Shown piece by piece: positions 1 through 64,000 of a stretch of DNA of 64,000 bases (position 1 is the first letter of the stretch; each line of letters begins with the position of its first letter). The position numbers and the translations under genes were made by a program. The DNA is from Anaeromyxobacter paludicola. Its GTDB lineage: Bacteria; Myxococcota; Myxococcia; Myxococcales; Anaeromyxobacteraceae. The notes under the pieces were generated by a model, which saw only the letters and a list, made by a program, of their open reading frames with translations, did no database searches and was not told where the DNA came from. The stretch is from assembly GCF_023169965.1 (NCBI RefSeq), contig NZ_AP025592.1, positions 3,906,001-3,970,000 of the forward strand, in the 5' to 3' direction.

Positions 1-569
1 AGCAGGACCTCGACCCGCGTCACCACCCCGCCGGGCGGCAGCCGGCAGGTGCGGTAGGCGAACCCGAGCGCGGAGGCCTCGAGCCACCCGGCGCCGTCGG
101 CGGTCGCCACCTCCACCCGCGTCACCACGTCCTTCATCTCGCCGAGCCGCGTGCCGGCGTTCATGGCCACCGCGCCGCCGAGGGTGCCGGGGATGCCGGC
201 GATGAACTCGCAGCCGACGAGCCCCAGCGCCTGCGCGCGGGCGGGCAGCCGGGCGCTCGGCGCGCCGGCCGGGAGCACCAGGCGGGCGCCGTCGCCGGAC
301 TCGCCGCCGAGGTCTCCCGGCAGCTTCACCACCACCCCGCGCACGCCCGCGTCGGCGACGAGCAGGTTGGCGCCGCCGCCGAGCGCCAGGAGCGGCACCC
401 CGAGGTCGCGGCAGGCGCGGAGCAGCTCGGCGAGGTCGTCGGGGTCGGCGGGGCGCACCAGCAGGTCGGCCGGGCCGCCCACCCGGATCGAGGTGCGCGG
501 CGCGAGCGGCGCGTCGCGGATCACCTCGCCGCGCAGCCGCGACGCGAGCTCGTCCCGCCACAGGGCCAA
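1..569 (-). CDS. murB: UDP-N-acetylenolpyruvoylglucosamine reductase MurB (partial, 3' end outside window)
   Basis: MurB reduces UDP-GlcNAc-enolpyruvate to UDP-MurNAc with NADPH and FAD in the cytoplasm. About 189 N-terminal residues are present. The reverse strand shows the FAD-domain signatures of the family: a TSIRVGGPADLL stretch near residue 27, a GGGANLLV loop and a GIPGTLGGAVAMNAG motif. I chose a TTG start at 569, five bases after the murC stop, because the frame opens there and the murC 3' end supplies a GGAGG-like ribosome site; no ATG fits. It is the last visible gene of the dcw operon. ftsQ/ftsA/ftsZ would be expected beyond the edge, which is inference. The product call is firm; the start is less so. 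Confidence 0.93.
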   Translation of the reverse strand, partial: MALWRDELASRLRGEVIRDAPLAPRTSIRVGGPADLLVRPADPDDLAELLRACRDLGVPLLALGGGANLLVADAGVRGVVVKLPGDLGGESGDGARLVLPAGAPSARLPARAQALGLVGCEFIAGIPGTLGGAVAMNAGTRLGEMKDVVTRVEVATADGAGWLEASALGFAYRTCRLPPGGVVTRVEVL

Positions 570-574
570 GGTCG

Positions 575-1954
575 TCAGCCCTCCAGGAGCTTCAGGATCT
601 CCGGGCCGGCGGCGGTGACGTCGCCCGCGCCCAGCGTGATGACGAGGTCGCCGGGCCGGACCTTGGCCCGCGCCGCCTCGGCCAGCCTGGCCCGCTCCGG
701 CACGAAGGTCACGTCCTTGTGGCCGTAGGCGCGGATGGCCTCGGCGAGGTGCTCGCCCGAGACCCCGGGCAAGGGCTCCTCGCCGGCGGCGTAGATCTCG
801 GAGAGCACGAGCACGTCGGCGTCGTTGAAGGCGGTCACGAACTCGTCGAGGAGGTCGCGGGTGCGGGTGTAGCGGTGCGGCTGGAACACGCAGACCACGC
901 GCCGGCCGAACGACTCGCGCGCGCCCTTGAGCGTGGCCTTCACCTCGGCGGGGTGGTGGCCGTAGTCGTCCACCACCGTGACCCCGCCCGCCTCCCCGCG
1001 CACCGTGAACCGGCGCTGCACGCCGTTGAAGTTCGCGAGGGCGGCGCGGGTCACCTCGGTGGGGATGCCCATCTCGTCGGCGAGGGCGATCACGGCGAGC
1101 GCGTTGAGCGCGTTGTGGCGCCCCACCATGCCCACCTGGAACCGGCCGAGCGGCTCGCCGCGCCGGAAGGCGTCGAACGACACCGCCGGCCCCTCGAGGG
1201 CGATGTCGGCGAGCCGGTAGTCGGCCACCGGCGCCTCGCCGTAGGTGACGAAGCGCTTCTCCACGTCGGGGATGAGCGACTGCACCGTCGGGTGGTCCAC
1301 GCAGAGGATGGCGAGCCCGTAGAAGGGCACCCGGTTCACGAAGTCCACGAACCCCTGCCGGAGCGCCGCCGGGGTCTTCCAGTGGTCGAGGTGCTCCGGG
1401 TCCACGTTGGTGACCACCGCCAGCGTCGGCGAGATGCGCAGGAACGAGCCGTCCGACTCGTCCGCCTCGACCACCATGTAGTCGCCCTTGCCGAGCTTGG
1501 CGTTCGAGCCGAAGGCGTTGACCTTGCCGCCCACCACCGCGGTCGGGTCGAGGCCGGCGTGGGCGAGCAGGTGCGCCGCCATCGAGGTGGTGGTGGTCTT
1601 GCCGTGCGAGCCGGCGATGGCGATGCCGTGCTTGAGCCGCATCAGCTCGGCCAGCATCTCGGCGCGGGGGATGACCGGGATCTTCCGCGCGCGGGCCTCG
1701 ACCACCTCGGGGTTCTGGCGGCGCACCGCCGACGAGGTGACCACCACGTCGGCGTCGGCGACGTTGGCGGCGGCGTGGCCGATCTGGATCCGCCCGCCGA
1801 GCCCGGCGAGGCGGCGGGTGGTCTCCGACTCCTTGAGGTCGGAGCCGGACACGGGGTAGCCGAGGTTGAGCAGCACCTCGGCGATGCCGCTCATGCCGAT
1901 GCCGCCGATGCCGACGAAGTGGATCTTGGCGGAGCGCGAACGGAACAGGATCAT
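575..1954 (-). CDS. murC: UDP-N-acetylmuramate--L-alanine ligase MurC
   Basis: MurC is the ATP-dependent ligase that adds L-alanine to UDP-MurNAc, the first amino acid of the peptidoglycan stem. The 459-residue product has the usual length. It opens with a Rossmann-like [17 protein letters not shown] segment, carries the Mur ligase P-loop [16 protein letters not shown] near residue 110, and has the downstream EADESDGSF and [10 protein letters not shown] signatures. The ATG at 1954 overlaps the murG stop as ATGA, so the two are probably translationally coupled. It lies between murG and murB in the normal dcw order. No oddities were seen. Confidence 0.97.
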
Positions 1955-3126
1955 GGGCGGGCGCTTCCTTCTTGGCCGGGCTCCGGCTCGGGCGGGCGGA
2001 CCGGCGCGAAGTCCGGGCCGCGGTCCTGGCCGAGGCGCGAGCCCCAGCGGCGCAGCGAGAGCTCGCTCAGGACCTCGGCGATCTCGCGCGCCGCCTGCGG
2101 GGCGCCGAGCAGGCCGGCGGCGCGGGCCATCCGCTCGCGCCGCTCGGGGTTGGTGAGGATGGCGCGCACCTCGGACGCGAGGAGCTCGCCCGTGAGGTCC
2201 CGCTCCTCGATCATGACCGCCGCGCCGGCGTCCACCAGGCTGCGGGCGTTCACCACCTGGTGGTTGTCGGCCGCGAAGGGGAAGGGGACCAGGATCGAGG
2301 GCTTCTTGCAGACGGTCAGCTCGGCCAGGGTGGTCGCGCCGGCGCGGCAGACGACGAGGTCGCAGCCGGCGTAGGCGCCCGACATGTCGGTGATGAAGGT
2401 CCGCACCTCCGGCTGGAAGCCGACGGCGCGGTAGCCCTTCTCCACCTGCTCCCGGTCCTTCGCGCCCGTCTGGTGCGTGATCCGGATCCGGTCCTTCAGG
2501 TCGGCGAGGTGCGGCAGGGCCTCGATGACCCGCATGTTGAGCGCGTGCGCGCCGAGCGAGCCGCCGAACACCAGCAGGCGGAGCTCCTCGTGCGGCTCCG
2601 ACGGGCGCATGTAGTTGTCCATGAGCTGCCGGCGGATGGGGTTGCCGAGCTGCTGCACCTTGGACGCCTTGAAGTACCGGCCCGCCTCGGGGAAGGCGGT
2701 GAAGACGCTCCGGACGATGCGCCCCAGGATCCGGTTGGTGAAGCCGGGCAGGGCGTTCTGCTCCTGGATGGCGGTGGGGAACCCGAGGAGCCAGGCGGCG
2801 AGCACCACCGGGCCGCTGGCGTAGCCGCCCACGCCGACCACCACGTCGGGCCGCCACTTCCTCAGGATCCGGACGCACTGGAGGAAGGCGCGCGGGAGGA
2901 GGAAGAGCCCGGTGAGGAGCCCCAGGAGCCCCTTGCCCTTGAGCCCCGCCACCTCGATGAGCTCGATGGGGAAGCCGGCCTGCGGCACCACCTTGGCCTC
3001 GAGGCCGCGGGCGGTGCCGACGAAGACCACGTCGTTCCTCGGGTGGCGCCCCACCACCTCCTCGGCGAGCGCGATGCCGGGGAAGACGTGGCCCCCGGTG
3101 CCGCCGCCGGCGACGAGCATCCTCAC
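1951..3126 (-). CDS. murG: UDP-GlcNAc:undecaprenyl-PP-MurNAc-pentapeptide GlcNAc transferase MurG
   Basis: MurG is the peripheral inner-membrane glycosyltransferase (GT28) that converts lipid I to lipid II. The N-terminal [17 protein letters not shown] motif is diagnostic. [10 protein letters not shown] segment and the C-terminal donor-binding region with [11 protein letters not shown] and [10 protein letters not shown] follow. I prefer the GTG at 3126, which overlaps the ftsW stop as GTGA and gives 391 residues; an ATG two codons downstream at 3120 is the alternative. It is flanked by ftsW and murC, as in most dcw clusters. Confidence 0.96.
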
Positions 3127-4307
3127 GGCGCCACCTCCGCCTGGAGCCGCACGGCCTGCGCGCCGCGCCTCAGGAACCCGCCCTGGCTCTGGCTCACCGA
3201 GAGCAGGAGCCCCGACGCGCCCATCAGCGTCATGAGGGAGCTGCCGCCGTAGGAGACGAAGGGGAGGGTGAGCCCCTTCGTCGGCAGGAGCACCAGCACC
3301 ACGCAGAGGTTGAAGACCGCCTGCACGCCCACGAGCGTGGTGAGCCCGAGCGCGAGGTAGCAGCCGAAGGAGTCGGAGGCGCCGAAGGCGGCCTTGAGCC
3401 CGCGCCAGACGAAGACGCCGTAGAGGGTGACGAGGAGCAGCATGCCCACGAGCCCCAGCTCCTCGGCGATGACCGCGCCGATGAAGTCGGTGTGCGCGGC
3501 GGGGAGGTAGAAGAGCTTCCCCTTGCCGTCGCCGAGCCCCTGCCCGAGCCAGCCGCCGTTCCCCACCCCGAGCAGCGACTCCACCATCTGGAAGCCGACG
3601 CCGTCGCGGTAGGCGAACGGATCCTTGAAGGCGAGCCAGCGCTTCAGCCGGTAGTCGGTGCCGGCGATGAGCTTCCAGCCGATGGGGATGGCGGCGAAGA
3701 CCGCCGCCACGAGCCAGGTGACCTTGGCGCCGGCGGCGAACAGCATCGCCAGGAGCACGCCCGCCAGCACCACGCAGGTGCCGAGGTCCTTCTCGAAGAG
3801 GCAGAGCACCATCAGCACCCCGGCCACCATCACGTGGGGGACGAAGCCGATGGAGAAGAGGCGCATCTTGTCGCGCTTGTAGGCGAGCGAGCGGGCCAGG
3901 TAGAGCACCAGCGCGAGCTTGCAGAGCTCCGCCGGCTGGAACGAGAGCGGCCCGGCGCCGATCCAGCGGCGCGCCCCGCCGGCCACCTTGCCGATCCCGG
4001 GGACGAGCACGAGCACGAGCGAGAAGAGGGTGAAGAGGAGCACCGGGTAGGCGAGCGTCTCGAAGCGGCGGTACCCCAGCTTCAGGGCGCCGACGAGGAG
4101 CCCCGCGCCCACCGCCGCGGCGACGAGCTGCCGCTTGAGGAAGAAGAACTGGTCGCCGCTCTTGGCGGCCGCGGTCACCGCGCTCGCCGAGTAGACCATC
4201 ACCGCGCCGAAGGCGGTGAGGGCGAGGACGGCGAAGAGGAGCCACCCGTCCACGGGCGCCGCGGACGGCCTGCGGGACCAGCTGCGATCGGAGGCCGGCG
4301 GCGCCAT
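3123..4307 (-). CDS. ftsW: Septal peptidoglycan polymerase FtsW (SEDS family)
   Basis: FtsW is the SEDS glycosyltransferase that polymerises lipid II at the septum together with the class B PBP FtsI. The 394-residue protein is polytopic with about ten hydrophobic segments. Family marks include VMVYSAS near the first helix, [17 protein letters not shown], a [10 protein letters not shown] loop, EELGLVG and the C-terminal [10 protein letters not shown] motif. The ATG at 4307 overlaps the murD stop as TGATG. A RodA assignment is possible from the fold alone, but position between murD and murG makes FtsW much more likely. Confidence 0.95.
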
Positions 4308-5692
4308 CAGGGCAGCTCCTCGACGAGGCGGCGGAAGACCGCGCCCCGGTGCTCGTAGCTCTGGAACTGATCGTAGCTGGAGCAGGCCGGCGAGAGGAGC
4401 ACCGCGTCCCCGGGACCCGCCAGCGCCGCCGCCCGGGCCACCGCCCGGTCGAGCGTGCCGCAGGGCTCGATGGGGGCGAGGCAGGAGAGCTCGCGCTCGA
4501 TGGCGGGGGCGTCCTCGCCGATGGTGAGGAGCGCCTTCACGCGGCCGGGGAAGAGCGCGCGCAAGGGCGCGTAGGGGGCGCCCTTGCCGTGGCCGCCCAT
4601 GATGAGGACCACCGAGGGCCGGCCGGCCTCGAAGGCCGAGAGCCCGACCCAGGTCGAGTCCACGTTGGTGCCCTTGGAGTCGTTCACCCACTCCACGCCG
4701 CCCCGCTCGCGGACGAGCTCGAGCCGGTGCGGCAGGCCGGGGAAGGCGTCGAGCCCGCGCTGCACCGCCGCCGGGGGCACGCCCAGGAGCCGCGCGCAGA
4801 GCACGGCGGCCATGGCGTTCTCGCGGTTGTGGCTGCCGCGGAGGGCGCGGTTGCGCAGCGCGTAGGTCTCCGCCGGGCCGGAGGCGGGGGTGACGACCAG
4901 CTCGGTCGCGGCCCCCCCGGCGCAGCGGGCGGCGCGCGGCTCGGGCGGGCCGAAGCCGAAGGTGTGGAGCGCGGCGCGGGAGGCGCGGGCGAGCTCGAGC
5001 GCCCGGTCGTCCCGCGCGTTCGCGACCGCGAAGTCGCCCTCGCCCTGGTTCAGGAAGAGGCGCCCCTTGGCGGCGGCGTACTCGTCCACGCTGGCGTAGC
5101 GGTCGAGGTGGTCGGGGGTGACGTTGGTGATGGCGGCCACCGTGGGCCGGAAGGCCTCGATCCCCTCGAGCTGGAACGAGGAGAGCTCGACCACCGCCAC
5201 CTCGGCCCGCGGCCCGTCGAGGAGCAGCTCCGAGAGCGGCTGCCCGAGGTTCCCGCCGGCGAAGGTGGGCCGGTCCTCGGCGAAGAGGGCGGCGGTCAGG
5301 GCGGTGGTGGTGCTCTTGCCGTTGGTGCCGGTGATGCCCACCACCGGCACGCCGCCGAGGAGCCGGAAGGCGAGCTCCACCTCGCCCACCACCGGCACCC
5401 CGGCGCGCCGCGCCGCGGCGATGGGGGGGATGGAGAGCGGCACGCCCGGCGACACCACGACGAGATCGGCCCCCTCGAAGTCGGCGAGGTCGTGGCCCCC
5501 GAGGGCCTCGCGCACGGGGAGCCCGCGGAGCGCCTCGCGCTGCGGCCCGAGCTCGGCCGCGGGGCGGCGGTCGGTCACGGTGACGCGGGCGCCCTCGCGG
5601 GCGGCGAGCCGCGCCGCGGCGACCCCGGAGCGGGCGAGGCCCACCACGGTGACGCGCGCGCCCTCGAGCCTGTCGGGGAAGCCCACGGTCAC
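4307..5692 (-). CDS. murD: UDP-N-acetylmuramoyl-L-alanine--D-glutamate ligase MurD
   Basis: MurD adds D-glutamate to UDP-MurNAc-L-Ala. The N-terminal VTVVGLARSGVAAARLAA Rossmann segment, the P-loop GITGTNGKSTTTALTAALF, the central NVTPDHLDRY motif and the C-terminal VNDSKGTNVDST motif are all visible. The product is 461 residues, typical for the family. I place the start at GTG 5692, overlapping the mraY stop as GTGA; a second in-frame GTG at 5686 is the alternative. The neighbour downstream is ftsW, again with a 1-base overlap. Confidence 0.95.
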   Translation of the reverse strand: MTVGFPDRLEGARVTVVGLARSGVAAARLAAREGARVTVTDRRPAAELGPQREALRGLPVREALGGHDLADFEGADLVVVSPGVPLSIPPIAAARRAGVPVVGEVELAFRLLGGVPVVGITGTNGKSTTTALTAALFAEDRPTFAGGNLGQPLSELLLDGPRAEVAVVELSSFQLEGIEAFRPTVAAITNVTPDHLDRYASVDEYAAAKGRLFLNQGEGDFAVANARDDRALELARASRAALHTFGFGPPEPRAARCAGGAATELVVTPASGPAETYALRNRALRGSHNRENAMAAVLCARLLGVPPAAVQRGLDAFPGLPHRLELVRERGGVEWVNDSKGTNVDSTWVGLSAFEAGRPSVVLIMGGHGKGAPYAPLRALFPGRVKALLTIGEDAPAIERELSCLAPIEPCGTLDRAVARAAALAGPGDAVLLSPACSSYDQFQSYEHRGAVFRRLVEELP

Positions 5693-6831
5693 CTCAGCTT
5701 GAGCGAGGCCAGCGCCACCAGCGCCAGCGCGATGGAGATGATCCAGAAGCGGACGATGATCTTGGGCTCGGCCCAGCCCTCGAGCTCGAAGTGGTGGTGG
5801 ATGGGGGCCATCCGGAACACCCGCTTGCCCGTGGTCTTGAAGGACGCCACCTGCACCATCACGCTCACCGTCTCGGCGAGGAAGACGCCGTGGAGAATGG
5901 CGCTCACCACCTCGTTCTTGGTGAGCACGGCGAGGGTGCCGAGCCCGCCGCCGAGCGCCAGCGATCCGACGTCGCCCATGAACACCGACGCCGGATAGGT
6001 GTTGTACCAGAGGAAGGCGATCCCCGCGCCCACCATGGCGGCGCAGAAGACCGCCAGCTCCTCCGCCCCCTGGATCTCCGGGATGCGCAGGTAGGGCGCG
6101 AGGTGGAACCCGCCGATGGTGGCCCCGGCCACGTAGGCCAGGATGAGGAAGGTGGAGGCCGAGACGATGGTGGGGCCGATGGCGAGCCCGTCGAGGCCGT
6201 CGGTCAGGTTCACCGCGTTGGAGGTGCCGATGATCACCACCAGCATGAACGGCAGGTAGAGCCACCCGAGCGACGGCTCGAACCGCACGGTGGAGACGAA
6301 GGGCAGGGAGAGGTGCAGGTCGAGCCGGCTCCCCACCGTCACGAACGGGAAGGCGCTCCCGAGCGAGAAGTGCAGGTCGGTGAAGAGCCCGTAGTAGACG
6401 GCGAGCACGATGACGAGCTGCCAGAGGAGCTTCTTCCTGCCGGCGAGCCCCTTGGAGTTCTTCTTCGAGATCTTGAGCCAGTCGTCGGTGAAGCCGATGG
6501 CGCCGTAGCCGACGGTGACGAGCAGCACGCCCCAGACCAGCCGGCTGCGCAGGTCGGCGAAGAGGAGCGTCGCCACCACCAGCGAGAAGAGCACCAGGGC
6601 GCCGCCCATCGACGGGGTGCCCGACTTCTTCTTGTGCGTCTCGGGCGTGTCCTCGCGGACGTTGGAGACGCCGTACTGGATGACCCGCATCCGCTCGATG
6701 AAGGCCGGGCCGAGCAGGAGCCCCAGCGCGAGCGCCGTGAAGCCGGCGGCGATGATCCGGAAGGAGGGGTAGCGCAGGACGTTGAAGAGGCCGAAGCGCC
6801 CCGCGAGCGGGAAGAGGAGGTGGTAGAGCAT
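5689..6831 (-). CDS. mraY: Phospho-N-acetylmuramoyl-pentapeptide transferase MraY
   Basis: MraY transfers phospho-MurNAc-pentapeptide from UDP to undecaprenyl phosphate, making lipid I at the inner membrane. The 380-residue polytopic protein has the family signatures KKSGTPSMGG near residue 70, the NLTDGLDGLAIGP aspartate loop, a MGDVGSLALGGG loop and the HHHFELEGW motif close to the C-terminus. The ATG at 6831 lies 29 bases after the murF stop, one of only a few non-overlapping junctions in this operon. It is followed directly by murD. Confidence 0.97.
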   Translation of the reverse strand: MLYHLLFPLAGRFGLFNVLRYPSFRIIAAGFTALALGLLLGPAFIERMRVIQYGVSNVREDTPETHKKKSGTPSMGGALVLFSLVVATLLFADLRSRLVWGVLLVTVGYGAIGFTDDWLKISKKNSKGLAGRKKLLWQLVIVLAVYYGLFTDLHFSLGSAFPFVTVGSRLDLHLSLPFVSTVRFEPSLGWLYLPFMLVVIIGTSNAVNLTDGLDGLAIGPTIVSASTFLILAYVAGATIGGFHLAPYLRIPEIQGAEELAVFCAAMVGAGIAFLWYNTYPASVFMGDVGSLALGGGLGTLAVLTKNEVVSAILHGVFLAETVSVMVQVASFKTTGKRVFRMAPIHHHFELEGWAEPKIIVRFWIISIALALVALASLKLR

Positions 6832-6860
6832 CTAGGGGACCGGACGGAGGGGGACGCGGG

Positions 6861-8318
6861 TCATGGGCGGCGCTCGTTCAGGGCCTCGACGAGCCGCTCG
6901 AGGCGGTTGCCGCGGCTGCCCTTGACGAGGAGGACGTCGCCGGGCGCGAGCCGGGCGCGCACCTCGCGCGCGAGCTCGCCCAGGTCCTCGGTGTGGAGCG
7001 AAGCGGCCTCGGCGAGGCCGGCCGCGCGGGCGGCGGCGAGGGTGGTCCGCGAGCGCGGGCCGAAGGCGGCGAGCAGCTTCAGCCCGGCCCGGGCGGCCTG
7101 CTCGCCCAGGGCGCGGTGCGACGGCTCCTCGGCCGCCCCGAGCTCGAGCATGTCGCCGAGGACCGCCACCGGCCGGCCGCCGCGCTCGGCGGCGAGCTGG
7201 GAGAGGGTCTCGAGGGCGGCCTGCATCGAGGCCGGGTTGGCGTTGTAGCAGTCGTCCACGAGGAGCACGCCCGAGGGGAGCTCCTCGAGCCGGAGCCGCC
7301 GGCCCACGGTGCGGACCTGGGCGAGCCCCGCCACGATCTCGCGGTCGCTGCAGCCGAGCGCCACCGCGGCGGCGGCCGCCGCGGCGGCGTTGGCCATGTT
7401 GTGGAGCCCGACCAGCGGGAGCCGCACCTCGAGCTCGCGGTTGCCGATGCCGAGGGTGAAGGCCAGCCCCTCCGGCCCGTGGGAGAGGAGGTCGAGCGCC
7501 ACCACGTCGCCGCGCCGGCCGCGCCCGCTCGCGAAGGTGAGCACCCGCTTGCCGGAGGCCTGGGCGCGCTTCAGCATGCGCGGGTCGTCGGCGTTGGCGA
7601 CGGCGATGCCGCCCGGCGGCAGCCCGGCCCAGAGCTCGGCCTTGGCGTCGGCCACCCCGTCCACGCTGCCGAGCCCCTCGAGGTGGGCGGCGGTGGCGTT
7701 GGTGACGACCCCGACCTGCGGCTCGGCGATGCAGGCGAGCCGGCGGATCTCGCCGGGGTGGCTCATGCCCATCTCGATCACGGCGGCGTCGTGCTCCGCG
7801 CCGAGCCGGAAGAGCGTGAGCGGCACGCCCACCTCGTTGTTGAGGTTCCCCTCGGTCCGGAGCACCGGGCCGCGGGTGGCGAGGATGGCGGCCACCATCT
7901 CGCGGGTGGTGGTCTTGCCGTTCGAGCCGGTCACGCCGACCACCGGGATCCGGAAGCGGCGGCGGTGGAAGCGGGCCAGCGCGCCGAGGGCGGCGAGCGT
8001 GTCCTTCACGGCGAGGAGCGGGAGCCCGGCGCCGGCGAGGCCGGGGCTGCCGTTGCCCTGATCGAGCCGGGCGAGGCCGGCGGCGAGGGCCGCGGCGCGC
8101 CCCTCCTCCACCACCGCGCAGGCGGCGCCGGCCTGCTGCGCCTCGGGGAGGTGGTCGTGCCCGTCGAACCGCTCGCCGCGCAGCGCGACGAAGCAGGCGC
8201 CCGGGGCGAGGGTGCGGGTGTCGGTGGAGACGCCCTCGGCGCGCGCCGCGGCCGGGCCGGTGAAGCGCCCCTGGGTCGCGCGCTCGAGCTCCTCCTGCGT
8301 GAAGACCGGGCCGTTCAT
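6861..8318 (-). CDS. murF: UDP-N-acetylmuramoyl-tripeptide--D-alanyl-D-alanine ligase MurF
   Basis: MurF adds the D-Ala-D-Ala dipeptide to the UDP-MurNAc-tripeptide, completing the soluble precursor. The 485-residue protein shows an N-terminal substrate domain with STDTRTLAPGACFVALRGE, the P-loop GVTGSNGKTTTREMVAAIL, the EMGMSHPGEI motif and the C-terminal VDDCYNANPASM motif. The ATG at 8318 overlaps the murE stop as ATGA. It is placed between murE and mraY, as is usual. No oddities were seen. Confidence 0.96.
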   Translation of the reverse strand: MNGPVFTQEELERATQGRFTGPAAARAEGVSTDTRTLAPGACFVALRGERFDGHDHLPEAQQAGAACAVVEEGRAAALAAGLARLDQGNGSPGLAGAGLPLLAVKDTLAALGALARFHRRRFRIPVVGVTGSNGKTTTREMVAAILATRGPVLRTEGNLNNEVGVPLTLFRLGAEHDAAVIEMGMSHPGEIRRLACIAEPQVGVVTNATAAHLEGLGSVDGVADAKAELWAGLPPGGIAVANADDPRMLKRAQASGKRVLTFASGRGRRGDVVALDLLSHGPEGLAFTLGIGNRELEVRLPLVGLHNMANAAAAAAAAVALGCSDREIVAGLAQVRTVGRRLRLEELPSGVLLVDDCYNANPASMQAALETLSQLAAERGGRPVAVLGDMLELGAAEEPSHRALGEQAARAGLKLLAAFGPRSRTTLAAARAAGLAEAASLHTEDLGELAREVRARLAPGDVLLVKGSRGNRLERLVEALNERRP

Positions 8319-9829
8319 GGGATGCCGAGCGCTCGGCGCGCCTCCTCGCGGTCGTCGAGGTGCCGCTTCTCGGTCCCGACGATCTGGTAGTCCTCGTGCC
8401 CCTTGCCGGCGAGCAGCACCGCGTCCCCCTCGCGGGCCGCCCGGATCGCGAGGTCGATGGCCTCGCGCCGGTCGGGCACCACGAGATAGCCCCGCCCGCC
8501 CGCGAGCGCCAGCGCCGGCTCGAGCCGGGGGAGGCCGGTCGCCTCCACCCCCGGCAGGATCTCGCCGATGATGGCCGCCGGGTCCTCGGTGCGCGGGTTG
8601 TCGCTCGTCACCACCACCAGATCGGCGCCGAGCGCCGCCGCCCGGCCCATCAGCGGCCGCTTGCCGCGATCGCGGTCGCCGCCGCAGCCGAAGAGCGCCA
8701 CCAGCCGCCGCGGCCGGAGCGCCCGCAGGGCCTCGAGCGTGCGCGTGAGGGCGTCGTCGGTGTGCGCGTAGTCCACGAACACCGACACCCCGCGGGCGGA
8801 GATCCGCTCGAGCCGCCCGGGCGCGCCGGGCGAGGCGGAGAGGCCGGCGAGGACGGCGCCGAGCGGGAGCCCGAGGCCGAGCGCGAGCCCGGCGGCGCAG
8901 AGCAGGTTCTCGACGTTGTGGCTCCCGACCAGCGGGGAGGCGAGGTCGCCCGCGCCGGCCGGCGTCTCGAGCCGGGCGCGGATGCCGGCGAGGGAGAAGG
9001 TGGCCCCCTCGGCCCGGAGCTCCGCGCCGGGGACGCCGTAGCGCCAGACGCGCCGCCCCGCCTGGGCGAGCTCGGCGGCGAGCCGGGCCCCGTGGTCGTC
9101 GCCGGCGTTCACCACCGCGAGCCCGTCCTCGGCGAGGCCGCCCCGCGCCGCCGGGTCGGGGAAGAAGAGCCGCCGCTTCGCCTGGAAGTAGTCCTCGAAC
9201 CCCGCGTGGAAGTCGAGGTGGTCGCGGGTCAGGTTGGTGAAGCCGGCGGCGCGGAAGGAGAGCCCGGCCACCCGCTCCTGCGCGAGGGCGTGGGACGAGA
9301 CCTCGAGGCAGGCGGCGCGCACGCCGGCGTCGCGCATCTCGGCGAGGAAGGCCTGCAGCGCCTCGGGCGAGGGGGTGGTGTGCGTCGCCGGCCGGGAGAC
9401 CTCGCCGTAGCGGAAGCTCACCGTCCCGACGACGCCGAGCGGCACGCCGGCGGCGCGGGCGCAGGCCTCCACGAGCCAGGTGACGGTGGTCTTGCCCTTC
9501 GTGCCGGTGACGCCGGCGAGCGCGAGCGCGTCCCCGGGCCGGCCGTGGAAGGCGGCCGCGGCGAGGGCGAGGGCGCGGTGGGCGTCGGGCACGAGGAGGA
9601 GGGCGGCGGGCCCGCAGGCGACGGGCCGCTCGGCGAGCACCGCCACCGCGCCGGCGCGGGCCGCGGCGGCCGCGTAGGCGGCGCCGTCCTCGCGCGTGCC
9701 CGGGACCGCCACGAAGAGGGCGCCGGGGCGCACCCGTCGCGAGTCGCCGGTGACGAGGGTGACGTCGGGGTCGGAGGCGGGGCCGGCGGGGCGGGCGCCG
9801 GTGCCTTCTATGACGCTGGAGAGCCGCAT
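8315..9829 (-). CDS. murE: UDP-N-acetylmuramoyl-tripeptide synthase MurE, meso-DAP type
   Basis: MurE adds the third stem-peptide residue to UDP-MurNAc-L-Ala-D-Glu. The P-loop is GVTGTKGKTTVTWLVEA, followed by TTPSPEALQAFLAEM and the FTNLTRDHLDFH motif. The substrate loop reads TSDNPRTEDP. The DNPR form is the known signature for meso-diaminopimelate rather than lysine, so this organism probably has DAP-type peptidoglycan. The product is 504 residues. The ATG at 9829 is 29 bases after the ftsI stop, and the 3' end overlaps murF by four bases. Confidence 0.96.
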   Translation of the reverse strand: MRLSSVIEGTGARPAGPASDPDVTLVTGDSRRVRPGALFVAVPGTREDGAAYAAAAARAGAVAVLAERPVACGPAALLLVPDAHRALALAAAAFHGRPGDALALAGVTGTKGKTTVTWLVEACARAAGVPLGVVGTVSFRYGEVSRPATHTTPSPEALQAFLAEMRDAGVRAACLEVSSHALAQERVAGLSFRAAGFTNLTRDHLDFHAGFEDYFQAKRRLFFPDPAARGGLAEDGLAVVNAGDDHGARLAAELAQAGRRVWRYGVPGAELRAEGATFSLAGIRARLETPAGAGDLASPLVGSHNVENLLCAAGLALGLGLPLGAVLAGLSASPGAPGRLERISARGVSVFVDYAHTDDALTRTLEALRALRPRRLVALFGCGGDRDRGKRPLMGRAAALGADLVVVTSDNPRTEDPAAIIGEILPGVEATGLPRLEPALALAGGRGYLVVPDRREAIDLAIRAAREGDAVLLAGKGHEDYQIVGTEKRHLDDREEARRALGIP

Positions 9830-9858
9830 CGGGGGGCTGCGCCTTCTCTACCACTAAC

Positions 9859-11853
9859 CTAGCCGGGCGGCGCGAGGTGCAGGCGGACGCGCGTGCCGCG
9901 GTCCACCACCTCGCCCGGCCGGGGGAACTGGGACTCGACGCGGCCGGACCCGGCCAGCTCGCCCATGAGCTCCGCCTGCTCCAGCGCGCGGAGCGCGGCG
10001 CGGGCGGGCAGGCCGGCGAGCGCCGGGACGGCCACTCCCCCCTGCTCGGCGCGGCGGGCGCGCTCCGCCTCCTGCGCGGCCGACTCCACCACCGGGAAGT
10101 CGGGCTCCGGCTCGACCGGCGTCGCGCGGGAGGGGGCGCCGGCCTTCGCCACCGCCGGGAGCTGCGCGCTCGGCGGCACGCCCATCGACTGCAGCGCCGT
10201 CTCGGCGAGCGCCTTGAAGACCGGCGCGGCCACGTCGCCGCCGTACACGTCGCCCTTCGGCTCGTCGATGAAGACGCCGATGACCACCCGCGGCGCCTCG
10301 GCCGGCGCGAAGCCCACGAACGAGCTGAAGCGCTTGTCGGCCGAGTAGCCGCCGAGCGGATCCGCCTTCTGGGCGGTGCCGGTCTTGCCGGCGGCGCGCC
10401 AGCCGGCGAGCCGCGCCTTCTTGCCGGTGCCCTCGACGACCACGCCCTCCAGGAAGCGGGCCATGGTGCGGGCGGTCTGCGGCGACACCGCCCGGCGCAC
10501 CGGGGTGGGGGTGGCGTGGAGCAGCTCGGTCCCGTCGGCCGGATCGACCACCCGCCGCACCAGCCAGGGCCGGAGCAGCAGGCCGTCGTTGGCGATCGCC
10601 GCCATGGCGGCGGTGATCTGCAGCGCGCTCGCGGTGACCCCCTGGCCGAAGCTCATGGTGGCGAGCGAGATGTCGGCGCGCGGCGCGTTGACGGTGCCGC
10701 GCGCCTCGGCCTGCACCCCGACCTCGGTGGGCGCGCCGAAGCCGAAGGCGAGGTAGGTGCGGTAGAGCTTCTCGCGCCCCAGGCGCGCGGCGATCTTGCC
10801 GGCGCCGACGTTGCTCGACTCGGCCAGGATCCTGGCCGGCGTCACCCAGCCGAGCCCGTGGTGGTCGTGGATGGTGTGGCGCCCGACGCGCCAGGCCCCG
10901 TTCTCGCAGAAGATCGAGTCCTCGGGGCCCACGGCCCGCTCCTCCAGGGCGCCCGCCACCGAGAACACCTTGAAGGTGGAGCCCGGCTCGAAGGCGTCCT
11001 GCACCGCGTGGTTCCGGAGCTCGGCCGGGTGGCGCACCGCGTTCGGGTTCGCGAGCGGCGCGTTGGCCAGCGCCAGGATCTCGCCGGTGTGGGGATCGAG
11101 GGCGACCGCCATGCCGGCCCTGGCCCGCGCGCCCTGGACGGCGGCCGCGAGCGACTGCTCGGCGGCGTGCTGCAGCCCCTGGTCGAGGGTGAGCTCGACG
11201 CGGGCGCCCTCGCGGACCCGGCCGGCGCCGCCGCGCTCGGGGTAGAGGGCGCGGGCCCGGCCGTCGCGCAGGGAGTCGAGCCGCACCGCCTCGCCCTGCA
11301 GGTCGTCGTCGAGCGAGAGCTCCACGCCCTCGAGCCCCTCGCCGTCGTCGCCCACCACGCCGAGCACCTGGCCGGCGAGCTCGCCCCGCGGGTAGGTGCG
11401 CTTGTACTCCTGCACGAAGTGCACGCCCGGGATCCCGAGCGCCTTCACCGCGGCCGACTCGGCCGGGGTGACGCGCCGCTTGGCCCAGGCGAACCGGCGC
11501 GAGACGGCGATGCGGCGCAAGAGCGGGCCCGGGTCCACCCCCAGCGTCCGCGCCAGCCGGGCGACGGCCGGGCCGCGGGCCGGATCGGGGGGCAGGTCCT
11601 TCGGGTCCACGAAGACCGAGTCGGCCTGCACGTCGGCCGCGAGCGCGGCGCCGTTCCGGTCGGTGATCACGCCGCGGCGCGGCTTGAGCTCGATGGGCCG
11701 GACGTACTGGTCGCGGGCCATGCCGCCGAGGTGGTCCTTCTGCACCACCTGGAGCTGCACCGCCCGCACCGCGACGGTGACGAGGCCGGCCGCGAGCGCG
11801 GCCGCCACGATCCACATGCGGAAGGCGACGCCCTTCGCCGCCTGCGCGTCCAC
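9859..11853 (-). CDS. ftsI: Septal transpeptidase FtsI (class B PBP3) with C-terminal PASTA domain
   Basis: FtsI is the class B penicillin-binding protein that cross-links septal peptidoglycan with FtsW. A single N-terminal membrane anchor lies near residues 13-35, then the dimerisation domain. The transpeptidase motifs follow: STFK with the nucleophile at about Ser292, SSN at about 346, and KTGT at about 490. The last 60 residues (from VAVPALAGLPARAAL on) form a PASTA domain, better known in Gram-positive PBPs but also present in deltaproteobacterial and myxobacterial FtsI. I chose GTG 11853 because GAGG lies six bases upstream; TTG at 11865 is the alternative. Either way the start falls just after the ftsL stop. 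Confidence 0.94.
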   Translation of the reverse strand: MDAQAAKGVAFRMWIVAAALAAGLVTVAVRAVQLQVVQKDHLGGMARDQYVRPIELKPRRGVITDRNGAALAADVQADSVFVDPKDLPPDPARGPAVARLARTLGVDPGPLLRRIAVSRRFAWAKRRVTPAESAAVKALGIPGVHFVQEYKRTYPRGELAGQVLGVVGDDGEGLEGVELSLDDDLQGEAVRLDSLRDGRARALYPERGGAGRVREGARVELTLDQGLQHAAEQSLAAAVQGARARAGMAVALDPHTGEILALANAPLANPNAVRHPAELRNHAVQDAFEPGSTFKVFSVAGALEERAVGPEDSIFCENGAWRVGRHTIHDHHGLGWVTPARILAESSNVGAGKIAARLGREKLYRTYLAFGFGAPTEVGVQAEARGTVNAPRADISLATMSFGQGVTASALQITAAMAAIANDGLLLRPWLVRRVVDPADGTELLHATPTPVRRAVSPQTARTMARFLEGVVVEGTGKKARLAGWRAAGKTGTAQKADPLGGYSADKRFSSFVGFAPAEAPRVVIGVFIDEPKGDVYGGDVAAPVFKALAETALQSMGVPPSAQLPAVAKAGAPSRATPVEPEPDFPVVESAAQEAERARRAEQGGVAVPALAGLPARAALRALEQAELMGELAGSGRVESQFPRPGEVVDRGTRVRLHLAPPG

Positions 11854-11869
11854 GCCGGGCCTCAAGAGG

Positions 11870-12310
11870 CTACCCTGCGCTCGCGACCTTGAAGACAGCT
11901 GGCTCCGCCGGCGCGGGATGCCCGGTCCGCTCGCGCCCCTGCTGCTTGCGAGAGGAGAGGGTCCCCTTGTCCGCCGCCACACCGCCCGCCCGTTCCGCCA
12001 CCACCACCCGCCCGACCTCGGTGCCCGCCATCACCGTTCCCGGCGCCGGCGGAGCCATGCCCAGCTGCGCGCGGGCGAAGCGCTCGAGGCGCCCCGGCGC
12101 GCGCAAACGCGCGACCTCCATCTGCAACCTGCCGTGCTCGTCCTCCAGCCGCTGGTGCTCGCCCTCGAGGCGCGCCAGCTCGTAGCCGGAGGTGATCACC
12201 TGCGTGTGGCTCCAGATGCGGAACAGGGCCACCGCGGAGAAGAGCGCCACCCAGGCGGCGCAACGCACCACGCGGCCCCCCTGGCCGCAGACACCGGGAT
12301 CCGCGCTCAT
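11870..12310 (-). CDS. ftsL: Cell division protein FtsL
   Basis: FtsL is a bitopic divisome protein that works with FtsB and FtsQ and activates FtsWI. The 146-residue product has a short basic N-terminus, one transmembrane segment near residues 15-35 and a periplasmic coiled coil ([19 protein letters not shown]), followed by the [11 protein letters not shown] stretch typical after the coil. Family sequence is poorly conserved, so the call rests on size, architecture and position between rsmH and ftsI. The C-terminal tail of about 50 residues is low-complexity. The ATG at 12310 overlaps the rsmH stop as ATGA. Confidence 0.85.
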
Positions 12311-13239
12311 CGCAGCCTCTCCACGGCGCGCAGCCTGGCGCTGCGCGACCTCGGGTTCGCAGCCACCTCGTCCTCGGAAGCCTTGACCGCCTTGCGCGTG
12401 ACCGCCCGGAAGGCCGGATCGGCGCCACAGGCGCACACCGGGAGGCCGGGCGGGCAGGTGCAGCCGCGGGTGAGCTCGCGGAAGCGCTCCTTCACCATCC
12501 GGTCCTCGAGGGAGTGGAAGCTGATCACGGCGGCCCGGCCGCCCACGGCGAGCGTGGCGGGGAGGGCGCCGAGCCAGGCCGCGAGCGCGCCGAGCTCGTC
12601 GTTGACGGCGATGCGGAGCGCCTGGAAGGTGCGGGTGGCCGGGTGGATGCGCTTCGGCCAGGCCTTGCGCGGGACGGCGCGGGCCACCACCTCGGCGAGC
12701 CCGGCGGTGTCGAGCCGGTCGCCGGCGGCGACGGCGCGCTTCACGGCCCGGGCGATGGGGCGCGCGAACGGCTCCTCGCCGTACTCGCGCAGGATGCGGG
12801 CCAGCTCGGCCTCGTCGATGCGCGCGAGGAGGTCGGCCACCGTCTCGCCCTCCTGCCCCATGCGCATGTCGAGCGGGCCGGGGCGGGAGAAGGAGAAGCC
12901 GCGCTCCGCCTCGTCGAGCTGCGGCGAGGAGACGCCCAGGTCCACGAGGGCGCCGTCCACCCCGCCGATGCCGAGGGCGTCGAGCACGTTGCGGGCGTCG
13001 CGGAAGTCGCCGCGGACCGCCCGGAAGGCCTCGCCGTAGCGCGCCAGCCGGGCGCGGGCCGCCGCCAGGGCGGCCGGATCCTTGTCCACGCCGATCACGC
13101 GCGCACCCCGGGAGAGGAGGAGCTCGGAGTGGCCGCCGCCGCCGAGCGTCCCGTCGAGGATGAGCTTCCCCGGGGCCGGCGCGAGCAGCTCGACCGTCTC
13201 GTTGGCGAGGACCGTGACATGGTGGAACTCCGCGCTCAC
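12307..13239 (-). CDS. rsmH: 16S rRNA (cytosine1402-N4)-methyltransferase RsmH (MraW)
   Basis: RsmH methylates N4 of C1402 in 16S rRNA using SAM. The protein opens with [15 protein letters not shown], then the SAM-binding [14 protein letters not shown] loop. [19 protein letters not shown] motif, the [18 protein letters not shown] segment and the C-terminal [14 protein letters not shown] motif complete the family pattern. It is 310 residues. The GTG at 13239 overlaps the upstream STAS-domain gene as GTGA. In most genomes rsmH follows mraZ directly; here one gene intervenes. Confidence 0.96.
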
Positions 13240-13538
13240 GCCGCCCGGAGGGCCTCCTCCAGGTTGCCGTACAGCTCCACGAAGCCGCCGGCGCCGCCGG
13301 CGTAGACGAGGTCGCGGACGTAGCGGCTCGCGCCCGCGGCCCGCAGGCCGGGGATCGACTTGAGCAGCGCCGCGCCGGCGTAGTGCAGGTGGGTGACCCG
13401 CTTCATGTCGATGACCACCATGCGGCCGCCCTCGCGGACCACGGTGGCGAGCCGGGCGATGGCCTCGAGCTCCTCGCGCGAGAGCTCGCCGATGCCGCGG
13501 ATGATGGTGACGCCGTCCTGATGCCGTGCCTCGTACAT
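13236..13538 (-). CDS. STAS-domain-like small protein inserted between mraZ and rsmH
   Basis: This 100-residue cytoplasmic protein looks like a single STAS domain (anti-sigma-factor antagonist fold). It has a [18 protein letters not shown] start, then a strand [20 protein letters not shown] that aligns with the phosphorylation-site strand and turn of SpoIIAA-like proteins. The usual DSSG is replaced by HYAG, so the phosphorylatable Ser appears to be lost. It starts 13 bases after the mraZ stop and overlaps rsmH by four bases, so it is probably co-transcribed and coupled. Its function is unknown. A structural or scaffold role at the start of the dcw operon is possible, but that is inference. 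Confidence 0.72.
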
Positions 13539-13550
13539 GCCCGTCCCTCC

Positions 13551-14003
13551 TCACGCACCCGTGCTGAACGCGCCCGCGAACAGGTCGATGACCTCGTCGG
13601 GGGCGAGCTGCTTCGACATCTCCGCCTCGTACCGCGCCTTGTCCCAGAGCTGGATGGTGTGGACCATCCCGACCCAGACCACGTCCTTCTGGAGCCCGCC
13701 GTGCTGCCGCAGCGCCGGCGGGACCAGCACGCGGCCGTGCACGTCGAGCTCGACCTCGTGCTGCGCCGAGTAGAAGCGGAGCAGGTTCGCCTGCTGGACC
13801 CGGTTCATCGGGGAGAAGGTGGCGATCTTCTCCTCGACCTTCTTCCAGGCGCTCCTCGGCCAGGCGGCGATGCAGGCGCTGTGGGCGTCGCGGGTGAGCA
13901 CGATGCTCGCCTCGCCGGCCTGGGCGAGCTGCTCGCGCAGCTTCACCGGCAGGCTCGTGCGGCCCTTGGCGTCGATCGTGTGCTCGTAGGTTCCGCTGAA
14001 CAA
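13551..14003 (-). CDS. mraZ: Transcriptional regulator MraZ
   Basis: MraZ is a ring-forming DNA-binding protein of the AbrB-like fold that represses its own dcw operon. Both DxxxR motifs of the duplicated MraZ domain are visible: DAKGR near residue 14 and DVHGR near residue 90. I set the start at TTG 14003, giving [14 protein letters not shown] right after the initiator as in homologues (150 residues); no ATG lies nearby in frame. A GAGG sits about ten bases upstream. It is the first gene of the minus-strand dcw operon, with a consensus promoter about 65 bases upstream. Confidence 0.93.
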
Positions 14004-14040
14004 GGCGCGCCGCCTCTGGATGCCGCTGGGATCCGCTTTT

Positions 14041-14056
14041 TGACACCATTTCCCAC
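14041..14056 (-). promoter_or_regulatory. Possible MraZ operator
   Basis: On the minus strand this reads GTGGGAAATGGTGTCA, one clear GTGGG half-site followed by a degenerate second half. MraZ is known to bind tandem TGGG-type repeats between its promoter and its start codon, and this element has exactly that position. Only one good half-site is present, so the call is tentative. Confidence 0.4.
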
Positions 14057-14067
14057 CGGCACGCTCG

Positions 14068-14096
14068 GATCTACGGAGATCGGCGGGGGTTGTCAA
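14068..14096 (-). promoter_or_regulatory. Sigma-70 promoter of the dcw operon (PmraZ)
   Basis: The minus strand has a perfect TTGACA at 14096-14091, a 17-base spacer and TAGATC at 14073-14068 (four of six matches to TATAAT). It lies about 65 bases upstream of the mraZ TTG, and nothing else in the gap explains such a match in GC-rich DNA. It probably drives mraZ through at least mraY. Confidence 0.7.
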
Positions 14097-14333
14097 CAAG
14101 CCCCGGTTATTCAAGGACTTGGATCTGCTCGGAAGATCAGTGACCCCCGGGGTCGGATCGGCCAGCGCTGGGGGTGCGCGGACACCTACACGCAAGCCGT
14201 GGGGGGATCGCGTCCTGATCGCGCGATCGGTGGGAATCGCGCCCGTCGCGCCGCTCCGGCCCTCCTGACCGGTTGCGCCGCCGCGGTCCGCCGGATCATG
14301 TTCCAGCCGATTCCCCAATCAGGCGAGGTCGGC

Positions 14334-15173
14334 GTGGGCACACTCCAGGGCAGGACCCTCTTCATCACCGGCGCGAGCCGCGGCATCGGCAAGGCCATCG
14401 CCGTCGCCGCCGCGCGCCAGGGCGCCAACGTCGCGATCGCGGCCAAGACGGTGGAGCCGCACGCGAAGCTGCCTGGCACCATCTTCAGCGCCGCCGAGGA
14501 GGTGGAGGCGGCGGGCGGGAAGGCGCTCGCGCTGCAGGTGGACGTGCGCAGCGAGGAGCAGATCGCGCGCGCCATGGCCGAGGCGGCCGAGCGCTTCGGC
14601 GGGATCGACGCGCTCGTGAACAACGCGAGCGCCATCTTCCTCGCCGGCACGGTCGAGACGCCGATGAAGCGCTTCGACCTCATGCACCAGGTGAACGTCC
14701 GCGCCACCTACGCCTGCACGCAGGCGGCCATCCCCTACCTGGCGAGGTCGGGGAACCCCCACATCCTCAACCTCTCGCCGCCGCTCGACCTCTCGCCGCG
14801 CTGGTTCGCGAGCCACGTCGCCTACACGATGAGCAAGTACGGCATGAGCCTGTGCGTGCTCGGGATGGCCGAGGAGCTCCGGCCCCAGGGCATCGCCGTG
14901 AACGCGCTCTGGCCCCGGACCACCATCGCCACCGCCGCCGTGGTGAACCTGCTCGGCGGCGAGGAGATGGCGGCCCACTCGCGCAAGCCCGAGATCGTGG
15001 GCGACGCGGCGGTCGCGATCCTGGCGCGCGAGGCGCGGGCCTGCACCGGGAACTTCTTCATCGACGACGAGGTGCTGCGGGCGGAGGGCGTCACCGACCT
15101 CGACCGCTACGCGGTGACGCCGGGGGCGGAGCTCTACCCGGACCTCTTCCTCGACCCCGAGAAGGCGCCCTAG
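14334..15173 (+). CDS. Short-chain dehydrogenase/reductase (HSDL2-like)
   Basis: This is a classical SDR with an NAD(P)-binding [12 protein letters not shown] motif near residue 13, then NNASA. The catalytic region contains LNLSPP and a YTMSKYGMS motif, giving the Ser-Tyr-Lys set. Stretches such as [17 protein letters not shown] and [14 protein letters not shown] match the hydroxysteroid-dehydrogenase-like (HSDL2) subgroup, usually without a firm substrate. I chose GTG 14334 (279 residues), which has GAGG just upstream and gives the normal family N-terminus; ATG 14298 would add 12 residues. It is divergent from mraZ and its TAG overlaps the last bases of the convergent chemoreceptor gene. Confidence 0.88.
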
Positions 15174-18100
15174 AACTCGGCGGAGAGCGGGTCCTCCTCG
15201 AGCGGGATGAGGTCCTCGGGGCGCAGCGCGATGGCCCCGGGGGCGCGCTTCGGTGCCTCGCCGGCGGTGCTCCTCTTCCCCTCTCCCGCGGAGCGGGGGA
15301 GGGACAGGGAGGGGGTGAGCCCGCGGGGCAGGGCGGGCCGCCCCTCCCCGGCCCTCCCCGCGCGAGCGGGGAGGGAGCGCTGCGCCGAGCCCTCTCGCGC
15401 GGCCGCCCCGAGCCTGAACGCCCCGACCATGGCGGCGAGCTCCTCCGACTGCCCGGAGAGCTCGCTCGCCGCCGAGGACGACTCCTCGGAGCTGGCGGCG
15501 TTCTGCTGCGTCACCTTGTCCATCTCGGAGACCGCCTTGTGGAGCTGCTCGATCCCGGCCGACTGCTCCTTCGCGCCGGCGGCGATCTCGGCCACGATGT
15601 CGGTCACCTTCCCGATCCCGCCCACGATCTCGCCCAGCTTCGCCGAGACGTGGCGCGAGGTCTCGGCGCCCTGCGTGGCCTGCTTCACCGACTGCTGGAT
15701 GAGCGCCTCGGTCTTCTGCGCCGCCTCCTTGCTCCGGAGCGCGAGCGAGCGGACCTCCTCGGCGACGACCGCGAACCCGCGCCCGGCCTCGCCGGCCCGC
15801 GCCGCCTCCACCGCCGCGTTGAGGGCGAGCAGGTTGGTCTGGAAGGCGATCTCGTTGATGTCGCGGATGATGGCGCTCGTGCCCTCGGCCGAGGCCCGGA
15901 TCTGATCCATCGCCACCTGCATCTGCGACATCGCCGCCGCGCCCTCGGTGGCCTGGCCCCTCGCGCTCGTCGCGAGCGCGCTCGCCTGGCCGGCGTGCTC
16001 GGCGCTGCTGCGCGCCATCGCCGCCACCGAGTCGAGGCTGGCGGTGGTCTCCTCGAGCGAGGCCGCCTGCTCCGAGGCGCCGCTCGCGACCGCCTGCGAG
16101 GACGACGCGATCTGGCTCGCCGCGGAGGACACCTGGCCCACCGACTGCGACACCTGCGAGAGCGCCTCGTCGAGCGCCTGGGCGGAGGCGTTGAGGGCCG
16201 TCTGCACGCGGGCGTGGTCGCCCTGGTAGTCGCCCTTCATCCGGGCGGTGAGGTCGCGCTCGGCGAGCCGCTCCAGCACCGCCGTGGCCTCGCCGATGGG
16301 CGCCAGCACCGCGTCGAGCGTGGCGTTCACGCCCTGGAGGGCCTCGCGGAAGGCCCCCTCGTGCTTCGTCACCTCGGCCCGCTCGGCGAGCCGGCCCTCC
16401 ACGGCCGCCCGCGACAGCGCCTTCGCGTCGGCCACGAGCGCAGCGACCGCCTCGACGCAGCGGTTGAGGCTCTGCTGCATCGCCACGATGTCGCCCTGCA
16501 CCGCGTTGGTGCGGAGCGGCGGGAGGTCGCCGTGCGAGATCCGCTCGCAGTAGCCGGCGACCACCCGGAACGGCTTCACGATCGCCTCGACCGCCCCGTT
16601 GACGCCCTCGAGCGTCTTGCGGAAGGCCCCCTCGTGCCGGGAGGCGTCGGCGCGCTGGTCGAGCTGGCCGGCGGCGGCCGCGGCGGCGAGGGCGTCGGCG
16701 TCCCGCACCAGGGCCCCGAGCGCCCCGACGCAGCGGTTGAGGCTCTCGCGGATCGCCTGGAAGTCGCCCTTCGCCACGCCGGTGCGGAGCGGCGGGATCT
16801 CGCCGTGCGAGATCCGGTCGCAGTAGTCGGCGACCACCCGGAGCGGGGTGACGAGCGCGTCCACGGTGTCGTTCAGGCCCTGCACCACGGCGCGGAAGTC
16901 TCCGTGGTGGCGGGAGAGGTCGGCGCGGGTGGCGAGCCGGCCCTCCACCGCCGCCTCCGCCAGCGCGCGCGAGTCGGCGACCAGGGCGCGGACCGCCGCG
17001 GTGCAGGCGTTGAGGTTCCGCTTGAGCGCGTCGAAGTCGCCCGGCCAGGGCTCGGCGATGGGCGGCGGCACGTCGCCCTGCGCGAGCCGGTCCACGCAGC
17101 GGGCCGCCTGCTCCACCGGCGCGATCACCGCGTCGAGCGTGGCGTTCACGCCCTCCACCACCTTGCGGAAGTCGCCCTGGTGGCGCGCGGCGTCGGCGCG
17201 GGTGGCGAGCCGGCCCTCCACCGCCGCCGCCGAGAGGCGGGTGGCGTCGGCGACCAGCGCGTTCACCGCGTCGATGCAGCGGTTGAGGCTGTCCTTGATG
17301 GCGTTGAAGTCGCCGCGGTAGGCCTCCTCGATGCGGGGCGGCACGTCGCCCCGCGAGATCCGGTCCACGCACGCGGCCGTCATCTCGATGGGGTGGACGA
17401 AGGCGTCCATCATCTCGTTCATGCCCTCGACGATGGGCCGGAACTCGAGCGAGACCGCCGCCGCGTCGCCGCGGACGGCGAGCTCGCCGCGCCCCACCGC
17501 CTCGCGGAGCCGGCGGGCCTCGGCGCCGAGGAAGCGGAGCGGCCGGGTGATGGTGCGGGCGAGGGTGAAGCCGGCGGCGAGGGCGGCGAGGACCGCCAGC
17601 AGGGACACGCCGAGGATGGTGAGGAGCTGGGCGCGCCGCTCGCGCAGCGCCGCCTCGCGCTGCTGCGCCACGAGGGCGTCGATGTCGTCCACGTAGTTGC
17701 CGGTGCCGACCACCCAGCCGAAGGGGGCGAAGCCGAGGGTGTAGGCGCGCTTGGGCGCGGCGGCGCCGCCGCCCTTGCGCGGGAAGGCGTAGTCGGTGAA
17801 GCCGCCGCCGGCGCGGCCGTTCCGGAGGAACTCGCGGACCATCGCGTAGCCGTTGGCGTCGGTCTTGTCGAGGCGCCCCTTCCCCTCGTCCGGCCGGCCC
17901 AGGAGCACCACGTTCACGCCGTCGTAGGTGTCGGCCCAGAAGTAGCCTTCCTTGTCGTAGCGGAGCCCGCGCAGGAGGTCCGCCCCGAGGGCGCGGGCCT
18001 GGGGCTCGGTGAGCTCGCCGCGCCCGGCGCGGTCGGAGATCGCCTGCAGCATGGAGACGGCGCTCTCCACCTGGAGCCGCGCGTTCCGGTCGAAGTTGGC

Positions 18101-18238
18101 GCGGAGGGTCCGCTCGTACTCGTCGATGCGGCGGTCCGACGCCTGGGCGCCGAAGCGGGCCATGCAGAGGCCGAGGGCCAGGGCGACCACGGCGCCGGTC
18201 CCGGCCGCGAGGGCGACCACCTTGGAAGAGATCTTCAT
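15170..18238 (-). CDS. Methyl-accepting chemotaxis protein with Cache domain and five HAMP-like repeats
   Basis: This 1022-residue transmembrane chemoreceptor signals to CheA/CheW. The order is TM1 (about 7-28), a periplasmic single Cache domain with the [10 protein letters not shown] and [14 protein letters not shown] motifs, and TM2 near 203-226. Five tandem ~92-residue cytoplasmic units follow at about 280-740, each with a C-x-[DE]-R-[IL]-x-x-G-[DE]-[IVL]-P-P turn and a GDF/GAF-x-x-[VL]-x-G-[VL]-N end. The methyl-accepting coiled coil carries the hairpin tip [15 protein letters not shown]. The C-terminal linker contains an inverted pair of the dispersed repeat. The ATG at 18238 has GGAG seven bases upstream. 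The ligand is unknown. Confidence 0.93.
15278..15376. repeat. Inverted pair of a dispersed 37-base G/C repeat inside the chemoreceptor gene
   Basis: The plus strand has a copy beginning at 15278 with CTCTCCCGCGgAGCGGGGGA followed by GGG and AGGGAGGGGGTG. A second copy in opposite orientation runs at about 15338-15376. Both are read in frame in the linker between the signalling domain and the last ~20 residues of the receptor. Near-identical copies lie at 33721-33755 and 44994-45030 in unrelated genes. Confidence 0.75.
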
Positions 18239-18285
18239 GGCGAAGCTCCTGTCGCCCATGGGGAGGGCGCGCGAGCCGCGTCATG

Positions 18286-18301
18286 TGCAGCCGGCGGGCC
18301 A
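18286..18301 (-). promoter_or_regulatory. Candidate sigma-54 promoter of the chemoreceptor gene
   Basis: The minus strand reads TGGCCCGCCGGCTGCA. The GG and GC dinucleotides are spaced by exactly ten bases, and the sequence differs from TGGCAC-N5-TTGCA at two positions. It would start transcription about 37 bases before the ATG at 18238. In such GC-rich DNA partial matches are common, so confidence is moderate. Confidence 0.4.
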
Positions 18302-18372
18302 GCGGAAGAGCCGGTAAACGGACGATCTCGATCCGGGTGAACCTGGCGGAACGGGTGAGCCGGGACCCCGCC

Positions 18373-18398
18373 CCGTGACCCGCTCGAGCGGGGCACGG
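18373..18398. terminator. Hairpin downstream of the ABC transporter operon
   Basis: A 26-base hairpin contains the 14-base palindrome CCCGCTCGAGCGGG, extended by CCGTG/CACGG arms with one A-G mismatch. It lies 27 bases past the stop of the ATPase gene on the minus strand. No T-run follows, so it could be a processing or pausing hairpin rather than an intrinsic terminator. Confidence 0.35.
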
Positions 18399-18424
18399 AG
18401 CGCTCGCCTGCCCGCTTCCTCCGG

Positions 18425-19228
18425 CTAGTCCGCCGTCGCCCCGCGCGCCTCCGCCTCCTGGTGCCGGAGCTGCTCCTCCATCACCAGCTGGGCGATCGAC
18501 TTCTTGAGCTCGTTGAACTCGGGGCTCGCCGGGTCGCGGGGCCGCGGCAGCGCGATCGGCACGATCTGCTTCACCGTGCCGGGCCGGTAGGTCATCACCA
18601 CCACCCGGTCGGCGAGGTAGATCGACTCCTCGATGCCGTGGGTCACGAAGACCACCGTCTTGCGGAGCTCCGACCAGATCCGGAGCAGCTCGTCCTGCAG
18701 GTTGCGGCGGGTGAGGGCGTCGAGCGCGCCGAACGGCTCGTCCATCAGCAGCACCGGCGAGTCGATGGCGAGGGCGCGGGCGATGGCGACGCGCTGCCGC
18801 ATGCCGCCGGACAGGTCCTTGGGGTAGCGGTCGCGGAAGTCCTGCAGGGACAGCTTGGCGAGCCAGGCGTCCACGGTGCGGCGGATCTCGGCCCGCGGCG
18901 CGCCCTTGAGCTCGAGCCCGAAGGCGACGTTCTTCTCCACCGTCATCCAGGGGAAGAGCGCGTACTCCTGGAACACCATGGCCCGGTCCGGCCCGGGCGC
19001 GGTCACCGGGCGCCCGCCGGCCTCGAGCGTCCCCGCGGTGGGGGCGGTGAAGCCGGCGATGGCGTTGAGCAGGGTGGACTTCCCGCAGCCGGACGGGCCG
19101 AGGAGGCAGACGAACTCGCCCGCTCCGACGGTGAGGTCGATGCCGGCGAGCGCGGTCACCTCGCGCCCCCCGGTGCGGAAGACCTGCCGGACGCCGCGGG
19201 CCGCGATCATCGGGGCGCCGCCGGTCAT
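18425..19228 (-). CDS. ABC transporter ATP-binding protein, nitrate/sulfonate/taurine family
   Basis: This is the ATPase subunit of an importer on the cytoplasmic face of the inner membrane. It has 267 residues with Walker A GPSGCGKST at about 44-52, the Q-loop FQEYALFPWMTV, signature LSGGMRQR, Walker B VLLMDEPFGALD and the switch FVTHGIEESIYLADRV. These and the ~30-residue C-terminal tail fit the SsuB/TauB/NrtD group. The ATG overlaps the permease stop as ATGA. Substrate cannot be told from sequence; the neighbouring permease and binding protein belong to the same type. Confidence 0.93.
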   Translation of the reverse strand: MTGGAPMIAARGVRQVFRTGGREVTALAGIDLTVGAGEFVCLLGPSGCGKSTLLNAIAGFTAPTAGTLEAGGRPVTAPGPDRAMVFQEYALFPWMTVEKNVAFGLELKGAPRAEIRRTVDAWLAKLSLQDFRDRYPKDLSGGMRQRVAIARALAIDSPVLLMDEPFGALDALTRRNLQDELLRIWSELRKTVVFVTHGIEESIYLADRVVVMTYRPGTVKQIVPIALPRPRDPASPEFNELKKSIAQLVMEEQLRHQEAEARGATAD

Positions 19229-20052
19229 CGCCCCTGCTCCAGCCCGCGGTGCCAGCGCAGCAGCCGGCGGTTGAGGGCGTTCATGCCGAGGTCGATGCCG
19301 AGCCCGGCGAGGCCGATGGAGAACATGCCGGCGATGATCTTGTCCGACCAGAAGAACTCGCGCGCCTCCAGGATGCGGTAGCCGAGCCCGCTGTTCACCG
19401 CGATCATCTCGGCCACGATCACCACGATGAAGGCGACCCCGACCCCCACCCGCACGCCGGTGAGGATGTACGGGGTGGCGGCCGGCAGGATGACGCGCCG
19501 GAAGAGCACCTGCTGCCCGGCGCCGAGGTTGCGCGCCGCGCGGATGTAGATGGCGTCCACGCTCCGGACGCCGGCGATGGTGTTCATGAGCACCGGGAAG
19601 AACGCGCCGAGCGAGATGAGGAAGTAGGCCGGCGGGTCGCCGAGCCCGAACCAGAGGATCGAGAGCGGGATGAAGGCGATGGGCGGGATGGGGCGGAGGA
19701 TCTGCACCAGCGGATCGAAGAGCTGGTAGACCCAGTCCTTCGCCCCCATGAGCAGCCCGAGCGGCAGCGCCAGGCCGCCCCCGATGACGAAGCCGACGAG
19801 CACGCGCTTGAGGCTCCCGACCGCGTCGCCGGGGAGCTCGCCCGAGAAGAGCCAGGCGAGCCGCGAGCGGCCGCCGGCCGGGTCCCAGGGCTCGAGCGGC
19901 AGCAGGTAGGCCACCCAGCGGCGCGCCACCTGCGAGGGCGGCGGCAGGATCTGGGGCGAGACGCGGCCGCTGCGCGCGAGCCACTCCCAGAAGAGCAGCA
20001 CCGCGACCGGGATGAGGACCGCGCGCAGCAGCGGGACGAGGCGCGCGCGCAT
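19225..20052 (-). CDS. ABC transporter permease, nitrate/sulfonate/taurine family
   Basis: This 275-residue inner-membrane permease of the BPD transporter family has about six hydrophobic segments. The EAA loop is visible around AGVRSVDAIYIRAARNLGAG, and the preceding region has IPPIAFIPLSILWFGLG, typical of SsuC/TauC proteins. The N-terminal segment VLLFWEWLARSGRVSPQILP is also usual for this family. It starts three bases after the binding-protein stop and overlaps the ATPase gene, so the three form one operon. The substrate is unassigned. Confidence 0.92.
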   Translation of the reverse strand: MRARLVPLLRAVLIPVAVLLFWEWLARSGRVSPQILPPPSQVARRWVAYLLPLEPWDPAGGRSRLAWLFSGELPGDAVGSLKRVLVGFVIGGGLALPLGLLMGAKDWVYQLFDPLVQILRPIPPIAFIPLSILWFGLGDPPAYFLISLGAFFPVLMNTIAGVRSVDAIYIRAARNLGAGQQVLFRRVILPAATPYILTGVRVGVGVAFIVVIVAEMIAVNSGLGYRILEAREFFWSDKIIAGMFSIGLAGLGIDLGMNALNRRLLRWHRGLEQGR

Positions 20053-20055
20053 CGG

Positions 20056-21024
20056 CTACTTCACGCCCTGCTGCTTCTTCGCCTGCTCGAGCAGCTCGAG
20101 CTTCACCCAGGCCGACGCCGGGGGCGGGCTCTGCAGCTTGCCGACGCCGTACTTCTTCATGAGGTCGGTGGTGCGCTGCACGTGGTCGAGCGACAGGTCG
20201 TAGGTGAAGGCGGCGTTCTGCATCGCGTCCTTGTAGTCCTGCGAGCCGAGCTGCCCCTTGAAGAGGCTCTCGCGCACGTACTTCTCGGCGAGGGCGGGGT
20301 TGGCGAGGAAGGTGCGGGTCGCCTCGACGAAGCAGCTCATCACCCGCAGGGCGAGGTCGTGGTTGGCGTAGAGCTTCTCGGTCATGACCAGCACCCGCTC
20401 CGGCTCGCCGAGCGGCGTGTCGTAGGGCTTCACGATCTCGGTGCCGAACCCCTTGGCGATGGCCTGGGTGGACTGCGGCTCCGACTGCGACATGGCGTCG
20501 ATCTGCTTCGCCATCAGCGCCTGGTTCAGGTCGGCGTACTGGAGGTAGACGACGAGGACGTCGGCCTTGCCCGGCTGGTCGGACCAGGTGAGCTGGTGCT
20601 TCGCGAGCTCGGCGAAGAGCAGGATCTCCTGCGCGCCGCCGCGCGGGACGCCCACCTTGCGCCCCTTGAGGTCCTCGATGCGCTTCAGGCCCAGGTCGGC
20701 GCGGCCGACGATGCGCGCCCCGCCCCTGGCGAAGCCGGCCACCGCGAAGATGGGGGCGCCCGCCGCGCGGCCGGCCACCGCGGCGTCGGCGGCGCTCGCG
20801 GCGAGGTCCACCTCGCCGGCGAGGATGCCCGGGATGATGTCCACGCCCTTCGGGAAGATCCGCTCGCGGACGTCGAGGTCGTACTTCTTGCCGATCTCCT
20901 TCATGTAGGAGACCGCGCCGTAGTGGGCGAACTTGAGGTTGCCGAGCCGGACCACGTCGGCGGCCGGCGTGGGCCGGGCGGCGAGGAGGGCGGCGGCGGC
21001 GAGGAGCGCGGCGAAGGGCTTCAT
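20056..21024 (-). CDS. ABC transporter substrate-binding protein, SsuA/NMT1-like
   Basis: This 322-residue periplasmic protein has a signal peptide (residues 1 to about 22, a hydrophobic AALLAAAALLAA core ending in APA-like PTPAAD). The mature part is an SsuA/NMT1-type bilobal binding domain, with GVDIIPGILAGEVDLAASAADAA and GRKVGVPRGGAQEILLF typical of lobe one. I chose ATG 21024 because it places the signal peptide at the N-terminus; the frame is open further upstream but that part is not protein-like. It is the first gene of the importer operon. The ligand may be a sulfonate, nitrate-like ion or small organic compound. Confidence 0.88.
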   Translation of the reverse strand: MKPFAALLAAAALLAARPTPAADVVRLGNLKFAHYGAVSYMKEIGKKYDLDVRERIFPKGVDIIPGILAGEVDLAASAADAAVAGRAAGAPIFAVAGFARGGARIVGRADLGLKRIEDLKGRKVGVPRGGAQEILLFAELAKHQLTWSDQPGKADVLVVYLQYADLNQALMAKQIDAMSQSEPQSTQAIAKGFGTEIVKPYDTPLGEPERVLVMTEKLYANHDLALRVMSCFVEATRTFLANPALAEKYVRESLFKGQLGSQDYKDAMQNAAFTYDLSLDHVQRTTDLMKKYGVGKLQSPPPASAWVKLELLEQAKKQQGVK

Positions 21025-21100
21025 GCGGTTCCCTCTCGTCGAGGGGGCCCGCCCCGGGGAGGGGGACGGGCCACCTCTGGTGGGAGAGGCCCGGCGCCGC

Positions 21101-22459
21101 CTACGGGTCCACCTCAGGCAAACGCGCCAGCGCCTCCCGGATCTTCTCCTCGGAGTATTCATGATCCTCGAGGTTTCCGGAGAGATAAGCGTCGTACGCC
21201 CCCATATCGAGCTGTCCGTGGCCGGACAACCCGACGAGGATCACGCGCTCCCGCCCCTCGTCCTTGGCCCGGAGCGCCTCGTCCACCGCGGCGCGGATGG
21301 CGTGGGACGACTCGGGCGCGGGCACGATGGCCTCGCTGCGGGCGAAGAGCAGGGCGGCCTCGAAGCAGGCGTTCTGGACGTAGGCGCGGGCCTCGATCTC
21401 GCCGGCCGCGAAGAGCTGCGAGACGAGCGGCGACGCGCCGTGGTAGCGCAGCCCGCCGGCGTGGATCCCGGGCGGCATGAAGTCGTGCCCGAGGGTGTAC
21501 ATCTTCGCGATGGGGGCCATCTTCGCGGTGTCGCCGTAGTCGAAGGCGTAGACGCCCTTCGTCAGGCTGGGGCAGCTCGCCGGCTCGGCGGCGAGGCAGC
21601 GCACCCGCTTCCCCGCGGCGCGGTCGGCCAGGAACGGGAAGGCGAGCCCGGCGAAGTTGGAGCCGCCGCCGTGGCAGGCGATGACCACGTCCGGGTAGTC
21701 GCCGGCGAGCTTCAGCTGCGCCTTCGCCTCCTGGCCGATGACCGTCTGGTGCAGGCAGACGTGGTTGAGGACGCTGCCGAGCGCGTAGTGGGTGTCGGAG
21801 TGGGTGGCGGCGTCCTCCACCGCCTCGGAGATGGCGATTCCGAGCGAGCCCAGGTTGCCCGGATCGCGCTGGAGGATGGCGCGCCCGGCGGCGGTCTCGG
21901 GGGAGGGGGAGGGGATGACCTTGGCGCCGAAGAGCTGCATGAGGCTCTTGCGGTAGGGCTTCTGCGAGAAGCTCACCTTCACCATGTAGATGGTGCACTC
22001 GAGCCCGAACATGCTGCAGGCCATGGCGAGGGAGCTGCCCCACTGCCCGGCGCCGGTCTCGGTCGCGAGCCGCTTGATCCCGGCTTGCCGGTTGTAGAAG
22101 GCCTGCGGCACGGCGCTGTTCGGCTTGTGCGAGCCGGCCGGCGAGACCCCCTCGTACTTGTAGTAGATGCGGGCCGGCGTCCCGAGCGCCTGCTCCAGCC
22201 GCCGCGCCCGGAAGAGCGGCGTGGGGCGCCAGAGCCGGTAGATCTCGCGCACCTCGCGCGGGATCTCGATGAACCGCTCGCGCGACACCTCCTGCTCGAC
22301 GAGCGCGAGCGGGAAGAGCGGCAGGAGGTCGTCGGGGGTCACCGGCTTCAGCGTGCCCGGGTGGATCACCGGCGCGAGCGGGCCGGGCAGGTCGGGGATG
22401 ACGTTGTACCAGTGGGTCGGGATCTGGCTCTCGGGCAGCAGGTACTTCGTCGTCTCCAT
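21101..22459 (-). CDS. Tryptophan synthase beta-like protein TrpB2
   Basis: This PLP enzyme belongs to the TrpB2 branch, which makes tryptophan from indole and serine and often occurs without TrpA. It has 452 residues, longer than TrpB1. The PLP lysine lies in SHKPNSA, the phosphate-binding loop is HGGGSNFAG, and the N-terminal region [11 protein letters not shown]-like (seen as [13 protein letters not shown]) is a TrpB2 hallmark. [16 protein letters not shown] near the C-terminus is also typical. No trpA or other trp gene is nearby. The ATG at 22459 gives the normal N-terminus. It may salvage indole, which is inference. Confidence 0.92.
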
Positions 22460-22513
22460 TCCGCGCCTCCGCAGGGGGGAAGCGCACATTAGGTCAACCC
22501 TGGCCGCCTCCCG

Positions 22514-23980
22514 TCAAGCGCGCCGCCGGCGGGCCAGCAGCGCCACGCCCGCGAGGAGCCAGACCGGGCTCGCGCCCGGACGGCCCGGCAGCGTCGCGCA
22601 GCCCTGCGCGGCGGGGAGCGCGACCGTCGCGGGCGACTGCGTCGGCTCGGTGCCCGACGGGGCCGGCTCGGGCGTGGCGGTCGCGGTCGGGGCGGGGGTC
22701 GGCGTCGGCTCGGGCGTCGGCGCCGCGGTCGGGGCCGGCGTGGGGCTCGGCGCGGGCGTGGGCGTGGGGGTCGGCTCGGGCGTAGGAGTGGGAGTGGGCG
22801 TGGGGGTCGGAGTCGGCGCCGGCGCCGCGTTGGCCAGCGCGAAGGAGACGCCGCCCGAGATCCCCGCGCCCGAGGCGAAGGCGGTCACGTCGTAGCTGCC
22901 GGTGGCGGTGCCCGCGGTGGCGGTGGTGCGGGCGTCGCCGTTCGCGTCGGTCACCACCTCGCTCGCGCCCAGGCTGGCGGTCGGGTCGCCGGCGCGCACC
23001 CGGAAGCTCACGCGGGCGCCGGCCACCGGCGCGCCCGACGGATCCTGCACGTGCACCGAGAGGGGGGCGGGGAAGGCGGTGGACGGGCTCGCCTCCTGCC
23101 CGGAACCGCCGGTCACGGTGACCGAGAGCGGCTGCCAGAGGTAGACGCCGGGTAGGGCGGGCTCGAGGTTGGACGCCGCCGGATCCGGGGTGGCGTTGCG
23201 GGCCACGTCGGTCGTGTCGGCCCAGGCGATCTCGGCCTCCACCAGCGTCGGCGCGGTCCCGAAGGCGTCGTACGCCTCGTTCCCGGGCGCCGCGCCGTCG
23301 CTCCAGCCCGCCGCGGCGGGCACGGCCCCCGTCCACTGGAGCTGGCCGTAGCGGTACTCGACCGCCGCCGCGTCGCCGCCGGTGGCGTCGAGCGCGACGC
23401 GGTGCAGCCGGAGCTGGAAGGTGTTCCGGTCCGTGCCGTCGCTCCCGAACGCGGCCACCTGCCACCAGGTGAGCGTCACGACCGGATCGGCCGGGTCGGG
23501 GTCGGCCGCGACGTAGAGGTGGCCCCCGCGCCCGAGGTCCGCGTCGGCGTAGAACGCCGCCAGCATGGGGACCTTGGACAGCCCGAGGCCGCCCGGGACG
23601 CAGGCGTTCCCCCGGCGCCCGAAGGTGAGGAAGCCGTTGGTGGTGACCCACACGTCGCGGGGGTCGAGCCGGCGGCCGAAGAGCGCGACGCCGTCCGGGA
23701 AGACGGCGGAGAGGTCGACGCTCCAGGCGCCGTCGTCGAGGTCGCCGCCGTCGTCGGGCGGGCGGGCCGTGAGGTCGAGGGTCCCGACGTCGTCCGGACC
23801 GCCGAGGCCGGTCACCACCGCGTCGGCGCCGCCCTGGGCGGTGAGCGCCGCGGCGGCGCTCCCGAGGGGGCGCGGCGCGCTGGAGCGGCCCGAGCAGCCC
23901 GTCGTCAGGAGGGCCAGCGCCAGGAAGAACAGCAGCGCGGCGGTGACTCCACTCATCGTGATGCGCGTCGAAGGGGTCAT
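22514..23980 (-). CDS. Surface lipoprotein with NIDO-like and Ig-like domains, PT-rich stalk and MYXO-CTERM-like tag
   Basis: This 488-residue exported protein starts with a signal peptide ending in a lipobox-like LLTTGC (Cys29). A NIDO-like region ([14 protein letters not shown] ... [16 protein letters not shown] ... VTLTWWQVA) spans about 60-260. A Big_1-like Ig domain ([19 protein letters not shown] ... VVTDANGDA) lies at about 295-385. A ~65-residue stalk of PT/PE/PA dipeptides follows, then a C-terminal tag: a Cys, a hydrophobic helix [10 protein letters not shown] and RRRRA. This matches the MYXO-CTERM sorting-tag layout. Having both a lipobox and a tag is unusual. Expression probably depends on the sigma-54-like site at 24014-24029. 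The ATG at 23980 or 23956 could be the start. Confidence 0.75.
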
Positions 23981-24013
23981 TGGGGAGTCGCGGTGAGGGT
24001 CTCCCGCCCCAGT

Positions 24014-24029
24014 TGCATCGGCGGTGCCA
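24014..24029 (-). promoter_or_regulatory. Sigma-54 promoter of the surface lipoprotein gene
   Basis: The minus strand reads TGGCACCGCCGATGCA: a perfect -24 TGGCAC, then five bases and ATGCA for the -12 element, with GG and GC ten bases apart. This differs from the TGGCAC-N5-TTGCA consensus at one position. Transcription would begin near 24003, about 23 bases before the ATG. Confidence 0.65.
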
Positions 24030-24145
24030 CGCCGGGGGGCGCCCGGGGAGCCGGGAACCCCTCGGGAAAGAACCGCCCGGCGGGGTCGGCACGGCCGGGC
24101 GCGGCGGCACCCTGGGTGACGGGCGACCGCGGCGGCGAACGGCGG

Positions 24146-25714
24146 TCAGCGCAGGTTGCGCCCGATGTGCCCGGCCGCCCAGTGGGCGATCCCGAACACC
24201 GTCTCCTGGGGGTTCACTCCCAGCGAGGAGGGGAAGATCGACGCGTCGGCCACGAAGAGGTTGTCCACGTGGTGGTGCTTGAGCCGGGCGCTCACGACCG
24301 ACTTGTCGGGGTCCTTCCCCATGGCGCAGCCGCCCATCTGGTGGGCGGTGAAGAGCCCGACGCGCACCGGGCGCCAGGGGGCCGCGTCGAGCTTCGGCAG
24401 GTCGGCCTCGCGGCGGAGCTCCACCGGGTCCTCGTGGAGCGAATGGACCGACTCGGCCCCGGCGGCGAGCTGCACCCGGGCGAGCGCCTTGTTGGCCTCG
24501 CGGAGCGCCTCCCAGTGCTCCGGGCGGAGCCGGTAGTCGAGCCGCACCCGGCCGTCCTTGCGGAGCGAGACGGTGCCGCCCTCGTCGCCGGGGAGGAAGC
24601 CGTCGACCGTGAGCCCGATGAGGGCCGAGACGTGGCCGAGCCGGGCCATCACCTCCTGGTGCGCGGCCCCGAAGCCGCCCGCGGCGCTCGCCGCCAGCAT
24701 GGGGTGGACCGGGGCCGTCTCCATGAAGAAGCCGATCTTCCCCGGGCCGCGCTCGATGAACTGGTGCGAGGTGACCGACTGCGGCGCGCCGTAGAAGCCG
24801 TCGATGCGCTGCGGGTAGACGCCGATGCTGGCCACCACCGGGTGGAGGAAGGTCCGCTTGCCGACGCGCCCGTTGAAGTCGAGGCCGCTGCGCAGGAGCA
24901 GCGCGGGGCTGTTCACCGCGCTGCCGCAGAGGACCACCACCTTGGGCTTCACCAGCACCGAGTGGCCCTTGGGCCGGTCGGTGGCCGGATCGAGCACCTC
25001 CGCCCGCACCAGGTTGGCGCGCTTGCGGTGCAGCTCGATCCGCACCGCCCGCGTGTTGGCGTAGAGGTGGGCCCCCTTCTTCACGGCGTCGGGGACGTAG
25101 GTCACGTCCATCGAGCGCTTCGCGTCGATGGGGCAGCCGAGGCCGCAGTAGCCGAGGTTGGCGCAGGCGTCCACGTTGCGGCGGGTGAGGGCGCGCTGCC
25201 AGCCGAGCTTGCCGCAGCCGTCCCAGAGCACCCGGTTGTTCCCGTTCACCTGCGCGAGCGGCCACTCGCGGATGTTGAGCCGCTGCTCCACCGCGTCGAA
25301 GTGCGGCGCCAGCGTGGCCGGGTCGAGCCCCTCCACGCCGTGCGCGGCGCGCCAGTGCTCGAGCACCCGCTCCGGCGTGCGGAAGCTGGTGGTCCAGTTG
25401 ACGGTGGTGCCGCCGCCGACGCAGCGCCCCTGGAGCACGGTGATGGAGAGGTCGGCGGTGGCCCGCTGCCCCTTCTCCTGGTAGAGGCGCGGGTAGGCGG
25501 TGGCCTCCTGCATGTCGAAGTCGTTGCGGGTGTAGAGCCCGCCCTCCTCGAGCAGGACCACCCGCGCGCCCATCTCGGCGAGGCGGGCCGCCATCACCGC
25601 GCCGCCCGCGCCCGAGCCGATGACGCAGGCGTCGGCCCGCTCCTCGTAGTCGCGGGCGATGTCGGCGCCGGTGAGGACGCGGCCGGGGCCGTTGGCGCGC
25701 CAGGGCTCGGCCAT
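24146..25714 (-). CDS. GMC-family FAD oxidoreductase (sugar/alcohol dehydrogenase large subunit)
   Basis: This 522-residue flavoprotein of the GMC family resembles gluconate 2-dehydrogenase, sorbose dehydrogenase and cholesterol-oxidase-like enzymes. The FAD motif VIGSGAGGAVMAARL is at about 31-45, then GRCVGGGTTVNW (GMC signature 1), CGLGCPIDAKRSM, and the C-terminal HQMGGCAMG and NPQETVFGIAHW segments carrying the active-site region. It has no signal peptide. The ATG at 25714 overlaps the stop of a Tat-signal subunit gene (TGATG), so it is probably exported folded with that partner. The substrate is unknown. No cytochrome c subunit gene is adjacent. Confidence 0.88.
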   Translation of the reverse strand: MAEPWRANGPGRVLTGADIARDYEERADACVIGSGAGGAVMAARLAEMGARVVLLEEGGLYTRNDFDMQEATAYPRLYQEKGQRATADLSITVLQGRCVGGGTTVNWTTSFRTPERVLEHWRAAHGVEGLDPATLAPHFDAVEQRLNIREWPLAQVNGNNRVLWDGCGKLGWQRALTRRNVDACANLGYCGLGCPIDAKRSMDVTYVPDAVKKGAHLYANTRAVRIELHRKRANLVRAEVLDPATDRPKGHSVLVKPKVVVLCGSAVNSPALLLRSGLDFNGRVGKRTFLHPVVASIGVYPQRIDGFYGAPQSVTSHQFIERGPGKIGFFMETAPVHPMLAASAAGGFGAAHQEVMARLGHVSALIGLTVDGFLPGDEGGTVSLRKDGRVRLDYRLRPEHWEALREANKALARVQLAAGAESVHSLHEDPVELRREADLPKLDAAPWRPVRVGLFTAHQMGGCAMGKDPDKSVVSARLKHHHVDNLFVADASIFPSSLGVNPQETVFGIAHWAAGHIGRNLR

Positions 25715-26283
25715 CAGCGGCCTCCCGCGCGGATGGGCGGGCCGGGGTAGCCGACCGCCGGGTAGGTCTGGGGCGAGGCGTAGTAGGCGGCGTAGACCAG
25801 CTTCTTGAGCGCGCGGAACCCGGTGCGGCGCACCGCGAGCCGGCTCGTGGCCCAGTCGTGCAGCCGGCGGTCCTGCGCCTCGGGCGACGCGCCGGTGAAG
25901 GTGCCGGGGAGCCCGTCGAGGAAGGCGCCGGTGAGGGGGCTCTCGAAGAGCCCGATGAGCTGCCGGATCTCGCGCTGCACCGCCGGGTGCGCCATGGCGG
26001 CGATGGCGTCCACCTTCCCCGGCACGCCCACGTCGAGGGGCCGGGGGAACCCGCGGCGCGGCGGCACCAGCCGGTCGGCGATGGCCAGGATCACCGTCGC
26101 CTCGGCGTCGGTCAGCACCTGGAACGGCCCCTTCAGCGCCGGCTCGGGGTGGGTGCGGCGCGTCCCGAGCCACACCCCCCCGCCGGCGGCGAGGAGCGCC
26201 GCGCCGAGCAGCCCCTTCTTGATGAAGCTCCGCCGGCTCTCCAGCTCTCCCGGCATGAGGATGCGCGGCGCCTGACGACTCAT
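25714..26283 (-). CDS. Gluconate 2-dehydrogenase subunit 3-like protein with Tat signal
   Basis: This 189-residue protein carries a twin-arginine signal near residues 15-45: SRRSFIKKGLL followed by a hydrophobic ALLAAGGG stretch. The mature part, starting at LTDAEATVILAIADRLVPP, matches the gluconate 2-dehydrogenase gamma subunit family, small chaperone-like partners of GMC dehydrogenases. Translation is coupled to the downstream GMC gene by a one-base overlap. It likely carries the flavoprotein through the Tat system. The start at 26283 puts the Tat motif about 16 residues in, within the normal range. Confidence 0.87.
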   Translation of the reverse strand: MSRQAPRILMPGELESRRSFIKKGLLGAALLAAGGGVWLGTRRTHPEPALKGPFQVLTDAEATVILAIADRLVPPRRGFPRPLDVGVPGKVDAIAAMAHPAVQREIRQLIGLFESPLTGAFLDGLPGTFTGASPEAQDRRLHDWATSRLAVRRTGFRALKKLVYAAYYASPQTYPAVGYPGPPIRAGGR

Positions 26284-26442
26284 GGGTCGGAGAGCCTAAC
26301 GCAGGAACCGCCGGGTGTCGTGCTCCGGGCGGGCTTCGGCGTGCGCCGGCGGCGCACCTGCGCGCACCTCGCGGGCGCGGATCGATTCCTCGCCGCCTCC
26401 ATCGGAGGGAGTAGAGTGCCGGCGGGGGCTGGACGGGACGGA

Positions 26443-27204
26443 ATGGAACATCGCGAACAGCGTGCGCATCCCCGGGCTCCCCTGGTGCTCGCGGTCAGCT
26501 ACCCCGACGAGGAGGCGCGGGCGCACGACTACACCGAGAACCTCTCCGAGGGCGGCCTGTTCGTCCGCACCGAGCGCGAGTTCCAGGTGGGCGACCGCGT
26601 CACCCTGCAGCTCAGCTTCCCGCAGCTCCTCGACCCCCACGAGATCTCGGCCGAGGTGGTCCGCCTGCGCGGCGAGGGGCCCGACGCCCCGCCCGGCGTG
26701 GGCGTGCGCATCCCCGAGGACCGGCGCGAGGACCGGGACCGGCTGCGCGCGCTGGTCCGCGCCGCCGAGCGCATGCCGCGGGCCGACCGGACCTACCGGG
26801 TGATGCTGGTGGAGGACAACTCGCTCGTGGCGGCGATGTACACCTCGGCCCTGCGCCGGGCGACCGCCGAGGGGATGCCCGGGCTCGCGGTGGAGCTGGT
26901 CCAGGACGGCGGCGAGGCGCTCGCCCGGCTCGACCGGCTGCCGGGCGTGGACCTCATCGTCACCGACGTCTACATGCCCATCATGAGCGGGCTGGCCCTG
27001 CTCGAGCGGATCCAGCGCCACCCGCGGCTGGCGCGGATCCCGGTGGTGGTGATCAGCGCCGGCGGCGAGCCGGAGCGGGAGCGGGCCCTGTCGCTCGGCG
27101 CGGCCTTCTACCTGCAGAAGCCGGTGAAGTACCAGGACCTGGTGGTCACGGTGCGCGCGCTGCTCGCCCACCGCGAGCAGGGGCGCGCCGGCGGCCGCGA
27201 CTAG
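26443..27204 (+). CDS. PilZ domain - response regulator receiver fusion protein
   Basis: This 253-residue cytoplasmic protein has two domains. An N-terminal PilZ domain (about 1-115) carries RAHPR (RxxxR) and NLSEGG (the D/NxSxxG motif), the residues that bind cyclic di-GMP. A receiver domain (about 122-245) has the EDN acidic pocket after VMLV, phosphoacceptor Asp in VTDVYMP, the VVVISAGG region and the conserved Lys in LQKPVK. There is no output domain, so it may act through protein contacts in motility or polysaccharide control. The ATG at 26443 was chosen because it precedes the PilZ RxxxR by only a few residues. No kinase gene is adjacent. Confidence 0.85.
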   Translation: MEHREQRAHPRAPLVLAVSYPDEEARAHDYTENLSEGGLFVRTEREFQVGDRVTLQLSFPQLLDPHEISAEVVRLRGEGPDAPPGVGVRIPEDRREDRDRLRALVRAAERMPRADRTYRVMLVEDNSLVAAMYTSALRRATAEGMPGLAVELVQDGGEALARLDRLPGVDLIVTDVYMPIMSGLALLERIQRHPRLARIPVVVISAGGEPERERALSLGAAFYLQKPVKYQDLVVTVRALLAHREQGRAGGRD

Positions 27205-27300
27205 CGCGCGGGCGCGCGGCGGCGACCCGCCGTCGCCGTTGCCGGGCGGCCGCCTGCACGCTACGTTCACGCCCGGAACCTCGAAGCGGACGGAGGCGAG

Positions 27301-27513
27301 ATGGCCCAGGTGGCAGCCCACATCACCGGCACGGTGGCGCGCATCGAGAAGCAGCCGGGCGACGCCGTGAGCCCCGGCGACGCGCTCGTGATCCTCGAGT
27401 CGATGAAGATGGAGATGCCGGTCGAGGCCACCGCCGCCGGGCGGGTGAAGGAGGTCCGCTGCAAGGAGGGACAGCCGGTCAGCGAGGGCGACGTCCTCGT
27501 GGTGCTCGAGTAG
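27301..27513 (+). CDS. Stand-alone biotinyl (biotin/lipoyl attachment) domain protein
   Basis: This 70-residue protein is one complete biotinyl domain with the target lysine in ESMKMEMP near residue 37 and the family glycine turns (GDAVSPGDALVILE and EGQPVSEGDVLVVLE). The MKM form means biotin rather than lipoate. Such free domains act as carrier subunits of acyl-CoA carboxylases when the carboxylase and transferase are encoded apart. GGAGG lies eight bases before the ATG. Its TAG directly abuts the ATG of the enoyl-CoA hydratase-like gene, so the two are co-translated. No carboxylase subunit lies in the window. Confidence 0.9.
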   Translation: MAQVAAHITGTVARIEKQPGDAVSPGDALVILESMKMEMPVEATAAGRVKEVRCKEGQPVSEGDVLVVLE

Positions 27514-28296
27514 ATGGGCGCCGTCGCCTGGGCCGATCGCGGCCTCGTCCGCCTGGTCACCCTCGCCAACCCGAGCAAGCGCAACGCGCTCGACTTCGAG
27601 GGCCTGCTCGAGCTCGAGGAGGCCTGCCTCGCCGCGGCGCGCGACCGGGTGCGGTGCCTCGTCTTCCGCGGCGCCGGCGATCGGGCCTTCTCGGCCGGGT
27701 TCGACATCGGCGCCCTGCCCCGGAGCGGCGGCGCCGGCGAGCGGCCCGACGAGGCCGTGGAGCGGGCCATGGAGGCGGTCGAGGCGGTGCCCTGCCCGAC
27801 CATCGCCTTCGTGAACGGCGCCGCCTACGGGGCCGGCGCCGAGCTGGCGGTCACCTGCGACCTGCGCGTCGCCGCGCCCGGGGCGAGCCTGGGGATGCCG
27901 CCGGCCCGGCTCGGGGTGGTCTACTCGGCGGCCGGCCTGCGCCGCTTCCTCTCGCTCCTCGGTCCGGCGCGCACCCGCGAGCTCTTCTTCACCGCCCGGC
28001 CGGTCGGCGCCGAGGAGGCGCTCTCGCTCGGGCTCGTGGACCGGGTGGTCGCGGCGGCCGACGCCGAGGCGGCCGCGCTCGCGCTCGCCGAGGAGATCGC
28101 CGGCAACGCGCCGCTCGCGGTGCAGGGGATGAAGCGGATCCTGCGGCTCCTCGAGTCGGCCCACGAGCGCGGCCTCACCGACGGCGAGCGGGAGGAGGTG
28201 TCGGACCTGCGGCGGCGCGCCTTCGAGAGCGCCGACCTCGCCGAGGGGCGGGCCGCGTTCCTGGAGAAGCGGCCCCCGCGCTTCACGGGCGCGTGA
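27514..28296 (+). CDS. Enoyl-CoA hydratase/isomerase family protein
   Basis: This 260-residue crotonase-fold protein has the oxyanion-hole regions FSAGFDIGAL and NGAAYGAGAELAVTCDLR. The first catalytic Glu (GAGAE) is kept. At the place of the second Glu in hydratases (the QPE-like motif) it reads MPPARLGVVYS, so that Glu is lost. A plain 2-enoyl-CoA hydratase is therefore less certain, and an isomerase, decarboxylase or other crotonase reaction is possible. It follows the biotinyl protein without a gap, suggesting a branched-chain or organic-acid CoA pathway. Its 3' end overlaps the convergent kinase gene by 14 bases. Confidence 0.85.
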   Translation: MGAVAWADRGLVRLVTLANPSKRNALDFEGLLELEEACLAAARDRVRCLVFRGAGDRAFSAGFDIGALPRSGGAGERPDEAVERAMEAVEAVPCPTIAFVNGAAYGAGAELAVTCDLRVAAPGASLGMPPARLGVVYSAAGLRRFLSLLGPARTRELFFTARPVGAEEALSLGLVDRVVAAADAEAAALALAEEIAGNAPLAVQGMKRILRLLESAHERGLTDGEREEVSDLRRRAFESADLAEGRAAFLEKRPPRFTGA

Positions 28297-30061
28297 GGCC
28301 GCCTTCCCGGGGCCGCGCCCGGCCGGTCCGCGACAGCTCCCGCTCGAACCGCGCGCCGTCCTGCGCCGGCAGCACCACGAACTGGTCGAGCTCGTAGCCG
28401 GCGAGGGAGAGGTCGATCCGGTGGCGCTCGTCGAGCTTCACGTCGGGGATGGTGACCGGGGTGACGCCGGCGGGCGCGTCGTCGATCCGCACCGCCGCGC
28501 CGGGGGGCGAGGAGCGGACGGTGACCGGCCCGATGGCCCGGGCGAGGGCGACGTGCACGCGGGCCGCCCGCGCGAGGGCGCCCACCGGAACCGAGGCGGT
28601 CGCGGCGCGACGGTTCGGCGCCTCGACCCGGACCTCGTGCACCCGCCCCACGCCGACGCGCTCCAGCACCGCCGGGGTGACCGCGTCCTGCCGCTCCCCG
28701 TCGAGGGTGATCGCCGCGCCGGGCGGCTCCGAGGTGACGACCAGCGTGGCGCCGCCCGCGAGGGCCTGCCAGGCGAGGGCGCCCGCGGCCACGGCGAGCC
28801 CCGCGCCGGCGCCGGCGGCGAAGGCGGCGGCGAGGGCGCCGCGCCGGGGCCGGGCCGCGGGCCGGCGCGCCGGACCGGGGGCGGCGGGGCGCGCCGTCGG
28901 GACCACCACCTCCACGTCGGCGAGCGGGTCGGCGGGGGTCGGCGCCGGCGGCGGGGGCGGCGGCGGCGCGGGCCAGGTGAGCCGGGCCGCGTCCAGGGCC
29001 AGGGGCGGCGGGCGCGGGCGCTCCTCCGGCCGCTCGGCCACGTGCTGGAGCACCTTCATCACCAGGGCGTCGTGGGCGCGGCCGGCGCGCTCGCGGCCGA
29101 TGCGATCCGCGAACACCTCCTGGATCCGCTGCGCCAGGAGGTCCTGGATGGCGCTGTGGGGCGTGGGGAAGAGGACGTCCACGAGCGCCTCGGCGAAGTC
29201 GCGGGCGCGCGCGTAGCGCTTCTCCGGGTCGTAGGCCAGCGCCTTCGCGAGGATGCCGTCGAGCTCGCGCGGGAGCCCCTCGATCATCTCCGACGGCGGG
29301 ACCACGCGCGCCTTGCGCGAGGCGACGAGCGACTCCACGTCGTTCGCCTTCGGGAACGGCTTCTGCCGCGTCAGCAGCTCGTAGAGGAGGATGCCGGCGG
29401 CGAAGAGGTCCACCCGGTGGTCCCAGGCGCGGTCCACCGAGGCCTGCTCGGGCGCGACGTACCCGAGCTTCCCCATCAGCATGCCCTCCTTGTAGTTGGA
29501 GAGGCTGGTGGCGGCGCGCGCGATCCCGAAGTCGAGGAGCTTCAGCTCCCCCTCCCAGGAGACGAGCGCGTTGTCGGGCGAGACGTCGCAGTGGACGATC
29601 CGGAGCGGCCGCCCCTGCCCGTCCGCCTTGCGGTGGGCGTAGTCGAGCCCCTGCAGGAGCTGCAGCGTGAGGTAGATGGCCTGCTCGGGCGTGAGCTGCG
29701 CGCCGGCGCGGGTGAAGGCGTGGAGCATCTCCCGGAGCGACACCCCGGCGACGAGCTCCATGGCGATGAAGTAGTGCCCGTCCACCTCGCCGCACTCGTA
29801 GATCTGGGCGACGTTGTTATGGGTGAGCTGGACCGTGAGCCGGGCCTCGTTCACGAGCATCCGGATGAAGCCCTGGTCCTGCGAGCGCTCCCGCAGGATC
29901 CGCTTCACCACCAGCTCCTTCTCGAAGCCGCCCGCGCCCACCGTCTTGGCGCGGTAGATCTCGGCCATCCCGCCGATGGCGAGCCGCTGCAGCAGGAAGA
30001 ACTTGCCGAAGACGTGCGGCTTGAACTCCGCGGGCGTCGGCGGCGGGGCGGGGGTGGTCAC
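28283..30061 (-). CDS. Membrane-anchored Ser/Thr protein kinase with PEGA domains
   Basis: This 592-residue eukaryote-like kinase has its catalytic domain at about 18-290: Gly-rich loop LAIGGMAEIYRAK, Lys53 in VVKRIL, catalytic loop HCDVSPDNAL with Asp159, DFG at 177-179 and GYVAPEQ. The HRD Arg is replaced by Cys, as is common in myxobacterial kinases. A Pro-rich linker, one transmembrane helix near 430-455 and two PEGA-type repeats (TSEPPGAAITLDGE and SSPPGAAVRIDDAPAG) follow on the outer side. I chose GTG 30061; an ATG further up would run into the divergent glycosyltransferase gene. Its targets are unknown. Confidence 0.9.
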   Translation of the reverse strand: MTTPAPPPTPAEFKPHVFGKFFLLQRLAIGGMAEIYRAKTVGAGGFEKELVVKRILRERSQDQGFIRMLVNEARLTVQLTHNNVAQIYECGEVDGHYFIAMELVAGVSLREMLHAFTRAGAQLTPEQAIYLTLQLLQGLDYAHRKADGQGRPLRIVHCDVSPDNALVSWEGELKLLDFGIARAATSLSNYKEGMLMGKLGYVAPEQASVDRAWDHRVDLFAAGILLYELLTRQKPFPKANDVESLVASRKARVVPPSEMIEGLPRELDGILAKALAYDPEKRYARARDFAEALVDVLFPTPHSAIQDLLAQRIQEVFADRIGRERAGRAHDALVMKVLQHVAERPEERPRPPPLALDAARLTWPAPPPPPPPAPTPADPLADVEVVVPTARPAAPGPARRPAARPRRGALAAAFAAGAGAGLAVAAGALAWQALAGGATLVVTSEPPGAAITLDGERQDAVTPAVLERVGVGRVHEVRVEAPNRRAATASVPVGALARAARVHVALARAIGPVTVRSSPPGAAVRIDDAPAGVTPVTIPDVKLDERHRIDLSLAGYELDQFVVLPAQDGARFERELSRTGRARPREGGLTRP

Positions 30062-30164
30062 GGTGGACCCGGATGATATCCCGCGCCTTTTGGGGTGCCA
30101 AGGCGCGCCGCGGCGGCCCAACCCGAGCCCGCGGCCTCCCGGCGCCCGTGTTATGAGGCAGGGG

Positions 30165-31988
30165 ATGCCCTCCGCCGCCGGCGCCCCGTCACCCATGGTG
30201 CGGGGCCTCCTCGCCGCCACCGGCCTCGCCGCGCTCCTCTTCCTGCCATGGCTCGGCTCGGCCGGCCTGTGGGACCCGTGGGAGCCGCACTACGCCGAGG
30301 TGGCGCGCCAGATGCTGGTGCGCGACGACTTCGTCCACCCGTACTGGGAGTCGGCCTGGTTCTTCTCCAAGCCGGTGCTCCTCATGTGGCTCACCGCGGC
30401 GGGGATGGCGCTCTTCGGGGCGCAGACCTCCCACCTGCCGCCCGGCGCCGACCTCGCGCCGCCCACCCCGAGCGGCCTCTCCACCCTCACCGAGTGGGCG
30501 GTGCGGCTCCCGGTGGCGCTCCTCGCCGTGCTGGCCGTGGCGCTGGTGTACGTGGCGGTGGCCCGGCTCGCCTCGCGCCGCGCCGGCCTCCTCGCGGCGC
30601 TGGCGACGGCGACCGCGCCCTTCTACGCGCTCCTCGCCCGGCAGGCCACGACCGACATGCCGTTCGTGGCCCTCGCCACCTGCGGCACGATGTGCTTCGC
30701 CGTCGCGGTGATGGACCCGCGCGCCCACCGCACCGCCTGGGCGTACGCCGGCTACCTGTTCCTCGCCTTCGCCACCCTCGCGAAGGGGCTCCTCGGCTTC
30801 GGGCTCGCCGGGGCCGCCTTCCTGGCCTGGTTCGCCGCCACCGGGGAGTGGTCGCGGCTCGGGCGGCTCCGGCTCGCGGAGCGGGTGGGGCGACTCTGGC
30901 TGCCGATCGGCCCGCTCCTGTTCCTCGCCGTGGCGGCGCCCTGGTACGTGGTGCTCTCGCTCTTCCGCGGCGTGGACGACGAGGGGAAGACCTTCGCCTA
31001 CCGCTTCTGGATCCACGACCACCTGAAGCGGCTCGAGTCGGGCGTGCACACCACCACGCCGGGCGGCACCTTCGACTACTTCATCGAGCAGCTCGGCTAC
31101 GGCCTCGGCGCCTGGGTGGCCGCCCTGCCGGGCGCGCTCGGCGAGCTCCTGCGGGCGCCGGCGCGGGCGCGGGAGGCGCGGACCCCGCGCGACGAGCTGG
31201 CCCTGCTGTGCGGGCTCTGGGCGGTCGTCGCCTACGTGCTCATGAGCCTCTCGGCCACCAAGTTCCACCACTACATCTTCCCGGCGGTGCCGCCGCTGGC
31301 GGTGCTCTGCGCGCTCTTCCTCGACCGGCTCTGGGAGGAGGCGCCGGAGCGGCACCTCCCGGCGCTGCTCCTCGGCGCCGCGGCGCTCGCGGTGGTGGGC
31401 CACTCGCTGGCGGAGCAGCCGAAGCACCTCGTGGACCTCTTCGTCTACAACTACGACCGCCCCTACCCGGAGGCGGAGCTCGCCGCGCTCCACCCCGGGC
31501 GCGCCGTGGGGCCGCTCTTCTTCTCCTTCGGCGCGCGCGCGGTGCTGCGGACGCTCTTCGTGGCCTGCGGCCTGTCCGGCCTGCTCGCCTGGCTCTGGCG
31601 CTCGCGCCGCGGCCTCGCGCTGTCGCTCTGCGGGACGGCGCTCCTCGGCGCCCTCTACCTGTCCTGGTACCACTGGCGCGAGCTCTCGCCGCACTGGAGC
31701 CAGCGCGACGTGTTCCGCACCTGGCTCAGGGAGCGCGCCTCGCCCGACGAGCCCGTCGCCGCCTGGGAGATGAACTGGCGCGGCGAGACCTTCTACTCGC
31801 GCGCCCTGGTGCGGGAGCTCGTCGGCGCGGAGAAGCTGCGGGCCTTCGCGGCGGGCAGGGGGCGCAAGTGGGTGGTGGTGGAGCGGGCGCGGCTGCCGGC
31901 GCTCCGCGCGGCGCTGGGCGAGAAGCGGCCGGTGCGGATCGCGGACCGCTCCGACAACAAGTTCTACCTGGTCGAGCTCCCGGACTGA
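30165..31988 (+). CDS. Polyprenyl-phosphate-dependent glycosyltransferase, ArnT-like (GT-C fold)
   Basis: This 607-residue inner-membrane protein has about eleven to twelve hydrophobic segments and a periplasmic C-terminal part. Near the N-terminus WDPWEPHYAEVARQM carries the acidic GT-C catalytic motif, and FFSKPVLLMWL matches the first-loop pattern of ArnT/PMT family members. It probably moves a sugar from a polyprenyl phosphate carrier onto a lipid or protein in the periplasm; the acceptor is unknown. I chose ATG 30165, which has GAGG six bases upstream; ATG 30153 and 30195 are alternatives. It is divergent from the kinase gene, with 103 bases between. Confidence 0.85.
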   Translation: MPSAAGAPSPMVRGLLAATGLAALLFLPWLGSAGLWDPWEPHYAEVARQMLVRDDFVHPYWESAWFFSKPVLLMWLTAAGMALFGAQTSHLPPGADLAPPTPSGLSTLTEWAVRLPVALLAVLAVALVYVAVARLASRRAGLLAALATATAPFYALLARQATTDMPFVALATCGTMCFAVAVMDPRAHRTAWAYAGYLFLAFATLAKGLLGFGLAGAAFLAWFAATGEWSRLGRLRLAERVGRLWLPIGPLLFLAVAAPWYVVLSLFRGVDDEGKTFAYRFWIHDHLKRLESGVHTTTPGGTFDYFIEQLGYGLGAWVAALPGALGELLRAPARAREARTPRDELALLCGLWAVVAYVLMSLSATKFHHYIFPAVPPLAVLCALFLDRLWEEAPERHLPALLLGAAALAVVGHSLAEQPKHLVDLFVYNYDRPYPEAELAALHPGRAVGPLFFSFGARAVLRTLFVACGLSGLLAWLWRSRRGLALSLCGTALLGALYLSWYHWRELSPHWSQRDVFRTWLRERASPDEPVAAWEMNWRGETFYSRALVRELVGAEKLRAFAAGRGRKWVVVERARLPALRAALGEKRPVRIADRSDNKFYLVELPD

Positions 31989-32168
31989 GGATCGCTCCGC
32001 CGCGGCGCGCCCGGCGCCCCCCGCGCCCCGGCCCCGGCGCTGCCGGCGGCTCTCCGTTGACCGGGATCAGCCGCCGGAGGCCCTGGCGTAGCGTCAATTT
32101 TCGCTGACGGTGTGGGCGCACGCTCGGTGTGATACGGGGATGCCTTCCTCACGAAGGAGACCCTTGCC

Positions 32169-32801
32169 ATGAGCGAACTGCAGGCCGTGACCTCGACCCC
32201 GGTGCGCGACATCGCGCGCGCGCTGCCGCACGAGACGGTGATCCGCGACTCCACCGCCAACCCGGCGCCGCTCGGCCTGATGGGCTTCGGGCTCACGACC
32301 ATCCTGCTCAACATGCACAACGCCGGCTTCATCGGGATCGGCAGCATGATCCTGGCGATGGGCATGTTCTACGGCGGCATCGCCCAGGTGATCGCCGGCT
32401 ACATGGAGTGGAAGAAGAAGAACACCTTCGGCATGGTGGCCTTCACCTCCTACGGCTTCTTCTGGATCAGCCTGGTGGCGCTGGTGCTCATGCCGCGCTT
32501 CGGCATCGAGGCGGCCGACGGGCGGGCCATGGCGGCCTACCTGTTCGTCTGGGGGCTCTTCAGCCTGGTGCTCTTCGTCGGGACCTTCCGCACCACCCGC
32601 GCGCTCATGATCGTGTTCTTCCTGCTCACGATCCTCTTCTTCCTGCTCGCGGTGGGCGACGCCACCGGCTCGAAGGCGGTCACCCGCCTCGCCGGCTACG
32701 AGGGCATCCTCTGCGGGCTCGGCGCCATGTACGTGGGCGCGGCGCAGATCTGGAACGAGATGTACGGGCGGACGGTGCTGCCGCTCGGCTCGTTCGACTA
32801 G
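32169..32801 (+). CDS. Acetate/succinate transporter, SatP (GPR1/FUN34/YaaH) family
   Basis: This 210-residue inner-membrane protein has six hydrophobic segments. The family motif appears as [18 protein letters not shown] at about 37-54, and further conserved stretches are [20 protein letters not shown] and YGFFWISL. Known members take up acetate or succinate with protons. AAGGAG sits ten bases before the ATG. It ends at a convergent terminator hairpin. A second acetate-type transporter (ActP-like) lies at the right edge of the window. Confidence 0.92.
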
Positions 32802-32811
32802 CTCCCGGCGT

Positions 32812-32863
32812 CGCGCGGAGCTCCCGGGCCTTCGCCAGGGAGAGGGGGCGGGAGCTCCGCGCG
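32812..32863. terminator. Convergent hairpin terminator between satP-like gene and OMP gene
   Basis: Two perfect 15-base arms (CGCGCGGAGCTCCCG and its complement at 32849-32863) enclose a 22-base loop. The hairpin sits between genes converging from both sides, 10 bases after the transporter stop and 15 before the OMP stop. There is no T-run, as is usual for GC-rich genomes. Confidence 0.6.
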
Positions 32864-32877
32864 TCCCGAACCGCCGG

Positions 32878-33531
32878 CTAGTACCAGTCGAACCCGACCC
32901 ACATCAGGAAGAAGCGCGAGCTCTCCGGCCGGGTGCTCGAGCTGCCGTAGGTCTGCGCGGCGAAGTCGGCGTTCAGGGTGAGGTTGAAGCGGCGGCCGAG
33001 CCAGAACGCGTACCCCGCGCCGACGTCGCCGTTGAAGCCGCCGTAGCTCACGCTGTCGTGGTAGCCGGGGCCCCGGCTGTCGAAGGTGAGGAACGAGGGG
33101 CCGACGCCGCCGCGGACGAAGAACCCCTTCTCCCACGGGAAGTAGGTGAGCATCAGGTCGGCGTCGGCGATGGTGGCGGTCGCGTCGTAGGGGAAGCCGC
33201 CCGAGTCGTACTGCGTCCCGAACGACGACAGCGTGAGCAGGTCGAAGCCGAGGAGCAGCTTCGGCGTGAGCGTGGCGCCCACCTTGAAGTTGAGCCCGAG
33301 CCGGCCGCCGCCGCCCAGGTCCGAGAGGTTGAGCCGCTGGCCCTGGCCGCTGACGCTGCCGTCCCCCGCGCCGACGCCGAACCCGATGTACCAGGTGTCG
33401 CGCGTGGGCTCGGGCTGGTAGCGCCGCGCGCCGGGCGGCGGGGGCGGGTAGTAGCTCGGGGGCGGCGGGTAGGCGCCCTGCGCGAGGGCGACGGTGGGCA
33501 GCAGCACGGCCAGGGCGGCGAGGGTCTTCAC
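32878..33531 (-). CDS. Small outer-membrane beta-barrel protein
   Basis: This 217-residue protein has a signal peptide (MKTLAALAVLLPTVALAQ), a Pro/Tyr-rich segment at about 20-45 and then alternating amphipathic strands such as WYIGFGVGAGDG, RLGLNFKVGATL and FFVRGGVGPSFL. It ends in an aromatic residue (FDWY), the usual C-terminal signal for barrel insertion. The layout fits an eight-stranded OmpA-like or OmpW-like barrel. No specific function can be assigned. It is flanked by the terminator downstream and by bioC upstream, 33 bases away on the same strand. Confidence 0.75.
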   Translation of the reverse strand: MKTLAALAVLLPTVALAQGAYPPPPSYYPPPPPGARRYQPEPTRDTWYIGFGVGAGDGSVSGQGQRLNLSDLGGGGRLGLNFKVGATLTPKLLLGFDLLTLSSFGTQYDSGGFPYDATATIADADLMLTYFPWEKGFFVRGGVGPSFLTFDSRGPGYHDSVSYGGFNGDVGAGYAFWLGRRFNLTLNADFAAQTYGSSSTRPESSRFFLMWVGFDWY

Positions 33532-33564
33532 GGCAAGCTCCCCGGCGCGCGCGGCGAGGTGAGG

Positions 33565-34419
33565 TCAGGGGGCGCGCGCCACCACGTAGCCTACCTCGTA
33601 GCTCGCCGGGATGGCACCGTCCCTGGAAAAGCCCGCGCGGTAGCGGTCCATCATGTCGAGCATGAGGCGGCGGCCGGCGAGGCCGGAGGCCCGCGGCACG
33701 GAGATCGGGAGGCCTTCTCCCTCTCCCGCGCAGCGGGGGAGGGCCGGGGAGGGGGCGAGCGGCGCCGCGTTGCCCGCCCCGATGCGGCGGAGCGCGCGGA
33801 GCAGGTCGGCCACGTCCGGGTGCCACTCCACGTGGACCGCCCCGCGCTCCTCGAGCACCGCGAGGCCGGCGTCGCGCAGGGCGGCGGCGACCTCGGCCCG
33901 CGAGAAGAAGCGGTGCGTCGGGTCGGGCGCGCCGCGCGCGGCCGCGGCGGCGCGATACGAGCCGCGCAGCTCGTGGAGCGTCTCCCCGCAGAAGAGCGCC
34001 ACGGCGAGGAGGCCGCCCGGGGCGAGCACCCGCCGGGCCTCGGCGAAGGCGAGGTCGAGCCGGGTGAGCCACTGCAGCGCCGAGCTCGAGAGGTAGACGT
34101 CGAACGCCCCCGACCGGAACGGCAGCCGCTCCGCGTCGGCCACCGCGAGCCGCGCGCGCGGGCAGCGGGCCCGGGCGGCGGCGGCCATGCCGGGGGCGAG
34201 GTCCACGCCGGCGGCGAGGGCGCTCTCCCCGGCGAGCCGGGCCAGGAGCGCCCCGGTCCCGGCGCCGACGTCGAGGAGGCGGGGCCGCGCGGGGAGGTGG
34301 GGCGCGGCGAGCGCGAGGAGCTCGTCCCGGGCCGCCTCCTGCACCCGGGCCGCCTCGTCGTAGGCCGCCGCGCCGCGATCGAACGCGGCCCGGACGCGCG
34401 CCTTGTCCACCTGGTTCAC
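33565..34419 (-). CDS. bioC: Malonyl-[acyl-carrier protein] O-methyltransferase BioC
   Basis: BioC methylates the malonyl group on ACP with SAM, hiding the free carboxyl so that fatty acid synthesis can build pimelate for biotin. The 284-residue protein starts DKARVRAAFDRGAAAYDE, matching BioC, then has the SAM motif LLDVGAGTGALL and the LSSSALQWL stretch characteristic of the family. The GTG at 34419 overlaps the bioH stop as GTGA. A 37-base copy of the dispersed repeat (33721-33755) adds about a dozen residues (APSPALPRCAGEGEG) in the C-terminal half. The pairing with bioH and the BirA-like operator upstream support the assignment. Confidence 0.9.
   Translation of the reverse strand: MNQVDKARVRAAFDRGAAAYDEAARVQEAARDELLALAAPHLPARPRLLDVGAGTGALLARLAGESALAAGVDLAPGMAAAARARCPRARLAVADAERLPFRSGAFDVYLSSSALQWLTRLDLAFAEARRVLAPGGLLAVALFCGETLHELRGSYRAAAAARGAPDPTHRFFSRAEVAAALRDAGLAVLEERGAVHVEWHPDVADLLRALRRIGAGNAAPLAPSPALPRCAGEGEGLPISVPRASGLAGRRLMLDMMDRYRAGFSRDGAIPASYEVGYVVARAP
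33721..33755. repeat. Dispersed 37-base G/C repeat inside bioC
   Basis: This copy starts CTCTCCCGCGCAGCGGGGGA and continues with GGGCCGGGGAGGGGGCG. It differs from the copies at 15281-15318 and 44994-45030 at only a few positions. It is in frame in bioC and adds a Pro/Gly/Glu-rich stretch between conserved parts of the protein. Confidence 0.75.
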
Positions 34420-35222
34420 GGGAGCTCCCCCGCGAAGCGCGCCAGCGCCCGGGCGCACTCGGCCGGGCGGGTGACGAAGGGCGCGTGCCCGGCGCCGGCG
34501 AGGCGCACGAGCCGGGCGCGGGGGAGCCGCTCGGCGAGGTAGGCGCCCGCGCCGGGCGGGCAGACCGCGTCGGCGTCGCCGTGCAGCACGAGCGCCGGCG
34601 CCGCCACGCCGGCGAGGTCGCCGCGCAGGTCCACCCGGAGCAGCTGGTCGAGGCCGGCGAGCGCGGCCGCCTCGGACGGCGGGGGCGCCGCGAGGAGCAG
34701 CTCCTCCGAGCGCCGGCGAACCGCCTCGGGCGACGCCTCCCCGGGCGCGAACATCCCGTCGAAGAAGCGCGAGAGGACGCGGGCCGGGTCGCGGCGGAAG
34801 CGCAGCGCCATCGCCTCCACCGTGCTCGCGGGGAGCCCGCACTCCCACCCCTCGGCCCGGGTGAAGCGGGGCGTGCCGGCGAGGAGGGCGAGCCCGGCGA
34901 GGCGCGGCGCCAGCCGGGGGACGGCGGCGAGCGCCACCTGGGCCCCGAGCGACCAGCCGGCGAGGAGCGCCTCGCGCAGCTCGAGCCGCTCGAAGAGCGC
35001 GACCAGGTCGGCGACGTGGTCCTCGAGCGTGGCGGAGGGGGCGGCCGGGGAGCGGCCGTGCCCGCGCAGGTCGGGGGCGATGACCCGGAGCCCTTCGCCG
35101 AGCGCCGCCCGGAGCGGCGAGAAGACGAGCGACGACAGCCCCCAGCCGTGGAGCAGCACCAGCGGACGGCCCGCTCCGGAGGGCGCCACGGCCAGCGCGA
35201 TGGGCGAGGGCTCGACCGGCAT
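34416..35222 (-). CDS. bioH: Pimeloyl-[acyl-carrier protein] methyl ester esterase BioH
   Basis: BioH removes the methyl group from pimeloyl-ACP methyl ester, ending the BioC-started pathway. The 268-residue alpha/beta hydrolase has LVLLHGWGLSSLVF at about 21-34, DLRGHGRSP, the nucleophile elbow GWSLG with Ser91, an acid in HGDADAVCPP and the catalytic His in GAGHAPF. HGWGLSS is typical of BioH. It overlaps bioC and lies just behind a likely BirA operator. No bioF, bioA, bioD or bioB is in the window. A general esterase role cannot be excluded, but the context makes BioH the best call. Confidence 0.88.
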   Translation of the reverse strand: MPVEPSPIALAVAPSGAGRPLVLLHGWGLSSLVFSPLRAALGEGLRVIAPDLRGHGRSPAAPSATLEDHVADLVALFERLELREALLAGWSLGAQVALAAVPRLAPRLAGLALLAGTPRFTRAEGWECGLPASTVEAMALRFRRDPARVLSRFFDGMFAPGEASPEAVRRRSEELLLAAPPPSEAAALAGLDQLLRVDLRGDLAGVAAPALVLHGDADAVCPPGAGAYLAERLPRARLVRLAGAGHAPFVTRPAECARALARFAGELP

Positions 35223-35252
35223 CGCTGGTCCGAGTACCGCAGCCGCCCGGGG

Positions 35253-35284
35253 TCGTCAACCGGCGGGCGCATCCGGGTTGACGA
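35253..35284 (-). promoter_or_regulatory. Probable BirA operator upstream of bioH-bioC
   Basis: A perfect 9-base inverted repeat, TCGTCAACC and GGTTGACGA, is separated by 14 bases. It matches the layout of proteobacterial BirA operators (TTGTAAACC-N14/15-GGTTTACAA) with a GC-shifted half-site. It lies 31 bases upstream of the bioH ATG, and its left arm read on the minus strand supplies a TTGACG that could be the -35 box. Confidence 0.7.
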
Positions 35285-35318
35285 TGCTGGCCGGCGCGGG
35301 GGCGCGCCGGAAGACGAA

Positions 35319-35350
35319 GACCCCCGGCCCAGGGGCGTGGGCCGGGGGTC
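35319..35350. terminator. Intrinsic-type terminator after cydAB
   Basis: This is a perfect 13-base stem (GACCCCCGGCCCA and its complement) with a 6-base loop. On the minus strand it follows the cydB stop by 32 bases and continues into TCTTCGTCTTCC, a partly T-rich tract. It separates cydAB from the biotin operon on the same strand. Confidence 0.75.
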
Positions 35351-35382
35351 TCCTGGGGGGCTGCGAGGCCCGGGACCGGTCT

Positions 35383-36444
35383 CTAGCGCGCGGCGCGGGC
35401 GCCGGCCCGCTCGGCGGCCGAGGGCTCCTCGCCGTAGGCGTGGCCCGGCCGCACCTTGCCCCGGAAGATCCGGTAGACGGCCGCGGTGTAGGCGAGCACG
35501 AGCGGCATGCCGAGGAGCGCGATGACCAGCATCACGCCCTGCGTCTTGGGCGAGGAGGCGGAGTTGTAGATGTCGAGGCTGTTCTCGAGGCCGCCCAGCG
35601 ACGGGACGAGCCGCGGGAAGAGGCTCACCGCCGCGAGGAAGATGGCGGAGACGATCACCACCGACGAGGCGAGGAAGGCCGTGCCGCTCCGGCCCGCGCG
35701 GGTGGCGCGCGGGATGGTGGCGAGCCCGCCGGCGAGCAGCAGGAGGAGGCCCCAGAAGGCCGGGTTGGAGGTCGCCTTCTCGAACAGGAACGGCGAGACG
35801 AAGAAGGTGGCCACCGTCGCGAGCGCGTAGACGGCGAGGAAGGCGATCCAGGCCCCCACCGCGACCTTGCCCATCCGCTCGTGGAGGGCGCCCTCGCTCT
35901 TCATCCGGAGGTAGAGCGCGCCGTGCATGACGAACATGGCGAGGCTCACGAGCCCGATCAGCACCGCGTACGGGTTGAGCAGGCCGAGGAAGCTCCCGGC
36001 CCACTCGTGCTCCGGCGTGAGCGGCACGCCGCGCAGGACGTTGCCGACGGCGACGCCGAAGAGGATGGCCGGCAGGAGGCTGCCCACGCCGAAGGCCCAG
36101 TCGAAGGCGCGGCGCCAGGCCGGCGCCTCGACGTTGTGCCGGAACTCCATCGCCACCGCGCGGAGGATGAGCGCGACGAGGAGGAGCATGAGGGCGAGGT
36201 AGTAGCCGCTGAAGATGGTGGCGTAGACCACCGGGAAGGCGGCGAAGAGGGCGCCGCCGCCGGTGAGGAGCCACACCTCGTTGCCGTCCCAGACCGGGCC
36301 GATGGCGCCGACGTGGACGTCGCGCTCGGCGTCGCTCTTCGCGAACAGGTGGAGGATGCCGACGCCGAGGTCGAAGCCGTCGAGGACCGCGTAGCCGGAG
36401 ATGAGGACGCCGACGAGGAGGAACCAGGTGGTGTTGAGGTCCAT
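35383..36444 (-). CDS. cydB: Cytochrome bd quinol oxidase subunit II (CydB)
   Basis: CydB is the second membrane subunit of the bd-type terminal oxidase, which reduces oxygen with quinol electrons at high affinity and without proton pumping. The 353-residue protein has about eight to nine hydrophobic segments. The family start LNTTWFLLVGVLISGYAVLDGFDLGVGIL is clear in outline (DLNTTWFLLVGVL, then GYAVLDGFDLGVG), followed by GPVWDGNEVWLL and RAVAMEFRHN. It lies 13 bases after cydA and ends before a strong terminator. It probably works under low oxygen. Confidence 0.96.
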   Translation of the reverse strand: MDLNTTWFLLVGVLISGYAVLDGFDLGVGILHLFAKSDAERDVHVGAIGPVWDGNEVWLLTGGGALFAAFPVVYATIFSGYYLALMLLLVALILRAVAMEFRHNVEAPAWRRAFDWAFGVGSLLPAILFGVAVGNVLRGVPLTPEHEWAGSFLGLLNPYAVLIGLVSLAMFVMHGALYLRMKSEGALHERMGKVAVGAWIAFLAVYALATVATFFVSPFLFEKATSNPAFWGLLLLLAGGLATIPRATRAGRSGTAFLASSVVIVSAIFLAAVSLFPRLVPSLGGLENSLDIYNSASSPKTQGVMLVIALLGMPLVLAYTAAVYRIFRGKVRPGHAYGEEPSAAERAGARAAR

Positions 36445-36457
36445 GTGCGTGCCTCCC

Positions 36458-37792
36458 TTAGGCCGCCGCCGCGCCGACCTGGATGTCGTCCGGATCGGTC
36501 TTGGCCTTCTTGATCATGAGGAAGAGCCAGAGCGCCCCGAGCGCCAGGTAGATGGCGCCGAAGAGCAGGAGCGAGAACCAGATCTCCCCGGCGGTGACGG
36601 TGGCCGAGTGGGCCTGCGAGGTGCGCAGGAGCTTGTAGACGATCCAGGGCTGCCGGCCGACCTCGGCCGCGGTCCAGCCGAGCTCGCAGGCGACGACCGG
36701 GAGCGGGATGGACCAGACGAGCGCCTTCAGCAGGAGCCGGTTCGTGAAGAGCTTGCCGGTGTACAGGTTCCAGGCGGCGAGGCTCATCACGAGGATGAAC
36801 CAGCTCCCCAGCGCCACCATGTTGTGGAAGGAGACGAAGGTGAGCCAGAGCGGCGGGCGGTCCTCCTGCGGCACCGCGTCGAGCCCCTGGACGTGGGCCG
36901 CCATGTCGCCGAAGGCCATCCAGGAGAGCATCCCCGGGACCTCGATGTTGGCCTTGAGCTGCGGCGGCGGCGAGAAGGGGATGGCGAAGAGCACCAGCGG
37001 CGCGTGGTTCTGCGAGGTGTAGAGCCCCTCGATGGCCGCGAACTTCTCGGGCTGGGTCCGCGCCACCTGCTGCGCGTGGAGGTGGCCGAAGGGCATCACC
37101 TCGAGGATCGAGAAGATGAGCCCGGCCACCACGCCGATGCGCATCGCCTTGCGCGCGAACGCCGAGTCGCGGTCGCGCAGCAGGTGCCAGGCGGCGACGC
37201 CGGCCATGACGAAGGCGCCGGTCACGATGGCGGCGGTCACGGTGTGGAGGTAGCGCGGCATCGTCGAGGGGTTGAAGACCGCGTCGTAGAAGCTCGTCAG
37301 CTCGGCGCGGCCGTTGCGGACGACGTAGCCGGCCGGGGTCTGCTGCCAGGAGTTGGCGACGATGATCCAGAAGGCCGACAGGGTGGCGCCCACGGCGACC
37401 ATCAGCGCCGAGAACCAGTGCAGCGCCTTCGAGACCCGGCCCCGGCCGTAGAGGTAGAGGCCGAGGAAGGTGGACTCGAGGAAGAAGGCGAAGACGCCCT
37501 CGGCCGCGAGCGGCGCGCCGAAGATGTCGCCCACGTACTTCGAGTACTGGGCCCAGTTGGTGCCGAACTGGAACTCCATCACGATGCCGGTGGCGACGCC
37601 CACCGCGAAGTTCACCGCGAAGAGCTTGCCGAAGAACTTCCCGACGCGGACGAAGTCGGGGTCGTTCTTCTTCCAGCCGAGCCACTCCGCCGCGACCAGC
37701 ATCCAGCCGAGGCCGATGCTGATGGGGGGGAAGATGAAGTGGAATCCGATGGTGACCGCGAACTGGATCCGCGCGAGCATCAATGCGTCCAT
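36458..37792 (-). CDS. cydA: Cytochrome bd quinol oxidase subunit I (CydA)
   Basis: CydA holds hemes b558, b595 and d and the quinol site in the inner membrane. At 444 residues it is the short-Q-loop form. It starts LARIQFAVTIGFHFIFPP, with the heme-ligand His near residue 19, and shows NFAVGVATGIVMEFQFGTNW, the WHTV-type NPSTMPRYLHTVTAA segment and GWTAAEVGRQPW. The 294-base gap upstream (37793-38086), shared with the divergent-facing end of the regulator gene, holds no gene and no promoter I could name with confidence, though it contains two GGGCGGGTGGGGCGG boxes. Confidence 0.96.
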   Translation of the reverse strand: MDALMLARIQFAVTIGFHFIFPPISIGLGWMLVAAEWLGWKKNDPDFVRVGKFFGKLFAVNFAVGVATGIVMEFQFGTNWAQYSKYVGDIFGAPLAAEGVFAFFLESTFLGLYLYGRGRVSKALHWFSALMVAVGATLSAFWIIVANSWQQTPAGYVVRNGRAELTSFYDAVFNPSTMPRYLHTVTAAIVTGAFVMAGVAAWHLLRDRDSAFARKAMRIGVVAGLIFSILEVMPFGHLHAQQVARTQPEKFAAIEGLYTSQNHAPLVLFAIPFSPPPQLKANIEVPGMLSWMAFGDMAAHVQGLDAVPQEDRPPLWLTFVSFHNMVALGSWFILVMSLAAWNLYTGKLFTNRLLLKALVWSIPLPVVACELGWTAAEVGRQPWIVYKLLRTSQAHSATVTAGEIWFSLLLFGAIYLALGALWLFLMIKKAKTDPDDIQVGAAAA

Positions 37793-38086
37793 TGCGAGTG
37801 CTCCTGGTCTAGCGGGGGGCCGCGCCGCGTGACTGTGGGTGCATCATGCCACCCGCCCGGGCGGGTGGGGCGGTGGGAACTGGGGGCGTCGCGGTGCCTC
37901 TCACGGGGCCAGCGTAAAGGCAAGGAAGATGCCAGGGGAGGCGCCGCGTTCCCGGCGAAAAACGGCCGCTCCCGGGCTCCCGCGCCGGCCGTGGGGCGTT
38001 TCATCCCAACGGGCGGGTGGGGCGGTTTTGTACGTTGGCGGCGACCCGCCGGTAAGGATCCGGCGGCCGGGGGCACGATCGGGCCG

Positions 38087-39496
38087 TCAGGCGTCCTCTT
38101 CCAGGTCCGCCGCCGGGCCGGCGCGCAGCGGGCCGACGAGGCCGTAGCGCTGGATCTTGGTGAAGAGGGTGCGCCGGTCGATCCCGAGGATCCGCGCCGC
38201 CGCCGAGCGGTTCCAGGCGACCGCCGCCAGCACCTTCTCGACGTGCGCCCGCTCCAGCTCCTCGAGGGTCATGAGCCCGCCGTCGGCCGGGGCGCCGCCC
38301 GGGTCGAGCGGGCGCGCCTGGCCCCCGAGCCCCGGCGGCAGGTCGCCGACGTCGATGGCCCGCCCCGAGGAGGAGAGCAGGGCCCGCTCGAGCACGTTCC
38401 GGAGCTCGCGGACGTTCCCGGGCCAGCGGTGGCGCGAGAGCGCCTCGAGCGCCCGCGCGGTGATCCCCAGGGAGGCGGCCCCCTGCTCGTCGGCGAGCTC
38501 GAGCAGGAGGTGCTCGGCCAGGACCGGGACGTCGTCGGGCCGGTCGCACAGCGACGGGAGCTCGACGTGGAGCACGTCGAGCCGGTAGTAGAGGTCCTCC
38601 CGGAAGGCGCCCTCCTTCACCATCGCCGGGAGGGCGCGGTTGGTGGCGGCGACGACCCGCAGGTCGAGCGTGACCGGGCGGGTGGCGCCCACCGGCAGCA
38701 CCTCGCCTTCTTGCAGGGCGCGCAGGAGCTTGGGCTGGAGCGAGAGCGGGATCTCGCCCACCTCGTCGAGGAAGAGGGTGCCGCCGGAGGAGCGCTCGAG
38801 GAACCCCTGCCGGCTCTCGTGCGCGCCGGTGAAGGCGCCCTTCACGTGGCCGAACATGGCGCTCTCGAAGAGCTGCTCGGGGATGGCGGCGCAGTTCACC
38901 GGCACGAACGGCCCGCCCGCGCGCGGCCCCTCGCCGTGGATGGCGCGCGCCGCCATCTCCTTGCCGGTGCCGCTGCGCCCGGTGAGGAGCACGGTCGAGC
39001 CGACCCGCGCCGCCTCGAGGAGCTGGGCGCGCACCCGCTGCATGGCGGCGCTGCGGCCCACCAGCCGGTCGGCGCTGAAGCGGCCGCGGGCGGCCCGGCG
39101 CAGCCCCTCCACCTCGCGCCCGAGCGCCACCTCGCGGGCGGCGTTGCGCAGCACCGCCGCGACCTCCTCGACCCGGAACGGCTTGGTGACGTAGCTGTAG
39201 GCCCCCGCGCGCATCGCCTCGACGGCGTCGTCCACGCTGCCGAAGGCGGTCATGAGGACCACCTTGGTGGCCGGGAAGCGCTCGCGCACGAGCTGCAGGA
39301 GCGTGCGGCCGTCGATGCCGGGCATGCGGACGTCGGAGAGCACCACGTCGGCCGCCGCCTCCTCGAGGAGCTGCAGCGCCCGCGAGGCGCCCGGCGCGTC
39401 GCGCACCGCGTAGCCCATCCGCTCGAGGTGCCGCACCAGGATCTCGCGCAGCCGCGCGTCGTCCTCCACCACCAGCACCGCGAGGGCGCGGGTCAC
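38087..39496 (-). CDS. Sigma-54-dependent response regulator (NtrC family)
   Basis: This 469-residue transcription activator works with sigma-54 RNA polymerase. The receiver domain (about 7-120) has EDD, Asp55 in LSDVRMPG and the TKPF lysine. The AAA+ domain (about 145-385) has Walker A LTGRSGTGKE, the sigma-54 contact loop GAFTGA, LFLDEVGEIP and the WPGNVREL motif. A Fis-type helix-turn-helix (AARILGIDRRTLFTKIQRYG) ends the protein. The GTG at 39496 overlaps the histidine kinase stop as GTGA, so the two form one system. Targets are unknown; the sigma-54-like promoters noted at 24014 and 18286 show this sigma factor is used locally. Confidence 0.94.
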   Translation of the reverse strand: MTRALAVLVVEDDARLREILVRHLERMGYAVRDAPGASRALQLLEEAAADVVLSDVRMPGIDGRTLLQLVRERFPATKVVLMTAFGSVDDAVEAMRAGAYSYVTKPFRVEEVAAVLRNAAREVALGREVEGLRRAARGRFSADRLVGRSAAMQRVRAQLLEAARVGSTVLLTGRSGTGKEMAARAIHGEGPRAGGPFVPVNCAAIPEQLFESAMFGHVKGAFTGAHESRQGFLERSSGGTLFLDEVGEIPLSLQPKLLRALQEGEVLPVGATRPVTLDLRVVAATNRALPAMVKEGAFREDLYYRLDVLHVELPSLCDRPDDVPVLAEHLLLELADEQGAASLGITARALEALSRHRWPGNVRELRNVLERALLSSSGRAIDVGDLPPGLGGQARPLDPGGAPADGGLMTLEELERAHVEKVLAAVAWNRSAAARILGIDRRTLFTKIQRYGLVGPLRAGPAADLEEDA

Positions 39497-41325
39497 GGCG
39501 CCTCCCCGGGCGCCGGCGACCGCGCCACTGCCGGGAGCTGCACCTGGAAGCTCGCGCCCCCGAGCGGCCCCGTGCCGACGCGGATGTCGCCGCCCTGGCT
39601 CGCCACCGCCTGGGCGCAGACGGCGAGGCCGAGGCCGGTCCCGTCGGCGCGGGTGGTGAAGAACGGGTCGAAGATCCGCTCGCGCAGGGGCTCGGGCACG
39701 CCCGGGCCGTCGTCGTGGACCTCGAAGGTGAGCGAGGGCTCGGCCTCGTCGTCGCGCCGGGCGCGCACCCCCACCCGGCCCCCCTCGCCGACGGCCGCCA
39801 CCGCGTTGAGCATGAGGTTGAGGAGCACCTGGTGGAGCGCGTCGGGGTCGCAGAAGACCTCCGGCAGCCCCGGGGGCAGCTCGCAGAGGAGCTCCACCCG
39901 GCGCTTCTCCGCCGGGATGCGCAGGAGCCCGCGGACCCGCTCCACCGCCTCGGCCAGCGCCACCGCCTGGGGCGGCCGCGGGGTGCTGCGGGCGAAGCCG
40001 AGGAGGTCGCGCACCAGCCGCCCGATCCGCTCGGTCTCGCCCACGATGGCGGCGAGCTCCTTCTGCTGCGCCTCGTCGCGCGCGTCGAGCGCCAGGTACT
40101 CGGCGGTGGCGCTGATGGCCGTGAGCGGCGTGCCGATCTCGTGGGCCAGGCCGGCGGCGAGGCTGCCGACCACCGCCAGCTTCTCGGAGCGCATGAGCTG
40201 CCGCTCGAGCCGCTCGCGGCCGGAGGCGTCGCGGGCCACGAGCGCCGTCCCGCCGCCGCCGAGCGCCGCCGCCGACACGTCCACCGGGATGGCCTCGCCG
40301 CGGGCGTCGCGCAGGGCGAGCCGCACGCCGCGCAGCGTGCCGCGCCGCTCGGTCCGCTCGAGGAGCCGCGCCACCTCCTGCCCGTCCACGAGCCGCGACA
40401 GCGGGCGGCCCACCAGCTCGGCGGCGGTGAGCCCGAGGAGCCGCTCCGCGCCGCGGTTGAAGCTCGTGATGGTGCCCGCGGCGTCCACCGCGAGGATGGC
40501 GTCGGCCGCCTCGCGGGTGATGTGGGCGAGGAGCTGCTCCTGGGCGGCGACCCGGCCGCGGAGCTGGTCGAGCGCGGAGAGGTCCTCGACCACGCAGGAG
40601 CGGCCGATGAGCCGGCCGGCCTCGTCGCGGAGCGCCACCGCCGAGAGCGCCACCGGCACGAGCCGCCCGTCGCGGGCGCGGCGCACCGTCTCGAAGCGGG
40701 GCGCCTGCCCCTCGGCCGCGACCTGCTCCGCGACGCGCCGCTCCTCGTCGCGCCGGTCCTCGGGGACGATGAGCTCCACCCGGCGCCCCAGCGCCTCCTC
40801 GAGCGGCCAGCCGAAGATCGCCGCGGCGGCCGGGCCCCAGGAGACGATCCGCTCCTCGCGGTCCACCACCAGGAAGGCCGCGCCGCTCGCCGCCGCCGAC
40901 TGGGCCGCGAGGCGGCCCCGGCCGCCGGCGAGATCGGGGATGAGGGCCGAGAGCCGGACGAAGCTCTCCGCCACCCAGCGGATCGCGCCCGCGGCGTCGC
41001 GCACCGGCACGGCGCGCACGCGCCAGGCCTCCACCTCGCCGCCGGGCCGGGACCGCTCGCGCACCCCCTCCTGCGGCTCGCCGGTGCGGAACACGAGGAG
41101 CGGCAGGCAGTCGGAGCAGCGGTGCGCCTTCTTCCAGAGCGCGGCGAAGCAGTGGTGGCCGCCGCAGGACAGCTCCGCGGCGTAGGCGCAGACGTGCTCG
41201 TTGGCCCACTCGACCTTGAGGTCGCGATCGACCAGCGTGAGGCCGATCCCGAGGGCCGAGAGCGCGCTCCCGAGCGGCGCGAGGTCGGCCGGGTGCGCGA
41301 CGTCGATGTGCGAGGGAGGGCTCAT
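39493..41325 (-). CDS. PAS-domain sensor histidine kinase with N-terminal Cys/His cluster
   Basis: This 610-residue kinase has no clear membrane segment and is probably cytoplasmic. Three PAS-like domains run to about residue 375. The first contains Cys54, His57, His58, Cys59, His68, Cys70 and Cys73 in a C-x4-C-x10-C-x2-C pattern, suited to metal or redox sensing. HisKA follows with His395 in LAHEIGTPL, then an ATPase domain with NLMLNAVAAV, DDGPGVPEP and GTGLGLAV. It is coupled to the sigma-54 regulator gene downstream by a GTGA overlap. The signal is unknown; an oxygen, NO or redox cue would fit cydAB next door, but this is inference. Confidence 0.9.
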   Translation of the reverse strand: MSPPSHIDVAHPADLAPLGSALSALGIGLTLVDRDLKVEWANEHVCAYAAELSCGGHHCFAALWKKAHRCSDCLPLLVFRTGEPQEGVRERSRPGGEVEAWRVRAVPVRDAAGAIRWVAESFVRLSALIPDLAGGRGRLAAQSAAASGAAFLVVDREERIVSWGPAAAAIFGWPLEEALGRRVELIVPEDRRDEERRVAEQVAAEGQAPRFETVRRARDGRLVPVALSAVALRDEAGRLIGRSCVVEDLSALDQLRGRVAAQEQLLAHITREAADAILAVDAAGTITSFNRGAERLLGLTAAELVGRPLSRLVDGQEVARLLERTERRGTLRGVRLALRDARGEAIPVDVSAAALGGGGTALVARDASGRERLERQLMRSEKLAVVGSLAAGLAHEIGTPLTAISATAEYLALDARDEAQQKELAAIVGETERIGRLVRDLLGFARSTPRPPQAVALAEAVERVRGLLRIPAEKRRVELLCELPPGLPEVFCDPDALHQVLLNLMLNAVAAVGEGGRVGVRARRDDEAEPSLTFEVHDDGPGVPEPLRERIFDPFFTTRADGTGLGLAVCAQAVASQGGDIRVGTGPLGGASFQVQLPAVARSPAPGEAP

Positions 41326-41347
41326 GCGGAGCGCGGGGCGCGCCGCA

Positions 41348-42982
41348 TCATAGCCGCAGACCGGCCGCCTCGGCGCGCGCCCGCACCAGCCCCGCGAGCC
41401 CGGCCGCGTCGAGGGCGCGGCTCCCGGTGAGCCGGGCCAGCTCGTCGGGCGTGAGCCGGCCGCCGACCGACCAGCGGTCGAGCAGCCAGCCGCCCGCCTC
41501 GCGCGACCGCCACCAGGGCGCGTCCACCGCCCGGCGCGAGAGGTAGGCCTCGAGCTGCGCGCCGAGCAGGGCGCCGCGCAGCTCCTCGGCCGAGGCGAGG
41601 AGGGGGTCCTGGTCCACGAGGAAGAGCGCCGCCTCGTCGGCCTCCACCGGGTGGGCGAAGGCCCGCTCGCCGAAGCGCCGGGCCGCCGCCTCGGCGCCGG
41701 CCGGGTCCTTCAGGCGGGCCGCCTCGACGAGCACCCGCGCCGCGAGGCCCCGGACGGCGTGGAGCCGGTCGCAGAGCTCGGTGCGGACCGCGAGGTCGCG
41801 GTGGCCGAGCGGCAGCTGGGCGCGCTCGACGAGCCAGGTGGGATCGGCGGTGAGCCACTCGAAGAGCGTGCCGTAGGCCTCGGTGAGCGCGGGCGGCGGG
41901 AGCCGCCGGAACTCCATGACCGGCGTCTGCACGTGGGCGAGGAACTGCGCCGTGGCGAGCTCGTGCAGCACCCCGCGCAGCTCGGGCGCGCCGCCCTGCG
42001 GGACGAAGGAGACCCGCACGTCGCCCGGCACGTCCACCGGCATCACCAGCGGCCGCGGATCCTTGCGGGCGTCGGTCCGGTCGTCCACCGTGAGGTTCTT
42101 CTGCTGCCCCACCGCGAAGCCGAGCCCGTCCATCAGCGCCGAGACGTGGCCGAGCACGCGCGGCGCCGGGAAGGTCCGGGCGTCGCGGGCGGTGCGGAAG
42201 AGCCGGCGCAGGTCGCGCTCGCGGAGCCGGTCGAGCGGGAGCTTCAGCTCGCGCCCGGCGAGGTCGGCGAGGAGCATCCGGTAGAGCTTGTCGGTGGCCG
42301 AGAGCGCGTCCTCGGCGAGGGCGGCGAGCCGCTCCGGGGGCGCGCCCCGCAGGTCGGCGACGAGGGCGCGGGCGTCCGGGTACCCGAGCCGGCCGGCCTG
42401 GTCGCGGACGGCGCTGGCCCAGGCCTGCGCGAGCGGGGCCCGGGCGCGGGCCGCCTCCGCCGCGAGGTGCTCGAGGGCGGCGCGGCGGGACGGGTCGGGC
42501 TCGGCCGCGAGCAGGGCCGGGACGCGGCTCGCGGCCACCTTGCGGCCGTCCCAGGTCACGGTGGCGGCGGCGGCCGCCGCCGCCGCGCGCTCGGACTCGG
42601 CCGCGGTGGCGCGCGCCAGGAGCTCGCCCTGCAGGTAGCGCGCGAGGGCGTCGAGGGCCTGCAGCTCGGCCCCGGCGGCGCCGGCGCGGGCGGCCCGCAC
42701 GGCGGCCAGGGTCTCCGGGGTGAAGAGCCGGGCGTGGCGCGCGTGGACCGCGTCGAGGTCGATGGGGGCGCCGGTGGTCCAGCCCTTCCAGATGGCGTCG
42801 GCCTCGTCGTGGAGGAGCCGGTCCACCTCGTCGCGCACCGGCGCGAGCGGGCTCGGGGCCGGGGCCCCCGCGGCCGGGGCGGCGCCGGGCGCGGCCGGCG
42901 CGGGGGCGGCCGGCGGCGGGGTCGCGTGGGCGCAGGCGAGCGCGAGCGCGAGCGGGGCGGCGAGGAGGGCGGGGGTTCTCAC
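41348..42982 (-). CDS. M3-like lipoprotein with a degenerate zinc site (putative pseudopeptidase)
   Basis: This 544-residue exported protein starts with a short hydrophobic signal (TPALLAAPLALALACAHA) that ends in an ALAC lipobox, then a Pro/Ala-rich spacer. The rest is mainly helical and resembles M3 oligopeptidases in layout. At residues 340-344, where HExxH is expected, it reads HELAT, so the second zinc His is lost. LTEAYGTLFEWL follows, with Glu368 at the distance of the third ligand. The protein may keep the fold without protease activity. GTG 42982 gives the lipoprotein N-terminus. Its upstream neighbour is the divergent epmA, 49 bases away. Family assignment is moderate. Confidence 0.65.
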   Translation of the reverse strand: MRTPALLAAPLALALACAHATPPPAAPAPAAPGAAPAAGAPAPSPLAPVRDEVDRLLHDEADAIWKGWTTGAPIDLDAVHARHARLFTPETLAAVRAARAGAAGAELQALDALARYLQGELLARATAAESERAAAAAAAATVTWDGRKVAASRVPALLAAEPDPSRRAALEHLAAEAARARAPLAQAWASAVRDQAGRLGYPDARALVADLRGAPPERLAALAEDALSATDKLYRMLLADLAGRELKLPLDRLRERDLRRLFRTARDARTFPAPRVLGHVSALMDGLGFAVGQQKNLTVDDRTDARKDPRPLVMPVDVPGDVRVSFVPQGGAPELRGVLHELATAQFLAHVQTPVMEFRRLPPPALTEAYGTLFEWLTADPTWLVERAQLPLGHRDLAVRTELCDRLHAVRGLAARVLVEAARLKDPAGAEAAARRFGERAFAHPVEADEAALFLVDQDPLLASAEELRGALLGAQLEAYLSRRAVDAPWWRSREAGGWLLDRWSVGGRLTPDELARLTGSRALDAAGLAGLVRARAEAAGLRL

Positions 42983-43031
42983 GAGGACGCATGTTAACCA
43001 CCCGCCCGCGGCCTCGGTTAAGTTCCGGCGC

Positions 43032-44039
<1,008 letters not shown>

Positions 44040-44144
44040 GCGGCTCCCGCCGGCCGGCCGGAGGCTCGGAGGCGCGCTCCGGCCCTTCGGGGATGGGTCC
44101 GGGCTCGCCCCATCCTGCCGCTTCTCGAATCCTCCGCCGAGGTG

Positions 44145-44160
44145 TTGGCTCGGACCGTGC
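44145..44160 (+). promoter_or_regulatory. Weak candidate sigma-54 promoter before the RND operon
   Basis: TTGGCTCGGACCGTGC has the GG and GC ten bases apart and a TGGC core, but two to three mismatches elsewhere. It would begin transcription only about ten bases before the ATG at 44182. Chance occurrence is quite possible here. Confidence 0.25.
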
Positions 44161-44181
44161 GTGCCGACGCCGAGGCCCACC

Positions 44182-45579
44182 ATGACCCGCTCCTTGATCT
44201 CCGTCGCCGCGGCGGCGGTCCTCCTCGCGGCGCCGGCCCGGGCCGCCGAGTCGCTCTCGCTCGCCGACGCCATCCGCGCCGCCTGGGCCAGCCACCCCGG
44301 GCTCGCGGCCGGCGAGGCGCAGCTCGAGGCGGCCCGGGCCCAGGCCGAGGCGGCCCGGGCCGGTCACTGGCCGACCCTCGGGCTCGGCGCCCGCGCCCTG
44401 GTCACCGACGAGCCGATGAACGCCTTCGGGCTGCGGCTCGACGAGCAGCGGATCACCGCGGGCGACTTCGCGCCCGACCGGCTCAATGCTCCTACCCCGG
44501 TCGGGGGACTCGGGCTCTCCGGCTCGGTCACCGTGCCCCTCTACAGCGGCGGGCGGATCTCGGCCGGCGCCCGCGCCGCCGCGCTCGGCGCCGAGGCGGA
44601 GGGGGAGAGCCAGGCGCGGCGGCGGCAGGAGCTCGCGCTCGCGGTGGTCCGCAGCTACTTCGGCGCCGAGGTGGCGGCGGAGGGGCTCGCCCACGCGGAG
44701 GACGTGCGGCGGCAGGCCGAGGAGACGGAGCGGTTCGTGCGGGCCCGCAACGCGCGGGGGCTCCTCCTCGACTCCGAGGTGGCGCGGGCGACCGCGTTCC
44801 GCGCCCAGGCCGAGGCGGAGCGCGCCGGGGCGGCGCAGCGGCTCGCGAGCGCCCGGTCCGCGCTGGCGCTGCTCGTGGGGGAGCGGGCGCGGGAGGCGCA
44901 GCTCACGACGCCGCTCGCGGAGGCTCCCGGGGGCGCCGGGCCGAGCGGCCTCTCTCCCGCGCCGGCAGGGGCGGAGCTCCGGGCTGCGTCTCCCTCTCCC
45001 GCGCCAGCGGGGGAGGGCGGGGGAGGGGGTGCGGCCGGGGGCCGCCCGGACCTCCTCGCCGCCCGGGCGCAGGTCGAGGCGGCGCGGGAGGGGGTCGCCG
45101 CCGCGCGCGGAGGGCTCCTCCCCGAGGTCTTCGCGCAGGGCAGCGTCGAGACGATGCGCTCGGCGCTCGACCAGGGCGCGACCTGGCTCACCGCCGTGCT
45201 CGGCGCCCGCTGGAACCTCTCGCTCGCCACCGGCCGCGAGGTCGAGGCCGCCCGGGCGCGCGCCGCCGCCGCGGCCCGGAACCTCGAGTGGCAGGAGCGG
45301 CAGGCCGCCCGCGAGGTGGAGGAGGCCGAGCGCGCCATCGCCGCCGCCGACGCGCGCGTCCGCTCCGCGGAGGAGGCGGTGGCCGCCTCGGAGTCGGCCC
45401 GCGCGCTCCGCCAGGCGCGCCACCGCGAGGGGCTCCTGCCCCTCACCGACGTCCTCGACGCGGAGGCCGGCCTCGCCGGCGCTCGCGCCCTCCTGCGCGG
45501 CAGCCGGCTCGAGGCCCGCGTCGCGCGCGCCGAGCGTCAGCTCGCCCGGGGAGAGCCCGTGGAAGGAGTGCAGCCATGA
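44182..45579 (+). CDS. TolC-family outer-membrane efflux protein
   Basis: This 465-residue outer-membrane channel subunit belongs to a tripartite efflux system. It has a signal peptide (SLISVAAAAVLLAAPARAAE), then two repeats of the OEP domain rich in long Ala/Glu/Arg helices, typical of the TolC periplasmic tunnel, with SLADAIRAAWASHPGL as the usual start. A GAGG site lies six bases before the ATG at 44182. A 37-base dispersed repeat at 44994-45030, plus a part copy before it, adds a Gly/Ala/Pro-rich stretch between the two OEP halves. The TGA overlaps the ATG of the adaptor gene. Confidence 0.9.
   Translation: MTRSLISVAAAAVLLAAPARAAESLSLADAIRAAWASHPGLAAGEAQLEAARAQAEAARAGHWPTLGLGARALVTDEPMNAFGLRLDEQRITAGDFAPDRLNAPTPVGGLGLSGSVTVPLYSGGRISAGARAAALGAEAEGESQARRRQELALAVVRSYFGAEVAAEGLAHAEDVRRQAEETERFVRARNARGLLLDSEVARATAFRAQAEAERAGAAQRLASARSALALLVGERAREAQLTTPLAEAPGGAGPSGLSPAPAGAELRAASPSPAPAGEGGGGGAAGGRPDLLAARAQVEAAREGVAAARGGLLPEVFAQGSVETMRSALDQGATWLTAVLGARWNLSLATGREVEAARARAAAAARNLEWQERQAAREVEEAERAIAAADARVRSAEEAVAASESARALRQARHREGLLPLTDVLDAEAGLAGARALLRGSRLEARVARAERQLARGEPVEGVQP
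44994..45030. repeat. Dispersed 37-base G/C repeat inside the tolC-like gene
   Basis: This copy starts CTCTCCCGCGCCAGCGGGGG and continues with AGGGCGGGGGAGGGGGT. A partial copy (CTCTCCCGCGCCGGCAGGGG) precedes it at about 44952-44971. Both are in frame and fall in the poorly conserved segment between the two OEP halves. Confidence 0.75.
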
Positions 45580-46637
45580 AGACCATCGTCCCCGCCACCC
45601 CCGCCGCGGTCCGCGCGTCGCTCGCGCGCCCCGTCGCCGCGCTCGCCCTCCTCCTGGCCTGGGTCGCCCCGGCCATCCCCCTGGCCGCCCCGGCCGGCGC
45701 CCCCGCGCCGCGCCCGGTGCGCCTGGTCTCGTCCGAGCGCCCCGGCGCCGGCCGCTGGGTCGCGGGCAGCCTCGCCGCCGAGCGGCGCGCCACCCTCTCC
45801 ACCCGCCTCGCCGCCCAGGTGCGCCAGGTGGCGGTGGAGGAGGGGCAGCGGGTCAGGAAGGGCCAGCTCCTCGTCCGGCTCGACGACGCCGACCTGCGCG
45901 GCCAGTGCCGGGCCGCCGAGACCGCCCTCGCCGCGGCCCGGGCGCAGGAGTCGCGCATGCAGCGGCTCGAGGCCGAGCGCGCCGCCACCCGGAGCGAGCT
46001 CGAGCTGGCCGCCTCGCAGCGGGCGCAGGCCGAGGCGGCGGTCACCGCCGCCCGCGCCAGCCTCGGCTACACCGAGATCCGCGCCCCCTTCGACGGGACG
46101 GTGCAGGCCCGGCGGGTGCAGGCGGGCGACCTCGTCGGCCCGGGCCAGCCGCTCGTGGAGCTCGAGGCCGGGGGGCTCGAGGTGCAGGTCACGCTCTCCG
46201 AGGAGGAGGCCGCCGGGCTGCGCATCGGGACCCGCCTCCGCTTCCAGGCCGACGGCAAGGACGGCCGGGCCCTGGTGACCGGCCTCGCCACCGGCGCCGA
46301 TCCGCTCTCCCACCGCCGCAGCCTGCGGGCCCGGGTGGTGGAGGGCGCCGCCGGCCTCGCGAGCGGCGCCTTCGCCCGGGTGGAGCTGCCGGCCGCGGGC
46401 GGCCCGGCCGCGGCCGCGCGGGCCGGGCTCTGGGTCCCGCGCTCGGCGGTGGTGGAGCGCGGGGACCTCACCGGCGTCTTCGTGCTCGACCGCGGCCGGG
46501 CCGAGCTGCGCTGGCTGGCGGTGGGAGAGGCCGCCGGCGATCGGATCCCCGTCCGCGCCGGCCTCGCCCCGGGCGAGCAGGTGATCGACGCGCCCGGCCC
46601 GCTCAAGGACGGCGAGCCGGTCGAGGTCGCGCCATGA
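45576..46637 (+). CDS. RND efflux periplasmic adaptor (membrane fusion protein)
   Basis: This 353-residue adaptor links the RND pump to the TolC-like channel. An N-terminal hydrophobic segment near residues 18-42 is the signal or anchor. The barrel-sandwich halves are split by a coiled coil: LSTRLAAQVRQVAVEEGQRVRKG on one side and YTEIRAPFDGTVQARRVQAGD on the other, both typical of HlyD/MFP proteins. Beta-barrel and membrane-proximal parts follow (VPRSAVVERGDLTGVFV). AAGGAG precedes the ATG by eight bases. It overlaps the outer-membrane gene by four bases and the pump gene by four. Confidence 0.92.
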   Translation: MKTIVPATPAAVRASLARPVAALALLLAWVAPAIPLAAPAGAPAPRPVRLVSSERPGAGRWVAGSLAAERRATLSTRLAAQVRQVAVEEGQRVRKGQLLVRLDDADLRGQCRAAETALAAARAQESRMQRLEAERAATRSELELAASQRAQAEAAVTAARASLGYTEIRAPFDGTVQARRVQAGDLVGPGQPLVELEAGGLEVQVTLSEEEAAGLRIGTRLRFQADGKDGRALVTGLATGADPLSHRRSLRARVVEGAAGLASGAFARVELPAAGGPAAAARAGLWVPRSAVVERGDLTGVFVLDRGRAELRWLAVGEAAGDRIPVRAGLAPGEQVIDAPGPLKDGEPVEVAP

Positions 46638-49600
46638 CCTCCGCTCCGAGGCGCGGCCTCGCCGGCCGCATCGCGCAGGCGTTCCTCACGAGCAAGCTCA
46701 CGCCGCTCGGGGTGGTCGCCGCCATCCTCCTCGGCGCCGTCGCGGTGCTGCTCACGCCGCGCGAGGAGGAGCCGCAGATCGTGGTGCCGATGGTGGACGT
46801 CATCGTCCCCTTCCCGGGCGCCATCCCGCGCGAGGTGGAGAGCCAGCTCACCACGCCGCTCGAGCGGCGGCTCTGGGGCATCCCCGGCGTCGAGTACCTC
46901 TACTCCACGAGCTCCCCGGGCGCGGCCTTCCTCACCGTCCGCTTCAAGGTGAACGAGCCGCTCGAGCCCTCGCTGGTGAAGGTGCACCAGGAGCTGGTGG
47001 CGCACCCGGAGCTGCTGCCGGCCGGCGCGCGCCCGCCGCTGGTGCGGCTGCTCACCATCGACGACGTCCCCTTCCTCACCCTCACCCTGCACGGCGCCCC
47101 GACGCCGCCCGGCGTGCTGCGCGCCCTCGGCGAGGAGGTGGCCCGCGAGCTCGCCGACGTGCCCGAGACCGCGCAGGTGAAGGTGCTGGGCGGGGCCCGC
47201 CGGGTGGTCCGGATCGAGCCCGATCCCGACAAGCTGCGCAGCCTGGGCCTCTCGCTGGCGGAGCTCCGCCCCGCGCTCGAGGGCGCGAGCGCCCAGCTCC
47301 CCGCCGGCGCCCTGGTGGACGGCGGCCGTCGCACCGAGGTGGAGGCGCGCGGGTTCGTGCTCACCGCCTCGCAGCTGCGGCGGGTGGTGGTGGCGGTCCG
47401 CGGCGGCCGGCCCCTCTACCTGGAGGACGTGGCGCGGGTGGCGGACGGCCCCGAGCCCGAGCCGGCGGTGGTGCTGTACGGCGAGAAGGGGAGCGCGGGC
47501 TTCGAGCAGGCGGTGTCGATCACCCTCGCCAAGCGCAAGGGCGCCAACGCCACCGCCCTCGCCGAGCGCGTCCAGCGCAAGCTCGAGTCGCTGCGCGGGC
47601 GGCTCGTGCCGGAGAGCGTGAAGGTGACGGTCACGCGCAACTACGGCGAGACCGCCGGCGAGAAGTCGAACGAGCTCATCGAGCACCTGCTCATCGCGAC
47701 CTTCTCGGTCATCGCCCTCATCGCGCTCGCCATGGGCTGGCGCGCCGGCCTGGTGGTGGCGGTGGCGGTGCCGGTGACGCTGGCCCTCACCCTGCTCCTC
47801 ACCTACCTGTTCGGCTACACCCTCAACCGCGTCACCCTCTTCGCCCTCATCTTCTCCATCGGCATCCTGGTGGACGACGCCATCGTGGTGGTGGAGAACG
47901 TCCACCGCCACCTGCACCTCCCGCGCGGCGACCGGAGCTTCGCCGCCACGGTGATCGAGGCGGTGGACGAGGTGGGCAACCCCACCATCCTCGCCACCTT
48001 CGCCGTCATCGCCGCCATCCTGCCCATGGCCTTCGTGCGCGGGCTCATGGGGCCGTACATGCGCCCCATCCCCGTGGGCGCCAGCGTCGCCATGATCTTC
48101 TCGCTGATCATCGCCTTCGCGGTGAGCCCCTGGGCGGCGATGAAGGTCTTCCGCAAGGAGGCCCGCCTCCCGGCGTGCGACCCCTCCGGCCTGCACCCGG
48201 CCGACCCGGCCCGCGAGCCGGCGAGGCCGTCGCCGGAGGACGAGCGGCGCCACGCCGACGCCCCGGAGGGCGCCGCCACCCGCGCCTACCGGAAGGTGAT
48301 GGGCACGCTGCTCCGCTCCGGGAAGGCGCGGCTCGGGTTCCTGGCCCTCGTGCTGGTGCTCTTCGCCGGCGCCGCCTCGCTGGTCTGGTTCGGGGCGGTG
48401 AAGGTGAAGATGCTGCCCTTCGACAACAAGAGCGAGTTCCAGGTCCAGCTCGACCTGCCGGCCGGGACGGCGCGCGAGGACGCGCTCGCGGTCGGGCAGC
48501 GGCTGGCGCGCCGCCTGCTGCAGGAGCCGGAGGTGAGGGACGTCGAGGTCCACTCCGGCGTGGCCGCCCCGTTCACCTTCGTGGGCATGGTGCGCCACTC
48601 CTTCCTGCGCGAGGAGGCCGAGCAGGTGGACCTGCAGGTCAACCTCGTGCCCAAGTCGGACCGCAAGGCCCAGAGCCACGCCATCGCCACCCGGCTGCGC
48701 CCGGCGCTCCAGGAGCTCGCCTGGCCGGCCGGGGCGCGGCTCAAGATCGTGGAGATCCCGCCCGGCCCGCCGGTGCTCGACACGCTGGTGGCCGAGGTCT
48801 ACGGGCCGAGCGCCGCGGAGCGCCAGCGGATCGCCGGCGAGGTGCTCGCCGCCTTCCAGGGCACCCGGGGCGTGGTGGACGTGGACTCGACGCTCACCCC
48901 GACCTCGCCGCGCCTCTCGCTGGTGCTCGACGCCGAGAAGGCGGCGCTGCACGGGGTGCAGCCGGCCGCGGTGGTGCAGACCCTGGCCGCGGCGGGGGAG
49001 GGGGACCGGCTCGGCACCTTCCACGTGGAGCGCGGGGCGGCGCAGGTGCCGGTGGTGCTGCAGCTCGCGCCGGCCTGGCGCGCCCGCGCCGAGCAGCTCC
49101 TGCAGCTCACGGTCCCCGGCGCGCGGGGGGCGGTGCCGCTCTCCGAGCTGGTGCGCCCGGTGGAGGGCCGGGCCGACGCGCCCGTCTTCCACAAGAACCT
49201 GAAGCCGGTCGCGTACGTCTTCGGCGACCTGGCCGGGGAGATCGAGAGCCCGGTCTACGCGCTCGCGGCGCTGGATCGGAAGCTCGACGCGCTGCGCGGC
49301 CAGGGCGGCGAGGTGGTCCCGCGCTTCGGGCTCGCGCACCCCGAGGAGACGGAGACGCCCTCGATCAAGTGGGACGGCGAGTGGCACATCACCCTCGAGG
49401 TCTTCCGCGACCTCGGGCTCGCCTTCGCGGCGGTGCTGGTCCTCATCTACGTGCTGGTGGTCGGGTGGTTCGAGAGCTTCCTCGTGCCGCTCGTGATCCT
49501 GGTGCCCATCCCGCTCTCGCTCATCGGCATCCTGCCGGCGCACGGGCTCGCCCGCGCCTTCTTCACGGCCACGAGCATGATCGGCTTCATCGCCGGCGCC

Positions 49601-49972
49601 GGCATCATCGTGCGCAACTCGATCATCCTCGTGGACTTCATCGAGCTGAAGCTGCGCGAGGGGATGGCGCTCGAGACGGCGGTGGAGGAGGCCGGCGTGG
49701 TCCGCTTCCGGCCCATGCTGCTCACCGCCTCGGCGGTGCTGGTGGGGAGCGCGGTGATGCTCGCCGATCCCATCTTCCAGGGGCTCGCCATCTCGCTCAT
49801 GGCCGGCGAGGTGGCCGCCACGCTCCTCTCCCGCGTGGCGGTGCCGGTGCTCTACTACCTCTACGCCCGGCGCGGCCGCGCGGCCGAGCTGCAGCGCGAG
49901 GCGCCCCCGCCTCAGTACTCGAACCCGCTCCCGCCGATGAACTCCCGGAGGAGCGAGGTCGGGGGCACGTGA
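46634..49972 (+). CDS. RND-family efflux pump (inner-membrane transporter)
   Basis: This 1112-residue proton-driven RND pump has TM1 near 25-43, a large periplasmic loop, then a helix bundle with GILVDDAIVVVENVHRHL in TM4, whose paired Asp residues belong to the proton relay. The second half repeats this layout, with SMIGFIAGAGIIVRNSIILVDF. The sequence is closest in outline to the AcrB-type/CusA-like branch with long linkers. No metal-binding Met or His cluster was evident, so drug, solvent or lipid export is more likely than metals, but this is uncertain. The last 61 bases overlap the convergent nucleoside kinase gene. Confidence 0.92.
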   Translation: MTSAPRRGLAGRIAQAFLTSKLTPLGVVAAILLGAVAVLLTPREEEPQIVVPMVDVIVPFPGAIPREVESQLTTPLERRLWGIPGVEYLYSTSSPGAAFLTVRFKVNEPLEPSLVKVHQELVAHPELLPAGARPPLVRLLTIDDVPFLTLTLHGAPTPPGVLRALGEEVARELADVPETAQVKVLGGARRVVRIEPDPDKLRSLGLSLAELRPALEGASAQLPAGALVDGGRRTEVEARGFVLTASQLRRVVVAVRGGRPLYLEDVARVADGPEPEPAVVLYGEKGSAGFEQAVSITLAKRKGANATALAERVQRKLESLRGRLVPESVKVTVTRNYGETAGEKSNELIEHLLIATFSVIALIALAMGWRAGLVVAVAVPVTLALTLLLTYLFGYTLNRVTLFALIFSIGILVDDAIVVVENVHRHLHLPRGDRSFAATVIEAVDEVGNPTILATFAVIAAILPMAFVRGLMGPYMRPIPVGASVAMIFSLIIAFAVSPWAAMKVFRKEARLPACDPSGLHPADPAREPARPSPEDERRHADAPEGAATRAYRKVMGTLLRSGKARLGFLALVLVLFAGAASLVWFGAVKVKMLPFDNKSEFQVQLDLPAGTAREDALAVGQRLARRLLQEPEVRDVEVHSGVAAPFTFVGMVRHSFLREEAEQVDLQVNLVPKSDRKAQSHAIATRLRPALQELAWPAGARLKIVEIPPGPPVLDTLVAEVYGPSAAERQRIAGEVLAAFQGTRGVVDVDSTLTPTSPRLSLVLDAEKAALHGVQPAAVVQTLAAAGEGDRLGTFHVERGAAQVPVVLQLAPAWRARAEQLLQLTVPGARGAVPLSELVRPVEGRADAPVFHKNLKPVAYVFGDLAGEIESPVYALAALDRKLDALRGQGGEVVPRFGLAHPEETETPSIKWDGEWHITLEVFRDLGLAFAAVLVLIYVLVVGWFESFLVPLVILVPIPLSLIGILPAHGLARAFFTATSMIGFIAGAGIIVRNSIILVDFIELKLREGMALETAVEEAGVVRFRPMLLTASAVLVGSAVMLADPIFQGLAISLMAGEVAATLLSRVAVPVLYYLYARRGRAAELQREAPPPQYSNPLPPMNSRRSEVGGT

Positions 49973-51639
49973 TCGGGGTAGATGGAGACGAACTGGTCGA
50001 TGAGCAGCCGGAGCCGGTGCGCGGTGGGGAAGGCGGGGTGGCTCGCCGGCACCTCCAGCAGGTACCGCTCGGCGTAGACCTTCAGCACCGCCGGCTCGTA
50101 GATGAGCGAGGTGTCGAAGACCGCGTCGGCCTCGGCCTGGAAGGGGAAGATGTGCTTGCGCTCGCCGGCCTGCACCGACGGCCAGCGGAGGATGTTCTCG
50201 GCGGCCGAGTAGCCGCGCTGGTGCCGGTCGCGGACGATCCGGCGCAGGAGCCGCAGGTCGGTCGCCGAGACGCGCGAGAGCCGGTCGAAGGCGAGCGTGG
50301 TGGCCGGGTGCACGAAGACGCGGAAGAGCTCGCCGGGGCGCGGGATCCCGCCCAGGAGCGCCGGGTTGAGGCCGTGGATGCCCTCGAGCATGAGCACGTC
50401 GCCGCGCCGGAGCTGGATGACCGGTCCGCCCTCGGGGTGTGACCGGCCGGTCTTGAAGTCGTAGCGCGCGGTGCGCACCGCCTCGCCGGCCAGGAGCCGG
50501 CGCACGTGGTCCTGCAGGAGCGGGAGGTCGAGCGCCTCGAGCGCCTCGAAGTCGAGCTCGCCGGCCGCGTCGCGGACGGTCTTCTCGCGGTCCACGTAGT
50601 AGTCGTCGAGCCCGAGGCCGAGCGGGTTCTTGCCGTCGATCTGGAGCTGGACCTTGAGCCTCCGGATGAAGGTGGTCTTGCCGGAGGAGGAGGGGCCGGC
50701 CACGGCGATGATCCGGATCCGGTCGCCGGCGGCGGCGATGTCGTCGGCGATCTGGCCGATCCGCTTCTCGTGGAACCCCTCGGCCACGTTGATGAGCTGG
50801 CTCACCTGGCCGCTCACGCAGGCCTCGCCGAAGTCGCCCACGCTCCGCACGCCCATGGCCTCGAGCCAGGCCTCGTGCGCCCGCTCCATGGAGCTCTCGC
50901 TCGCCTCCGCGGCGGCGACCGCCTGCACCCCGTTGCGCGGGTCGCGCCGGCCGAGGTCGAGCAGGAGGTGGTTCTCGGCCGCGGTGAGGGTGAAGCCGCG
51001 GACCTCGGCGGTGGAGGGGAGCATCGGGCCCATGCCGAGGGCGTAGATCTCGCCGCAGGCCACGAGCGGCACGGTGTTCTCGCGCCGGTGCCGGAGCAGG
51101 CGGGCGGCCTCGCGCCACCCGCGCTGCTCGAAGAGGAAGATGGCCTCCTCCACCATCCAGGTCTCGTGGCGGATGGGGAGGTCCTCCGCGGCGACGCGCG
51201 CCATCTCGGCGGTGAGCGTCGCGGCGAGCACCGGCAGCTTGGCGGGGGCCGCGCCCTCGAAGGCGACCACCTGGGTGCGGCCGCGGGAGGGCCCGAGCCG
51301 GACCACGCACTCCGGCCAGTGCCGGCGGGCGGCCTCGAGGAGCACCAGCGCCACGCTGCGGGCGTAGATGCGCCGCCCCTCCCAGTGCTCGGTGGTGAGC
51401 GGCGCCAGGGTGGCGTCGGCGACGAGCGGGGTGGCGAGCGAGACCGGCTTCTGGCCGAGGAGCCCGGCCACCACCAGCACGCCGCCCACCTCGCCGGGGA
51501 GGAGCGCGCCGACGCGCGTCCCGGTGGGCACGGTGTCCACCCGCTCGCCGCGGCGGACCGTCACCGTGGGCGAGCGCGGGATCGAGCGCCCCTGGACCGG
51601 GTGGGAGGACGGGGACGACGGCTCGGGCAGGGCGGGCAT
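49912..51639 (-). CDS. Composite nucleoside (uridine-type) kinase with TGS- and tRNA-SAD-like N-terminus
   Basis: This 575-residue cytoplasmic protein ends in a phosphoribulokinase/uridine kinase domain (about 290-500) with P-loop AGPSSSGKTTFIRRL and LDDYYVDREKTVRD. The first ~75 residues look TGS-like, and about 80-250 resemble the editing (SAD) domain of threonyl-tRNA synthetase (ARSVALVLLEAARRHWPECV and the later EDLPIRHETW). This three-part layout is known for a family of bacterial uridine kinase-related proteins, but its physiological substrate is not settled. ATG 51639 was chosen; the upstream extension is low-complexity. It is convergent with the RND gene, with overlapping 3' ends. Confidence 0.85.
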   Translation of the reverse strand: MPALPEPSSPSSHPVQGRSIPRSPTVTVRRGERVDTVPTGTRVGALLPGEVGGVLVVAGLLGQKPVSLATPLVADATLAPLTTEHWEGRRIYARSVALVLLEAARRHWPECVVRLGPSRGRTQVVAFEGAAPAKLPVLAATLTAEMARVAAEDLPIRHETWMVEEAIFLFEQRGWREAARLLRHRRENTVPLVACGEIYALGMGPMLPSTAEVRGFTLTAAENHLLLDLGRRDPRNGVQAVAAAEASESSMERAHEAWLEAMGVRSVGDFGEACVSGQVSQLINVAEGFHEKRIGQIADDIAAAGDRIRIIAVAGPSSSGKTTFIRRLKVQLQIDGKNPLGLGLDDYYVDREKTVRDAAGELDFEALEALDLPLLQDHVRRLLAGEAVRTARYDFKTGRSHPEGGPVIQLRRGDVLMLEGIHGLNPALLGGIPRPGELFRVFVHPATTLAFDRLSRVSATDLRLLRRIVRDRHQRGYSAAENILRWPSVQAGERKHIFPFQAEADAVFDTSLIYEPAVLKVYAERYLLEVPASHPAFPTAHRLRLLIDQFVSIYPDHVPPTSLLREFIGGSGFEY

Positions 51640-51749
51640 GTGGGGCGATTCTAGCGTCGGGGACGCCGCCTCGGCCAACCCCTGGCCGCCCTCGCGGCCC
51701 TGGCCGCCGCCTGCACCTTCCCCGGGGAGCGGCCGCGGCGCGCCCGCGG

Positions 51750-52916
51750 CTACGGCAGCCGGAGCACGAAGCACTTCAGGTAGCGGGTCTCGGGGACGCC
51801 CAGGAGCACCGGGTGGTCGCGCCCCGCCCCGCGGCGCTCCAGCACCTGCACCGGCCGGCCGGCGTCGCGCGCCGCCTCGTGGACGATCTCCTCCAGCATC
51901 GCCTCGGGCACGTGGTAGCTGCAGGAGGCGGTGACCAGGATCCCGCCCGGCTTCAGGATCTGCATGGCGCGCAGGTTGATCTCCTTGTACCCGCGCCGCG
52001 CCGCCGGGACCGCCTCCTTGTTCTTGGCGAAGGCCGGCGGGTCGAGCACCACGAGATCCCAGGACGGCGCCTTCTCCGACTCGTCGCGCAGCCAGTCGAA
52101 GGCGTTCGCCTCCACGACCGAGAGGTTGCCGGCCCGGTTGCGGGCGGCGTTCCCCCGCAGGAGCCCGGCCGCGACCGGCTGCATCTCGACCGCGGTGACC
52201 TCGCTGGCGCGCCGCGCCAGCTGCAGCGCGAACCCGCCGGCGTAGCTGAAGCAGTCCACGCAGCGGCCGCGCGCGTAGCCCCCCGCCGCGAGGTGGTTCT
52301 CCCGCTGGTCGAGGAAGGCGCCGGTCTTCTGGCCCTCGAGCACGTCGAGCCCGAGCCGCACCTCGCCCTCGCGGTACTCGAGCGCGCCCGGCGCCTCGCC
52401 CCGGAGCACGCCCTTCTCCTGCGGCAGCCCCTCGAGCTCGCGCACCCGCACGTCGTTGCGCTGCACCACGGTCCGCAGGCCGAGCTCGCCCGCCAGGACG
52501 TCGGCGATGAGCGCCTTGCGGCGGTCGGTGCCCGGGACGAGCGTCTGCACCACCGCCACGTCGCCGTAGCGGTCGGCCACCAGCCCGGGGAGGAGGTCCG
52601 CCTCGCCGTGGACCAGCCGCACCGCGGGCTCGTCCCCGAAGGCGACGCGCCGCAGGTCGATGGCGCTCCGGATCCGCTCGGCGAAGAAGTCGTCGTCCAC
52701 CGGCTCCTCGTCCCGCGTGAGCAGGCGGAGCGCGATCTTGGAGCGGGCGGACCAGAAGGCCTTGCCGAGGAACTTGCGGCGGCCGTCCTGGATGGTGACC
52801 ACGTCGCCGCTCTCGACGCGCGCCGGGGCCGACTCGACGTCGCCGCGGTAGATCCAGGGGTGGCCGTGGGCGAGCCGGTCGGCGCCGCGCCGGGTGACGG
52901 TGACGTAGGGTTCCAT
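51750..52916 (-). CDS. Class I SAM-dependent rRNA methyltransferase, RlmI-like
   Basis: This 388-residue protein has an N-terminal PUA domain (GHPWIYRGDVES ... SGDVVTIQDGRRKFLG), an EEHUB-like middle region and a C-terminal SAM-binding domain. The SAM part shows FSYAGGFALQLAR, DPPAFAKNK (the catalytic NPPY-like site) and ASCSYHVP. This is the architecture of RlmI, which makes m5C1962 in 23S rRNA. The ATG at 52916 is 17 bases after the MBL gene stop on the same strand, so they may share a transcript. The exact target base is inferred from the family. Confidence 0.88.
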   Translation of the reverse strand: MEPYVTVTRRGADRLAHGHPWIYRGDVESAPARVESGDVVTIQDGRRKFLGKAFWSARSKIALRLLTRDEEPVDDDFFAERIRSAIDLRRVAFGDEPAVRLVHGEADLLPGLVADRYGDVAVVQTLVPGTDRRKALIADVLAGELGLRTVVQRNDVRVRELEGLPQEKGVLRGEAPGALEYREGEVRLGLDVLEGQKTGAFLDQRENHLAAGGYARGRCVDCFSYAGGFALQLARRASEVTAVEMQPVAAGLLRGNAARNRAGNLSVVEANAFDWLRDESEKAPSWDLVVLDPPAFAKNKEAVPAARRGYKEINLRAMQILKPGGILVTASCSYHVPEAMLEEIVHEAARDAGRPVQVLERRGAGRDHPVLLGVPETRYLKCFVLRLP

Positions 52917-52933
52917 AGGGGGTCCGCTTCGTA

Positions 52934-53785
52934 CTACATCGCGACCGGTTCGCGGAAGGCCGGCTCGCCCTTCTCCTCGGCGAGGCGGCAGGCCGCGTAG
53001 GCCGGATCGTGCTCGAAGAAGAGGATCCCGTCCTCCTCCAGCGCCTCGGCGAGGATCATCTTCTTCTCCTCGATCGTGGTGAGCGGGTAGAGGTCGTAGC
53101 CCATCACCCAGCTCGTCCGCAGGTGGGCGTGGGTCGGGATGACGTCGCCGCAGAAGGTGAGGTGGGTGCCGTCGCCGTGGAACCGCGGGAGCTGCTGCCC
53201 GACGGTGTGCCCCTCCGAGACGATGAGCTCCACGTCGGGGAAGAGCTCGGCGTCCCCCTCCACGAGGTGCAGCCGCCCGGAGTGGGCGAGGAGCGCGAAG
53301 TCCTCCTCGCGGAAGCTCCCGCCGTCCTTCTCGCTCGGCGCGTGGGCCCACTGCCAGTTGCGCCGCTGCAGGTGCCAGGTGGCGTTGGGGAAGGCGAGGT
53401 GGGCCGCGCCCGCGGGCCCGACCGCGGTCCCGCCGGCGTGGTCGAAGTGGAGGTGGGTGAGCACCACGTCGGTCACCTCCTCCGGCTCGACCCCGTGCCG
53501 GCGCAGGTCGGCGAGGAGCCCGCCCTGGACGCGCTCGATCCCGTAGATCTCGACGCGCTTCGCATCCCAGCGCTCGCCCATCCCGTCGTCCACCACGATG
53601 CGCCGGCGGCTCCCCTCGTCCACGGCGAGGAGGCACCGGGCGGCGAGCCGGATCCGGTTCCGCGCGTCGGCCGGGATCTTCTTCTCCCAGAGCGGCTTCG
53701 GGACGATGCCGAACATCGCGCCGCCGTCGAGCGCGAAGGTGCAGTCGAGCAGCGAGGCGAGCTGGTAACGGCCGAGCTTCAGCAT
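52934..53785 (-). CDS. MBL-fold metallohydrolase
   Basis: This 283-residue metallo-beta-lactamase-fold hydrolase has the dinuclear zinc motif LTHLHFDHAGG near residue 100 (HxHxDH), a second-metal His in SEGHTVGQQLP, an Asp in FCGDVIPTHAH and a late His in FFEHDP. The overall pattern resembles AHL-lactonase-like and related hydrolases, but the substrate cannot be read from sequence. ATG 53785 was chosen, giving MLKLGRYQLASLLDCTFALDGG as the normal family start. It lies upstream of the RlmI-like gene on the minus strand and is divergent from the NO reductase gene. Confidence 0.85.
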   Translation of the reverse strand: MLKLGRYQLASLLDCTFALDGGAMFGIVPKPLWEKKIPADARNRIRLAARCLLAVDEGSRRRIVVDDGMGERWDAKRVEIYGIERVQGGLLADLRRHGVEPEEVTDVVLTHLHFDHAGGTAVGPAGAAHLAFPNATWHLQRRNWQWAHAPSEKDGGSFREEDFALLAHSGRLHLVEGDAELFPDVELIVSEGHTVGQQLPRFHGDGTHLTFCGDVIPTHAHLRTSWVMGYDLYPLTTIEEKKMILAEALEEDGILFFEHDPAYAACRLAEEKGEPAFREPVAM

Positions 53786-53963
53786 GCGTCGATCGTAAGG
53801 GAGGACGGGGCGGGAGGCGAACCTTTCGGGCGCCCGGGCGGCGGGCGGTCGATGCGATCCGCGGGAGCCGGACGACCGCCAGCCGGTTCCCCCTTCAGGC
53901 CCGATGGCGCGAACCCGGGCGGTCACTAGCTTTGCGAGCGGCATCGCCCGGAGGAGCCCTCGC

Positions 53964-56327
53964 ATGCGCTACCGCGGCTACTGGATCGCCCTCGCCCTCG
54001 TCGTGTTCGGCTCGCTCGCGGCGCTGGCGGCCTTCGTCCCGCGCATCGACTCGGCCAAGCCGCCCATCCCGGAGCGGGTGGTGGGCCCCGGCGGAGCGCT
54101 GCTGGCCGGGCCGGGCGCCATCCAGCGCGGCCAGAACGTCTGGCAGTCGATGGGCGGCCAGGAGGTCGGCACCATCTGGGGTCACGGCGCCTACGTCGCG
54201 CCCGACTGGAGCGCCGACTGGCTCCACCGCGAGAGCGTCTTCGTGCTGGAGCGGTTCGCCCGCGACGAGGGGGCGAGCGGGTTCGCGGCGCTCGGGCCGG
54301 AGCGGCAGGCCGGACTGAAGGCGCGGCTGGCCGCGGTGATGCGCCGCAACACCTACGACCCCTCGACCGGCGCCGTGACCCTCGGCGCGGAGCGGGCGGC
54401 CGCCTTCCGGGCCAACGCCGAGCACTACGGCCGCGTCTTCCGCGACGGCAACGACGCCTACGCCATCCCGCGGGGCGCGCTCACCGACCCGGGCCGGCTG
54501 CAGGACCTCGCCGCGTTCCTCTGGTGGACGAGCTGGGCGGCCGGGACCGAGAGCCCCGGCTCGACGGTCACCTACACCCAGAACTGGCCGCACGAGCCGC
54601 TCGTCGGCAACCGCCCCACGGGGGCGGCGCTGGTCTGGAGCGTGCTCTCCTTCGTGCTCCTGCTGGCCGGCATCGGCGGCCTGGTCTGGTACCAGTCCGG
54701 CCGCGAGGAGCACGCGCTCCGCCCGGCGCTGCCGGAGCGCGACCCGCTCTTCGGGCTCGCGCCCACGCCCAGCCAGCGCGCCACCGTGAAGTACTTCTGG
54801 GTGGTGGCGGCGCTCCTGGTGGTGCAGATCCTGCTCGGCGCCGTCACCGCCCACTACGGCGTGGAGGGCGGCGGGTTCTACGGCTTCCCGCTCGCGGAGG
54901 TGCTGCCGTACGCGGTGGCGCGCACCTGGCACACCCAGCTCGGCATCTTCTGGATCGCCACCTCCTGGCTCGCCACCGGCCTCTACGTGGCGCCGGCGGT
55001 GAGCGGGCACGAGCCGCGCGGCCAGGCCGCGCTGGTGAACGTGCTCTTCGCCGCCCTGCTGGTGATCGTGGTGGGGTCGCTCGCCGGCGAGTGGCTCTCG
55101 GTGAAGCAGCGGCTCCCCGGCGACGCCTGGTACTGGTTCGGCCACCAGGGGTACGAGTACGTGGACCTGGGCCGCTTCTGGCAGCTCTTCCTCTTCGCCG
55201 GGCTCTTCATCTGGCTCTTCATCATGCTGCGGGCGCTCTGGCCGGCGCTGCGCGGGACGGCCGCGCCGGCGGGGGCGGGGCGGAGCGAGGCGGAGCTGGC
55301 GGGGCGGGCCGGTGCGCCCGCCGACTCGAGGCCGCTCCTCCTGCTCTTCGTCCTCTCCAGCGTGGCCATCGCCGCCTTCTACGGCGCCGGGCTCATGTAC
55401 GGGAAGAACAGCCACCTCGCGCTCGTCGAGTACTGGCGCTGGTGGGTGGTGCACCTCTGGGTGGAGGGGTTCTTCGAGGTCTTCGCCACCGTGGTGATCG
55501 CCTTCCTCTTCGTGCGGCTGCAGCTCCTCGACGTGCACCGCGCCACCGAGGCGGTCTTCTTCTCCACCATCGTCTTCCTGGCGGGCGGCATCCTCGGCAC
55601 CTTCCACCACCTCTACTTCACCGGCACGCCGGCCGGGGTGCTGGCGGTGGGGGCGGTCTTCAGCGCCCTCGAGGTGGTGCCGCTCACGCTGGTGGGGATG
55701 GAGGTCTGGCAGAACCTGCGCCTGGCGCGCGCCCGGAGCTGGCTCGCCGCCTACCGCTGGCCCATCTACTACTTCGTGGCGGTGGCGTTCTGGAACCTGG
55801 TGGGCGCGGGGCTCTTCGGCTTCTTCATCAACCCGCCCATCGCGCTCTACTACATGCAGGGGCTCAACACGACGCCGGTCCACGGCCACACCGCGCTGTT
55901 CGGCGTGTACGGCATGCTCGGCATCGGCCTCATGCTCTTCTGCCTGCGGGCGCTGCGCCCCGGGGCGGCCTGGAAGAACGCGCCGCTGGCGGTCTCGTTC
56001 TGGGCCATCAACGTGGGGCTGTCGCTGATGGTGCTCCTGTCGCTCCTGCCGCTGGGGCTCCTGCAGGCCTGGGCCTCGGTGGAGGTCGGCACCTGGTGGG
56101 CCCGCTCGTCGGAGTTCCTGCAGACGCCCACCATGAACGCGCTCCGCTGGCTGCGCGTCCCGGGCGACACGCTCTTCGCCATCGGCGCGGTGATCCTGGG
56201 CTGGTTCGTGCTGGGGCTGAAGACGGGCTGGTCGCTCGAGCGGCGCGGCCGGGTGGTGGCGCCGGGCTCCACGCGGGAGGAGGAGCCCGGGACCGCGGCG
56301 AGGGTCGGCGAAGGCGGCCGGGCCTGA
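53964..56327 (+). CDS. norZ: Quinol-dependent nitric oxide reductase (qNor, NorZ)
   Basis: qNor reduces two NO to N2O at the inner membrane with electrons from quinol. The 787-residue protein fuses a NorC-like N-terminal part without heme c binding (residues about 1-230, with one leading helix) to a NorB-like catalytic part with about twelve helices. The metal-ligand regions ARTWHTQLGIFWIATSWLA, HLWVEGFFEVFATV, FHHLYFTGTPA and PVHGHTALFGVYG are clear. GGAGGAG lies eight bases before ATG 53964. It could support denitrification or NO detoxification; no other denitrification gene is in the window. Confidence 0.95.
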   Translation: MRYRGYWIALALVVFGSLAALAAFVPRIDSAKPPIPERVVGPGGALLAGPGAIQRGQNVWQSMGGQEVGTIWGHGAYVAPDWSADWLHRESVFVLERFARDEGASGFAALGPERQAGLKARLAAVMRRNTYDPSTGAVTLGAERAAAFRANAEHYGRVFRDGNDAYAIPRGALTDPGRLQDLAAFLWWTSWAAGTESPGSTVTYTQNWPHEPLVGNRPTGAALVWSVLSFVLLLAGIGGLVWYQSGREEHALRPALPERDPLFGLAPTPSQRATVKYFWVVAALLVVQILLGAVTAHYGVEGGGFYGFPLAEVLPYAVARTWHTQLGIFWIATSWLATGLYVAPAVSGHEPRGQAALVNVLFAALLVIVVGSLAGEWLSVKQRLPGDAWYWFGHQGYEYVDLGRFWQLFLFAGLFIWLFIMLRALWPALRGTAAPAGAGRSEAELAGRAGAPADSRPLLLLFVLSSVAIAAFYGAGLMYGKNSHLALVEYWRWWVVHLWVEGFFEVFATVVIAFLFVRLQLLDVHRATEAVFFSTIVFLAGGILGTFHHLYFTGTPAGVLAVGAVFSALEVVPLTLVGMEVWQNLRLARARSWLAAYRWPIYYFVAVAFWNLVGAGLFGFFINPPIALYYMQGLNTTPVHGHTALFGVYGMLGIGLMLFCLRALRPGAAWKNAPLAVSFWAINVGLSLMVLLSLLPLGLLQAWASVEVGTWWARSSEFLQTPTMNALRWLRVPGDTLFAIGAVILGWFVLGLKTGWSLERRGRVVAPGSTREEEPGTAARVGEGGRA

Positions 56328-56429
56328 GGCAGGCGGCCCGGCCAGCTCCGGCTCGGGGCCGGCCCCGGGTCGGTCGTGCGCCGGCGGCCCGGGGCGCGGC
56401 GGGCGGCCGCGTCCCCGGAGCCCGCGCGA

Positions 56430-57488
56430 CTACCGGGAGGCGCGCAGGTACTGCTTCGGCCAGGGCCCTTCCTGGCGCAGCTCGCGGGCGGCGCGCAGGG
56501 TCCAGTACGGATCGCGCAGCAGCTCGCGGGCGAGGAGCACGAGGTCCGCCTGGCCGCTGCGGATGATGTGGTCGGCCTGCGCCGGGGAGGTGATCATGCC
56601 GACCGAGGCGGTGGCGACGCCGGCCTCGCGCCGGATCTGCTCGGCGAAGGTGGCCTGGTAGCCGGGGCCCACGCTGATGGCCGCGTTGGGGACGAGCCCG
56701 CCCGACGAGACGTCCACGAGGTCCACCGTCCCCTCTAGCGCCTTCGCGAGCGCGACCGACTGCGCGAGGTCCCAGCCCCCCGCGGCCCAGTCGGTGGCGG
56801 AGATGCGGATGAAGACCGGCAGCTCCCTCGGCCAGGCCTCGCGCACCGCGCGCGCCACCTCGAGCGTGAGCCGGATCCGGTTCTCGAACGAGCCGCCGTA
56901 GCCGTCCTTGCGCAGGTTGGAGAGCGGGGAGAGGAACTGGTGCAGGAGGTAGCCGTGCGCGGCGTGGACCTCGACGGAGCGGAACCCGGCCTGCCGCGCG
57001 CGGCCGGCGGCGGCGGCGAAGGCGTCCACCACCCGGCGGATCCCCGCCTCGTCGAGCGCGGCGGGGGACGGGTAGTCGTCCGAGAAGCGGACGGGGCTCG
57101 GCGCCACCACCTTCCAGCCGCCCTGCGCCTCCGGCACCGCGCCCTCGCCCTCCCACGGGACGCGTGTGCTGGCCTTGCGACCGGCGTGGGCGAGCTGCAG
57201 GCAGGAGGCGGCGCCGTGCGACTCGACGAGCCGGACGATGCGCGCCAGCGGCTCGATCTGGGCGTCCTCCCAGAGCCCGAGGTCGGCGGGGCTGATGCGC
57301 CCCTCGGGCGTGACGGCGGTGGCCTCGAAGATGACGAGGCCGGCGCCGCCCACCGCCCGGCTGCCGAGGTGGACGAGGTGCCAGTCGTTGGCCCGGCCGG
57401 CCTCGGCCGAGTACTGGCACATGGGGGACATGCCGACGCGGTTGCGGAGGGTCAGCTCGCGCAGCTTCAGGGGGCTGAAGAGGTTCAT
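56430..57488 (-). CDS. NADPH-dependent flavin oxidoreductase, old yellow enzyme family (YqjM-like)
   Basis: This 352-residue FMN enzyme reduces activated C=C bonds. It begins LFSPLKLRELTLRNRVGMSPMCQYSAEAG; the PMCxYS motif with its active-site Cys is the mark of the thermophilic-like/YqjM branch. The barrel continues with QLAHAGRKA, the substrate His pair in VHAAHGYLLHQFLSPLSN and RKDGYGGSFENR, then the phosphate-binding SVGMITSP and DLVLLARELLRDP. The ATG at 57488 is followed by the normal family N-terminus. Its natural substrate is unknown. It is convergent with the NO reductase gene, separated by about 100 bases. Confidence 0.92.
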   Translation of the reverse strand: MNLFSPLKLRELTLRNRVGMSPMCQYSAEAGRANDWHLVHLGSRAVGGAGLVIFEATAVTPEGRISPADLGLWEDAQIEPLARIVRLVESHGAASCLQLAHAGRKASTRVPWEGEGAVPEAQGGWKVVAPSPVRFSDDYPSPAALDEAGIRRVVDAFAAAAGRARQAGFRSVEVHAAHGYLLHQFLSPLSNLRKDGYGGSFENRIRLTLEVARAVREAWPRELPVFIRISATDWAAGGWDLAQSVALAKALEGTVDLVDVSSGGLVPNAAISVGPGYQATFAEQIRREAGVATASVGMITSPAQADHIIRSGQADLVLLARELLRDPYWTLRAARELRQEGPWPKQYLRASR

Positions 57489-57627
57489 GGCGCGGGAGAT
57501 AACACTCCGTCCGGGGGGTGCAAGCAAAGCGGCCAGACGGGCATCCCCGAACGGTCCCGCGAACCGATCCGGGGGGGCGCGGCTCACACCGGCTGCGCCG
57601 GCAGGGACGCCGGCTGGAGGATCTTCG

Positions 57628-57864
57628 ATGACGGTCGAACGAGCGGTGCGGATGCTGGCGGGGACCTTCGTGCTCCTCTCGCTGGCGCTCGGCGCGCCGG
57701 CGAGCCCGGTGTACGTGAGCAGCTGGTTCCTCTGGTTCACGGCGTTCGTGGGCGCGAACCTGTTCCAGAGCGCGCTCACCGGGTTCTGCCCGGCGGCGAC
57801 GATCTTCCGGAAGCTGGGCGTCGGCGGGAGCTGCTCGGTGGAGCGGGGGGTCGAGCCGCAGTAG
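57628..57864 (+). CDS. YgaP-like transmembrane domain protein (DUF2892)
   Basis: This 78-residue membrane protein has two hydrophobic helices, about 7-26 (LAGTFVLLSLALGAP) and 30-50 (WFLWFTAFVGANLFQSALT), followed by GFCPAATIFRKLGV. The last stretch, with the Cys-Pro, is the hallmark of the inner-membrane domain of YgaP-type proteins (DUF2892). The family often occurs with rhodaneses or sulfur transferases; here the next genes are the transsulfuration pair on the other strand. GGAGG lies seven bases before the ATG at 57628. Confidence 0.8.
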   Translation: MTVERAVRMLAGTFVLLSLALGAPASPVYVSSWFLWFTAFVGANLFQSALTGFCPAATIFRKLGVGGSCSVERGVEPQ

Positions 57865-57960
57865 GCCGGCGCCGGAGTACTCGTCGGCGTCCTCGAGCAG
57901 GTTCGCGAGCACGCGCTGGAGCAGCGGCCGGCTCCCCCGCACCTCCGGGAGCGGGGCCGC
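57865..57960 (-). pseudogene. Possible remnant of a histidine kinase ATPase domain
   Basis: Read on the minus strand, this short stretch encodes LLQRVLANLLEDADEY followed by SGAG. That resembles the N-box region of sensor kinases (LLxRVLxNLLxNAxKYS). It is wedged between the stops of the YgaP-like gene and the cystathionine gene, with no room for a complete protein. The match is only about 20 residues and could be chance. Confidence 0.3.
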
Positions 57961-57973
57961 CGCGGCGGGCGCC

Positions 57974-59143
57974 TCAGGCCCGCTTCGCCGCCGCGAACCC
58001 GCGCTCCAGGTCGGCCACGAGGTCGTCCACGTGCTCGATGCCGCAGGAGACGCGGATGAAGCCGTCGGCGATGCCGAGCTTCGCGCGGGTCTCGGGGGGC
58101 ACGCTCGCGTGGGTCATGATGGCCGGGTGCTCGATGAGGCTCTCGACGCCCCCGAGCGACTCGGCGCAGGCGAAGATCCGCAGCGCCTTCAGGAAGGCCC
58201 GGGCCGGCTCCAGTCCGCCCTTCACCACGAAGGTCAGCATGCCGCCGAAGCCCTTCATCTGGCGCCGGGCGAGCTCGTGCTGCGGGTGGGAGGCGAGGCC
58301 CGGGTAGGTGACCTTCTCCACCTGCGGGTGGCCCTCCAGGAACCTCGCCACGGCGAGCGCGTTCTGGGCGTGGCGCTCCATCCGCACGTGCAGCGTCTTG
58401 AGGCCGCGCAGCACGAGGAAGCTGTCCATGGGGCCGGGCACGCCGCCCACGGCGTTCTGCAGGAACTTGATCCGCTCGTGGAGGGCGTCGTCGCTCGTCA
58501 TCACGGCGCCGCCGACGACGTCGGAGTGGCCGTTCAGGTACTTGGTGGTCGAGTGGGTGACCACGTCGATCCCGAGCGACAGCGGCTGCTGGAAGTAGGG
58601 CGAGGCGAAGGTGTTGTCCACGACGGTGCGCGCGCCGTGCGCCCGCGCGAGCCGCGAGACCTCGGCGAGGTCCACCAGCTTCAGCATGGGGTTGGTCGGG
58701 CTCTCGAGCCAGACGAGCCGGGTGTTCTTGCGGAGCCCGCGCTCCACGTTCCGGGCGTCGCTCGCGTCCACGTAGCTGAACTCGATCCCGTGCCGGCGGT
58801 ACACCTTGTCGAAGATGCGGAAGGTGCCGCCGTAGACGTCGTCGGACACGAGCACGTGGTCGCCCGCCTCGAGGAGGTGCATCAGTGCGTCGGTGGCGGC
58901 GAGGCCGGAGGCGAAGGCGAGCCCGTGCTTCGCCCCCTCGAGCGCGGCGAGGCAGCCCTGCAGCGCGTCGCGCGTCGGGTTCTGCGTGCGCGAGTACTCG
59001 TACCCCTTGTGCTCGCCGGGGCCGTCCTGCACGTAGGTGCTCGTGAGGTAGACCGGCGTCATGATGGCGCCGGTGGTGGGGTCGGGGCGCTGGCCGGCGT
59101 GGATCGCCAGCGTCTCGAAGCGGAGGTCCTTGTCGTCGGCCAT
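57974..59143 (-). CDS. Cystathionine gamma-synthase/gamma-lyase (Cys/Met metabolism PLP enzyme)
   Basis: This 389-residue PLP enzyme of the transsulfuration family has the PLP lysine in THSTTKYLNGHSD near residue 207, with YEYSRTQNPTRDAL, FASGLAATDALMHLL and ACAESLGGVESLIEHPA as other family marks. Sequence alone does not separate gamma-synthase (MetB) from gamma-lyase (MccB/CTH). Being 20 bases downstream of a cystathionine beta-synthase gene on the same strand favours cysteine formation through gamma-lyase, which is inference from context. The ATG at 59143 gives the normal start. Confidence 0.9.
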   Translation of the reverse strand: MADDKDLRFETLAIHAGQRPDPTTGAIMTPVYLTSTYVQDGPGEHKGYEYSRTQNPTRDALQGCLAALEGAKHGLAFASGLAATDALMHLLEAGDHVLVSDDVYGGTFRIFDKVYRRHGIEFSYVDASDARNVERGLRKNTRLVWLESPTNPMLKLVDLAEVSRLARAHGARTVVDNTFASPYFQQPLSLGIDVVTHSTTKYLNGHSDVVGGAVMTSDDALHERIKFLQNAVGGVPGPMDSFLVLRGLKTLHVRMERHAQNALAVARFLEGHPQVEKVTYPGLASHPQHELARRQMKGFGGMLTFVVKGGLEPARAFLKALRIFACAESLGGVESLIEHPAIMTHASVPPETRAKLGIADGFIRVSCGIEHVDDLVADLERGFAAAKRA

Positions 59144-59163
59144 GGTCGTCGCCTCGCGAAGAG

Positions 59164-60546
59164 CTAGTGGAGCTTGCGGCCCAGGAAGTCGATGAGGTCG
59201 ATCTTGGTGACGATGCCGGTCACCTTGTCGCCCTCCTTCACCACCGCCACGTTGTCGTCGTTGAAGATGTCGCGCAGCTTGCCGATGGCGGTGTCGGCCG
59301 ACACCACGCCCTGCAGCGGCTGGACGAGCGGCTCCACCACCTCGGTGAGCCGGTGCTTCCCCTCGATGAGGAAGTTGAGCAGGTCGTACTCGTGGATCAT
59401 CCCGAGCACGCGGCCGGCGTCGTCCACCACCGGCATCTGCGAGATGTCGTGCTCCTTCATGGCCTTCACCACGACCTCGACCTTGTCGGTCTTCCGCGCG
59501 GTGATCACCTCGCCGCGACGCCCGCCGAGGATGTCGCGCACGGTGGCCGACGCGACGCCCTCGGCGCCCTCGGCGACCGGGAAGCCGTTGTCGCGCATCC
59601 ACTCGTCGGAGAAGAACTTGGAGATGTAGGCGCGCCCGCCGTCGGGGAGGGGCACGACGATGGTCTTGCCCTTGCCGAGCTCCTTGGCGAGCTGCACGGC
59701 GACGTGCACCGCGGCGCCGGCGCTGCCGCCGGCGAAGATGCCCTCCTCGCGCGCGAGGCGCCGCGCCATGGTGAAGGCCTGGCGGTCGTCCACCTGGCGG
59801 ACGTCGTCCATCACCGCGAGGTCCATCGCGCCGCACATCATGTCCTCGCCGATCCCCTCCACCTTGTAGACGTGCGGCTGGGACAGCTTCCCGGTCTTGA
59901 ACATCGAGTGGTAGACGGAGCCGACCGGGTCCACCCCGACGTTCTGGATCTGCGGGTTCTTCTCCTTGAAGTAGCGGCCGCAGCCGCTCATCGTCCCGCC
60001 GGTGCCGACGCCGGCCACGAAGGCGTCGAACTTGCCGCCGGTCTGCTCCCAGATCTCCGGCGCGGTCACCCGGTAGTGCGCCTCGACGTTGTCGGGGTTG
60101 TGGTACTGGTTCAGGTAGAAGCTGTTGGGCGTCTCGGCGGCGATCCGCTTCGCGACCGAGTAGTAGCTCTCGGGCGACTCGGCGGGCACGTTGGTCGGCG
60201 TGACGACCACCTGGGCGCCGAAGGCCTTGAGCGTGTCCTGCTTCTCCTTCGACATCTTGTCGGGCATCGTGAAGATGCAGCGGTACCCCTTCACGGCCGC
60301 GGCCATCGCCACGCCGACGCCGGTGTTGCCGCTGGTGTTCTCCACGATGGTGCCGCCGGGCTTGAGCACGCCCGCACGCTCGGCCTTCTCGAGGATGTGG
60401 AGGGCCATGCGGTCCTTGATGGAGCCGCCGGGGTTCAGGTACTCGAGCTTCACCAGGACGGTCGCGTCCTCGGGGCCGACCACCTTCTGCAGCCGGACCA
60501 GCGGGGTGTGGCCGATGGCCGAGAGGACGCTGTCGTGGTAGGGCAT
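59164..60546 (-). CDS. Cystathionine beta-synthase with C-terminal CBS-domain pair
   Basis: This enzyme condenses homocysteine and serine (or a related acceptor) to cystathionine. The 460-residue protein starts with the fold-type II PLP domain: GHTPLVRL, PLP lysine in PGGSIKDRMA near residue 44, ENTSGNTGVGVAMAA and the phosphate loop AGVGTGGTMSGCGRYFK. Two CBS domains fill about 335-460 (MKEHDISQMPVVDDAGRVLG and the final VTGIVTKIDLIDFL), which in animals bind SAM. There is no N-terminal heme segment. It is first in a two-gene operon behind a near-consensus promoter. O-acetylserine sulfhydrylase activity cannot be excluded. Confidence 0.92.
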   Translation of the reverse strand: MPYHDSVLSAIGHTPLVRLQKVVGPEDATVLVKLEYLNPGGSIKDRMALHILEKAERAGVLKPGGTIVENTSGNTGVGVAMAAAVKGYRCIFTMPDKMSKEKQDTLKAFGAQVVVTPTNVPAESPESYYSVAKRIAAETPNSFYLNQYHNPDNVEAHYRVTAPEIWEQTGGKFDAFVAGVGTGGTMSGCGRYFKEKNPQIQNVGVDPVGSVYHSMFKTGKLSQPHVYKVEGIGEDMMCGAMDLAVMDDVRQVDDRQAFTMARRLAREEGIFAGGSAGAAVHVAVQLAKELGKGKTIVVPLPDGGRAYISKFFSDEWMRDNGFPVAEGAEGVASATVRDILGGRRGEVITARKTDKVEVVVKAMKEHDISQMPVVDDAGRVLGMIHEYDLLNFLIEGKHRLTEVVEPLVQPLQGVVSADTAIGKLRDIFNDDNVAVVKEGDKVTGIVTKIDLIDFLGRKLH

Positions 60547-60589
60547 GTGCCTTTGGCTCCGGTGAGGATTTGCGGGCTGTAAACGAGGG

Positions 60590-60619
60590 GTTATAGGCGT
60601 CCGCTCGCGGGGGTGTCAA
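60590..60619 (-). promoter_or_regulatory. Sigma-70 promoter of the transsulfuration operon
   Basis: The minus strand has a perfect TTGACA at 60619-60614, an 18-base spacer and TATAAC at 60595-60590 (five of six). Both boxes stand out in this GC-rich DNA. The site is 44 bases upstream of the beta-synthase ATG. I saw no SAM riboswitch-like structure in the short leader. Confidence 0.75.
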
Positions 60620-60658
60620 CGCGCGGGTCGGGGCGCGGAAGGGCTTCGGAGGCAGGCG

Positions 60659-61753
60659 ATGGCGAGCGATCCGGTGACGACCACCACGGGGCCCCTGGCG
60701 GAGGCGCGGGTGCGCGAGGCGCTGCGCCGCCACGCCGGGGCCGCCGTCGCGGACGGTCCGGTGCAGGGGCTGGGCGGGCACGCCTCCCTGCGCACCTACT
60801 GGCGGGCGCGCGGCGCCTCCCCTTCGCTCATGGTGATGGTCATGCCGCCCGGCGCGAAGCCGGAGGAGGCGACGCAGGGCGGGCCGCCGGCGGAGGAGCC
60901 GTTCGTGAACGTGCAGCGGTACCTCGCCCGGATCGGCGTCCGGGTGCCGCGCATCCTGGCCTTCTTCCCGCCGGAGGGGGCGCTCGCGGGCGTGCCGGGC
61001 GTGGTCATGATCCTCGAGGACCTGGGGGACGACATGCTCGAGACGCGGCTGCTGGCGGGCGACGACCGGGAGAAGCTCTACGAGGCCGCCGTGGACCAGC
61101 TGGCCCGGCTGCGCGCCGCGGCGGAGGCGCGGCCGGACCCGGCCTGCGTCGCCTTCGGCCGCCGCTTCGACCAGGGGCTCTACCGCTGGGAGCTCGACCA
61201 CTTCCGGGAGTGGCTGCTCGAGGCCTGGAAGGGCGCCTCGCTCGCGCCGGACGAGCGCGCCTTCGTGGACGCCGAGTTCGATCGGCTCTCGGCCCGGCTC
61301 GCGGCCGAGCCGCTCGGGTTCACGCACCGCGACTACCAATCCCGGAACCTGATGGTGCTCCCGGGGGGCGAGCAGGCGGTCCTCGACTTCCAGGACGCGC
61401 TCCTCGGGCCGCGGCAGTACGATCTCGTGGCGCTGCTCCGGGACAGCTACGTCGAGCTCCCGGCCGACCTCGTGGAGCGGATGCTGCGCCGCTGGCTGGA
61501 GCGGTTCCACGAGGCGGGCGGGCCCCGGCTCGAGTACGGGCCCTTCCGAGAGTTGTTCGACCTCCTCACGGTCCAGCGGAAGCTCAAGGACGCGGGGAGG
61601 TTCGTCTTCATCGACCGCGTGAAGAAGAACCCCGGGTTCCTGGTCTCGATCCCGGCGTCGCTGCGGTACGTCCGGGACGCCTTCGGGCGGCTGCCGGAGC
61701 TGGCGGAGCTGCGGGGGGTGCTCGGGAGGCACGTGCCGGAGCTGCTCGGGTAG
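60659..61753 (+). CDS. Aminoglycoside phosphotransferase-fold sugar kinase, AmgK-like
   Basis: This 364-residue kinase of the APH fold has the catalytic loop FTHRDYQSRNLMV near residue 223 and the metal site VLDFQDALLGPRQYDLVALLRDSYVEL. The latter run is typical of AmgK, the anomeric MurNAc/GlcNAc kinase of peptidoglycan recycling. An early VQGLGGHASLRTYWRA stretch also fits. AmgK is often encoded beside MurU, but no nucleotidyltransferase gene is adjacent here. GGAGG lies about ten bases before ATG 60659. It is divergent from the transsulfuration operon, so the regulatory gap is shared. Confidence 0.82.
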   Translation: MASDPVTTTTGPLAEARVREALRRHAGAAVADGPVQGLGGHASLRTYWRARGASPSLMVMVMPPGAKPEEATQGGPPAEEPFVNVQRYLARIGVRVPRILAFFPPEGALAGVPGVVMILEDLGDDMLETRLLAGDDREKLYEAAVDQLARLRAAAEARPDPACVAFGRRFDQGLYRWELDHFREWLLEAWKGASLAPDERAFVDAEFDRLSARLAAEPLGFTHRDYQSRNLMVLPGGEQAVLDFQDALLGPRQYDLVALLRDSYVELPADLVERMLRRWLERFHEAGGPRLEYGPFRELFDLLTVQRKLKDAGRFVFIDRVKKNPGFLVSIPASLRYVRDAFGRLPELAELRGVLGRHVPELLG

Positions 61754-61783
61754 AGGCGCCCCCGGGATGTCTTGGGCGGCCCC

Positions 61784-62119
61784 TCACTCCAGCCAGCGCC
61801 AGGCCAGCACCAGCTCGCCCAGCGCGTAGAGGGTCCCGAAGACGAGCTTGTTGTGCCGGGCGAGCCAGAGCGGCAGGTAGATGTCGAAGTTGTCCGCGCG
61901 CTCGTCGGTGTAGCGGGCGGCGACGTCGGTGAGCGGGCAGCGCAGGCGGTTCGCGGCGAGCACGAGCACCTCGCCGAGCACGACGAGCGAGAGCGTGGCG
62001 GCGGCGCGGAGGCGGCCCGAGAGCGCGAGCACCGGGATGGCCAGAATGCAGCCGGCGAAGAACGCCCAGACGGCGGTGTGGACGAGCTTCACGAGGCGCA
62101 GGGCGCGGGCGGGGTGCAC
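61784..62119 (-). CDS. Conserved-looking small membrane protein of unknown function
   Basis: I do not recognise a characterised family. The 111-residue product has three hydrophobic stretches: LVHTAVWAFFAGCILAIPVL, SLVVLGEVLVLAA and LVFGTLYALGELVLAW. Between the last two lies a charged, Cys-containing loop (RLRCPLTDVAARYTDERADNFDIYLP) with an acidic YTDERADNFDIY core that looks functional. I prefer GTG 62119; ATG 62167 would add 16 residues but starts inside a small palindrome. It is convergent with the kinase gene and lies just left of the transposase region. Confidence 0.6.
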   Translation of the reverse strand: MHPARALRLVKLVHTAVWAFFAGCILAIPVLALSGRLRAAATLSLVVLGEVLVLAANRLRCPLTDVAARYTDERADNFDIYLPLWLARHNKLVFGTLYALGELVLAWRWLE

Positions 62120-62265
62120 GGGGGGATTGTAGCCGCGCCCGACCGAGAGAACTGAACCGCGGATCATGGTCCGCGCGGCGGACGCCCGCTCTCGGCCTGA
62201 GTCGGTCCAAGTCCGCGATCTCGCTCGAACCCAACTCCGGCACGCCTCCTGCCCTGTGGAATGGC

Positions 62266-63153
62266 ATGACCGCGCCGAGACAAATTCTTCCAGGGGCCGT
62301 CTATCTCGTCACTCGTCGGTGTTCGGAGCGCCGCCTCTTCTTGCGGCCCTCGGCGCAGACGAACGGAATCTTCCTCTACGTGCTCGCCCTCGCGGCCCGG
62401 ACTCACGGCGTCCGCGTGCACGCGTTCTGTGTACTTTCCAACCACTACCACCTCGTGGTCACGGATCCCGAGGCCCGCCTGCCGGCGTTCATGCAGTACC
62501 TCGACGGCCTCGTCGCCAGGGCAGTGAACGCCTCGCTCGGTCGATGGGAGGGCTTCTGGTCGGCGGACGCTTCATACAGCGCCGTCTCACAGGCGGACTC
62601 AGGCGATGTCGTTCGAAAGATCGCCTACACCCTCGCAAATCCCGCCTCGGCAGGCCTGGTTCGTCACGGGCGCGACTGGCCCGGGCTCTGGTCCGCTCCC
62701 GAGCTGCTCGGCACCGCCACCCTGACGGCGGCCCGACCGGAGGTCTTCTTCAGCGCAACGATGCCTGGGACGGCCACGCTCGACCTGTCGCTTCCCGCAG
62801 GATTCGCGTCTGTGGAGGAGTTCCAGCGGCTCGTCGGGTCCGCGCTCGAGGAGCTCGAGGTCAAGGCACGGGCAGAGGCGCCAGCGCGCGGTTTCCTGGG
62901 CCGGAGGCGCGTGCTCGCGGAACAGCCGCTCAGCCGGCCAGCGGCAGGCGCGCCCAGGAGAACGCTCAACCCGCGGATCGCCGCCCAGGACAAGTGGAAG
63001 CGCATCGAGGCCATCGGGAGGCTACGGACTTTCCTCGAAGCCTACCGCAGCGCGCTCGTGGAGCTGCGATCCGGCGTGCGAGACGCGCTGTTCCCAGCGG
63101 GCACGTACCACCTGCGAGTCGAGCACGACGTCCGCTGCGCTGTGCCGGCCTGA
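62266..63153 (+). CDS. REP-associated tyrosine transposase (RAYT), Y1/HUH type
   Basis: This 295-residue single-strand DNA transposase is related to IS200/IS605 TnpA. The HUH motif is LSNHYHLVVT with His60 and His62, the nucleophile is Tyr121 in IAYTLANPASAGLV, and PGAVYLVTRRCSERRLFL matches the RAYT N-terminus. Such proteins act on short palindromic REP elements in host genomes. The codon use is less GC-extreme than neighbours (for example an ACAAATTCTTCC stretch at the start), a sign of acquisition. No terminal repeats of a full insertion sequence were found, which is normal for RAYTs. Confidence 0.88.
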   Translation: MTAPRQILPGAVYLVTRRCSERRLFLRPSAQTNGIFLYVLALAARTHGVRVHAFCVLSNHYHLVVTDPEARLPAFMQYLDGLVARAVNASLGRWEGFWSADASYSAVSQADSGDVVRKIAYTLANPASAGLVRHGRDWPGLWSAPELLGTATLTAARPEVFFSATMPGTATLDLSLPAGFASVEEFQRLVGSALEELEVKARAEAPARGFLGRRRVLAEQPLSRPAAGAPRRTLNPRIAAQDKWKRIEAIGRLRTFLEAYRSALVELRSGVRDALFPAGTYHLRVEHDVRCAVPA

Positions 63154-63466
63154 TTCGCCCGCCAGGACGCGAGCATCTGTAGGAACAGGCTCGGCCCTCG
63201 CTCGGAGCGCGGGGGAGCGTTCGTCGATCGGTCGGGTCTTCCTCCTCGCGCGCCGCGCAAGCGTGCGCGCTGCTGCCCGGCGTGGTCTGCTCGCCCGGGT
63301 CACAGCGAGGCGAGAGCCCCGTTCAGGTGACTTCTGGAGCCACTCGGGGACCTGACACGGGCAATGAGTTACGGCTCTCCGGCAAGGACTCTCGGACGGG
63401 CGAAGAAAAGGCGGGCGCCCCTCGAGGAGGAGCGCCCGCCTGGGCTCAGGAGGCTTCTCGCGAGAG
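63154..63466. other. Intergenic stretch without a recognisable gene
   Basis: Between the transposase and the symporter gene I see no convincing coding frame. The base composition is more balanced than elsewhere, like the transposase gene. The stretch holds an imperfect palindrome near 63265-63295 (CGCGCCGCGC...GTGCGCGC) and, at its right end, the terminator of the symporter gene. Part of it may be flanking DNA brought in with the transposase. Confidence 0.5.
63401..63441 (-). terminator. Intrinsic terminator of the symporter gene
   Basis: Perfect 10-base arms AGGCGGGCGC and GCGCCCGCCT enclose a 13-base loop. On the minus strand the stem is followed by TTTCTTCG, a T-rich tail, 26 bases after the symporter stop. 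This is a good intrinsic terminator for GC-rich DNA. Confidence 0.75.
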
Positions 63467-64000
63467 CTACTCGGCGCCGACGCCGAGGTAGGTCCGGAGC
63501 TTCTCGTCCTCGAACATCTCCTGCGCGCGGGGCTCGGGTGTGAGCAGCGAGACGATGATCCCGATCGCGAAGGCACAGGACATCGAGACGATGCACGGGT
63601 TCTTGAGCCCGACGATCGGGGTGGCGTTGTGGAACACGTCCACCCAGACCGTCGGCGAGAGCACGATCATGCCGATGGAGAGGAACGCGCCGGTGAGGAT
63701 CGAGGCCACCGCGCCGGGGGTGGTGAAGCGCTTCCAGAGCACCGACATGAGCAGCGCGGGGAAGTTGGCGCTCGCCGCGATGGAGAAGGCGAGGCCCACC
63801 ATGAAGGCCACGTTCTGGCCCTTGAAGGAGATGCCGAGGATCACGGCGGCCAGGCCGAAGATGACGGTCGCCACCTTGGCGGTCTTCATCTGCTCCTCCT
63901 CGGTGGCCTTCCCCTTCTTGATGATCGACACGTAGATGTCGTGCGAGTACGCCGACGAGCCGGCGAGGGTCAGGCCGGCGACGACGGCGAGGATGGTGGC
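63467..64000 (-). CDS. Sodium:solute symporter, acetate permease ActP-like (partial, 5' end outside window)
   Basis: The last 177 residues of an SSS-family symporter are present; the start lies beyond the right edge. Conserved features include AGLTLAGSSAYSHDIYVSIIKKGKATEEEQ (read up to the edge), which carries the SSS signature region, then four hydrophobic helices with AFSIAASANFPALLMSVLWKRFT. The Asn-Phe-Pro-Ala-Leu run is typical of ActP, the cation/acetate symporter. With the SatP-type gene at 32169 this gives two acetate uptake routes. A related monocarboxylate symporter is possible. Confidence 0.85.
   Translation of the reverse strand, partial: ATILAVVAGLTLAGSSAYSHDIYVSIIKKGKATEEEQMKTAKVATVIFGLAAVILGISFKGQNVAFMVGLAFSIAASANFPALLMSVLWKRFTTPGAVASILTGAFLSIGMIVLSPTVWVDVFHNATPIVGLKNPCIVSMSCAFAIGIIVSLLTPEPRAQEMFEDEKLRTYLGVGAE

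Follow-up and report, generated by a model that had tools for sequence, protein, structure and literature searches.

A predicted BirA operator at the promoter of a free-standing bioH-bioC pair in Anaeromyxobacter and its recurrence before biotin genes

A perfect inverted repeat immediately before a bioH-bioC pair in Anaeromyxobacter paludicola raises the question of what recognizes this element, as DNA or as RNA, and how the synthesis of biotin would be controlled through it. The repeat, the genes around it and its counterparts in related genomes were therefore analyzed together.

The palindrome and its neighboring genes

The window, i.e., the whole analyzed stretch of 64,000 nucleotides, harbored at 35253–35284 a perfect 9-14-9 inverted repeat, TCGTCAACC-N14-GGTTGACGA, annotated without strand as a putative BirA operator on the basis of sequence and of repeated occurrence before biotin genes. 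Both its exact position and its arms were as described in an earlier sequence-only reading of this DNA. A gap of 30 bases separates the palindrome from bioH (ATG at 35222, minus strand). The pattern matched only once in the window at up to three mismatches (mean in shuffles, 0.03), and at N14 it was unique at the same tolerance in the whole 4.59 Mb genome. In this GC-rich window, 23 pairs of perfectly inverted 9-base arms, some overlapping, are separated by 13–17 bases, and such repeats are thus not uncommon; the one at 35253–35284 was alone among them in having an arm with fewer than seven G/C of nine. What makes the palindrome significant is its sequence, found repeatedly before biotin genes, and not its symmetry by itself. 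The sequence of TCGTCAACC-N14-GGTTGACGA agreed with the BirA consensus TTGTAAACC-N14/15-GGTTTACAA, or close variants of it, as given by Rodionov et al. 2004 (PMC545781).

The two genes behind the palindrome are presumably bioH (34416..35222, minus strand; alignment A1) and bioC, encoding a malonyl-ACP O-methyltransferase of 284 aa (33565..34419, minus strand), with the GTG start of bioC overlapping the bioH stop. The best NCBIfam matches were TIGR01738 for BioH (146.9 bits against a cut-off of 206.95; E 7.6e-43) and TIGR02072 for BioC (137.7 bits against a cut-off of 184.95; E 5.4e-40). In addition, the GWSLG and GHAPF motifs were present in the BioH protein, and S91, D218, and H246, presumably the catalytic triad by comparison with E. 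coli BioH, were invariant across 12 aligned sequences. Both proteins scored below the curated equivalog cut-offs, and their names rest jointly on best match, synteny, motifs, and regulation. The isolated bioH-bioC pair of the sequence-only reading was accordingly retained as a free-standing pair with these best-match families, but at scores under the equivalog cut-offs.

A palindromic REP-like repeat, in frame with the coding sequence, was observed in bioC at about residue 227 (window 33719–33741, minus strand), and a second copy with one mismatch was located at 15279–15301 (minus strand). Most BioC matches of the family outside the genus ended their alignment at about residue 221, shortly before this repeat. 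In another genome (G009:C70:83312-83982; L208/L209), the bioC match was split into two pieces, and a frameshift is possible.

The genes cydA and cydB lie upstream of bioHC in the same direction. Folding revealed a terminator-like hairpin after cydB (35316..35353, minus strand) with a strong 16-bp stem and few T in its tail, which probably insulates bioHC from cydAB; therefore, bioHC probably needs a promoter of its own.

Recurrence before biotin genes and agreement with BirA

Two genome-wide site searches were conducted, one with the 9-14-9 pattern (up to three mismatches at N14) and one with the core pattern GTCAACC-N13..17-GGTTGAC. The core pattern revealed two sites in the genome, each before a biotin operon. 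The second site, with an N15 spacer (C1:4107144-4107172), directly precedes the two-gene operon bioB-bioF (bioB, 360.1 bits with a cut-off of 225; bioF, 474.7 bits with a cut-off of 426.45). No operator, not even a poor one, was detected across a 16 kb region at the central biotin genes bioA-bioD (C1:3290375-3292200) or around the birA locus, and the regulon found thus comprises two operons. The expectation that the motif would occur before other biotin genes was consequently confirmed at bioB-bioF but not at bioA-bioD or birA. The BirA of this genome (G000:C1:390588-391301) carries the N-terminal helix-turn-helix that the sequence-only reading had named as a point to verify (HTH_11, 45.2 bits with a cut-off of 25), together with both ligase domains. 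Neither of the outcomes that this reading had set out as disproof was obtained, and in its essentials the interpretation was supported. Its residues 20–327 of 331 aligned with the PDB BirA entries 4wf2 and 1bia, presumably E. coli BirA. Against the NCBIfam repressor-domain model TIGR00122 it scored 54.9 bits, below the cut-off of 70.

The core pattern was further searched for in 117 genomes of the order, 24 belonging to the family and 93 lying outside it. A total of 53 core sites were detected in 44 of the 117 genomes, with 47 of them preceding bioB, bioH, bioY, or bioF. The family accounted for 28 sites in 21 of its 24 genomes (13 before bioH, 13 before bioB, one before bioY, and one before the gene for a LivK-like binding protein in G002), and the other 93 genomes for 25 sites (19 before bioB, one before bioF, and five without a biotin match, i.e., with no match to the A. 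paludicola BioB, BioF, BioH, or BioC within the surrounding 10–11 kb). All 47 biotin-linked sites had N14 or N15 spacers, and 88 of their 94 arms had the outer T; of the five non-biotin sites, four had N13 or N16, and the outer T was present in none of the 10 arms. The G002 site resembled the biotin-linked sites in spacing and arms. The reversed control pattern gave no site in the 24 family genomes (vs 28 real sites) and 20 sites in the 93 genomes outside the family, close to the 25 real ones, so that outside the family the evidence is the location of the sites before bioB. Within the genus, an N14-only search recovered the core in one of the two genomes and the N13–17 search in both. Three genomes of a single genus (G046, G086, and G065; L071, L155, and L156) had one and the same core palindrome with an N16 spacer and without a BioB, BioF, BioH, or BioC match in the vicinity; it may be the site of a different regulator.

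Considered by gene, bioH was found in 13 of the 24 family genomes (E<=1e-30), with the operator just before it in all 13; bioC was present in 12 of these, and in the 13th (G039) bioH is cut by a contig end. Neither gene was found in the other 11 family genomes at the thresholds used (g2, g6, most of g5, and G067; several assemblies are incomplete), and bioB was present in seven of the eight of these that were searched with profiles. Above the cut-off, bioB was detected in 22 of 26 relatives, and the operator occurred at 14/14 family bioB loci. Six family bioB operators (G004, G008, G009, G011, G013, and G015) had GTAAACC as one arm, the published consensus BirA half-site (PMC545781). Among the eight non-family genomes with bioB above the cut-off, imperfect sites preceded it in G016 and G025, and no site was found in G019–G023 in the scan around bioB. 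In G018, bioB is cut by a contig end, and an imperfect site lies on a second contig (L144) beside a bioB fragment. A weight-matrix scan of 20 bioA, 20 bioD, and 26 birA loci (~1.5 kb on each side) detected no operator. In G016, bioA and bioD follow bioF and its operator at a distance of a few kb and in the same orientation, and therefore may share that operator. The operator was present at one of six scanned bioY loci (G067, L063 1370-1981; PF02632) and absent from the five other family bioY loci. Among the best 80 of 470 BioH-like loci in other genomes, the relaxed motif was found at six, including the Anaeromyxobacter sp. PSR-1 record (L252), and not at 74; in five deltaproteobacterial BioH loci (L210–L214), a site lay ~1.2 kb before bioH.

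Operator presence also tracked the DNA-binding part of BirA, whose N-terminus was read in 25 genomes (a 26th, G012, is a fragment and was left out). The recognition helix [ST]R[AT]AVWK was intact in 18 of the 25, and all 18 genomes had an operator, with only imperfect ones in four (G011, G015, G018, and G025); as 15 of the 18 belong to one family, the independent events are few. In the seven genomes without the helix (G017 and G019–G024), neither the core pattern nor, where bioB is present, the scan of its surroundings yielded a site, although the absence says little in G017 and G024, both of which are without bioB. Of these seven BirA proteins, four had no HTH domain and two scored under the HTH_11 cut-off; the remaining one (G023) passed it at 35.2 bits with an altered recognition helix and no site found.

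The G002 site is the sole core operator of a genome estimated at 95% completeness, and has perfect arms and an N15 spacer. It is located at L148 6816-6848, before a gene for a LivK-like periplasmic binding protein (L148 6930-8114; Peripla_BP_6, 151.4 bits). The bioB search in G002 gave a single 20-bit match and nothing above the cut-off; bioD, bioH, bioC, and bioY were not found in it, and bioA was found only below the cut-off. Two other genes stand between radA and an ilvA-like gene, where G007 has bioB. Moreover, the BirA of G002 retains its HTH. No operator was found at nine homologues of the binding protein (eight in relatives and one paralogue in G002). The operator points to a candidate biotin-uptake protein, and a part for it in biotin scavenging is a guess; if true, the protein would be a biotin uptake component of the ABC type, distinct from BioY. 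The combined proposal that in this family the pimelate-making pair is under direct and separate BirA control, through an operator overlapping the -35 of a leaderless transcript, and that the G002 operator controls a LivK-type protein for scavenging biotin or a precursor, is considered rather unlikely.

Predicted promoter overlap, alternative readings, and the proposed switch

Read on the gene strand, the bioH-proximal arm of the palindrome includes TTGACG, a putative -35 hexamer (35254..35259, minus strand). The family alignment suggested a candidate -10, GGTACT (35233..35238, minus strand), with a TG upstream at 35240–35241, or alternatively the register TACTCG (35231–35236, minus strand). 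This -10 is weak in the present genome and TATCCT-like in several relatives, and a strict sigma-70 scan of 35150–35450 found no consensus promoter. The presence of TTGACG is no promoter test because TTGAC belongs to the motif, and 34 family operators (28 core and six imperfect) were aligned on their target genes. A -10-like box with a score of at least 4 was found 15–18 bases after TTGAC in 32/34 operators, vs 2.4% of shuffles; these boxes are of the TATCCT, TAGGGT, or TAAGGT kinds, often with an upstream TG. For the claim that the arm doubles as a -35 box, independent support comes from the correctly spaced -10-like boxes of the relatives; the overlap itself is to some extent inherent in the motif, and the box is poor here. 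In 27/34 operators, the box ended 7–19 bases upstream of the first open start codon; for six bioB rows, the script chose an overlapping GTG with an ATG a few bases further on, and in the G002 row the start codon was more distant. The short distance from -10 to start suggests leaderless or nearly leaderless mRNAs.

Three other readings of the palindrome were weighed. With 23 comparable inverted repeats in the window, a palindrome arising by chance in GC-rich DNA might be suspected, yet chance would not put 47 of the order's 53 core sites in front of biotin genes or leave the reversed control empty in the family; these comparative data refuted the explanation, and its probability is practically negligible. 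Hardly more credible is a role in RNA, as a leader hairpin or an attenuator. The strand can fold (z -1.68), but the palindrome is upstream of the predicted start site, and bioH transcripts would thus lack it. Moreover, the loops of the family bioH sites differ in both length and sequence (38% mean identity of the spacers over 36 pairs of equal length) while the arms are constant, as for protein binding.

A different dimeric repressor of biotin genes, comparable to BioR in alphaproteobacteria, is slightly more conceivable but still very improbable. Other biotin regulators do exist, such as the GntR-family BioR (PMC5343134); against such a protein, the half-site and the N14/15 spacing are those of the BirA signal already published (PMC545781), the arms are interchangeable with GTAAACC in relatives, and operator presence follows the intact BirA recognition helix over the 25 genomes. 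The repeat is almost certainly a BirA docking site at the promoter that serves two genes of biotin synthesis, as judged from comparative sequence evidence. It is highly probable that it acts as a BirA operator overlapping the predicted bioH-bioC -35, within a biotin-dependent switch shared with bioB-bioF. The operator, its recurrence before biotin genes, its agreement with the BirA recognition helix, and the promoter-like spacing were all obtained by computation.

BirA binding, biotin dependence, repression, and leaderless transcription are predictions, with the BirA cycle modeled on E. coli (PMC5438404). When biotin is plentiful, BirA carrying biotinyl-5'-AMP would dimerize, and its N-terminal winged-helix domains would bind both half-sites, covering the -35 and excluding RNA polymerase from the bioH-bioC promoter. 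An excess of unbiotinylated acceptor protein would consume the adenylate and cause the BirA dimer to dissociate, after which transcription of bioHC would yield an mRNA with little or no leader. The bioB-bioF operon would be under the same switch. BirA could in this way gate pimeloyl-ACP synthesis (BioC and BioH), BioF, and the last step (BioB), with no operator found before bioA-bioD.

Comparison with known BirA systems

Within the family, the motif is a search tool of high genomic specificity, with 27/28 core sites before known biotin genes, and it turns regulation into a means of finding further biotin genes, which is useful because 11/24 family genomes showed neither bioH nor bioC at the thresholds used. 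BirA regulons have been reported in gamma- and deltaproteobacteria, with Myxococcales unmentioned in the main text of that study (PMC5343134), and Myxococcus is mentioned once, in the background, of PMC545781. Among the titles and abstract openings of mainly non-subscription papers, no BirA regulon of Anaeromyxobacter or other myxobacteria was found, and literature on leaderless transcripts and Myxococcus xanthus gave nothing on Anaeromyxobacteraceae.

The switch is of a well-known kind, traced here through a bacterial family. The closest counterparts are the Geobacter/Desulfuromonas BirA regulons, in which TTGTcAACC-N14-GGTTgACgA precedes G. sulfurreducens bioF with the same spacing (PMC545781); the GC-shifted BirA-type half-site of the sequence-only reading fits this known form, but is not new, since this form was already published for Geobacter. 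Those regulons likewise have one or two operators per genome, with birA located apart and unregulated outside Desulfovibrio, but their listed sites precede bioB, bioF, or bioW, whereas here bioH comes first behind the operator (PMC545781). E. coli also has a bifunctional BirA with an N-terminal HTH. It differs in having one operator between divergent bio transcripts, with bioH unlinked and not regulated by BirA (PMC5438404). In operons with bioH and bioC such as that of Pseudomonas aeruginosa, bioH as a rule immediately precedes bioC, as here (Cao et al. 2017, PMC5438404), and the BioH protein was present under biotin limitation but undetectable with excess biotin (PMC5438404); however, that bioH-bioC pair lies inside a larger biotin operon, whereas the present pair is free-standing with its own putative operator. 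The less usual point is therefore a free-standing bioH behind its own predicted BirA operator, in contrast with E. coli bioH and Francisella bioJ, the known free-standing esterase genes, which according to Cao et al. 2017 are outside biotin operon control (PMC5438404).
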